Source: Spirochaeta lutea (GTDB lineage Bacteria; Spirochaetota; Spirochaetia; DSM-27196; Salinispiraceae). From it: a stretch of DNA of 32,699 nucleotides. This document shows, piece by piece, positions 1 through 32,699 of this stretch. The DNA is taken from positions 1-32,699 of the forward strand of contig NZ_JNUP01000041.1 in the NCBI RefSeq assembly GCF_000758165.1, read 5' to 3'. The notes under the pieces were generated by a model. The model did no database searches, had not been told where the DNA came from, and was given only the letters and a program-made list of their open reading frames with translations. Within the stretch, counting starts at the first letter, position 1, and every line of letters begins with the position of its first letter. Position numbers and translations under genes: made by a program.

Positions 1-30
1 CTTCAAGGGTGGGGGGAGGTTTGTAAAAAG

Positions 31-50
31 TTACAGGGTTTTGCGCACTA
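31..50. repeat. Right end of a 105-bp MITE-like element, cut by the window edge
   Basis: The 20 bases TTACAGGGTTTTGCGCACTA match the right terminus of the full copies at 1554-1658 and 28780-28884, with small differences in the middle. The rest of the element would lie to the left of the window. It ends 34 bp before the start codon of the MFS transporter gene. Confidence 0.7.
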
Positions 51-84
51 TGAAAAAGATCAAATACCCACTATACTAGCCATT

Positions 85-1518
85 ATGACTAATAAGAACG
101 ACAGCGGGGGAGTCTCAGAACCCCACCAACTCTCCACTGCCCGGCTTGTGCTCTACGGATTCGGAGACACCAGCTTCAGCCTGGCAATTACCACCGTGGG
201 CGCGTTTCTTGCGGTGTTTTTAACCGACATTGTAGGCATCAGCCCCGCCTATGCGGCCGGGGCCATCTTTCTGGGGCGCACCTGGGATTACATCAGCGAC
301 CCCCTGCTTGGCTTTCTGTCGGACCGGACCCGAAGCCCCTGGGGACGAAGAAGACCCTACATCCTCTTCGGCACCCCCTTCCTGGGAATCACCTTCGCCC
401 TGCTCTGGTGGGTTCCGCCCGTAGAGGGGCAATTGGCCCTGGCGGTGTATTACGGTGTTATGTATCTACTGTTTACGACGGCGGCTACGGTGGTGTTTAT
501 GCCCTATGTGGCGCTGACCCCAGAGATCGCTCCGGGGTACGACCAGCGCACCCGGGTCACCGGTTACCGCATGGCCTTTTCCATCGCGGGCAGCCTGGTG
601 GCCTTTATTGTGCCCCTGTTGATCGTGGGCACCTTCGAGGCCGCCAATGCCCCCCGGGCCCTGACAATGGGGGTGCTCTTCGGGCTGTTCTTCTGCATTC
701 CCCTATACACCGCCTTCTTTGCAGCCAAGGAGCGGGGGGAGTTCGTTCACTCCAAACCGCCCCGGCTGCGGGATTCCGTCCGAGCCTTTATGGGCAACAA
801 GGCCTTCCTCTACGGCATGGGAATCTTCCTGCTCACCTGGATCACCATCGATCTGATCCAGGCCCTGCTTCTCTATTATATTAAGTACGTGGTGGTCCGG
901 GACGGCTACAGCGAGCTGATCATGGCGTCGATTTTCGTCAGCGCCCTGGTCAGCCTTCCCCTCTGGGACTGGCTCAGCCGCCGCTTCGACAAACGCCGGG
1001 CCATGATCTACGGCTACATCGGGTGGATTGTGGTTATGGTGATTCTATCGGCCTTCACAGCCCAGGTGAATCTGGGACTGATCGTGGGGCTCTGTGTCCT
1101 TGCCGGCCTCGGGGTAGGCGCGGCCCACGTAATGCCCTGGTCCATCCTGCCCGATGCCATCGAGGTCGGGGAGGAAAAAACCGGCCAGCGCCACGAGGGC
1201 GTCTTTTACTCCGTGGTGTTCCTGGTGCAGAAGGCTGCCAGCAGCTTCGCCATTCCCCTGGCCCTTCTGGTCCTTGAGGCGGCAGGGTACCGGGGTGATT
1301 TGACTGTCCAGGGGCCTCAGGCGATCTTTGCCCTTCGCATGCTCATGGGGCTGGTTCCTGCGGTGTTCCTAACCGGAGCGATCTTCCTGGCAGTGAAGTA
1401 CCCCCTGAAGCGCGAACAGCACCAGGCCCTCTTAGCAAAACTCGAGGCGCAGCGCCAATCCCAGTCCGACGAGAATTCCGCCACCGGGCCAGGGAGCATT
1501 CCGGCGGAGACAGAATAA
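85..1518 (+). CDS. GPH-family (MelB-like) sugar:cation symporter, MFS superfamily
   Basis: This predicted inner-membrane secondary transporter of 477 residues has about twelve hydrophobic segments. Residues 64-93 carry the family signature in the first half: GRTWDYISDPLLG followed by SDRTRSPWGRRRPYI. In MelB the two aspartates of this DxxxD segment (here D68 and D72) help coordinate the coupling cation, so a sodium- or proton-coupled sugar or glycoside symporter is likely. The substrate cannot be told from sequence. The C-terminus (about residues 445-477) is a polar tail. The ATG at 85 is the only plausible start, but no good Shine-Dalgarno is seen. A TATACT hexamer at 72-77 is so close that a leaderless transcript is conceivable. 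The upstream sequence is the end of a MITE-like repeat. No partner catabolic genes are adjacent. Confidence 0.88.
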   Translation: MTNKNDSGGVSEPHQLSTARLVLYGFGDTSFSLAITTVGAFLAVFLTDIVGISPAYAAGAIFLGRTWDYISDPLLGFLSDRTRSPWGRRRPYILFGTPFLGITFALLWWVPPVEGQLALAVYYGVMYLLFTTAATVVFMPYVALTPEIAPGYDQRTRVTGYRMAFSIAGSLVAFIVPLLIVGTFEAANAPRALTMGVLFGLFFCIPLYTAFFAAKERGEFVHSKPPRLRDSVRAFMGNKAFLYGMGIFLLTWITIDLIQALLLYYIKYVVVRDGYSELIMASIFVSALVSLPLWDWLSRRFDKRRAMIYGYIGWIVVMVILSAFTAQVNLGLIVGLCVLAGLGVGAAHVMPWSILPDAIEVGEEKTGQRHEGVFYSVVFLVQKAASSFAIPLALLVLEAAGYRGDLTVQGPQAIFALRMLMGLVPAVFLTGAIFLAVKYPLKREQHQALLAKLEAQRQSQSDENSATGPGSIPAETE

Positions 1519-1553
1519 AGAGCCCTGGGGCGACATAGTCGGTTTTGTTCTGA

Positions 1554-1658
1554 TAGTGCGCAAAACCTTGTAAAACACACCGGATATGGGGTAAGCAGAG
1601 AGTACCGACCCCAGATACAGTGCCGCCGACAGGGATTGTTACAACCTTTTGCGCACTA
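1554..1658. repeat. Full 105-bp MITE-like element, copy A
   Basis: The element starts TAGTGCGCAAAACCTTGTAA and ends TTACAACCTTTTGCGCACTA, so the ends are inverted repeats with 18 of 20 positions paired. Both outer ends are the dinucleotide TA, as expected for IS630/Tc1-mariner-type target duplication. The interior has no coding potential. It occupies most of the gap between the transporter stop (1518) and the next gene. It ends 2 bp before that gene's Shine-Dalgarno sequence. Confidence 0.8.
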
Positions 1659-1670
1659 CAGGAGGACTCC

Positions 1671-2852
1671 ATGGCCATACAGACAGCAGCCAAGGGAATA
1701 ACCCTTGTTCAGGTTCAAACCCCCCGGGACCGCCGGCGCTTTGCCGGCTTTCCCTGGAGGCTCTACCGGGATGACGCCATGTGGGTGCCGCCCTTGTACC
1801 GGGATCAGATCAAGGCAATCCATCCCCTGAAGGGAGATTTTTTCCGCCGGGGAGGCAAGGGAGTCTGCTTTATGGCTCTGGATAGCCGGGGCAGGGTGGC
1901 GGGTACCATCTGCGCTGCCATGGATCCAGCCCGGAATGAGAATCTCCGGGCCATGGGCAAGCCGTCGGAGTGCATCTTCGGCTTCCTGGAATACCGCCAG
2001 GACCCATCGGTGCTCCGGGCCCTGATCTGGCAGGCCCGGAAGTGGGCCCTGGCCCGGGGGCTGGAGCGGCTGGTGGGGCCCTTCAACCTGGACTACGAGG
2101 ACCGGTACGGGGTGTTGGTGGACGGATGGGACCACCCCCCGGCGCTGCTCTGCGGCCATTCCAAACCCTACTACCGGGAGATGATGGAGAACGAGGATTT
2201 TATCGCCTACCGCCCGGATAATGTTGCCTACCGGGTGGATCTGGATCAGCCCAACCCCGCCCTGGACCGGGTTATGACCCTGGCAAAGCGGGTGGAGCAG
2301 GGGGGGCGCATCAGTCTCCGGGGGGCCGATTTTTCCCGCCTCGACCGGGAGATTGATCTGGTCTACTCGATTATTAATCCCTGTTTGGAGCATCTCAACG
2401 ACTACGTTCCCTTTGACCGCCAGGACCTGGCCGACAGCCTCAAAGCCATGAAGCCCCTGGCCGATCCTGAACTCATCCTCTTTGCCCAGGAAGGCCCCGA
2501 AGAGAAGATGGTGGGCTGGTTTCCCGGGCTGCCCAATGCCAACGAGACCCTGAAGACCCTCAACGGGTTGCACCGGCCCTGGGATTATCTCCGCCTGCCG
2601 GCCCTGGCCTTTACCCGTCCCCGGGGGTTATCGGTGAAGAGCGTATTGGTACTGCCCGAGTGGTGGGCTAGGGGGGTGAGTATTCTCTTCTTCGCCCGGA
2701 TGCGTGAGCTTGCCCGGAAGAAGGGCTACCGCTGGATCGACCTGTCCCTAACCAGCCTGGATAACCCCTACACACCCCAGCTCGCCCAGCGCCTGGGGGC
2801 TACCCTCTACAAGCGGTACCGGGTCTATACCCGGGACACTTCCGTGGCCTAG
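1671..2852 (+). CDS. GNAT-like (acyl-CoA N-acyltransferase fold) protein, function unknown
   Basis: The 393-residue protein belongs to a widespread uncharacterised family with a predicted acyl-CoA N-acyltransferase fold. Family-type landmarks are the WVPPLYRDQ segment at 38-46, a GxxxGTI-like strand around 73-80, GFLEYR at 104-109, and a GPFN...YGVLVDG stretch at 136-152, followed by a PYY motif near 166-168. The substrate is unknown. The ATG at 1671 is chosen because AGGAGG lies at 1660-1665 with ideal spacing. An earlier in-frame start at 1620 would lie inside the MITE-like repeat and is unlikely. The stop is one base from the end of the convergent SulP gene. It is co-directional with the transporter upstream, from which it is separated by the repeat. 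Confidence 0.75.
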   Translation: MAIQTAAKGITLVQVQTPRDRRRFAGFPWRLYRDDAMWVPPLYRDQIKAIHPLKGDFFRRGGKGVCFMALDSRGRVAGTICAAMDPARNENLRAMGKPSECIFGFLEYRQDPSVLRALIWQARKWALARGLERLVGPFNLDYEDRYGVLVDGWDHPPALLCGHSKPYYREMMENEDFIAYRPDNVAYRVDLDQPNPALDRVMTLAKRVEQGGRISLRGADFSRLDREIDLVYSIINPCLEHLNDYVPFDRQDLADSLKAMKPLADPELILFAQEGPEEKMVGWFPGLPNANETLKTLNGLHRPWDYLRLPALAFTRPRGLSVKSVLVLPEWWARGVSILFFARMRELARKKGYRWIDLSLTSLDNPYTPQLAQRLGATLYKRYRVYTRDTSVA

Positions 2853-2853
2853 G

Positions 2854-4965
2854 TTAGTCTTGGTGGTGTTCCTCCAGGGCGCTGATCCATTCCTCTAAAC
2901 CGGCCCGGGCTGCGAGCAGATCCTGGAAGTCTTGGAGCCGCAGCTTCCGCACCAGGCGGCTGAGCAGGCGCTGGTAGGACTGGGGGGAGCTGGCGACAAT
3001 CAGGAACACGGCGGTAACCTCTTGTCCGTCCGGGGCCTGGTAATCCACGGGGTGTTCCAGGTAGGCCAGGGATAGGAATTCCTCCTCCTCCCGGTGAACC
3101 ACCAGCCACCGGGGATGGGGCATGGCCAGACCCCGTCCCACGGCGGTATAGCCCAGCTCCTCCCGTTCCACCAGGGCCTTCATAAGGTCGGTCCGGGTAT
3201 CGTCAGCTAGGTCCAGCCGGGCGCAGAGCTGCCGGATAACCTCCAGGGGGTCCTGGGCCCGGAGGCCGTGGTGGACCCCGCCCCTGGAGAGCTTCTCCGC
3301 CAGGGGTGCGTGGCGGTGTCCCAGATACCATTGAGCCCTCTCCAGAGCCCGGGGCAGGTCCGGCACAAGATCATCACCCAGGCTTTTGGTTATACCCAAA
3401 CTCTCCAGAGAATGAATCACCCCGGGCTGGGCCCCGGCTAAGATGATCCGGGTTCCCCGGTCTCCGGCGTGGCCGATGAGCTGGGCGAGGTTCCGGGCCC
3501 CGGTGGTATCGATGCTGGAGACCAACCGCATCCGGATGATCCGGACCCGCGGCGGGGGGCTGGGCAGGGTCAGCTGGGTTTTATAGGATTCTACTGCCCC
3601 GAAGAACCAGGGACCCTCGAGTTCAACCACATCCACATCCTCGGGAATAATCAGGGTGGTAAAGCCGTGGGGGTCCTGCTCTTCGGGAACCTCCCGCATC
3701 TCCCCCCGGTGGATCCGGACCTGGGTGGTTTTACTCATGGTGCGCAGAAACACCAGGAAGGCCAGGAGCATGCCCAGGGGAATCGCCACGGTCAGATCGA
3801 TGATTACCGTAAGGCCGAAGGTCAGAACCAAGACCAGGCCCTCGCTCCGGGGTCCCTTCATCAGATGGGCAACGGTGTGCACCTCGCTCATGTTGTAGGC
3901 CACCAGGGTTAGAATCCCCGCCAAAACCGCCAGGGGAATCAGGCTCGCCAGGGGACTTAAAAAGAGCAGCACACCCAGAAGAAACACCGCGTGGATGATC
4001 CCCGCCAGGGGCGATTTGGCCCCGGATCGGATATTGGTAGCCGTCCGGGCGATGGCCCCGGTGGCAGGAATGCCGCCGAAGAGGGCGCAGGCGATGTTCG
4101 CAATCCCCTGGGCGATGAGCTCGGTGTTGGAATCATGCTCCTCCCCGGTTAGGCCGTCGGCCACCACCGCGGAGAGCAGGGACTCCACCCCTGCCAGGAG
4201 GGCGATACTCAGAGCCGGCAGCCAGAGGGTGCTGATCCGCTCAAGGATGCCCGGGGGAATCCTGGGCGCGGGAATGGCCCCGGATATCTGACCGAAACGG
4301 CTGCCGATGGTTTCCACGGGAATGGAGAAGATGTTCACCGCCAGGGTGCCCAGCACCAATACCACCAGCGCTCCGGGAATCCGTTTATCCAGACCTTGGA
4401 GCAGCAGGATTCCCCCAATACTGGCCCCCGACAGGACCAGCGCCCAGGGATTGATCCTGCCCAGGTTGCTGAGGATGAGATGCCACTTCTCCAGGAACTC
4501 CGCCGGAACATGCACCAGCCCGAGGCCTAATAATTCGTTTACCTGGGAACTGAAAATGATCAACGCGATGCCGGCGGTAAATCCGAGGATGACCGGATAG
4601 GGAATAAACTGGATGAGGTTCCCCATTCGAATCACCCCAAGAAACACCAGAAAGACCCCAGCCATGAGGGTTGCAATAATGAGCCCCTCGAATCCGTGGG
4701 TTTCTAGGATGCCGTAGACAATTACGATGAAGGCGCCGGTGGGTCCGCCGATCTGTACCCGGGAGCCCCCCAGGGCGGAGATAATGAAACCGGCGATAAC
4801 AGCGGTTATGAGGCCCTTATCCGGGCTCACCCCGCTGGCGATGGCCAGGGCTACCGCCAGGGGAATGGCGACCACCCCCACGATGATTCCCGCGCTCAGA
4901 TCCTGACCAAAACTATTCCATGAATAGCCCCGGGACCTGATTTCCAAGAGTTTCGGTTTGAACAT
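2854..4965 (-). CDS. SulP-family anion transporter with STAS and C-terminal PTS EIIA-like domain
   Basis: This 703-residue membrane protein has three parts. Residues 12-410 form a SulP/SLC26-type transporter core with many hydrophobic helices and the signature QIGGPTGAFIVIVYG at 71-85. Residues about 435-545 form a STAS domain, including the IDTTGARNL segment at 485-493 that resembles the anti-sigma-antagonist loop. Residues about 565-700 resemble a PTS EIIA type 2 (fructose/nitrogen) domain: EREELGYTAVGRGLAMPHPR at 600-619 places a histidine, H617, where the phosphoacceptor normally lies. SulP proteins move sulfate, bicarbonate or dicarboxylates; the substrate here is unknown. The EIIA-like tail suggests control by the PTS phosphorelay. 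The ATG at 4965 is preferred because AAGGA precedes it; longer frames to 4989 or 5019 exist. It runs convergent to the GNAT-like gene and divergent from the helicase gene. Confidence 0.85.
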   Translation of the reverse strand: MFKPKLLEIRSRGYSWNSFGQDLSAGIIVGVVAIPLAVALAIASGVSPDKGLITAVIAGFIISALGGSRVQIGGPTGAFIVIVYGILETHGFEGLIIATLMAGVFLVFLGVIRMGNLIQFIPYPVILGFTAGIALIIFSSQVNELLGLGLVHVPAEFLEKWHLILSNLGRINPWALVLSGASIGGILLLQGLDKRIPGALVVLVLGTLAVNIFSIPVETIGSRFGQISGAIPAPRIPPGILERISTLWLPALSIALLAGVESLLSAVVADGLTGEEHDSNTELIAQGIANIACALFGGIPATGAIARTATNIRSGAKSPLAGIIHAVFLLGVLLFLSPLASLIPLAVLAGILTLVAYNMSEVHTVAHLMKGPRSEGLVLVLTFGLTVIIDLTVAIPLGMLLAFLVFLRTMSKTTQVRIHRGEMREVPEEQDPHGFTTLIIPEDVDVVELEGPWFFGAVESYKTQLTLPSPPPRVRIIRMRLVSSIDTTGARNLAQLIGHAGDRGTRIILAGAQPGVIHSLESLGITKSLGDDLVPDLPRALERAQWYLGHRHAPLAEKLSRGGVHHGLRAQDPLEVIRQLCARLDLADDTRTDLMKALVEREELGYTAVGRGLAMPHPRWLVVHREEEEFLSLAYLEHPVDYQAPDGQEVTAVFLIVASSPQSYQRLLSRLVRKLRLQDFQDLLAARAGLEEWISALEEHHQD

Positions 4966-5084
4966 GGTTGATCCTTTTTCGATTACCATGGCTATACATC
5001 TCCCGGGACGGAGAGTCAAGGGGCAAGGAATGTGATTACAAAACCCCCGTTATGTCGTATCCTAGTACCTCCAGGAGCAAGATC

Positions 5085-8000
5085 ATGAGTGCCTTTCCCC
5101 CAGAGTTCGATCCCCTCATAACCCGGTGGTTCACCAGCCACATCGGCACACCCACGGACTTCCAGACCGAGGTGTGGCAGGCTGCATCCCGGGGGCAGGA
5201 TTTGGTCATGACGGCCCCCACGGGGAGCGGCAAGACCCTGGCCGCCTTTCTCTGGGTGCTCAACCGGCTTATGGTTCAGCCCGGGAGTCCAAGGCCTGGC
5301 GCCGGTGTGGAAGCGGGCGCCGCTTCCGATACGGTGTACCCGGATGATAGGCAATCCGTCCCCGGCACGGGGACTTACTCCGGCGCCGGTACCCCCGCGG
5401 CTTCCGGCGAACAAACCGCCCTCGGCACCGGCGATACCACCGAGCCCGGTACCTCTCCCGGCGCCGAGCCCGGTGCCAAATCCACCCCCGGGGTCCGGGT
5501 ACTCTATATATCACCCCTGAAGGCCCTGAACAGCGACATGCAGCGCAACCTGGAAATGCCCCTCCGGGCCATAGAAGCCCTGGCTGCCGGCCAGGGACGA
5601 ACCCTGGCCATGCCCCGGATCGGCCTTCGAAGCGGCGATACCCCGGCAAACCAGCGCCGGTCCCTGCTCAAGGATCCCCCGGAGATTCTCATTACCACCC
5701 CCGAAAGCCTGCACATCCTGCTGACAAGCCAGTCCGGCAGGGGCCTATTTGCCAATCTGGAGCTGTTGATCCTTGACGAGGTCCACGCCCTGCTACCCAG
5801 CAAGCGGGGCAGCCTCCTGAGTTTGAACCTCGCCTTCCTGACCCGCCTGGCCGGTGATTTTCAGCGTCTGGCCATCAGCGCTACGGTTCCCGAACCCCGG
5901 GCCGTTCAGGAGTACCTGATATCCGGCCGGGAAGCGGTGCCGGGGGGCAGCGGTTCTGGTACGGGGATTCCTGTGTCCCGGAGCGGGGGGGCCGCGGCCG
6001 GAGATATTGGGGTGCCGGACATGGGCCACGGGATCGGGCTGGACCATCCGGTCCCGAAACCAGTCCCAGGAGGAGCAGGAGATGCCCCGTCCACCGATGC
6101 CCCGTCCACCGATGCCCCGTCCACCGATGCCCCGTCCGCCGATGTCCCGTCTGCCGATGTCCCGTCTGCCGATGTCCCGTCTGCCGATGCCCCGTCTGCC
6201 GATGCCCCGTCCACCGATGCTCCGTCCACCGATGCTCCGTCCACCGATGCTCCGTCCACCGATGCTCCGTCTGTCGGCCTTCTGTCCCAAGACGAAAAGA
6301 CACCCAGCCCCCTGCCCCGGCACATCGCCGCCGCCGCCAGCAAGGCCTACCAGCTGGAGGTGCGGATGCTTCAGGGTACCGGGGAGGAGTTTTGGCATAG
6401 CCTGACCCGGGAACTCTACCACCGCATCCTGGACAACCGCTCCACCCTCCTGTTTACCCCCAGCCGCCGGTCCGCCGAGCGGATAACCCGGCTGATCAAT
6501 GAGTACCACCAGGCCATGGATCCCGGAGCCCCGGTTTTGGTCTACGCCCACCACGGCTCCCTGTCCCGGGAGATCCGCCAGCAGGTGGAGGGGCAGCTCA
6601 AGCAGGGGTTGCTGCGGGGGATTGTGGCCACCAGCTCCCTGGAGCTGGGGATCGATGTGGGTGCCTTGGATCTGGTCGTTCTCCTGGGAGCCCCGACCTC
6701 GGCTGCCTCTGCCATTCAGCGCCTGGGCCGGGCGGGGCATAGCCTGGGCCAGACCAGCCGGGGACTCATCTACCCCCTCCATGCCCGGGAAACCCTGGAC
6801 GCCCTGGTTCTGGCCCGGGGGGTGGAGCAGGGCCTGGTAGAATCCCTTCCCATCCCGGAAAATCCCCTAGACGTCCTGATCCAGGGAATCCTCTCCATGA
6901 CCAGCCACCGCACCTGGGAAGAGGATGAGCTCTACGCCTGGGTCCGCCGTGCCTCCAGTTTTCGGAATTTGAGCCGGGGGGATTTCAATGCCGTCCTGGA
7001 CCTCCTGGAGGGCAGGTACGCGGACCAGCGCTTCCGTGACCTTCAGCCCCGGATATTCCGCCGCAGCCAGGAAGGCCGGCTCACCGCCAAACCCGGGGCC
7101 GCCCTGCTCATCTACAGCTCCGGAGGCACCATAACCGACCGGGGCTACTACAAGCTGCGCCTCGAGGGGGCGGGCAGCCTCATCGGGGAGCTGGACGAGG
7201 AGTTCGTCTGGGAGCGGCGCCCCGGGGATACCTTCGCCCTGGGATCCCGGGTGTGGCTGGTCCGGCAGATCACCCATAACGATGTCCTGGTAGAGCCCGT
7301 ACAAAACCCCCGAAGCATGACCCCCTTCTGGCGTGCCGAGCCCGGTTCCCGCCCCTGGGAACTCAGCAGTCTGCTAACCGAGTTCCTGGAAGAGGCCCAG
7401 GACCCCGGGATCTTCCAGACACTACCCGGGGCGGTGCAGCATCTCCTGACCCGCCAGCGGGGCGAAACCCAGGTCCCCTGGCCCCACCGCCACCACATCC
7501 TGGCGGAGCACATCGAAAGCGACGAGGGCGAAGGAGGGGAGGGCCGGCCCATGCTCATTCTGCACACCCTCTGGGGGGCGGCGGTCAACCGGCCCCTGGC
7601 CTTCATCCTCCAGGGGCGTCTGGACCAGGAACTGGGCACCGGTCAGGCCCAGGTGATGGCGGGGAACGATACCATCCTAATAAGCGGGGTAGTCATTGAG
7701 GATCCCCGGGAGCTGCTGGGCGGCCTGGCCCTGTCCCGGCTGGAGCAGTACCTCACCCGGGGCCTTGAGACCAGCGGCTACTTCGGGGCGCGCTTCCGGG
7801 AGGCCGCCAGCCGGGCCCTGCTCTTGCCAAAACGGGGCTTCGGACAACGCCAGCCCCTGTGGATCAGCCGGATGCGCTCCCGGAAGCTCTACGCCCGGGT
7901 AAAATCCATCCCGGGCTTTCCCCTGATAAAGGAAACCTGGCGCACCTGCATCAGGGACGAGTTCAACATCCCCGTGCTCACCAGCCTGCTGGAGGAGATT

Positions 8001-10787
8001 CAAACCGGCGCCATCCGCATTACCCCGGTTACCACCACCCGGCCCAGCCCCTTCGCCCAGGACATCATCTGGCAGCACACCAACCTGAACCTCTACCGGG
8101 ACGACACCCCCGAAGACAGCCTGCCCGGCACCTACCAGGGCGACCCCGTCCAGGACGTCTTAGGCTCCGCAGCCCTGCGCCCCATCATCCCCCGGCACCT
8201 CATAACCCGCCTGGAAACCCAGCTCCAGGGCCTGACCCCTGACTCCCGGCCCCGGAGCCCCGAAGAACTCTACCAGCTGCTCAAGGACCGCCTCTGCCTA
8301 ACCCCCGGGGAATTCCGCCGCCTGGCCGCCGATCTGGATTCACCCGAGTCCGGGTTGCTCCCCAGCCTAGGGGGCTCCCTCTATGTAATCCGTTCCCGGG
8401 CCGCCGAAGGCCGACCGAGCCCCCGGCCGTGGATCTGCTGCGCCGACAGTCTGGCTGAAATCCGCCGCCTGCTGCCCCGCCGATCCTCCAGCCTGCTCAT
8501 CGCCCCCCTGGACCCGGTTTCCAATTTCCTGGACACCCTCCCGAGCCTGGAGGATTCTTTCGAGCTTTCTTCCTGGGGTGATTCGAATGCCCCTCGTACC
8601 CCATCCCCGGGTGAACCCCCCGTCAGCCCCGGTCCTCAGGGTTCCTCCCCGCTTCCGGACCGCCCGGGCCCCCTCTTCCTTCGCTGGCTCCAGAGCTACG
8701 GCCCCCTCCCGGTTCATGGCCCGAACCCTGCCCCGGGCCCGCAGCCCCTCCCCCCAACCCCGGGCGGCATTCCCGGTGACCCGGCAGCTGCATCCGGCCA
8801 GACCCTGGAGGATGCGGCACCCCGGGCTGACCACCAGCCCTCAGGCGGCACTCCCGGTGATCCGGCAGCTGCATCCGGCCAGACCCTGGAGGATAGGGCA
8901 CTCAGGGACGACCTCCAGCCCTCAGGCGGTACTTCCGGTGATCCGGCCGGTTCCACCGTCACGGCTGATTCCGGTCCTCCCGCCGGGGCGTTTTGGGAGC
9001 TTCTGACCGGGGTGGCGGATCTGAGGCCCGATCATCCCGGCCTGGCGGGTTTGGGAACCCAGCTCATCTGGGGGGCTGCCCTGGGTGAGCCCCTCCCGTC
9101 TCCCGAACCCTCCGGGGCGTATCACCGGACCGGCCCGGAGTCCGGGAATCCCGGGATGGATTCGGCCGGGAGGGAATCTACCGGTGTTCCTGCTGCGGTT
9201 GAACGGGCTCCCGGCGTCCGGGGCCAGGACGGTGCCGGGGCGAAGCAGTACCAGGTCTGCGATGCGGACAACCTGGAGCGGCTCCTGCGGATGCTGCGCA
9301 AACAGCGGGCCAGCTCCCATGCCCTTGTGCCTCCGGAATTTCTCCCCCGGCTCCTGGCCTGGAAGCAGGGGATCATCGATCTGCCGGATTCCGGGGAAGG
9401 ATCAGCCGCCCCGGGGAGTATAGAGCCCGGAACCGGCGGTCTGGCGAAATCCGGAGCAGATCAGGATGCCGGGGGACGCTTCGGCCGGGTTATGGAGAGG
9501 TTACTGTGGTATCCCGCCCGGCCCGGAGCCTGGGACCAGGTTATTCTGCCCAGCCGGGGTGCCCTGCCGGCCCTGCACCATGCCCAGGGCATCCTGTCCG
9601 AGCTGGGGCTTCATTGGTACGCCTGGCAGGACAGGGTGTTCTTCGGGTTCGAGGATGAGCGGGTCTATTTCTTCGATCCCCCCGAGGCACCTGCGGACCT
9701 GGCCCGGGCCCTGGAAGAGCTGTTTCCCGGCAGCGCCGGGAGCTACGATGTGCTGAGCCTTTCGGAGTTCAGCGGCCTGGCCCTGGGGGAGGTAAACCGT
9801 CTACTCTGGCAGCTTGCCTTCGCCGGCCAGGTGCGCGGGGACAGTATTGAAACCATCCGCCAGGGCATCGTCTCGGAGTTCGGCGCCAAGGAGCTGCCCG
9901 GCCTGGGAGGGCCCAGCCGGGGTTCCCGGGGCGGCCGGGTTCCGGGCGGAGCCGGTGCGCCGGGGAATTACGGCGCTCCGGGGATTTACGGGGCCTCGGG
10001 CATCCCGGGGCTGAACCTGCCCGGAGCCGTGGGAAGGCGCACCCGGGGACGCAGGGCGGCGCCCGGCCGGGGCATGCCCGGACCCCGGGAGTGGCAGGCC
10101 CTCCGGGGACTGCGGGGGCATTGGCTGCGGAACCCCCGGGCATTGGAATCACCCTGGGATAACCCCATGGCCGCCCTAGAGGCCGGAAAGGAGCGGGTCC
10201 GCCAGCTTCTGGACCGCTACGGGGTGCTGCTCCCGGGCATAACCCGGAAGGAGCTGCCCCTGCTGCAGTGGAGCAGCCTGTCCCGCACCCTGCGTCTCAT
10301 GGAGCTCTCCGGGGAGATCCGCAGCGGCCTGTTCTTCGCCGACCTACCCGGGCCCCAGTACATGCTGCCCCCGGACGCCGATTTCCTGGAGCAGGGCGGG
10401 GTGACCGGCCCCCTGGTCCAGGCAAAACCCTGGTACTGGATGAGCGCCGCCGACCCCGCCAGCCCCTGGGGCCTGGGCCTGCCGGGTTACCCGGGAGAGA
10501 TTCCCCGCCTGGAGGGCAATCTGATCATCTTCGACCCCCAGGGCCCCGCCGCCCATCTGACCCGCAAGGGCCGCGACCTGCACATCCGCCCCCGGACTAC
10601 CACCGCCCAGGCACCCTCCCTGGCGGCCTGCCTCCAGCAGATCGCCGACACCCTGCCGGGCTACAGCCCCCTGCGCATCGCCGCCATCAACCAAGAGCCC
10701 GCCGCCAAAAGCCCCTGGGCCGCCCCCCTGACCGAGGCCGGCTTCATCAACACCTACCGCCACCTTGAGTTGTGGAAGGGAATATAA
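5085..10787 (+). CDS. lhr: Lhr-type (large helicase-related) ATP-dependent helicase with expanded low-complexity inserts
   Basis: This superfamily 2 DNA helicase of the Lhr family is 1900 residues long; family members are usually about 1400-1600. Visible motifs are TAPTGSGKT at 43-51 (Walker A), DEVH at 231-234, SAT at 265-267, and a second RecA lobe with SSLELGIDVG and QRLGRAGHS. Lhr-type winged-helix, beta-barrel and C-terminal regions follow. The family acts in DNA repair and RNA:DNA unwinding. The excess length comes from Gly/Pro/Ser/Ala/Thr-rich inserts. One lies before motif Ia (about residues 65-140). Another, at about 285-415, includes a 13-unit 15-bp tandem repeat. Others lie around 1165-1310, 1340-1390 and 1610-1670. 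The ATG at 5085 follows AGGAG at 5073-5077; the frame is open further upstream to 4968. Reading frame and motifs are intact despite the insertions. It may be co-transcribed with the next small gene. Confidence 0.88.
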   Translation: MSAFPPEFDPLITRWFTSHIGTPTDFQTEVWQAASRGQDLVMTAPTGSGKTLAAFLWVLNRLMVQPGSPRPGAGVEAGAASDTVYPDDRQSVPGTGTYSGAGTPAASGEQTALGTGDTTEPGTSPGAEPGAKSTPGVRVLYISPLKALNSDMQRNLEMPLRAIEALAAGQGRTLAMPRIGLRSGDTPANQRRSLLKDPPEILITTPESLHILLTSQSGRGLFANLELLILDEVHALLPSKRGSLLSLNLAFLTRLAGDFQRLAISATVPEPRAVQEYLISGREAVPGGSGSGTGIPVSRSGGAAAGDIGVPDMGHGIGLDHPVPKPVPGGAGDAPSTDAPSTDAPSTDAPSADVPSADVPSADVPSADAPSADAPSTDAPSTDAPSTDAPSTDAPSVGLLSQDEKTPSPLPRHIAAAASKAYQLEVRMLQGTGEEFWHSLTRELYHRILDNRSTLLFTPSRRSAERITRLINEYHQAMDPGAPVLVYAHHGSLSREIRQQVEGQLKQGLLRGIVATSSLELGIDVGALDLVVLLGAPTSAASAIQRLGRAGHSLGQTSRGLIYPLHARETLDALVLARGVEQGLVESLPIPENPLDVLIQGILSMTSHRTWEEDELYAWVRRASSFRNLSRGDFNAVLDLLEGRYADQRFRDLQPRIFRRSQEGRLTAKPGAALLIYSSGGTITDRGYYKLRLEGAGSLIGELDEEFVWERRPGDTFALGSRVWLVRQITHNDVLVEPVQNPRSMTPFWRAEPGSRPWELSSLLTEFLEEAQDPGIFQTLPGAVQHLLTRQRGETQVPWPHRHHILAEHIESDEGEGGEGRPMLILHTLWGAAVNRPLAFILQGRLDQELGTGQAQVMAGNDTILISGVVIEDPRELLGGLALSRLEQYLTRGLETSGYFGARFREAASRALLLPKRGFGQRQPLWISRMRSRKLYARVKSIPGFPLIKETWRTCIRDEFNIPVLTSLLEEIQTGAIRITPVTTTRPSPFAQDIIWQHTNLNLYRDDTPEDSLPGTYQGDPVQDVLGSAALRPIIPRHLITRLETQLQGLTPDSRPRSPEELYQLLKDRLCLTPGEFRRLAADLDSPESGLLPSLGGSLYVIRSRAAEGRPSPRPWICCADSLAEIRRLLPRRSSSLLIAPLDPVSNFLDTLPSLEDSFELSSWGDSNAPRTPSPGEPPVSPGPQGSSPLPDRPGPLFLRWLQSYGPLPVHGPNPAPGPQPLPPTPGGIPGDPAAASGQTLEDAAPRADHQPSGGTPGDPAAASGQTLEDRALRDDLQPSGGTSGDPAGSTVTADSGPPAGAFWELLTGVADLRPDHPGLAGLGTQLIWGAALGEPLPSPEPSGAYHRTGPESGNPGMDSAGRESTGVPAAVERAPGVRGQDGAGAKQYQVCDADNLERLLRMLRKQRASSHALVPPEFLPRLLAWKQGIIDLPDSGEGSAAPGSIEPGTGGLAKSGADQDAGGRFGRVMERLLWYPARPGAWDQVILPSRGALPALHHAQGILSELGLHWYAWQDRVFFGFEDERVYFFDPPEAPADLARALEELFPGSAGSYDVLSLSEFSGLALGEVNRLLWQLAFAGQVRGDSIETIRQGIVSEFGAKELPGLGGPSRGSRGGRVPGGAGAPGNYGAPGIYGASGIPGLNLPGAVGRRTRGRRAAPGRGMPGPREWQALRGLRGHWLRNPRALESPWDNPMAALEAGKERVRQLLDRYGVLLPGITRKELPLLQWSSLSRTLRLMELSGEIRSGLFFADLPGPQYMLPPDADFLEQGGVTGPLVQAKPWYWMSAADPASPWGLGLPGYPGEIPRLEGNLIIFDPQGPAAHLTRKGRDLHIRPRTTTAQAPSLAACLQQIADTLPGYSPLRIAAINQEPAAKSPWAAPLTEAGFINTYRHLELWKGI
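6084..6278. repeat. 15-bp tandem repeat (13 units) inside the Lhr-type helicase gene
   Basis: Thirteen in-frame units encode variants of the pentapeptide APSTD (also APSAD and VPSAD; the last unit is APSVG), residues 334-398 of the helicase. Units differ by a few silent or single-residue changes and the variants are clustered, as expected from slippage and unit duplication. The period is a multiple of three, so copy-number change would not break the frame. Confidence 0.95.
8764..8925. repeat. 81-bp direct repeat (two copies plus a partial third) inside the helicase gene
   Basis: Two adjacent 27-residue units share GDPAAASGQTLED. The identical core GGCAGCTGCATCCGGCCAG starts at 8783 and again at 8864. 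A third degraded unit (GGTSGDPAG) follows. It lies in a Pro/Gly-rich insert between conserved parts of the Lhr-like protein. Confidence 0.85.
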
Positions 10788-10788
10788 T

Positions 10789-11244
10789 ATGAACCATCCC
10801 ATCTTCCGGTTTTTGGAATCCCCGTCTTCCATGGTGATTCCAACGCCCGATCCTCACCACCCCGGCCTGCTCACCCAAAGCCACCGGGGCTACAATTTCC
10901 TGAACAGCTGTCTGATCTGCAATACCACTGCTTCCCAGAAACTGAAGTTGCTATCCCTCGTCCTATCCCGACTCGGCCCCGTGGAGCCCGGCGTATTAGC
11001 GTCCCTCCTGGAAACTCCCCTCTCGGCCCAGGCCGCCGACCAGTCAGCCCCGGAGCAAACCACGGCCCTCAATCTGGCCGCCCGCTACCTTCCCGCCCGG
11101 GAGCTGACTCCGCTCTTCCGCCGCCTAGCAAGGGCAGGGTACCGCCCCGGCCCTGATACCCTGGCATCCCTGGAGCATCACCTCAACGGGAACCACCATA
11201 ATTCCCCGGGAGATATCGCCGAGCTGCTGGTGGTGTTTGTCTAG
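10789..11244 (+). CDS. Hypothetical protein downstream of the Lhr-type helicase
   Basis: The 151-residue protein is not recognised. It begins one base after the helicase stop codon, at the ATG at 10789, with AAGGGA upstream at 10776-10781, so translation is probably coupled to the helicase. The composition is GC-rich like the helicase gene. The N-terminus is polar with a short Cys-x-x-Cys-like LICN segment. The remainder is predicted helical, with LARAGYRPGPDTLASLEHHL near the C-terminus. No signal peptide or membrane segment is evident. It is the last gene of the GC-rich block before the accessory region, so its 3' end could have been altered by the insertion boundary. Confidence 0.6.
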   Translation: MNHPIFRFLESPSSMVIPTPDPHHPGLLTQSHRGYNFLNSCLICNTTASQKLKLLSLVLSRLGPVEPGVLASLLETPLSAQAADQSAPEQTTALNLAARYLPARELTPLFRRLARAGYRPGPDTLASLEHHLNGNHHNSPGDIAELLVVFV

Positions 11245-11373
11245 GGGGATTTCACTGTCTGTGGTAGTTGGCGATAGGAAGGTCTACCTGGCACGGAGGC
11301 TTCCTTGTCACATTAGGGGCATAGGATTATTTAGACATTACGCGGTTTTCAATGTATACTGGGGAAATGCAGG
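11245..11373. other. Non-coding junction between core-like DNA and the accessory region
   Basis: No gene is supported here. A weak hairpin is possible between AGGAAG near 11276 and CTTCCT near 11302. Base composition drops from the GC-rich block to the left. The recombinase remnant follows directly. Confidence 0.4.
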
Positions 11374-11637
11374 TTGGTAGCGGTAGGCCAGTATTCGGCA
11401 CGAAGCATTCAGGCCGTATTCCACCGAGCCTGTCAACAGGTCGGTATAACCAAGCCCGCATCGGTTCACAGCTTGCGTCATTCGTATGCAACCCATCTAT
11501 TGGAAGCCGGTACCGATCTGCGTATTATTCAAGAGCTATTGGGCCACAGCAGCACCAAGACAACGGAGATTTATACGCATGTCTCAATGGCCACCATATC
11601 AAGTATTCGTAGCCCCTTTGATGAACTCGATTTATAA
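11374..11637 (+). pseudogene. C-terminal remnant of a tyrosine recombinase/integrase
   Basis: The open frame of 87 codons contains the last part of a tyrosine recombinase catalytic domain. It shows [12 protein letters not shown] (box II HxxR), LLGHSS (the conserved GH) and the nucleophile tyrosine in TTEIYTHV, ending RSPFDELDL. The N-terminal core-binding domain and the first catalytic arginine are missing. No start codon with a proper ribosome site is present; only a TTG at 11374 opens the frame. The C-terminal pattern, including RSPFD after the tyrosine, resembles both chromosomal integrases and the end of integron integrases, but the diagnostic integron-specific insertion would lie in the missing part. 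It sits at the left edge of the low-GC accessory region and is probably the relic of the enzyme that brought it in. Confidence 0.8.
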
Positions 11638-11819
11638 GGAGGGGAGGAGTGTTACGTATTTAGTTCCGATATGGGCGGATATATGCAATGGGGGGTGATT
11701 TTTAAAGCGGATATACCTGCAATGGTTCGGGTATGAGAGATTTATGTTCAATGCCCGGCTTAATAGCTTTGTAGTCCTCGGCCATCCGTGGCCTCGGGAA
11801 AGTAAAAGGAGATAATTAA
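11638..11819. other. Leader region of the AT-rich helicase-nuclease gene
   Basis: No gene is supported. A short direct repeat of the type GCGGATATA...TGCAATGG occurs twice near 11675-11735. A small stem GGCCA/TGGCC lies near 11780. The Shine-Dalgarno AAAAGGAGAT at 11804-11813 belongs to the next gene. No convincing promoter is seen. Confidence 0.4.
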
Positions 11820-14303
11820 GTGGCAATAGATTTTAATAAGATTACCTCAAAAGAAAATGAAAATACAGCAATCAACCCAAAAGACATTTTCAATTTACTC
11901 CCGGGAAAAATTTCAAAATATAGCTACTTAAGAGATATACAAGCTGAGGTTCTTGAATCATGGTTTGTTCAAAAAGAAAATGCGACAAATATTGTAAAAA
12001 TGAATACTGGAAGTGGAAAAACTCTAATTGGCTTGTTAATTCTAAAATCTTCAATTAACGAGGGGAAAGGTCCTGCTGTATACATTGTACCAGATAATTT
12101 TTTACTAAACCAAGTATCAGAAGAAGCAAATAATTTGGGTATTGAAATAACGACAGACCCAAGTTCGATTAGATTTAGAAGAAATAAATCAATTTTAATA
12201 ACTAATGTTCATAGACTATTTAATGGGAAGTCAATTTTTGGAATTGGGAATGAAGGTATAAAAATAGAGATCGGCACACTATTGATAGACGATGCTCATG
12301 CATGTATAGAGAAAATTGAAGACCAATTTACAATTAGTATTCCCAATTCCTTTGATATTTATAACGAAATATTTAACTTATTAAAGGATGATCTTAAAAA
12401 GCAATCTCCATCAATAGTTGCGGATATAGAAAATGCTACACCCTACACAAATATCCAAGTACCGTTCTGGTCTATTCACAACAAATCAGATGATCTTTAT
12501 AGGATTCTTCTAAAAGCTAGTGAAAGTGATGAAATTAAGTTTCATTTACCACTCTTGAAAAACTCCATTGGACTATGTGATTGTATTATCACATCTGAAA
12601 AAATTGAATTTTCAATCAGAGTTACACCGATTAATATCTTTAATAGCTATTCTGCTTGTCAACGTAAAATTATAATGAGTGCTACTTTGCCAGATGATAG
12701 TACACTGGTAACAAATTTGGGAATTTCAATAGAAGATATAGATCATTCAATATCACCAAAATCTGCAAGTGATATTGGTGAAAGATTAATTCTCGTTCCG
12801 CAGGAATTAGATAACTCTATAAATAAAAATGATATAAAGGCTAAAATTACTGAAATAGCAAAAGAAATTAATGTTGTTATTATAGTCCCATCTTTTTGGA
12901 GATCTCGCTTCTGGAATGATGTAGCTCATAAAATTGTATCAGCAGAAAACATTGATGAGGCAGTTGACGAATTAAAGAGTAAACATTGTGGCATAACGGT
13001 TCTTGTAAACAAATACGATGGGATTGATCTTCCTCAGGATGCATGTAGATTATTGATAATTGATGAGCTTCCAGATGAAAGGCGTGAAATAGATAAAATA
13101 GACCTAAATTTACTAGGAAATAACACGTCAATTTTAAGAAAAAAAATACAAAAAATTGAACAGGGCATGGGAAGAGGTATTAGATCAAATGAAGATTACT
13201 GTGCAGTAATGTTAATTGGAGATAGTCTTGTAAATCATTTATACATGAATAACGCCATAGATTATTTTACCCCAGGCACAAAAGCTCAGTTTGATTTGTC
13301 TGAAAAAATATCTGAGCAAATTCGTGATAAAGGAATTGATGAAATCATTAGTACAATTAACCTCCTAATTAATAGAAATAAAGAATGGATATCTGCTAAT
13401 AAGCAAGCTCTCGTACATTCGTCATACAATAAAGGGCAAATTTCAGAAATAGCAATTTGTTTAAGAAATGCATATGATCAAGCAGAAATTCGTGGCTATC
13501 GAGAAGCTACGGATATTGTCCAAGCAGTGGTCAATAATATGTCTGCATCATTATTAAGAGGTTGGTTGAAATATTATTTAGCTAAAATGATGGATTTTCA
13601 AAATTCTGTTGAAGCTCAGCTTATTATGAAGAATGCAATTAAAGAGAATAGAAAGCTACCTGTTCCAGAAGAAGGGATTGAATATTTAAAACTTGAAAAT
13701 CTAAATAATACACAGGCTAAAACATGTCATGATTTCTTGATGGAATTTAGCAATAAAAATCATATTATTCTAAAGGTTAATGCTATTTTAGATGATCTGA
13801 TATTTTTACCAGATACAAGTAATAGGTTTGAAGAAGCTTTGAAAAATATCGCATATTATATCGGATTTAGTGCTCAAAGACCAGAAAGCGAATTTAAAAG
13901 TGGTCCAGATGATCTTTGGTCATTGGGCGATTTAACCTATTTGGTTATAGAATGCAAAAATGGAGCGGAGACAGATCTCATTAATAAACATGATTGTAAT
14001 CAATTGAATGGATCAATAAATTGGTTTAGAAGAGAATATGATTCTACTTGTAAATTTCTACCTTTAATGATTCATCCGAGTACTAGATTCCATAATGCCT
14101 GTTCTCCTCATGAGGACATTCAAATAATTACAAGCGAGAAGTTGGAAAAACTAAAAAAGAATATTAGAGCTTTTATTAAAGCTATTACTTCTACTGGGGT
14201 TATTTCGGCTGTGGAAGAAATTAGCAGAGCTTTAATAACATATAAATTAACAAAAGATTTGCTTATGAGTCATTATCCAGATTCATTTAGTATTTCAAAA
14301 TAG
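11820..14303 (+). CDS. DEAD/DEAH-type helicase with C-terminal PD-(D/E)XK-like nuclease domain, probable defence protein
   Basis: The 827-residue protein has a superfamily 2 helicase half: NTGSGKT at 62-68 (Walker A), DDAH at 157-160 (motif II), SAT at 287-289 (motif III) and QGMGRGIRS at 448-456 (motif VI). The C-terminus looks like a PD-(D/E)XK nuclease. FEEAL at 670-674 leads into an IGF turn, GPDDLW at 695-700 supplies the acidic residue, ECK at 711-713 is the ExK pair, and a conserved-type glutamine follows at 728. Helicase-nuclease fusions of this sort are common in phage defence. It is translated from GTG at 11820 after AAAAGGAGAT. The gene is much more AT-rich than everything around it, and it is flanked by a recombinase remnant and an attC-like hairpin, so recent acquisition is likely. 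The hairpin at 14306-14335 separates it from hsdM, so it is probably an independent unit. The exact defence family is not recognised. Confidence 0.75.
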   Translation: MAIDFNKITSKENENTAINPKDIFNLLPGKISKYSYLRDIQAEVLESWFVQKENATNIVKMNTGSGKTLIGLLILKSSINEGKGPAVYIVPDNFLLNQVSEEANNLGIEITTDPSSIRFRRNKSILITNVHRLFNGKSIFGIGNEGIKIEIGTLLIDDAHACIEKIEDQFTISIPNSFDIYNEIFNLLKDDLKKQSPSIVADIENATPYTNIQVPFWSIHNKSDDLYRILLKASESDEIKFHLPLLKNSIGLCDCIITSEKIEFSIRVTPINIFNSYSACQRKIIMSATLPDDSTLVTNLGISIEDIDHSISPKSASDIGERLILVPQELDNSINKNDIKAKITEIAKEINVVIIVPSFWRSRFWNDVAHKIVSAENIDEAVDELKSKHCGITVLVNKYDGIDLPQDACRLLIIDELPDERREIDKIDLNLLGNNTSILRKKIQKIEQGMGRGIRSNEDYCAVMLIGDSLVNHLYMNNAIDYFTPGTKAQFDLSEKISEQIRDKGIDEIISTINLLINRNKEWISANKQALVHSSYNKGQISEIAICLRNAYDQAEIRGYREATDIVQAVVNNMSASLLRGWLKYYLAKMMDFQNSVEAQLIMKNAIKENRKLPVPEEGIEYLKLENLNNTQAKTCHDFLMEFSNKNHIILKVNAILDDLIFLPDTSNRFEEALKNIAYYIGFSAQRPESEFKSGPDDLWSLGDLTYLVIECKNGAETDLINKHDCNQLNGSINWFRREYDSTCKFLPLMIHPSTRFHNACSPHEDIQIITSEKLEKLKKNIRAFIKAITSTGVISAVEEISRALITYKLTKDLLMSHYPDSFSISK

Positions 14304-14305
14304 TG

Positions 14306-14335
14306 TTCGAAAAGTACATCCCTGTACTTTTCGAA
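14306..14335 (+). terminator. Perfect hairpin just after the helicase-nuclease gene
   Basis: Thirteen bases, TTCGAAAAGTACA, pair perfectly with TGTACTTTTCGAA across a 4-base loop, beginning 3 bp after the stop codon. There is no downstream T-run, so it may stall transcription or protect the mRNA end rather than act as a classical intrinsic terminator. Confidence 0.55.
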
Positions 14336-14366
14336 GCTTGAATTTAAACAAGCCGGGCACTAAACA

Positions 14367-14446
14367 TAACAGCGAATACCCGGCTGCGCTTCGCTCCGCC
14401 CAAATTGCTCCCTTCGGTCGCAACTCCGGGTATTCGCGGAACGTTA
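14367..14446. repeat. attC-like imperfect palindrome, copy 1
   Basis: TAAC at 14367-14370 and GTTA at 14443-14446 bracket a perfect 12-bp inverted repeat, GCGAATACCCGG (14372-14383) with CCGGGTATTCGC (14426-14437). The right arm has extra unpaired bases between stem and GTTA. The interior has CTTCG-type mini-hairpins and CAAATTGC...TTCGGTCGCAA. Length, imperfect pairing and TAAC/GTTA ends resemble integron cassette attC sites. A related sequence lies at 24466-24548. Confidence 0.5.
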
Positions 14447-14525
14447 TAGATAATATCGCGCCGAGACAAATTTGGATATGATAGAATGACAATGCGGAAG
14501 ATTTTAAAATCCCCGCGCCCCAAGA

Positions 14526-14547
14526 AGCCCGGCGTCCATGCCGGGCT
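14526..14547. other. GC-rich hairpin in the hsdM leader
   Basis: AGCCCGGC pairs perfectly with GCCGGGCT across a 6-base loop, ending 18 bp before the hsdM Shine-Dalgarno (GGAG at 14566-14569). It could be an attenuator or a protein-binding site; no T-run follows. Confidence 0.4.
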
Positions 14548-14575
14548 AGGAAATAAAAACTGATTGGAGAACTAA

Positions 14576-16681
14576 ATGGCAATACAGTCCCATAGTCAAA
14601 TGGCAAATTTTATCTGGAGTATCTGTAATCTGCTCCGTGGACCGTATAAAAGGAATGAATACCGAAAAGTAATCCTTCCATTAACGGTATTAAGACGCTT
14701 TGACTGTATTCTTGATCCTACAAAAGCAAAGGTGCTTGAAGAGTTTCAATCCCTGAAAGGAAAATCTGAAAACATTATCAATGCCAAACTAAGAGAAATT
14801 ACGGGAGTCCCGTTTTACAACCTGTCAAAACTGAATTTCCCAAGACTTCTGGATGACCCGAATCATATTGCCCCCAACCTGAACAGCTATATCAATTCCT
14901 TTTCTCCCAATATTCGTCAAATTTTTGAGCGCTTTGATTTTGGAATTCAGGTTAACAGGCTCAATGAAAAGAATCTTTTATTCAATGTCATCAAGCAATT
15001 TGCTTCCGATAAGATGGATCTTTCTCCTTCGACCATCGACAACATACAGATGGGCTATGTTTTTGAGGAATTGATCCGAATCGGGGCTGAACAATCCAAT
15101 GAAGAGGCGGGAGAGCATTTTACCCCCCGGGAAGTGATCCGGCTGATGGTAAATCTGCTTCTCTCTCCCGAGGAAGATTTACGCAAAAGCCATGTGGTGA
15201 AGACCATCTATGACCCTGCCTGCGGTACCGGTGGGATGCTATCGGTCGCCGAGCAGTACATTAGGGATTTGAACAACGAAGCACAGCCCCATCTGTATGG
15301 CCAGGATTGGAACGATGAAGCCTATGCCATCTGCCGGGCGGACATGCTCATTAAGGGTGAAGACGCTGATAACATTAAACCGGATTGCACCTTTGAAAAA
15401 GACGGTTTTAAAAAACAGAAGTTTGACTACATGCTGGCAAATCCTCCTTTTGGAGTGGAGTGGAAACAGCAGCAAAAGACCATAGAAAACGAGAGAGATA
15501 CCCTTGGGTACGAAGGGCGTTTTGGCGCAGGAACGCCGCGCATAAACGATGGTTCCCTGTTATTCCTTCAGCACATGATTTCCAAGATGCGGACTCCAGA
15601 TGAAGGTGGGAGCCGCATTGGAATCGTGTTTAACGGCTCACCTCTATTTACAGGGGATGCGGGAAGCGGTGAGTCCAATATTCGGCAGTGGATTATTGAA
15701 AACGACTGGCTGGAGGCCATTGTGGCCTTGCCTGATCAGCTTTTTTACAATACCGGTATTTCAACCTATATCTGGATCATCAGCAACAAGAAAGAACAAC
15801 GGCGCAAAGGCAAGATCCAGCTTATCGACGCCAGAAACTACTTTGTAAAAATGCGCAAGAGCCTTGGAAACAAGCGACACCAGATTGGCGACGGGGAAGA
15901 TAATCTACCGGACCAGATTTCCGCAATCAGTAAGATCTACGGCAACTTCAAACACAACGAGACGCGGAAGTTTACCATTGACGGTCAGGAGAAGGAACTT
16001 GAGGTATCCAAAATCTTTGACAACATTGATTTCGGGTTTAATAAAATCACCGTTGAACGGCCCCTGCGCCTCAATTTTCAGGCTACTGAAGAACGGATAA
16101 AACGGTTGGATGATTTCAAAGGGTTCATCAATATTGCTTCTAGTAAAAAGAAAAACGAAACCCTCCGTCAGCAGGAAATTGAAGCCGGGGAAAAACGCCA
16201 ACAAGCTGTCAAAACGCTGCTTTTTGATTTGAGAAAAGCCACCTCTGAGCAGTTGTTCAAGGACAGAGCTGTTTTCCTCAAGGAACTAAAAAAGTTGGAT
16301 CAGGCTTCCGGCATTCGCTTAACCGCGCCGGAGCTGAAGGTGATACTGGAGGCTCTGAGTGAAAAAGATGAAACCGCAGAAATCTGCCGGGACGCCAAAG
16401 GCAGACCGGAACCGGATTCTGACCTGAGGGATACCGAGAATGTACCTCTCAAGGAAAACGTGGAGGACTACTTTAAGCGGGAAGTGCTGCCCCATGTCCC
16501 TGATGCCTGGATTGACCATAAGAAGACAAAGGTCGGCTACGAGATACCCCTGAACCGGCATTTCTACCGTTATGAACCTCCCCGGGAGCTGGAAGAGATC
16601 GAGACAGACATTAAGGAATTGGAGCAGGAGATAGTATCAATGTTGGCAGAGATTACCGGAAGCATCGGGGTAGTCTCATGA
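14576..16681 (+). CDS. hsdM: Type I restriction-modification system, DNA methyltransferase subunit HsdM
   Basis: The 701-residue N6-adenine methyltransferase subunit of a type I system starts with an HsdM N-terminal helical domain. It then shows EHFTPREVIRLMV at 180-192, the AdoMet-binding motif DPACGTGG at 213-220 and the catalytic motif NPPFG at 289-293. The last 150 residues or so form a charged, helical extension ending in a coiled-coil-like EIETDIKELEQEI segment, longer than in the classical E. coli subunit. It pairs with HsdS to methylate the target and with HsdR to restrict unmodified DNA. The ATG at 14576 follows GGAG at 14566-14569. Its stop overlaps the next start by four bases (ATGA at 16678), making it the first gene of a six-gene operon. 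Confidence 0.95.
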   Translation: MAIQSHSQMANFIWSICNLLRGPYKRNEYRKVILPLTVLRRFDCILDPTKAKVLEEFQSLKGKSENIINAKLREITGVPFYNLSKLNFPRLLDDPNHIAPNLNSYINSFSPNIRQIFERFDFGIQVNRLNEKNLLFNVIKQFASDKMDLSPSTIDNIQMGYVFEELIRIGAEQSNEEAGEHFTPREVIRLMVNLLLSPEEDLRKSHVVKTIYDPACGTGGMLSVAEQYIRDLNNEAQPHLYGQDWNDEAYAICRADMLIKGEDADNIKPDCTFEKDGFKKQKFDYMLANPPFGVEWKQQQKTIENERDTLGYEGRFGAGTPRINDGSLLFLQHMISKMRTPDEGGSRIGIVFNGSPLFTGDAGSGESNIRQWIIENDWLEAIVALPDQLFYNTGISTYIWIISNKKEQRRKGKIQLIDARNYFVKMRKSLGNKRHQIGDGEDNLPDQISAISKIYGNFKHNETRKFTIDGQEKELEVSKIFDNIDFGFNKITVERPLRLNFQATEERIKRLDDFKGFINIASSKKKNETLRQQEIEAGEKRQQAVKTLLFDLRKATSEQLFKDRAVFLKELKKLDQASGIRLTAPELKVILEALSEKDETAEICRDAKGRPEPDSDLRDTENVPLKENVEDYFKREVLPHVPDAWIDHKKTKVGYEIPLNRHFYRYEPPRELEEIETDIKELEQEIVSMLAEITGSIGVVS

Positions 16682-17700
16682 GCGAGGAAATACGAAACAC
16701 CGGCGATCTGATCATCTACGAGACCGCCGACGGCAAAAACAGAATAGAGTGCAAACTGGCCGGTGAGACTATCTGGCTTTCGCAAGCCTTAATGGCCGAG
16801 CTCTTCGACCGCTCCAAAAAGACCATCAGCGAGCACCTACAAAACCTTTTTGCCGAAGGAGAGCTGGAAGAATCTTCAGTTGTCCGGAATTTCCGGACAA
16901 CTGCCGCCGACGGTAAAAGCTATGATGTGGTCTATTACAATCTGGAAGCGGTTCTGGCGGTAGGTTTTCGGGTTAAGTCACCCCGGGGAACACAATTCCG
17001 CAAATGGGCCAACACCCAGCTGCGGGAATTCCTGGTCAAAGGCTTTGTGATGGACGATGAGCGGCTCAAAGACCCGGGAAAACTGGACTACTTTGACGAG
17101 CTCCTGGCCCGCATCCGGGAAATCCGGGCTTCTGAAAAGCGCTTTTATCAGAAGGTGCGGGAACTTTTCGCCTTAAGCACCGATTACAAGGACGATGAAA
17201 AGGCTGCCCAGCTCTTCTTTGCGGAGGTGCAGAACAAACTGCTCTTTGCCGTTACCGGAAAGACCGCTGCGGAAGTGGTGGTCAGCCGGGCAAACCCGGA
17301 GGAGCCCAATATGGCCCTCACCAGTTGGAGCGGCAGCCGGGTGCGCAAGCAGGACGTAATTGTCGCTAAGAATTACCTGAGTTCCGATGAAATCGATTCC
17401 CTGAACCGGCTGGTGGTCATTTTTCTGGAGCAGGCAGAGCTGCGGGTAAAGGATCGCAAACAACTGACCCTGGATTTCTGGCGGAGCAATGTAGACCGAC
17501 TGCTGGAGTTTAACGATAAACAGGTATTGCATGGTCTGGGGAGCATCAGCCACCAAGCCATGAAGTCAATCGCCCACGACCGCTATGAAAGTTTTGACAC
17601 CGCCCGCCGACAGCAGGAAGCCATTGATGCCGACAAGGACGATCTGGCCCAGTTGGAAAAGCTGGAAAAGCAGCTTGAGAACAAGGGGGGTAAACAATGA
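16678..17700 (+). CDS. RhuM-family protein within the type I R-M operon
   Basis: The 340-residue protein matches the virulence RhuM family, named from a Salmonella pathogenicity island and biochemically poorly understood. Family features are the N-terminal TIWLSQALMAELFDRSKKTI winged-helix-like segment (about 28-48), SVVRNFRTTAADGKSYDVVYYNLEAVL (about 65-92) and RVKSPRGTQFRKWANTQLREFLVKGF (about 97-122). A long helical C-terminal half contains the SEKRFYQKVRELFALS segment. Homologues are often encoded inside hsd loci, so a regulatory or DNA-binding role in restriction is plausible but unproven. Both ends overlap neighbours by 4 bp (ATGA at 16678 and at 17697), so it is translationally coupled to hsdM and hsdS. 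Confidence 0.85.
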   Translation: MSEEIRNTGDLIIYETADGKNRIECKLAGETIWLSQALMAELFDRSKKTISEHLQNLFAEGELEESSVVRNFRTTAADGKSYDVVYYNLEAVLAVGFRVKSPRGTQFRKWANTQLREFLVKGFVMDDERLKDPGKLDYFDELLARIREIRASEKRFYQKVRELFALSTDYKDDEKAAQLFFAEVQNKLLFAVTGKTAAEVVVSRANPEEPNMALTSWSGSRVRKQDVIVAKNYLSSDEIDSLNRLVVIFLEQAELRVKDRKQLTLDFWRSNVDRLLEFNDKQVLHGLGSISHQAMKSIAHDRYESFDTARRQQEAIDADKDDLAQLEKLEKQLENKGGKQ

Positions 17701-19061
17701 GCAGAAAGAAATACCCCAACTACAAGCCCTCGGGAATTCCCTGGCTGGGGGATGTGCCAGAGGGTTGGGAAGTTAAGAGGCTGAAAACATCTGTCAACTA
17801 CTGGGTAAGCAATGTTGATAAGGTTCCCAGTGAAGATGAACAGCCTATACTCCTCTGTAACTACACAGACGTGTATTACAATGATTTTATATCACCAGAT
17901 TTGAGTCTGATGGAAACAACCGCAACATCAGAAGAAATAAAGAAATTTCATCTTGAAGCTGGTGATGTTGTGATTACAAAAGATTCTGAATCGTGGGAGG
18001 ATATCGCTGTACCTTCACTTATTGTAAAAACCGAATCGAATTTGCTATGCGGATATCACTTAGCAATGATACGGCCAAAAAAAAATAAGATTGTGGGTGA
18101 TTATTTATTTAGACAATTTCAATCAAGTGCGACTAACCATCAATTTCAAATCGCATCAACTGGTGTAACTCGATATGGGTTGCCTAAAAGTGCAATTGGC
18201 GATGCCATTATCCCTCTCCCCCCTCTCCCCGAACAGCAGGCCATTGCCGCTTTCCTTGACCGGGAAACCGGTCGAATCGACGCCTTGATCGAGAAAAAGA
18301 AACAGCTAATTGATCTGCTCAAAGAAAAACGCAGCGCCATGATCTCCCGGGCCGTGACCAAAGGGCTGGACCCTTCGGTGAAGATGAGGCCCTCGGGAGT
18401 TCCCTGGCTTGGAGATGTGCCGGAGGGGTGGGAGGTGAAGAAATTTTCTTACGTAATTGGTTTTCAGGAGGGACCGGGCATCATGGCGGTAGACTTTCAA
18501 GATGAAGGAATACCGTTGCTGCGAATCCGCAATATTCAAGGACCATATGTTAATTTGGGCGATTGTAATTTTTTAGATCCAAACAAAGTTGCAGATAAAT
18601 GGAACCATTTTAAATGCAAGAAAACGGATTTGCTTATAAGTGGCAGCGCTTCCACTGGACTTGTATGTGAAGTAAATGAAATTGGCGTTGGAGCAATCCC
18701 ATATACCGGCATAATTCGCCTATGGCCAAATAGCGGTACAATTGCCAAAGATTTTATTAGATGGTTTGTTTCTTCTGCTTTATTTGATACACAGGTTTCT
18801 ATTTTTCAAGCAGGATCAACAATAAAACATTTTGGCCCTGACCATCTTCGAAAAATGAAAGTGCCTCTCCCCCCTCTCCCCGAACAGCAGTCCATAGCCG
18901 CCTTTCTTGACCGGGAAACCTCAAAAATCGATGCCCTGGTCAGCAAGGTAGAGACGGCCATCGAACGTCTCAAAGAATACCGAATCTCCCTGATCTCTTC
19001 GGCGGTGACCGGAAAGATCGATGTGAGGGAAGAAATGAAAGCGGAGGTTGCTCATGGGTAA
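17697..19061 (+). CDS. hsdS: Type I restriction-modification system, specificity subunit HsdS
   Basis: The 454-residue subunit has two target-recognition domains and two copies of the conserved framework. Each half starts with PSGxPWLGDVPEGWEVK (residues 11-27 and 232-248). Each ends with PLPPLPEQQ followed by IAAFLDRET and a long helical spacer (starting near residues 172 and 389). The variable domains are AT-rich and unlike each other, so the target is a bipartite asymmetric sequence; it cannot be predicted here. It binds HsdM to set methylation and restriction specificity. The conserved segments are also repeated at DNA level, which can allow domain exchange. The start overlaps rhuM by four bases. 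The stop overlaps the SIR2-like start by eight bases. Confidence 0.95.
   Translation: MSRKKYPNYKPSGIPWLGDVPEGWEVKRLKTSVNYWVSNVDKVPSEDEQPILLCNYTDVYYNDFISPDLSLMETTATSEEIKKFHLEAGDVVITKDSESWEDIAVPSLIVKTESNLLCGYHLAMIRPKKNKIVGDYLFRQFQSSATNHQFQIASTGVTRYGLPKSAIGDAIIPLPPLPEQQAIAAFLDRETGRIDALIEKKKQLIDLLKEKRSAMISRAVTKGLDPSVKMRPSGVPWLGDVPEGWEVKKFSYVIGFQEGPGIMAVDFQDEGIPLLRIRNIQGPYVNLGDCNFLDPNKVADKWNHFKCKKTDLLISGSASTGLVCEVNEIGVGAIPYTGIIRLWPNSGTIAKDFIRWFVSSALFDTQVSIFQAGSTIKHFGPDHLRKMKVPLPPLPEQQSIAAFLDRETSKIDALVSKVETAIERLKEYRISLISSAVTGKIDVREEMKAEVAHG
17727..17777. repeat. 51-bp direct repeat in hsdS, copy 1 (pair at 18390-18440)
   Basis: This segment encodes the first PSGIPWLGDVPEGWEVK framework and matches 18390-18440 at about 44 of 51 bases, exactly 221 codons away. 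It precedes the first target-recognition domain, and its partner precedes the second. Confidence 0.9.
18213..18270. repeat. Second direct repeat in hsdS, copy 1 (pair at 18864-18921)
   Basis: The first 27 bases (encoding LPPLPEQQ) are identical between 18213-18239 and 18864-18890. Similarity continues through IAAFLDRET. Together with the 51-bp repeat it brackets each recognition domain with homologous DNA. Confidence 0.9.
18390..18440. repeat. 51-bp direct repeat in hsdS, copy 2
   Basis: This is the partner of 17727-17777. It encodes PSGVPWLGDVPEGWEVK in front of the second target-recognition domain. Confidence 0.9.
18864..18921. repeat. Second direct repeat in hsdS, copy 2
   Basis: This is the partner of 18213-18270, with 27 identical bases at its start. 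It encodes the second LPPLPEQQ framework after the second recognition domain. Confidence 0.9.
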
Positions 19062-20397
19062 GGATAATGTAGTTCTGGTTCTTGGAGCCGGTGCAGACAA
19101 GACCAAAGGCATTGATTTTCCCGTTGCGGCGGATCTGCTTTCCCAAATCAGCGTTTATCTGAGTACCGACGAAGGAAAGGCTGTAGAAAAAGCCTTGCGA
19201 GATAGCATACCCAACCTGACCTTTCGCTTTGACAAGTTTATCAATAATGCGATTTCTGAGATCGCTCACCGGGAGCCTGAGCAACTAAAGTGGACAGTAG
19301 CCCGAGTTCAGGAGGCGGTAAGCAGTCTTCCAGATGACGATGCATCAACACCAATCAAAAAGCAGGGCCAGCTAATCATCAGGCTATTCAATCAACTGCA
19401 GAGCATTTCAGCAACCAATGCCATCGATGAAGAAACGCGCACTCTCATCCGTGAGGTTTTCGGAGATCAAGCCAATGAGTTCGATTTGGACGACCACATT
19501 CTGAATCTTGGAACCATGAGCGTCTCTGATACCTTCAAAGCTATCCTCCGCTATGTACTCAAGCAGAGCCTGGAGGCTGAAGCCAATGATGTCGCCCGGG
19601 CTCTTGGTGCGGATATGCTGGATATCGAACAACTTCTGGTGAACAAATTCCTTGGTTTTTACAATAACAAATTATCCGACATAAAATCCTATGTGTATAT
19701 TTCCTGGTGCTTATGGGCTTTCCTGAGTCACAAAGACAAAGAAGTGAAAGCGAAGAATTCCGGCGGCGTCCCTTTTTATTCCAATATTCCTACGGAGTGG
19801 AAAGCCATTACCCTGAACTATACCAGCTTTCTTCAAGGTCAGCTGGGAACAGAGAAGAGCTCTTACTTTCATGGAGGCTTATTGACCTATGTCCGCATGG
19901 ACAATCGGGAACTGCTTCGCTTTGACCAATATGATGATAAAAACCCTACAGAGTTGCTGGAGCAGCAGGTTTGTCCAAGCCTAAAGTTTGATAAAGAAAA
20001 CCCAGCTAACTCCGTTTGTCTTATCCCCTCATTGGTGCCGCCCCTTCGTTTGAAACCGATTCTCTCCCATCATTATATAAAAACCTGGTACTCAGCATCT
20101 GATTGGCTGGAGAAAGCCGACGTTATTGTTATAATTGGCTATTCCTTGAACTCCGCCGACGAGCACTTCAACGACATACTCAGATCAAACAGCCATAAAA
20201 AAACCATTATCATTAACCCTGATGCTCACAATGAACAATTTCTGTCACTGGTTACCCGGATATATGCAGTAGCTGTCAGCCAGCTTACAGATTTCCAGAT
20301 TCAGGGCTGCAAAGCCAAGAAGTCACAAAAATTGATTCTGATTAACGCTTACGCTGATGCCTGCAATCTGGCGGAATTACCGGAGCTGTTCCAATGA
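19054..20397 (+). CDS. SIR2-like domain protein, predicted NAD+-consuming effector
   Basis: The 447-residue protein has an N-terminal nucleotide-binding strand and loop, VVLVLGAGADKTKGIDFP (6-23), as in SIR2-like proteins. The sirtuin-type asparagine is in LNYTSF (N255) and the histidine in FHGG (H273). The typical C-terminal IIGYSLNSADEHF segment of the SIR2_2 group is at 360-372. The middle (about 80-230) is helical and unassigned. SIR2-like proteins of defence systems such as Thoeris or DSR degrade NAD+ when triggered. The apparently intact N and H make an NADase plausible here, but activity is inferred. The ATG at 19054 is preferred because GGAGG lies at 19043-19047; a TTG at 19048 is the alternative. 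It overlaps hsdS by 8 bp and the FRG gene by 4 bp. Being between hsdS and hsdR, it is likely co-expressed with restriction. Confidence 0.8.
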   Translation: MGKDNVVLVLGAGADKTKGIDFPVAADLLSQISVYLSTDEGKAVEKALRDSIPNLTFRFDKFINNAISEIAHREPEQLKWTVARVQEAVSSLPDDDASTPIKKQGQLIIRLFNQLQSISATNAIDEETRTLIREVFGDQANEFDLDDHILNLGTMSVSDTFKAILRYVLKQSLEAEANDVARALGADMLDIEQLLVNKFLGFYNNKLSDIKSYVYISWCLWAFLSHKDKEVKAKNSGGVPFYSNIPTEWKAITLNYTSFLQGQLGTEKSSYFHGGLLTYVRMDNRELLRFDQYDDKNPTELLEQQVCPSLKFDKENPANSVCLIPSLVPPLRLKPILSHHYIKTWYSASDWLEKADVIVIIGYSLNSADEHFNDILRSNSHKKTIIINPDAHNEQFLSLVTRIYAVAVSQLTDFQIQGCKAKKSQKLILINAYADACNLAELPELFQ

Positions 20398-21299
20398 GCA
20401 ATGTTCTCCATGAAGTAGAAAACTTTGAGGATTATCTCAGGATAATAAAAGACGAGATCAGTATCAAAAGGCCTTACTACCGTGGACAGGAGAAACGCGT
20501 CCAGGATGGGTATACGCTATGGCCTTCCCTGGCACGATACGAGTACCTAAAGAAAAAATCGCCGACAGAACTGACACAAATTGAAAAACGCACACTAACA
20601 ACCTTCGCGAACCATGTCATAGGTCATGTGAATCATATACCACCTGATGAGTGGGGAATGCTGGCTCTGGCCCAACACCATGGTCTGCCGACTCGGTTCA
20701 TGGATTGGACCACGAATCCTCTGGTAGCCTTGTACTTCGCTACACGAAACACAAAAAAAGATAAAGATGGCACTCTTATGGATAGCGCGGTGTATGTGTT
20801 GATCCAGCAGCCGGATAATTACAGTGATTTAAAAAACCAACAGGAAAAGTCAGATCTGGAGGCGGATGATGAAGAGGACACAAGCCAAACTACAGATGGT
20901 GATCCCTACAGTCAGTATGGGATAGATGGCGAAAGCGAACCTGACTCTTATGATGATGAGGACGAGTCCAGTGATTCTTCTGTTAAAAAAAAGTCCCTGA
21001 ATTACGCCAGTTCATTCACCCCATTCGATATAACCGCAAACGTGATCTATGAACCTCCCCATGTATCCCAGCGCATACGAACTCAGGACGTCGTTCTCTT
21101 AGCCTGCTTTAACCCTTTAACTCCCCTAGAAGAGAAGGACTATCTGGAAATTGTCATAAAAGCTGATGCCCACGAGTCCATACGAAAGCGGCTCGATTTA
21201 TATGGTGTATTTGATAAACAGCTCTTTCCCGATCTTGACGGTATGGCGAAGTGGCTGAAGTTCCATGAATTTGAATGTCAAAACGGAGAAGATGAATGA
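20394..21299 (+). CDS. FRG-domain protein
   Basis: The 301-residue protein carries the FRG domain, named after its N-terminal (F/Y)RG motif: YYRGQ at 28-32, then LAQHHGLPTRFMDWT at 92-106 and PLVALYFATRNT at 109-120. To my knowledge its biochemical function is not established. A strongly acidic, low-complexity stretch at about 145-190 (runs of D and E) separates it from the C-terminal part. That part contains IYEPPHVSQRIRTQD, a segment often seen near the end of FRG proteins. No membrane segment is seen. It overlaps the SIR2-like gene by 4 bp upstream (ATGA at 20394) and hsdR by 4 bp downstream, which suggests a fixed SIR2/FRG pair. A role as partner, sensor or regulator of the SIR2 protein is an inference from this arrangement. 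Confidence 0.85.
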   Translation: MSNVLHEVENFEDYLRIIKDEISIKRPYYRGQEKRVQDGYTLWPSLARYEYLKKKSPTELTQIEKRTLTTFANHVIGHVNHIPPDEWGMLALAQHHGLPTRFMDWTTNPLVALYFATRNTKKDKDGTLMDSAVYVLIQQPDNYSDLKNQQEKSDLEADDEEDTSQTTDGDPYSQYGIDGESEPDSYDDEDESSDSSVKKKSLNYASSFTPFDITANVIYEPPHVSQRIRTQDVVLLACFNPLTPLEEKDYLEIVIKADAHESIRKRLDLYGVFDKQLFPDLDGMAKWLKFHEFECQNGEDE

Positions 21300-24200
21300 A
21301 AGCAACAACCGAAAAAGCCTTTGAAGCCTATATTCAGGAAGTATTAACCACTCGGGACTGGCTGACCGGGAGCAATCAAATATGGAACAAGCAGAAAGCC
21401 CTTTTTTCTGACTATGTGATCTCTTTTATCAAAGACACCCAAGGCGACCTGTGGCAGCAAATGGAGACACTCCATGGTTCGGAGCTGGAAGCGAAAGTCA
21501 TAGAAACCCTGGTTAAGGAAAGGATTTCCAAGGGAACGCTCTATATAATCCGCCATGGCTTCAAATTCTACGGAAAGGTCTTCAAGCTCGCGTATTACAA
21601 GCCTGCTCACTCGCTGGTTTTAGAAACCCAGGAACTGTATGACAAGAATCGCCTCCATGTAACGCGCCAGGTTCCCTGTCATCCCCAGGATGGAAGCACC
21701 ATGGATATGGTGTTGTCCCTCAATGGTATTCCCTTGGTAACGATTGAACTAAAAAATCCGGCAACCGGTCAAACCTGGAAACACGCCATAGGCCAATATA
21801 AAACAGACAGGGATCCCAATGCGCCGTTGTTTCAGTTCAAAAAAGGAGCCTTGGTTCATTTTGCCATTGATCCCGATGAAGCCTACATGACCACCAAACT
21901 GAATAGGCAGAAAACCTATTTCTTACCCTTTAACCGAGGCAGTGCTCCCGGGGAAATTGAATGCGGTCGAGGAAATCCTGCTCACCCTTCAGGACACAGA
22001 ACCGGCTACTTCTGGGAAGAAATACTCGCGCGCGACAGCTTCTTGGATATTGTCTCCAGCTTCATTTTTCTTGAAACCGTGGAAGAAACTATTGATGACG
22101 GTGCTGGTGGCAGAAAAAAACGGACCAAGGAAACCATGATCTTTCCCCGTTATCATCAATTAGACAGCGTTCGAAAGCTCATAAAGACCTCAAGAAATGA
22201 TGGAACCGGAAATAATTACCTTATCCAGCACTCCGCAGGAAGCGGGAAAACAAACAGTATTTCCTGGCTATCTCATCGTCTGTCCAGCCTGCATAACGCT
22301 GCAGATATTAAAATTTTCGACTGCGTAATTGTTATTACCGACAGGCGAGTCTTGGACAAGCAGCTTCAGGACGCGATCTATCAGATAGAACATGCCCAGG
22401 GTGTGGTTAAAGCCATTGATGAAAACTCAAAACAGTTGGCAGAGGCCCTTATCGATGGAACCAAGATTGTCATTACAACCCTGCAAAAGTTCCCGTTCAT
22501 TTTGCGGGGTTTGCTTCACATAGCCGGAGCGGATAACCCGAATAAACCCGATGAGGCAGCCATCACCAGAGCCCAGGAATGGCAGGAAGCCATCGCATCC
22601 CGCAAGTATGCGGTAATTGTTGACGAGGCCCATTCCAGTCAGTCTGGTGAAACCGCCCGTGAATTAAAAAGGATTCTTGGAGCCGGGACGGAACAGGGTA
22701 CGGAAGAAAGCGAACTGGATTGGGAGGACGGCCTTAACAAGGTAATGGAGTCCCGGGGACGGCAAAAGAACCTCAGTTTCTTTGCCTTTACTGCCACACC
22801 CAAGGGCAAAACACTGGAACTCTTTGGGTCGAAAGGCCCCAGTGGTAAACCGGAGGCATTTCACACCTATTCCATGAAACAGGCCATCGAAGAGGGATTT
22901 ATTCTCGATGTGCTAGGTCGCTATACCACATACAAAACCTATTACAAGCTGATAAAGAAAGCCGAAGAAGATCCGGCCATGCCAAAGAAAAAGGCAGCCA
23001 AAAAACTGGGGAAATTTCTGGCCCTTCATCCGCACAATATAGAGCAGAAAACCGAGATCATGATTGAGCATTTTCGTGATCATGTAAAACACAAGTTGGG
23101 CGGCCGCGGGAAAGCCATGGTTGTAACAGGATCGCGATTGCATGCTGTCAGGTACATGCTTTCTTTTGAGAAATACATTAAAGAGAATAGTTATACCGAT
23201 ATACGACCTTTGGTAGCTTTCAGCGGAACGGTAAAAGACCCGGATACTGACAAAGAATACACCGAGCCCTCTATGAATATAGATGTTGTAACGGGGAAAA
23301 ATATTTCTGAGGCTCAGTTGCCTGAGAAATTCGATTCTTCTGACTACCAGGTTCTTCTCGTTGCCAATAAATACCAAACCGGCTTTGATCAGCCCCTTCT
23401 CTGTGCCATGTATGTTGATAAGCGGCTAGATGGTGTGCAGGCAGTTCAGACGCTTTCACGGCTCAACAGAACCAGCCCTGGTAAAGAAGCCCCCTTTGTA
23501 CTCGATTTCGTGAATCAGACAGAAGATATTTATATGGCCTTTAAGCCGTATTATAATTCCACAACCTTACAGGAACCTTCTGATCCTACACACCTTGAAA
23601 AACTGAAACATGAAATGAATGCCTTGCAGGTCTATCTTTGGTCCGAGGTAGTCGGATTCTGCCATGTGTTCTATTTGCCCCAATACAAGCAGAATCCATC
23701 CGATCACGCAAGAATGGAAAAGATGATTCAACCCGCGGTTGACCGTTTTAAGCTCCTTGATGAAGAAGGAAAAGCCCACTTCTATGATCGTCTCACGGCA
23801 TTTACCCGGTTTTATTCCTTCGTGAGTCAAATAATTCCCTACTCTGATCCTGAGCTGGAAATGCTCTACAGCTTTGGTCGATATTTAATTCCTCATCTTG
23901 ATTTGGGCGAGGATGGAGTTAACCCTAATCCTGAAAAAGAGGTTGTTCTTGAATATTACAGAATAGAAAAAGTGATGTCCGGTACTATTGTGATGGAGCC
24001 TGGTGAGCAACTTGGTGTGAAAAGCCCAACTGCAGTTGGAACGGGCAAGGCGGAGGATGAGCAGAAGCCGTTATCAGAGATTATTAATTCCCTCAATGAA
24101 CGGTTCGGAACAGATTTCTCTGAAGAAGATAGGCTTTTCTTTGAACAAATCAAGGAAAAAGCTGCAAAAGATGAACGCATCATTCAAACTGCGAAAGCAA

Positions 24201-24379
24201 ATAATCTCGACAAGTTTGAACTGGGAATTAAAAAAATCCTTGAATCTCTTATGATGCAGCGAATGGCAGAAAATGATGAAATCGTCACTAGATATATGGA
24301 TGATTATGAATTTCAAAAGACAATATTTCCCATTCTGGCCAAAGAGATCTATGAAAATGTTCTAGCGGAACAAGAATGA
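21296..24379 (+). CDS. hsdR: Type I restriction-modification system, endonuclease/translocase subunit HsdR
   Basis: The 1027-residue restriction subunit begins with the nuclease domain, whose PD-(D/E)XK residues are D137 and E151/K153 (the ELK of VTIELKN). The translocase motor follows: SAGSGKT at 313-319 (Walker A), DEAH at 443-446, FTATP around 498 and a motif VI-like TLSRLNRTSPGK. A helical C-terminal region should contact the methyltransferase core. The length is typical for HsdR, and the frame is intact with all key residues visible. It is the last gene of the operon and overlaps the FRG gene by 4 bp (ATGA at 21296), with GGAG just upstream. With HsdM and HsdS it should form the restriction complex that translocates DNA and cleaves away from the unmethylated site. 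Confidence 0.95.
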   Translation: MKATTEKAFEAYIQEVLTTRDWLTGSNQIWNKQKALFSDYVISFIKDTQGDLWQQMETLHGSELEAKVIETLVKERISKGTLYIIRHGFKFYGKVFKLAYYKPAHSLVLETQELYDKNRLHVTRQVPCHPQDGSTMDMVLSLNGIPLVTIELKNPATGQTWKHAIGQYKTDRDPNAPLFQFKKGALVHFAIDPDEAYMTTKLNRQKTYFLPFNRGSAPGEIECGRGNPAHPSGHRTGYFWEEILARDSFLDIVSSFIFLETVEETIDDGAGGRKKRTKETMIFPRYHQLDSVRKLIKTSRNDGTGNNYLIQHSAGSGKTNSISWLSHRLSSLHNAADIKIFDCVIVITDRRVLDKQLQDAIYQIEHAQGVVKAIDENSKQLAEALIDGTKIVITTLQKFPFILRGLLHIAGADNPNKPDEAAITRAQEWQEAIASRKYAVIVDEAHSSQSGETARELKRILGAGTEQGTEESELDWEDGLNKVMESRGRQKNLSFFAFTATPKGKTLELFGSKGPSGKPEAFHTYSMKQAIEEGFILDVLGRYTTYKTYYKLIKKAEEDPAMPKKKAAKKLGKFLALHPHNIEQKTEIMIEHFRDHVKHKLGGRGKAMVVTGSRLHAVRYMLSFEKYIKENSYTDIRPLVAFSGTVKDPDTDKEYTEPSMNIDVVTGKNISEAQLPEKFDSSDYQVLLVANKYQTGFDQPLLCAMYVDKRLDGVQAVQTLSRLNRTSPGKEAPFVLDFVNQTEDIYMAFKPYYNSTTLQEPSDPTHLEKLKHEMNALQVYLWSEVVGFCHVFYLPQYKQNPSDHARMEKMIQPAVDRFKLLDEEGKAHFYDRLTAFTRFYSFVSQIIPYSDPELEMLYSFGRYLIPHLDLGEDGVNPNPEKEVVLEYYRIEKVMSGTIVMEPGEQLGVKSPTAVGTGKAEDEQKPLSEIINSLNERFGTDFSEEDRLFFEQIKEKAAKDERIIQTAKANNLDKFELGIKKILESLMMQRMAENDEIVTRYMDDYEFQKTIFPILAKEIYENVLAEQE

Positions 24380-24680
24380 CGAACCGCCTCCGAACGTCCT
24401 GTGCTCCGGCGGTGGGGCGCGGGGTTTTTTAAGAAACTAAAAACCGAAGATGGCGCGGTACCGCCTATAACAGCGAATATGAGATTCCGCCTTCGGCTCC
24501 AACCAAATTGCCTTTGGTCGCAAGCTCTCGCCGGCAACTTCTCATATTGCCCCCTCCGCCCTGCTTGGCTCAGGCAATTCGTCAAATATCCTGATAAAAT
24601 ACTGCATCATCACGCCGTATATGCTCGGTCTTCGGTTGTACCTTGGTCACTGTTTACTTTCCATAGCCGGGGGAATTTAA
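24380..24680. other. Gene-free region after hsdR with hairpins and an attC-like sequence
   Basis: No coding region is supported. A 6-bp stem ACCGCC/GGCGGT (24383-24388 with 24408-24413) is followed 11 bp later by a run of six T at 24425-24430, a poor match to an intrinsic terminator. GCGGTACCGC at 24455-24464 is a perfect short palindrome. The attC-like repeat at 24465-24548 is listed separately. From about 24560 to 24680 I see nothing. Confidence 0.5.
24465..24548. repeat. attC-like imperfect palindrome, copy 2
   Basis: CTATAACAGCGAATATGAGA at the left resembles the start of the element at 14366. AATATGAGA (24476-24484) pairs perfectly with TCTCATATT (24540-24548). The interior shares CCAAATTGC and TTGGTCGCAA with copy 1, and TTCGG-type mini-hairpins. 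A matching GTTA right end is not found, so this copy is degenerate or only distantly related. Confidence 0.45.
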
Positions 24681-25022
24681 GTTACCATTTCCACCAGGGC
24701 AACTGAGCGGTTTAGAAACAGTTTTATTCCAGAACAGACAACTGTTGTCATGCGAGGGGAAGAAATCCTTGGTTTTTATATGGTAACTCTCGGTGAACAA
24801 AAACTCTTCCTAAATCATCTTTATATTGATCCCAAATTCCAGGGTAGGGGAATTGGAACAAAGTTGCTTAATCACGCAAAGCAGATCGCACTGGTTAATA
24901 ACACGGGAATAGAACTTGAAGCGTTGAAGGAAAGACGCAGTAATTCCTTTTACAGTTCAAATGGTTTTGTCAAGATTGGCGAGTCAGAATTTGACAATCT
25001 ATACCGTTGGAAAGAATCATAG
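24681..25022 (+). pseudogene. Truncated GNAT-family acetyltransferase
   Basis: From the ATG at 24750 the frame encodes 90 residues of a GNAT fold: ILGFYMV strand, LNHLYIDPKFQGRGIG (acetyl-CoA binding Q/RxxGxG loop, QGRGIG) and the C-terminal SSNGFVKIGE segment. Recognisable homology continues upstream of that ATG without any start codon (RNSFIPEQTTVV) back to 24681, where a stop precedes VTISTRATE, which looks like the beginning of such a protein. The usual helical region between these two pieces is missing. I read this as a gene with an internal deletion and lost start, though a shortened product from 24750 is possible. Confidence 0.65.
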
Positions 25023-25233
25023 AATTCGTTGTTTATGACTATGAAAACAGCGGATACGGCCTTGAGACTCGCTGAGATCACCTTCAATAATGTTCACAAT
25101 GTATACCAGTAAAAGGATCCCATTCTCCTTGATGCGAGTGCCCAGAACCCAGAGTCGCCACCGAAGAATAAGACATGACATGATTTAATACTCCGTAATA
25201 CTACGTAAAGAACCGCAAAGCTACTAAAAAATC

Positions 25234-25262
25234 TTTACAAACATTCCTTATTGTGCAATAAT
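25234..25262 (+). promoter_or_regulatory. Probable sigma70-type promoter for the HTH/hydrolase pair
   Basis: TTTACA at 25234-25239 and AATAAT at 25257-25262 are separated by 17 bp. The start codon of the HTH gene lies 28 bp after the -10, with AAGGAG at 25280-25285. Confidence 0.5.
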
Positions 25263-25290
25263 GTTACCTATAATTACCTAAGGAGATGGT

Positions 25291-25755
25291 ATGGAGCTAA
25301 AACTATACTCGGTTTCAGAGTTATCAACCATACTAAAGCTGCATCCGAAAACCATTTTGCGGTTCATCAATGAAGGAAAGATACAAGCCCGGAAAATTGG
25401 TCGTTCCTGGATGGTCAGCGAAGATGACCTGAAGAGGTATTGTCACAGTGAGCTGTCAAGCGAACCAGCTCAGGTGCTTGTACCCAATTACGATACCATT
25501 GGAGAACGGATAAGTGTTTCAGCTGTTGTTGAAATCTCTGAACAGAATTCTGAAGAGGCGACAAGAATATCTAACTCCTTGAATGCTTTGCTGAATAGTG
25601 AAAAAGAAAGTAATGGAAAATCACGGTTTGACTTTTTCTATTATCCCGAGATTCAGAAGGCAAAGTATGTGTTTTACGGAAGCCCCGGATTCATCGGGAG
25701 GGTCTTACGCTCATTTGATGTATTATGCCGTAAACAGGGAGAATACTATGAATAA
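25291..25755 (+). CDS. Helix-turn-helix (excisionase/MerR-like) DNA-binding protein
   Basis: The 154-residue protein has an N-terminal excisionase-type winged HTH at about 6-50: YSVSELSTILKLHPKTILRF, then GKIQARKIGRSWMVSEDDLKRY. The C-terminal 100 residues are not recognised; they include a helical SEEATRISNSLNALL stretch and a hydrophobic SRFDFFYYPE...KYVFYGSPGF segment, which could be a sensing or dimerisation domain. The ATG at 25291 has AAGGAG at 25280-25285. The last codons overlap the start of the hydrolase gene by 8 bp, so the two form an operon. The protein probably controls this operon. It could alternatively be a relic of a mobile-element excisionase, but the long C-terminal domain argues against that. 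Confidence 0.75.
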   Translation: MELKLYSVSELSTILKLHPKTILRFINEGKIQARKIGRSWMVSEDDLKRYCHSELSSEPAQVLVPNYDTIGERISVSAVVEISEQNSEEATRISNSLNALLNSEKESNGKSRFDFFYYPEIQKAKYVFYGSPGFIGRVLRSFDVLCRKQGEYYE

Positions 25756-26599
25756 ACCTGTGTATAAAACCGAGGAAGGTCGGAACATCGTAGAATCATC
25801 ATACCAAAAAGTACTAGAGAACCATTCACATACGGCGTTCAAGCAGCTCTTTATTCCAACAGAGGTGGCGCGCACCCATGTACTCAGATTTGGCGAAGTA
25901 ACCAAACCGCCGCTTATTATGCTTCACGGTTCTGCATCAAACAGCGCCGCCTGGTTGGGCACTATTTCAAACTTCATTGACCATTTCTGTGTGTATTGTG
26001 TAGATATCCCCGGCGAACCCGGATTGAGCGAACCGGCCCGATGTATCCTGGATTCTGAATCTCCCAAAAAATGGCTTACTTCCCTGCTGGATAACCTTAC
26101 CATCAAAAAAGCTTCGTTCCTAACAACGAGTCTGGGGAGTTGGTATGCCCTGAACTTTGCAATTACGAATCCAGGCAGGGTTACTGCGATTTCCATGCTA
26201 ACAACTTCAGGCATAGTTCCCGCCAAACGAAGCTTTATTGTAAAAGCGATTTTTTTCATGATGCTTGGAGAGGTAGGGCAAAAGCTATTAAGCAAAGCAA
26301 TCTACCACAAAACGGTTGTCCCATCAGAGGTGCTGGCGTTTCAGGCACTTGTATCCAGACATTTTATTCCGGTCATGGAAAGAATCCCCGTATTTAGCGA
26401 TGAAATGCTTAAAACCATTTCCGGACCCGTTCAATTTTTCGGCGGAGACCACGATGCACTTATTGATTCGGTAAAAACAGGCGAACGGATTAAAAACCTG
26501 CTTCCCCATTCTGAAATACACATCTTAGAAGATACAGGGCATGTAATATTAGATCAGTTTTCTGTAATTAAAGATTTCTTGGTATCACATAAAGGGTGA
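25748..26599 (+). CDS. Alpha/beta-hydrolase fold protein
   Basis: The 283-residue protein shows the hydrolase fold. HGSASNSAAW at 60-69 forms the oxyanion loop. The nucleophile elbow TTSLGS at 126-131 places Ser128. An acidic residue lies in FGGDHDALID (D234 or D236). The catalytic histidine is in DTGHVILDQ (H265). The elbow has Thr and Gly around the serine rather than the usual GxSxG, but it still fits small-x-Ser-x-small. No signal peptide is seen, so it is likely cytoplasmic; the substrate is unknown. The ATG at 25748 overlaps the HTH gene. A longer frame from 25598 would run antiparallel to its biology and is only an artefact of overlapping reading frames. The context suggests a small regulated esterase or lipase-like enzyme. 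Confidence 0.82.
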   Translation: MNKPVYKTEEGRNIVESSYQKVLENHSHTAFKQLFIPTEVARTHVLRFGEVTKPPLIMLHGSASNSAAWLGTISNFIDHFCVYCVDIPGEPGLSEPARCILDSESPKKWLTSLLDNLTIKKASFLTTSLGSWYALNFAITNPGRVTAISMLTTSGIVPAKRSFIVKAIFFMMLGEVGQKLLSKAIYHKTVVPSEVLAFQALVSRHFIPVMERIPVFSDEMLKTISGPVQFFGGDHDALIDSVKTGERIKNLLPHSEIHILEDTGHVILDQFSVIKDFLVSHKG

Positions 26600-26742
26600 G
26601 TAGTGCACTTCATCTAGGCCGAGATGGTAACCTGAACCCCCCGGCTGAATGTGATGAGGCGCATTATAATCAGATGGAAGGCATAGCAAGTGGACTGTGG
26701 TCACATAAAACAGTCTCCGGAAATTCCGTGGCGGTTCAATAC

Positions 26743-26771
26743 TTGAATTGTAAACACAGCATTGTTACAAT
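26743..26771 (+). promoter_or_regulatory. Promoter with overlapping inverted repeat ahead of the AbrB/Doc pair
   Basis: TTGAAT (26743-26748) and TACAAT (26766-26771) are spaced 17 bp, a good sigma70-type promoter. ATTGTAA (26747-26753) and TTACAAT (26765-26771) form a perfect inverted repeat inside it, a natural operator for antitoxin autoregulation. Confidence 0.6.
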
Positions 26772-26790
26772 AGATACTGGAGGCACCGCT

Positions 26791-27018
26791 ATGACGAAAA
26801 AGCTAATTCAGCATGGTAATAGCGCTGCATTGGTCATTGAGAAGCCTATTCTCCAGCTGTTGAACATAGATTTGGATACTGACTTAGAGATTATTACTGA
26901 TGGTAAAAACATCATCATTTCACCGCTTCATCAGCAGCCAAATGAAGCAGATTTCCTTCATAGCCTTGCGAAGGTGAACAAACGGCATCGGAAAACTTTG
27001 GAAGATCTTGCTAAATGA
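26791..27018 (+). CDS. AbrB/MazE-type antitoxin
   Basis: The 75-residue protein has the swapped-hairpin AbrB-like N-terminus: KKLIQHGNSAALVIEKPIL at 3-21, then LNIDLDTDLEIITDGKNIIISP. The charged C-terminal tail (EADFLHSLAKVNKRHRKTLEDL) is the part expected to bind and neutralise the toxin. The ATG at 26791 follows GGAGG at 26779-26783. The frame is open upstream to 26596 but that part shows no homology. The stop overlaps the toxin start (ATGA at 27015), the usual antitoxin-toxin coupling. It probably represses its own promoter through the inverted repeat at 26747-26771. Confidence 0.85.
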   Translation: MTKKLIQHGNSAALVIEKPILQLLNIDLDTDLEIITDGKNIIISPLHQQPNEADFLHSLAKVNKRHRKTLEDLAK

Positions 27019-27401
27019 GTGGAATCCGTTTTCTGACCTATGCGGAGGTATTGCTAATCCATCAAGATCAACTCCTCAACTATGGTGGTACTCCTGATCT
27101 ACGCGATTCAGGACTTTTGAGCTCAGCACTTGCAATGCCGGAAACGAGTTTTTCCGGCGCTTACCTCCACCAATCGCTTTTTGATAAAGCAGCAGCGTAC
27201 CTCTTCCATATTTGCCAAAATCATCCATTTATTGATGGAAATAAACGGGTTGGTTTAGCTGCAGCATTAGTATTTTTAGATATAAATGGATTAGAAGTAT
27301 TTGATGAGAATCATGAACTGTATCCCTTAGTAATGCAAGTTGCCTCGGGCGAATGTAAGAAGGAGGATATCTCTCAAACCTTAGAACGATTGGCGAAATA
27401 G
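27015..27401 (+). CDS. doc: Doc (death-on-curing) Fic-family toxin
   Basis: The 128-residue toxin carries the Fic/Doc motif HPFIDGNKR at 70-78, ending in the Doc-like GNKRVGLAAALVF stretch, and the N-terminal signature LIHQDQL...GLRDSGLLSSAL-like segment (here PDLRDSGLLSSAL at 27-39). Doc of phage P1 phosphorylates EF-Tu and stops translation; the histidine and GNKR anchor seen here suggest an active enzyme. It partners with an AbrB-type antitoxin rather than the Phd of the P1 system. It is co-transcribed with the antitoxin through a 4-bp overlap. Confidence 0.9.
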   Translation: MSGIRFLTYAEVLLIHQDQLLNYGGTPDLRDSGLLSSALAMPETSFSGAYLHQSLFDKAAAYLFHICQNHPFIDGNKRVGLAAALVFLDINGLEVFDENHELYPLVMQVASGECKKEDISQTLERLAK

Positions 27402-27571
27402 GGATGGGTCGGAATTACACGAGGAACGTACTCGCCTGATTCCTTAAGGCCTAGGTTGACGATTGGAACCATAGTAGCACTCATGGTATCTTTAAAGAAC
27501 AAATCATGCAGAATCATGGCCGCAAATACAGCTTCTGGTCAAAATATGAGAATAAGAAATGAGGGAACGAA
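27402..27571. other. Intergenic region before the pRiA4b ORF-3-like gene
   Basis: No gene is supported. TTGACG at 27456-27461 could be a -35 element but no good -10 follows at proper spacing. Confidence 0.3.
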
Positions 27572-28165
27572 ATGAGAGAACGAACCTACCTGCTGAAAAT
27601 TCAACTGCTGGATATCGAGCCTGCCATATGGCGTCGGTTTGTAGTACCGGCAAGCATACCATTGGACCGACTGCATGATGTCATTCAGATTACCATGGGA
27701 TGGACAGACAGCCATCTCCATGAGTTCACTATAGGGAATAAGCGCTACACCGAGTATCCGGAATTCAAAGAAGACGGGCTTCCATGCGGTAGATATCGCC
27801 TTGGCGATCTTATCAAACAGAAGGGACGCACCTTCCGCTATATGTATGATTTTGGAGACAGCTGGGAGCATGAATTGACCCTTGAAGATAGCCGATACGT
27901 TGACCCTGAATTGCAAACCGAGATCAGTTGTCTGGAGGGTGAACGAGCCTGTCCCCCGGAAGATGTCGGGGGACTCCCCGGGTATGAAGAGTTCTGTGAA
28001 GCCATACAAGACCCGAATCATGAGGATCATGAAATGCTCATGAACTGGTCCGGCGGGAATTTTGACAGTGAGTATTTTAACTGCCACGAAGTGAATCAGG
28101 AGCTGATGAAGTTTCTTCGCTGGTCCAGAGACCGGTACCTGAACTGGGATCTTACAACCTTTTGA
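27572..28165 (+). CDS. Plasmid pRiA4b ORF-3 family protein
   Basis: The 197-residue protein belongs to the pRiA4b ORF-3-like family, named from an Agrobacterium rhizogenes plasmid and of unknown biochemical function. Family landmarks are the N-terminal LKIQLLDIEPAIWRRFVVPA, the LHDVIQITMGWTDSHLHEF segment, the FRYMYDFGDSWEHELTLE segment and ACPPEDVGGLPGYEEF. The gene's last codons and its TGA stop lie inside a repeat-derived 20-bp sequence at 28152-28171, so the C-terminus (LTTF) may be borrowed from a transposable element. The start at 27572 has a GGGAACGAA stretch upstream. It stands alone, convergent with the next gene. Confidence 0.85.
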   Translation: MRERTYLLKIQLLDIEPAIWRRFVVPASIPLDRLHDVIQITMGWTDSHLHEFTIGNKRYTEYPEFKEDGLPCGRYRLGDLIKQKGRTFRYMYDFGDSWEHELTLEDSRYVDPELQTEISCLEGERACPPEDVGGLPGYEEFCEAIQDPNHEDHEMLMNWSGGNFDSEYFNCHEVNQELMKFLRWSRDRYLNWDLTTF

Positions 28166-28171
28166 ACACTA
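28152..28171. repeat. Solo, diverged terminus of the MITE-like element
   Basis: TTACAACCTTTTGAACACTA differs from the consensus end TTACAACCTTTTGCGCACTA at two positions. No left end is present 105 bp upstream, where conserved coding sequence lies. It overlaps the stop codon of the pRiA4b ORF-3-like gene. Confidence 0.65.
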
Positions 28172-28180
28172 GGAAAAGAA

Positions 28181-28759
28181 TCAGAACCCGGGCTTCTCTC
28201 CTCGCCTGAGCTTGTCCAGGTACTTGGCGAACCGCCGCTCCCGGGTTTCGGTCCGCTTGGCTGAGGTGAGCCCGAGGGCAATGGCGTATCTACTGGTTTT
28301 TGTTAACCTTTCAAAAAACCGGCTGGCCGTCGGGTCTTGTTTCACCGCAGCCAAGAAGTCTGGGGGGATTTTCATGTCCCTGACCGCATAGGCCTTTTCC
28401 CAGCGCCCGTCTTCCTTGGCCGCGCGAACTGCTGCCAATCCCGACTCCTGCATCCGGCCCTCATCAATGAGCCGTTCCACATGCTCCCGGTTTCGCTGAG
28501 ACCAGCTGCTGCGCAGATTTCTTGGGGTGATTCGCTGAAGATAGGCCGTCTCATCGATCGTTTTTTTGATACCGTCGATCCAGCCCCAGCAAAGGCTTTC
28601 TATTACGACATCATTCCAATCTACGCTGGGAACCCCGCTGTGTTTCTTGAATATTTTAATCCAGAGTTCGGATTCCTTCTCATGGTGTTCTTTGAGCCAC
28701 CGTCCAAGCTCTGCAGCCGTGGTGAAGTTCAGTATTTTGGCTGGGTCGGGATCACCCAT
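28181..28759 (-). CDS. YdeI/OmdA-family protein
   Basis: The 192-residue protein matches the YdeI or OmpD-associated family, sometimes annotated as bacteriocin-protection. Diagnostic segments are the N-terminal LGRWLKEHHEKESELWIKIF, CWGWIDGIKKTIDE with the following YLQRITPRNLRSSWSQRN, and a C-terminal SRYAIALGLTSAKRTETRERR repeat-type segment. The molecular function is uncertain. The ATG at 28759 follows AGGAGG at 28765-28770; the frame is open upstream to 28789, but that part lies within the MITE-like repeat. The gene is co-directional with the epoxide hydrolase gene, and the 105-bp element forms almost the whole intergenic gap. Confidence 0.82.
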   Translation of the reverse strand: MGDPDPAKILNFTTAAELGRWLKEHHEKESELWIKIFKKHSGVPSVDWNDVVIESLCWGWIDGIKKTIDETAYLQRITPRNLRSSWSQRNREHVERLIDEGRMQESGLAAVRAAKEDGRWEKAYAVRDMKIPPDFLAAVKQDPTASRFFERLTKTSRYAIALGLTSAKRTETRERRFAKYLDKLRRGEKPGF

Positions 28760-28779
28760 GCAAGCCTCCTGTATTTTTG

Positions 28780-28884
28780 TAGTGCGCAAAAGGTTGTAAA
28801 CTACGCCAGATATAGCGGCACAGCCCGGGAACCTACCCAGGGATGGTGTCGCCGGGGTGAAAAGTTACAACCTTTTGCGCACTA
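28780..28884. repeat. Full 105-bp MITE-like element, copy B
   Basis: The ends TAGTGCGCAAAAGGTTGTAA and TTACAACCTTTTGCGCACTA are perfect 20-bp inverted repeats with TA at each end. The length equals copy A exactly, while the interior is diverged. It fills the space between the YdeI-like start (28759) and the epoxide hydrolase stop (28889). Confidence 0.85.
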
Positions 28885-28888
28885 TGCG

Positions 28889-29860
28889 TTAGTTTTCGCC
28901 CGCGGCCGTTTTCCGCTGATCTAGCCACTCCAGGAGCAGCTGGTTCGTTGCTTCCGGCTTTTCCTGTTGGATCCAATGGCCGCAATCCAGGGTCGCCACA
29001 TCGACATTGGGTACGAATTCCCCCAGCCTCTCGAACTTCGGAATGCTATCCCGGCCGCCATAGATCATCAGGGTGGGGTGGTGGATGATGGGATCGGCGT
29101 CTGCCAATAGATGCCAGTTTCGATCCAGGTTCCGGTACCAATTAATGCTGGGGGTAAACCCTGTTGATTCAAAAGCGGAGATGAACACCGCCAGATCGTC
29201 TTCGCTCATGACCGGATCGCCCAGGGGGTGTTCTGCCCGGGCAAGGTCCATCATTACCATTCCCGGCTGGGGCGGGACCGGGGGCAGATTCTTCCGGTAC
29301 AGGTTCCGGAAGAACCGTGAGGTGTTTTCTTCCAGCACCGCGTCGGCGACCCCCGGCTGGCGGTTGAAGTGTACAAAATAGTAGTCCCTGCCCAATAGTT
29401 CTTCCAGGAGCTGGATCCATGGCTTCTGACCCCGCTCTTGGTAGGGTAAACTCAGGTTAATCACCCCACGTACCCGGCTTGGGTGTAGTAGGGTTAATCC
29501 CCAAACAACCATGGCACCCCAGTCATGGCCGACGAAGGTGGCATCCTGATACCCGTAATGATCAAGAAGGGCGGTTAGATCACCAGATAAGTGTTCAATG
29601 TCATAGTCTGTAACCTCCCTCGGGCAGGACGAATTCCCGTACCCCCGCTGGTTCGGGACGATGACATGGTATCCCGCCTCGGCAAGGGCGGGTATCTGAT
29701 AGCGCCATGAGAATGCATGCTCCGGCCAGCCGTGACAGAGTACAACGGGGTTTCCTCTATGTTCGCGACCTGCCTCGAAGACTTCGAGTTCCACGCCGTT
29801 AACCGATATGAGTGTGGGTTCGGGAAAATCCGCTGATGCGGTTCGTAATTTCCTATCCAT
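28889..29860 (-). CDS. Epoxide hydrolase (alpha/beta-hydrolase fold)
   Basis: The 323-residue enzyme has the full epoxide hydrolase signature. HGWP at 43-46 forms the oxyanion hole. The nucleophile is D113 in GHDWGA. Candidate cap-domain tyrosines are Y160/Y161 and Y242 (SINWYR). The acid is D271 in YGGRDS and the base is H295 in CGHWIQQEKP. The reaction is hydrolysis of an epoxide to a vicinal diol via an ester intermediate. An aspartate rather than serine nucleophile separates it from esterases; haloalkane dehalogenases are less likely given HGWP and the tyrosine pattern. The start at 29860 has AGGAG just upstream. It is divergent from the WYL regulator gene, which begins 84 bp away and probably controls it. 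Confidence 0.9.
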   Translation of the reverse strand: MDRKLRTASADFPEPTLISVNGVELEVFEAGREHRGNPVVLCHGWPEHAFSWRYQIPALAEAGYHVIVPNQRGYGNSSCPREVTDYDIEHLSGDLTALLDHYGYQDATFVGHDWGAMVVWGLTLLHPSRVRGVINLSLPYQERGQKPWIQLLEELLGRDYYFVHFNRQPGVADAVLEENTSRFFRNLYRKNLPPVPPQPGMVMMDLARAEHPLGDPVMSEDDLAVFISAFESTGFTPSINWYRNLDRNWHLLADADPIIHHPTLMIYGGRDSIPKFERLGEFVPNVDVATLDCGHWIQQEKPEATNQLLLEWLDQRKTAAGEN

Positions 29861-29944
29861 GTTCTTCTCCTTGCTTTGTTCTTATGGGTATAATACAGTG
29901 TGATTAGGACAGCATTCGCCCTGTAAAGAAAAAAAGGAAGAAAA

Positions 29945-30904
29945 TTGTATTCACCAACCATGCGCTTGCTTGCGGTGCTTGAGCTCTTGGAAATCTATAG
30001 TTCTATCAGTGGTCCCGAACTGGCGCGCAGACTTGAGGTCGATAGGCGGACGGTACGGCGGTATATTGTCACCCTCCAGGATATGGGGATTCCGGTGGCA
30101 TCGGAACGCGGACCCTACGGTTCATACCGCCTGGAGCGAGGAAGCCGGCTGCCCCCTCTGATATTCAACGATTCGGAGGCCAGTGCAATCATTCTTGGAC
30201 TAATGGTATTGCGCCAAATGCGATTCCCCATGGACCCAACGGCGATAGAAGCTGCCTATGCAAAAACAAAACGGCTGTTACCGGAAAAGCTCCTGGGCTA
30301 TGTGAACGACCTTGAGGACTTGGTAACGGTGTATAATCCCCCCTATATTCCCATCAGTCAGATACCACATACCGATTTTGTATCGCTCCTGGATCATGCC
30401 ATCAAAAAGCGAAAGACAGTAGAAATTACCCATGTTTCCCAGGATGGAAGGGTAACGACCCGGGAAGTGGATTTATACGGGTTGGTGTTAATCCCAGGGC
30501 ATTGGTATACCGCGGGGTACTGCCATTTGAGAAAGGACCTGCGGACCTTCCGGCTGGACCGTCTGCGTTCTGTCACCAAAACAGAAAAAGTATTCGAGCG
30601 TCCTGAGAACTTCGACGTGCTGAATCATGTCTTGGGTTCCATAGAACGAGTTCAGAGCAGATTTGAGGTTGAAGTGATGCTAAAAACCTCCCTGGACCAT
30701 GCACTAGGTTGCCTCCCGTCAGAAACCCACTATCTTGAACCCGTTGACGGCGGGGTTCTCTACCGGCAGTCCACATCCCGGTTAGACTGGGTGGCCTTCA
30801 GCCTGATAACCCTTGATGTCCCAATCATAATCCGCAAGCCCCAAGAATTGTCTGAGGTATTTCGCGGGATTTCTGAAAAAGCAGGGAAGATTGCAGCATC
30901 GTAA
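29945..30904 (+). CDS. HTH/WYL-domain transcriptional regulator
   Basis: The 319-residue regulator starts with a winged HTH (residues 5-60: MRLLAVLELLEIYSSISGPE then VDRRTVRRYI) and the GPYGSYRLERG wing. The middle and C-terminal part form a WYL-type sensor domain, with LVLIPGHWYTAGYCHLR at about 180-196 and FRLDRLRSV at about 201-209. WYL proteins sense ligands or nucleic acids and often control neighbouring genes. TTG at 29945 is chosen as start because AGGA at 29935-29938 sits 6 bp upstream; the ATG at 29960 has poorer spacing. The gene diverges from the epoxide hydrolase gene across an 84-bp shared region, which includes a TATAAT at 29889-29894 with no good -35. Confidence 0.87.
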   Translation: MYSPTMRLLAVLELLEIYSSISGPELARRLEVDRRTVRRYIVTLQDMGIPVASERGPYGSYRLERGSRLPPLIFNDSEASAIILGLMVLRQMRFPMDPTAIEAAYAKTKRLLPEKLLGYVNDLEDLVTVYNPPYIPISQIPHTDFVSLLDHAIKKRKTVEITHVSQDGRVTTREVDLYGLVLIPGHWYTAGYCHLRKDLRTFRLDRLRSVTKTEKVFERPENFDVLNHVLGSIERVQSRFEVEVMLKTSLDHALGCLPSETHYLEPVDGGVLYRQSTSRLDWVAFSLITLDVPIIIRKPQELSEVFRGISEKAGKIAAS

Positions 30905-31036
30905 CTCACCCAGTATTTGCTTACCTTGTATTTCCGGCCCGAAGGGCTTGGCGTGAAAATTACGGAAAGAGCGAAGGGGTTAGTGGTTTTCATACCAAGG
31001 GAATTGTCAAGTTGAAGCAGTTATTTGACGTCTTTT

Positions 31037-31249
31037 TTACTTGAAGATTTTTATTCCATGAAGATCACTCATTAATTGAAAGTGATTGTCACGTGTAAAT
31101 AGTTCCAAATTATTCTCAATCGCATTTTGTGTAATTATTAGATCAAGAATACCGATTTTATTTATACCATTTTTTAAATTTATACTTTGCATAAGAATGA
31201 TTTCTTTCCAGTTATTTTTATTGGTATAGCAGGTTTGTGAACGGTACAT
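31037..31249 (-). pseudogene. C-terminal fragment of a PIN-domain (VapC-like) toxin
   Basis: The open frame ends in a typical PIN-domain C-terminus: GINKIGILDLIITQNAIENN, then LFTRDNHFQL and the final strand GIKIFK. The aspartates of ILDLII and TRDNHF are the third and fourth acidic residues of the PIN active site. The N-terminal half with the first acidic residue is missing, and no antitoxin gene is present. The beginning of the frame (about 31200-31249) shows no homology and runs antisense to the TetR-like fragment, so the true fragment probably starts near 31200. Confidence 0.65.
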
Positions 31250-31406
31250 GGCGTTTGCAGATGAGAATCCAAAACTCTATCTACTCATGTTTACCCATCT
31301 AACCAGTGAGCGCGAATCGGTGGCAGTTCCCATGCCGGAGAATACCCCGTACGGATCGTTTGTTAAAATTGTTGAGGGTGGTATCCAAACCGGTGAGCTC
31401 GATTAA
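31248..31406 (+). pseudogene. C-terminal fragment of a TetR/AcrR-like regulator
   Basis: The 52-codon frame (ADENPKLYLLMFTHLTS near the start; FVKIVEGGIQTGELD at the end) resembles the ligand-binding domain of TetR-type regulators, in which ENPxLYxLMF and a final GxxxGEL helix are common. The HTH part is absent. The frame stops exactly where the transposase frame begins on the opposite strand, so it was cut on both sides by rearrangement. Confidence 0.5.
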
Positions 31407-32605
31407 GCAACCTTTTTTCTGTAAATTTCTTTAAAAGCAGGGCGATCATTAGACTCGGGTAAGTACCGTTTTTCATTCTGCCATTGATCGTTCTGTTCGA
31501 TCAGCATGGCCGCCGCAAGGCGAAGCAAACTATCGGCATTAGGGAATACGCCTACGACCTTTGTTCGCCTTTTTATTTCTTTCATTTGACGTTCAGCCAA
31601 ATTTGAGGTTCGTAACTTCCTCCTGTGGTTTTCCGGGATATGAAATACGCTTAATCCCTCCCGGAGATTTTCATCAGCCCACTGGGCAAGACGGGGCTGG
31701 GTCTTCTCATACTTTTCTACCAGGCTCTGCAAGTACCTTTCGGCGTTCTGTTCATCTGGGGCATTGAAAACCTTGCGGATTTCCGCCGCTACCGCCGGGA
31801 CATCGTCTTTCCTTGTCACGTAACCACGAGCATTTTGCTGCAAGTGAAATTGACACCGTTGCCACAAGATTCCAGGAAACACAGCATCGATAGCTGCTCG
31901 AAGACCCGCATGGTCATCACTGGTAATCATGGTCAGACCATGGAGCCCTCTACGAACCAGGCCTTCTAGAAACGATCGCCAATTTACCTCCGCTTCGCTA
32001 TTGGCTACTTCTGTGCCCAAAATCTGACGTTTGCCTTCATAATCGACGCCTATGGCCATCAGTAGGGACTGTTTGACCACTTTCGAGCCTACACGCACTG
32101 ATTCATATGTAGCGTCGAGCACGAGATACTGTATTTGTCCTACCGGCGAGGATCGCCAGGATGTTGCCTCTTCATCCAGCTCCTTCGCCAATCGACTTAC
32201 CTGTGAGGAGCTCACCTCGGTGCCGCATAGGATTTCTACGATATCTGAAACCCGTCTAGTACTGACCCCTTTTACGTACATCTCGGCTATCGCAAGTTTT
32301 AAGGCTCGTTCACTCCGAATACCCTTTTCGATACAGCTGGGATAGAATTCCAGTCCGCGGACTTGAGGTATCTTGAGTAATACCTTCCCGGTAGCCAAAG
32401 CCAAGGTTTTGTTCTTAAACCCGTTGGCGTAGCCCATTCGATCTTCGGTCCGCTCATAGGGTTCGGCCTGAAGGGTTTTGGCTCGCTCAAGTTTCATTGC
32501 TTCGTTCACTACCTTTTCTATCACCTTAGAAAATTTACTGTCTTCCTTGGTGGCTAACATTTGGATCACTTGCTCTAAAAGTGTATACTCTGATTGGTAG
32601 GCCAT
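31403..32605 (-). CDS. IS256-family transposase (mutator type)
   Basis: The 400-residue DDE transposase is of the usual length for the family. The catalytic residues are D164 in LVLDATYE, D230 or D231 in TSDDHAGL, and E338 in NLAERQMKEIKRRTKV. The CQFHLQQNA segment at 251-259 holds the conserved C(2)H. The ATG at 32605 follows AAGGAG; a longer frame to 32641 lacks a ribosome site. The final residues (KKVA and stop) may be encoded partly by flanking DNA. The reading frame is otherwise intact and the enzyme may be active. Confidence 0.93.
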   Translation of the reverse strand: MAYQSEYTLLEQVIQMLATKEDSKFSKVIEKVVNEAMKLERAKTLQAEPYERTEDRMGYANGFKNKTLALATGKVLLKIPQVRGLEFYPSCIEKGIRSERALKLAIAEMYVKGVSTRRVSDIVEILCGTEVSSSQVSRLAKELDEEATSWRSSPVGQIQYLVLDATYESVRVGSKVVKQSLLMAIGVDYEGKRQILGTEVANSEAEVNWRSFLEGLVRRGLHGLTMITSDDHAGLRAAIDAVFPGILWQRCQFHLQQNARGYVTRKDDVPAVAAEIRKVFNAPDEQNAERYLQSLVEKYEKTQPRLAQWADENLREGLSVFHIPENHRRKLRTSNLAERQMKEIKRRTKVVGVFPNADSLLRLAAAMLIEQNDQWQNEKRYLPESNDRPAFKEIYRKKVA

Positions 32606-32699
32606 CGGGCTCTCCTTATGGTTTGTTTCGTCACTTACCATTTGAGCCTGATCGGCCTGCTTTCTTCAACCTAATTTACAGAAAGAATTGTACACCAAC
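31411..32699 (-). mobile_element. IS256-family insertion sequence, left end apparently lost
   Basis: On the transposase-start side, the outer sequence reads (minus strand) GTGTACAATTCTTTCTGTAA, close to the window edge and typical of an IS256-type terminus. On the other side only the inner part TTTCTGTAAATT (31416-31427) is matched, and the GTGTACAATTC end is replaced by unrelated bases. Both sides then share an AAAGCAGG-type inner motif. The left boundary is therefore approximate and may be a deletion endpoint. Confidence 0.6.

Follow-up and report, generated by a model that had tools for sequence, protein, structure and literature searches.

Two described families of short bacterial repeats resemble the element analyzed here. 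The Correia elements (NEMIS) of Neisseria are approximately 107 bp long, have long TIRs ending in TA, and are present in high copy number at mostly intergenic sites, and in all four respects the repeat of the spirochaete Spirochaeta lutea is similar to them (PMC2229807). However, the two sequences are unrelated by eye, and whereas in the Correia elements the TA is counted with the target, a 9-bp duplication here lies outside two further bases. MITEAba12 of Acinetobacter is 111-114 bp long and has 9-bp target duplications that are recognisable in only 40% of its copies; it is thus of similar size, makes duplications of the same length, and likewise has TIRs in common with a co-resident insertion sequence (IS), ISAba12 (PMC6382973). 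It differs in its GGCTTTGTTGCA-type ends, its AT-rich core and the ISAba12 transposase, which is of another kind, whereas the repeat studied here has 20-bp ends plus two variable outer bases. MITEAba12 is therefore the closest published analogue in mechanism, and the Correia elements are the closest in appearance. A literature search for MITEs in this spirochaete lineage found no paper.

The stretch of DNA analyzed (the window; 32,699 bp) is the whole of contig C38 in a draft genome of 3.53 Mb. Reading of the sequence places two copies at 1554-1658 (A) and 28780-28884 (B), each of 105 bp with TA at both termini and with 20-bp TIRs (TAGTGCGCAAAAGGTTGTAA) that show two mismatches in the left end of copy A; both lie precisely at the positions given in the initial annotation. 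Six ends with no more than three mismatches are present in the window, compared with 0.00 in shuffled sequences, and these are the ends of copies A and B together with those at 31-50 and 28152-28171, the last of which is absent from the initial annotation (Table 1). Genome-wide there are 312 ends with two or fewer mismatches and none in a reversed control, and a sequence model trained on 29 copies identifies at least 150 elements at E ≤ 3e-13, approximately one per 23 kb. The length is exactly 105 bp in 108 of the 148 copies extracted and 106 bp in another 26 (134/148 together), in agreement with the constant length noted initially; the interior, in contrast, is not free to vary as had been supposed, with column conservation of 93-94% in the TIRs, 86% at positions 21-39, 79% at 66-85 and 67% at 40-65. 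Subfamilies are visible in the interiors, and the median identity between nearest neighbours is 89%. Exact-match searches found no full element in collections of genome contigs and viral contigs and no exact end in 60 relatives, none of them congeneric; the bare 18-mer has four scattered single matches in an 84,980-species collection, about the number expected by chance.

Table 1. Coordinates of repeat-associated features in the window.
Feature	Coordinates	Strand	Remarks
Copy A mobile unit, 109 bp	1552..1660	+	E 1.5e-18
Copy A terminal dinucleotides	1552-1553, 1659-1660		GA, CA
Copy A TIRs	1554-1573, 1639-1658		
Copy A expected left target copy	1543..1551	.	TTTTGTTCT; 1/9 match to right copy
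Copy A expected right target copy	1661..1669	.	GGAGGACTC; overlaps ribosome-binding site of next gene
Copy B mobile unit, 109 bp	28778..28886	+	E 2e-29; best-scoring copy
Copy B terminal dinucleotides	28778-28779, 28885-28886		TG, TG
Copy B TIRs	28780-28799, 28865-28884		Both perfect
Copy B left 9-bp target copy	28769..28777	.	CTGTATTTT; 6/9 match
Copy B right 9-bp target copy	28887..28895	.	CGTTAGTTT; 6/9 match
Solitary end	28152..28171	-	TTACAACCTTTTGAACACTA; partnerless
Probable right end of autonomous IS	1..50	-	...AAAAAGTTACAGGGTTTTGCGCACTA; cut by contig start

Both complete copies lie close to gene signals, as had been pointed out. Copy A starts 35 bp past the stop codon at 1518, and its end lies 1 bp ahead of an AGGAGG; copy B starts approximately 10 bp away from an AGGAGG on the minus strand, and 4 bp separate its end from the stop codon of the adjacent minus-strand gene. 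If copy B and its duplication are removed, the gap between the two minus-strand genes is approximately 10 bp, so that this copy is probably transcribed between them and could affect the resulting mRNA. The TGA of the solitary end is the stop of the reading frame at 27572-28165, so that the C-terminal end of this gene may have been remodelled by a decayed copy. A third end ahead of the first gene, listed in the initial annotation, is present at 31-50, but it is probably an IS end rather than a MITE copy: window bases 1-50 have a local score of 25-26 against the IS ends described below and 18 against the MITE consensus end, and as judged from this comparison it probably belongs to the same autonomous IS that is found at four contig edges. 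Elsewhere in the sequences searched there are pairs of ends in the same orientation 28 bp apart (L239 240-287, GTTACAGGCTTTTGCGCACTA then TTACAGGCTTTTGAGCGCTA; L012 1390-1437), which suggests aberrant or one-ended events, and head-to-tail MITE pairs with 3-13 bp spacing (L122 1201-1421; L082 1200-1399), the spacer of the L122 pair holding a 9-mer that resembles the left target copy.

To define the boundaries of the element, we compared the flanking columns of the 148 copies one by one. A single offset is conspicuous (lag 14, combined z = 20; ≤5 at every other lag), at which positions -11 to -3 match +3 to +11, a direct repeat of 9 bp. Identity at the nine repeat positions is 59-74%, falling to 22-28% at positions just beyond, and 861 of 1332 positions match compared with 457 ± 16 when left and right flanks are paired by shuffling (5000 shuffles, maximum 511). 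The target consensus, WAANNNTTW, is palindromic and AT-edged. Two variable bases separate the TA from the repeat, and these terminal dinucleotides are common to nearest relatives in 41-75% of cases and to random pairs in 15-17%, showing that they travel with the element. As these bases are inherited, the unit that moves spans 109 bp and duplicates 9 bp of target; the TA lies inside the element end and is not, as first proposed, a duplicated target. A comparison of disrupted genes is blind to this distinction because removal of 9 bp and of TA shift the reading frame equally.

The duplications are not equally well preserved. At least six of nine positions match in 90 of the 148 copies, compared with 5% of random pairs, and there is no clear repeat in the 46 copies with four or fewer matches; that of copy A is not recognisable, with its two sides matching at 1/9 positions. 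The mean flank match is 6.8 for copies with zero end mismatches and 5.2 for those with five or more, which is what gradual decay of the repeats over time would produce. Ectopic recombination was considered as the origin of the repeat-less copies and rejected, since cross-matches number 12 where 13 are expected by chance. A search for empty sites with joined flanks, in sequences that include no congeneric genome, gave two self matches only, both from copies beside another copy.

Related elements are present in two sister genera. A genome of the same family (G003) has a divergent 105-bp version with ends AGTGTACAGAAGCTTGTAAAAC and a similar interior (CACCATATTTCGGGG). Using a broader model we also matched the complete genome of a sister genus (G002; 3,782,798 bp), whose MITEs measure 131 and 141-142 bp, have AGTGCACCAAAGCTTGTRAAA at their ends and show the nine-position repeat in their flanks at the corresponding offset (lag 16 from AGTG, z = 4.3). 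In these sister genera the TA has a variable first base. The G002 genome also has eight pairs of these ends that lie approximately 1,397 bp apart and bound 1.4-kb insertion sequences, so that MITE and IS have their ends in common. These IS copies (L218-L245) are present in two orientations and are about 96% identical within one orientation, and the 398-aa transposase frame is intact in 8/8 despite the approximately 4% divergence. Two have perfect 9-bp repeats and several are without a clean target repeat; intact frames together with missing repeats could be due to selection, gene conversion or recombination.

In the genome containing the window, a search with the 398-aa transposase detects a homologous C-terminus at the edges of four contigs (38-42% identity). 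At three of these (C68, C28 and C60) the transposase frame stops and is followed by GTTACAGGCTTTTGCGCACT, and at the fourth (C46), on the other strand, TAGTGCGCAAAAGCCTGTAA adjoins the transposase C-terminus; the IS end beside the C-terminus has 2-3 mismatches to the MITE TIR. Homology searching with the G002 protein found no complete IS copy in this draft assembly, and we infer that the autonomous partner is partly present with its middle unassembled, as is usual for repeated IS in short-read drafts. Repeats of the partner IS are a likely cause of some of the assembly breaks, including that at the start of the window. An autonomous copy was also sought approximately 6 kb inward from eleven solo exact ends (ten contig stretches), and the ones inspected resemble MITEs that are truncated or decayed. 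The repeat thus has several of the features by which MITEs are recognised, with a short, non-coding core bounded by TIRs, dispersed copies of uniform length, a target duplication, and TIRs in common with an autonomous element, both in the G002 IS and in the end at the transposase C-terminus in its own genome.

Of 395 Spirochaetia genomes searched, 80 contain homologues of the transposase. In an alignment of twelve, a zinc-ribbon-like region is seen at the N-terminus, the DGFE and TD motifs are invariant and an RE segment is conserved in most, a set of motifs consistent with a DDE enzyme in which the catalytic residues can be provisionally assigned. None of the homologues matches a Pfam family above cut-off, and searches for relatives of the transposase in viral contigs, plasmids and the PDB found none. 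There are weak NCBIfam matches to the IS1 model (10/12 homologues, best 5e-8) and the ISL3 model (8/12, best 1.6e-9), and IS1 elements typically generate 9-bp duplications. However, the scores of the G002 transposase (15.8 bits against a cut-off of 100 for IS1 and 18.9 against 180 for ISL3) are far under the curated cut-offs, and the partner differs from both in having one frame of approximately 370-450 aa and NN-NAGTG ends. Many of the elements that carry homologues have (T)AGTG termini, and two further IS (L265 and L290) have perfect 9-bp duplications two bases beyond NAGTG (TAAGGTTTT and TAAAGCATA); the layout of the MITE ends is therefore that of the IS family.

We conclude that the feature is very probably a copy of a high-copy MITE moved in trans by a co-resident, apparently unnamed DDE-type IS that is distantly IS1/ISL3-like; the MITE family is new, and its mover most likely belongs to an apparently unnamed IS family. 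The mobile unit is gene-free and of the form NN-TAGTGCGCAAAAGGTTGTAA...TTACAACCTTTTGCGCACTA-NN. The transposase of the IS with nearly identical ends would bind the approximately 20-bp ends, cut two bases beyond the TA, and insert the unit where a 9-bp staggered cut opens an AT-edged WAANNNTTW site, leaving the 9-bp direct repeat, and the system may still be active. In favour of this explanation are the fixed length of the at least 150 copies, the flank repeat at one offset, the inherited dinucleotides, the related MITEs in two sister genera, the ends common to MITE and IS in G002, the transposase C-terminus next to such an end in the genome of the window, and the NAGTG ends and 9-bp repeats of other IS of the family. 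Counting against it are the absence of a complete assembled IS from its own genome and of an empty site from the sequences searched, the 46/148 copies and several G002 IS copies without a clear flank repeat, and the two positions at which the own-genome IS end departs from the MITE consensus.

The initial annotation offered two readings of the repeat, and the first, a non-autonomous transposable element, is borne out by the number of copies and their 9-bp duplications. The second, a structured regulatory or RNA-processing element that is selected between genes and is not selfish, is very unlikely. It would fit the intergenic position of 139 of the 148 copies (by a crude gene call), the strong fold of the TIR stem (-56 kcal/mol in copy B, z = -7.6), the partly conserved interior and the probable transcription of copy B. 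However, the TIR stem is the sole consensus structure, with a compensatory change in 1/19 pairs and no covarying internal structure, and we found no terminator within the element, no consistent promoter and no match in Rfam. Convergent and divergent gaps are occupied at 44:20, as expected if promoter-proximal insertions are lost. No conserved RNA fold was found in the interior, so there is no support for a dedicated regulatory role; single copies might still act individually.

It is highly improbable that the MITE is moved instead by the resident IS256-family elements. Such elements are present in several lineages, duplications of 8-9 bp are usual in this family, and their ends have TGTAAA and, loosely, GTGTACA in common with the MITE. 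However, the multi-copy IS256 makes duplications of exactly 8 bp rather than 9, as shown by identical 8-mers in five contig pairs; its ends show no significant similarity to those of the MITE (p 0.12-0.27), with one end of a second lineage reaching p 0.009 among many comparisons; and the matching ends sit on another IS. The IS256 elements found by PF01609 and PF00872 searches were therefore rejected as movers on both duplication length and ends. One of them closes the contig at 31401-32699, with a 412-aa Transposase_mut and ends GATTAAGCAACC / GTTGGTGTACAA, and seven copies are at contig edges, where identical 8-bp flanks pair five breaks (C22-C66, C57-C45, C63-C69, C67-C44 and C46-C43) and could serve to scaffold the draft. 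The second IS256 lineage (C48, L175; C53, L162) has one in-frame TAG and loosely MITE-like ends (TAACGTACAATATTTTGCGCAAAT / TAGTGTCAAATATCTTGCGTAAAT).

The IS630/Tc1-mariner-type MITE duplicating TA on insertion, as initially suggested, is barely credible: TA ends nearly all copies, and their high number and intergenic sites are like those of RUP or Correia elements (PMC2229807), but the 9-bp repeats at a fixed offset beyond the TA are not a product of TA duplication and refute this reading, the first TA base varies in sister genera, and the IS with matching ends encodes an unrelated, distantly IS1/ISL3-like transposase.

The MITE and its IS partner show that a flanking TA is not proof of a TA duplication before the outer flanks have been compared across copies. 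There is about an even chance that the partner represents a so far unnamed family of IS with a wide distribution in Spirochaetia, in which the outer 2-3 bases are variable and unequal between ends, yet inherited, and are followed by NAGTG and accompanied by a 9-bp duplication, and which has spawned MITE expansions in several genera, their ends diverging alongside the genera. A very abundant spirochaete repeat, with at least 150 copies, is now accounted for, and is tied to a transposase family that no Pfam or NCBIfam model recognises above cut-off and that is found in about one-fifth of the genomes searched in its class.
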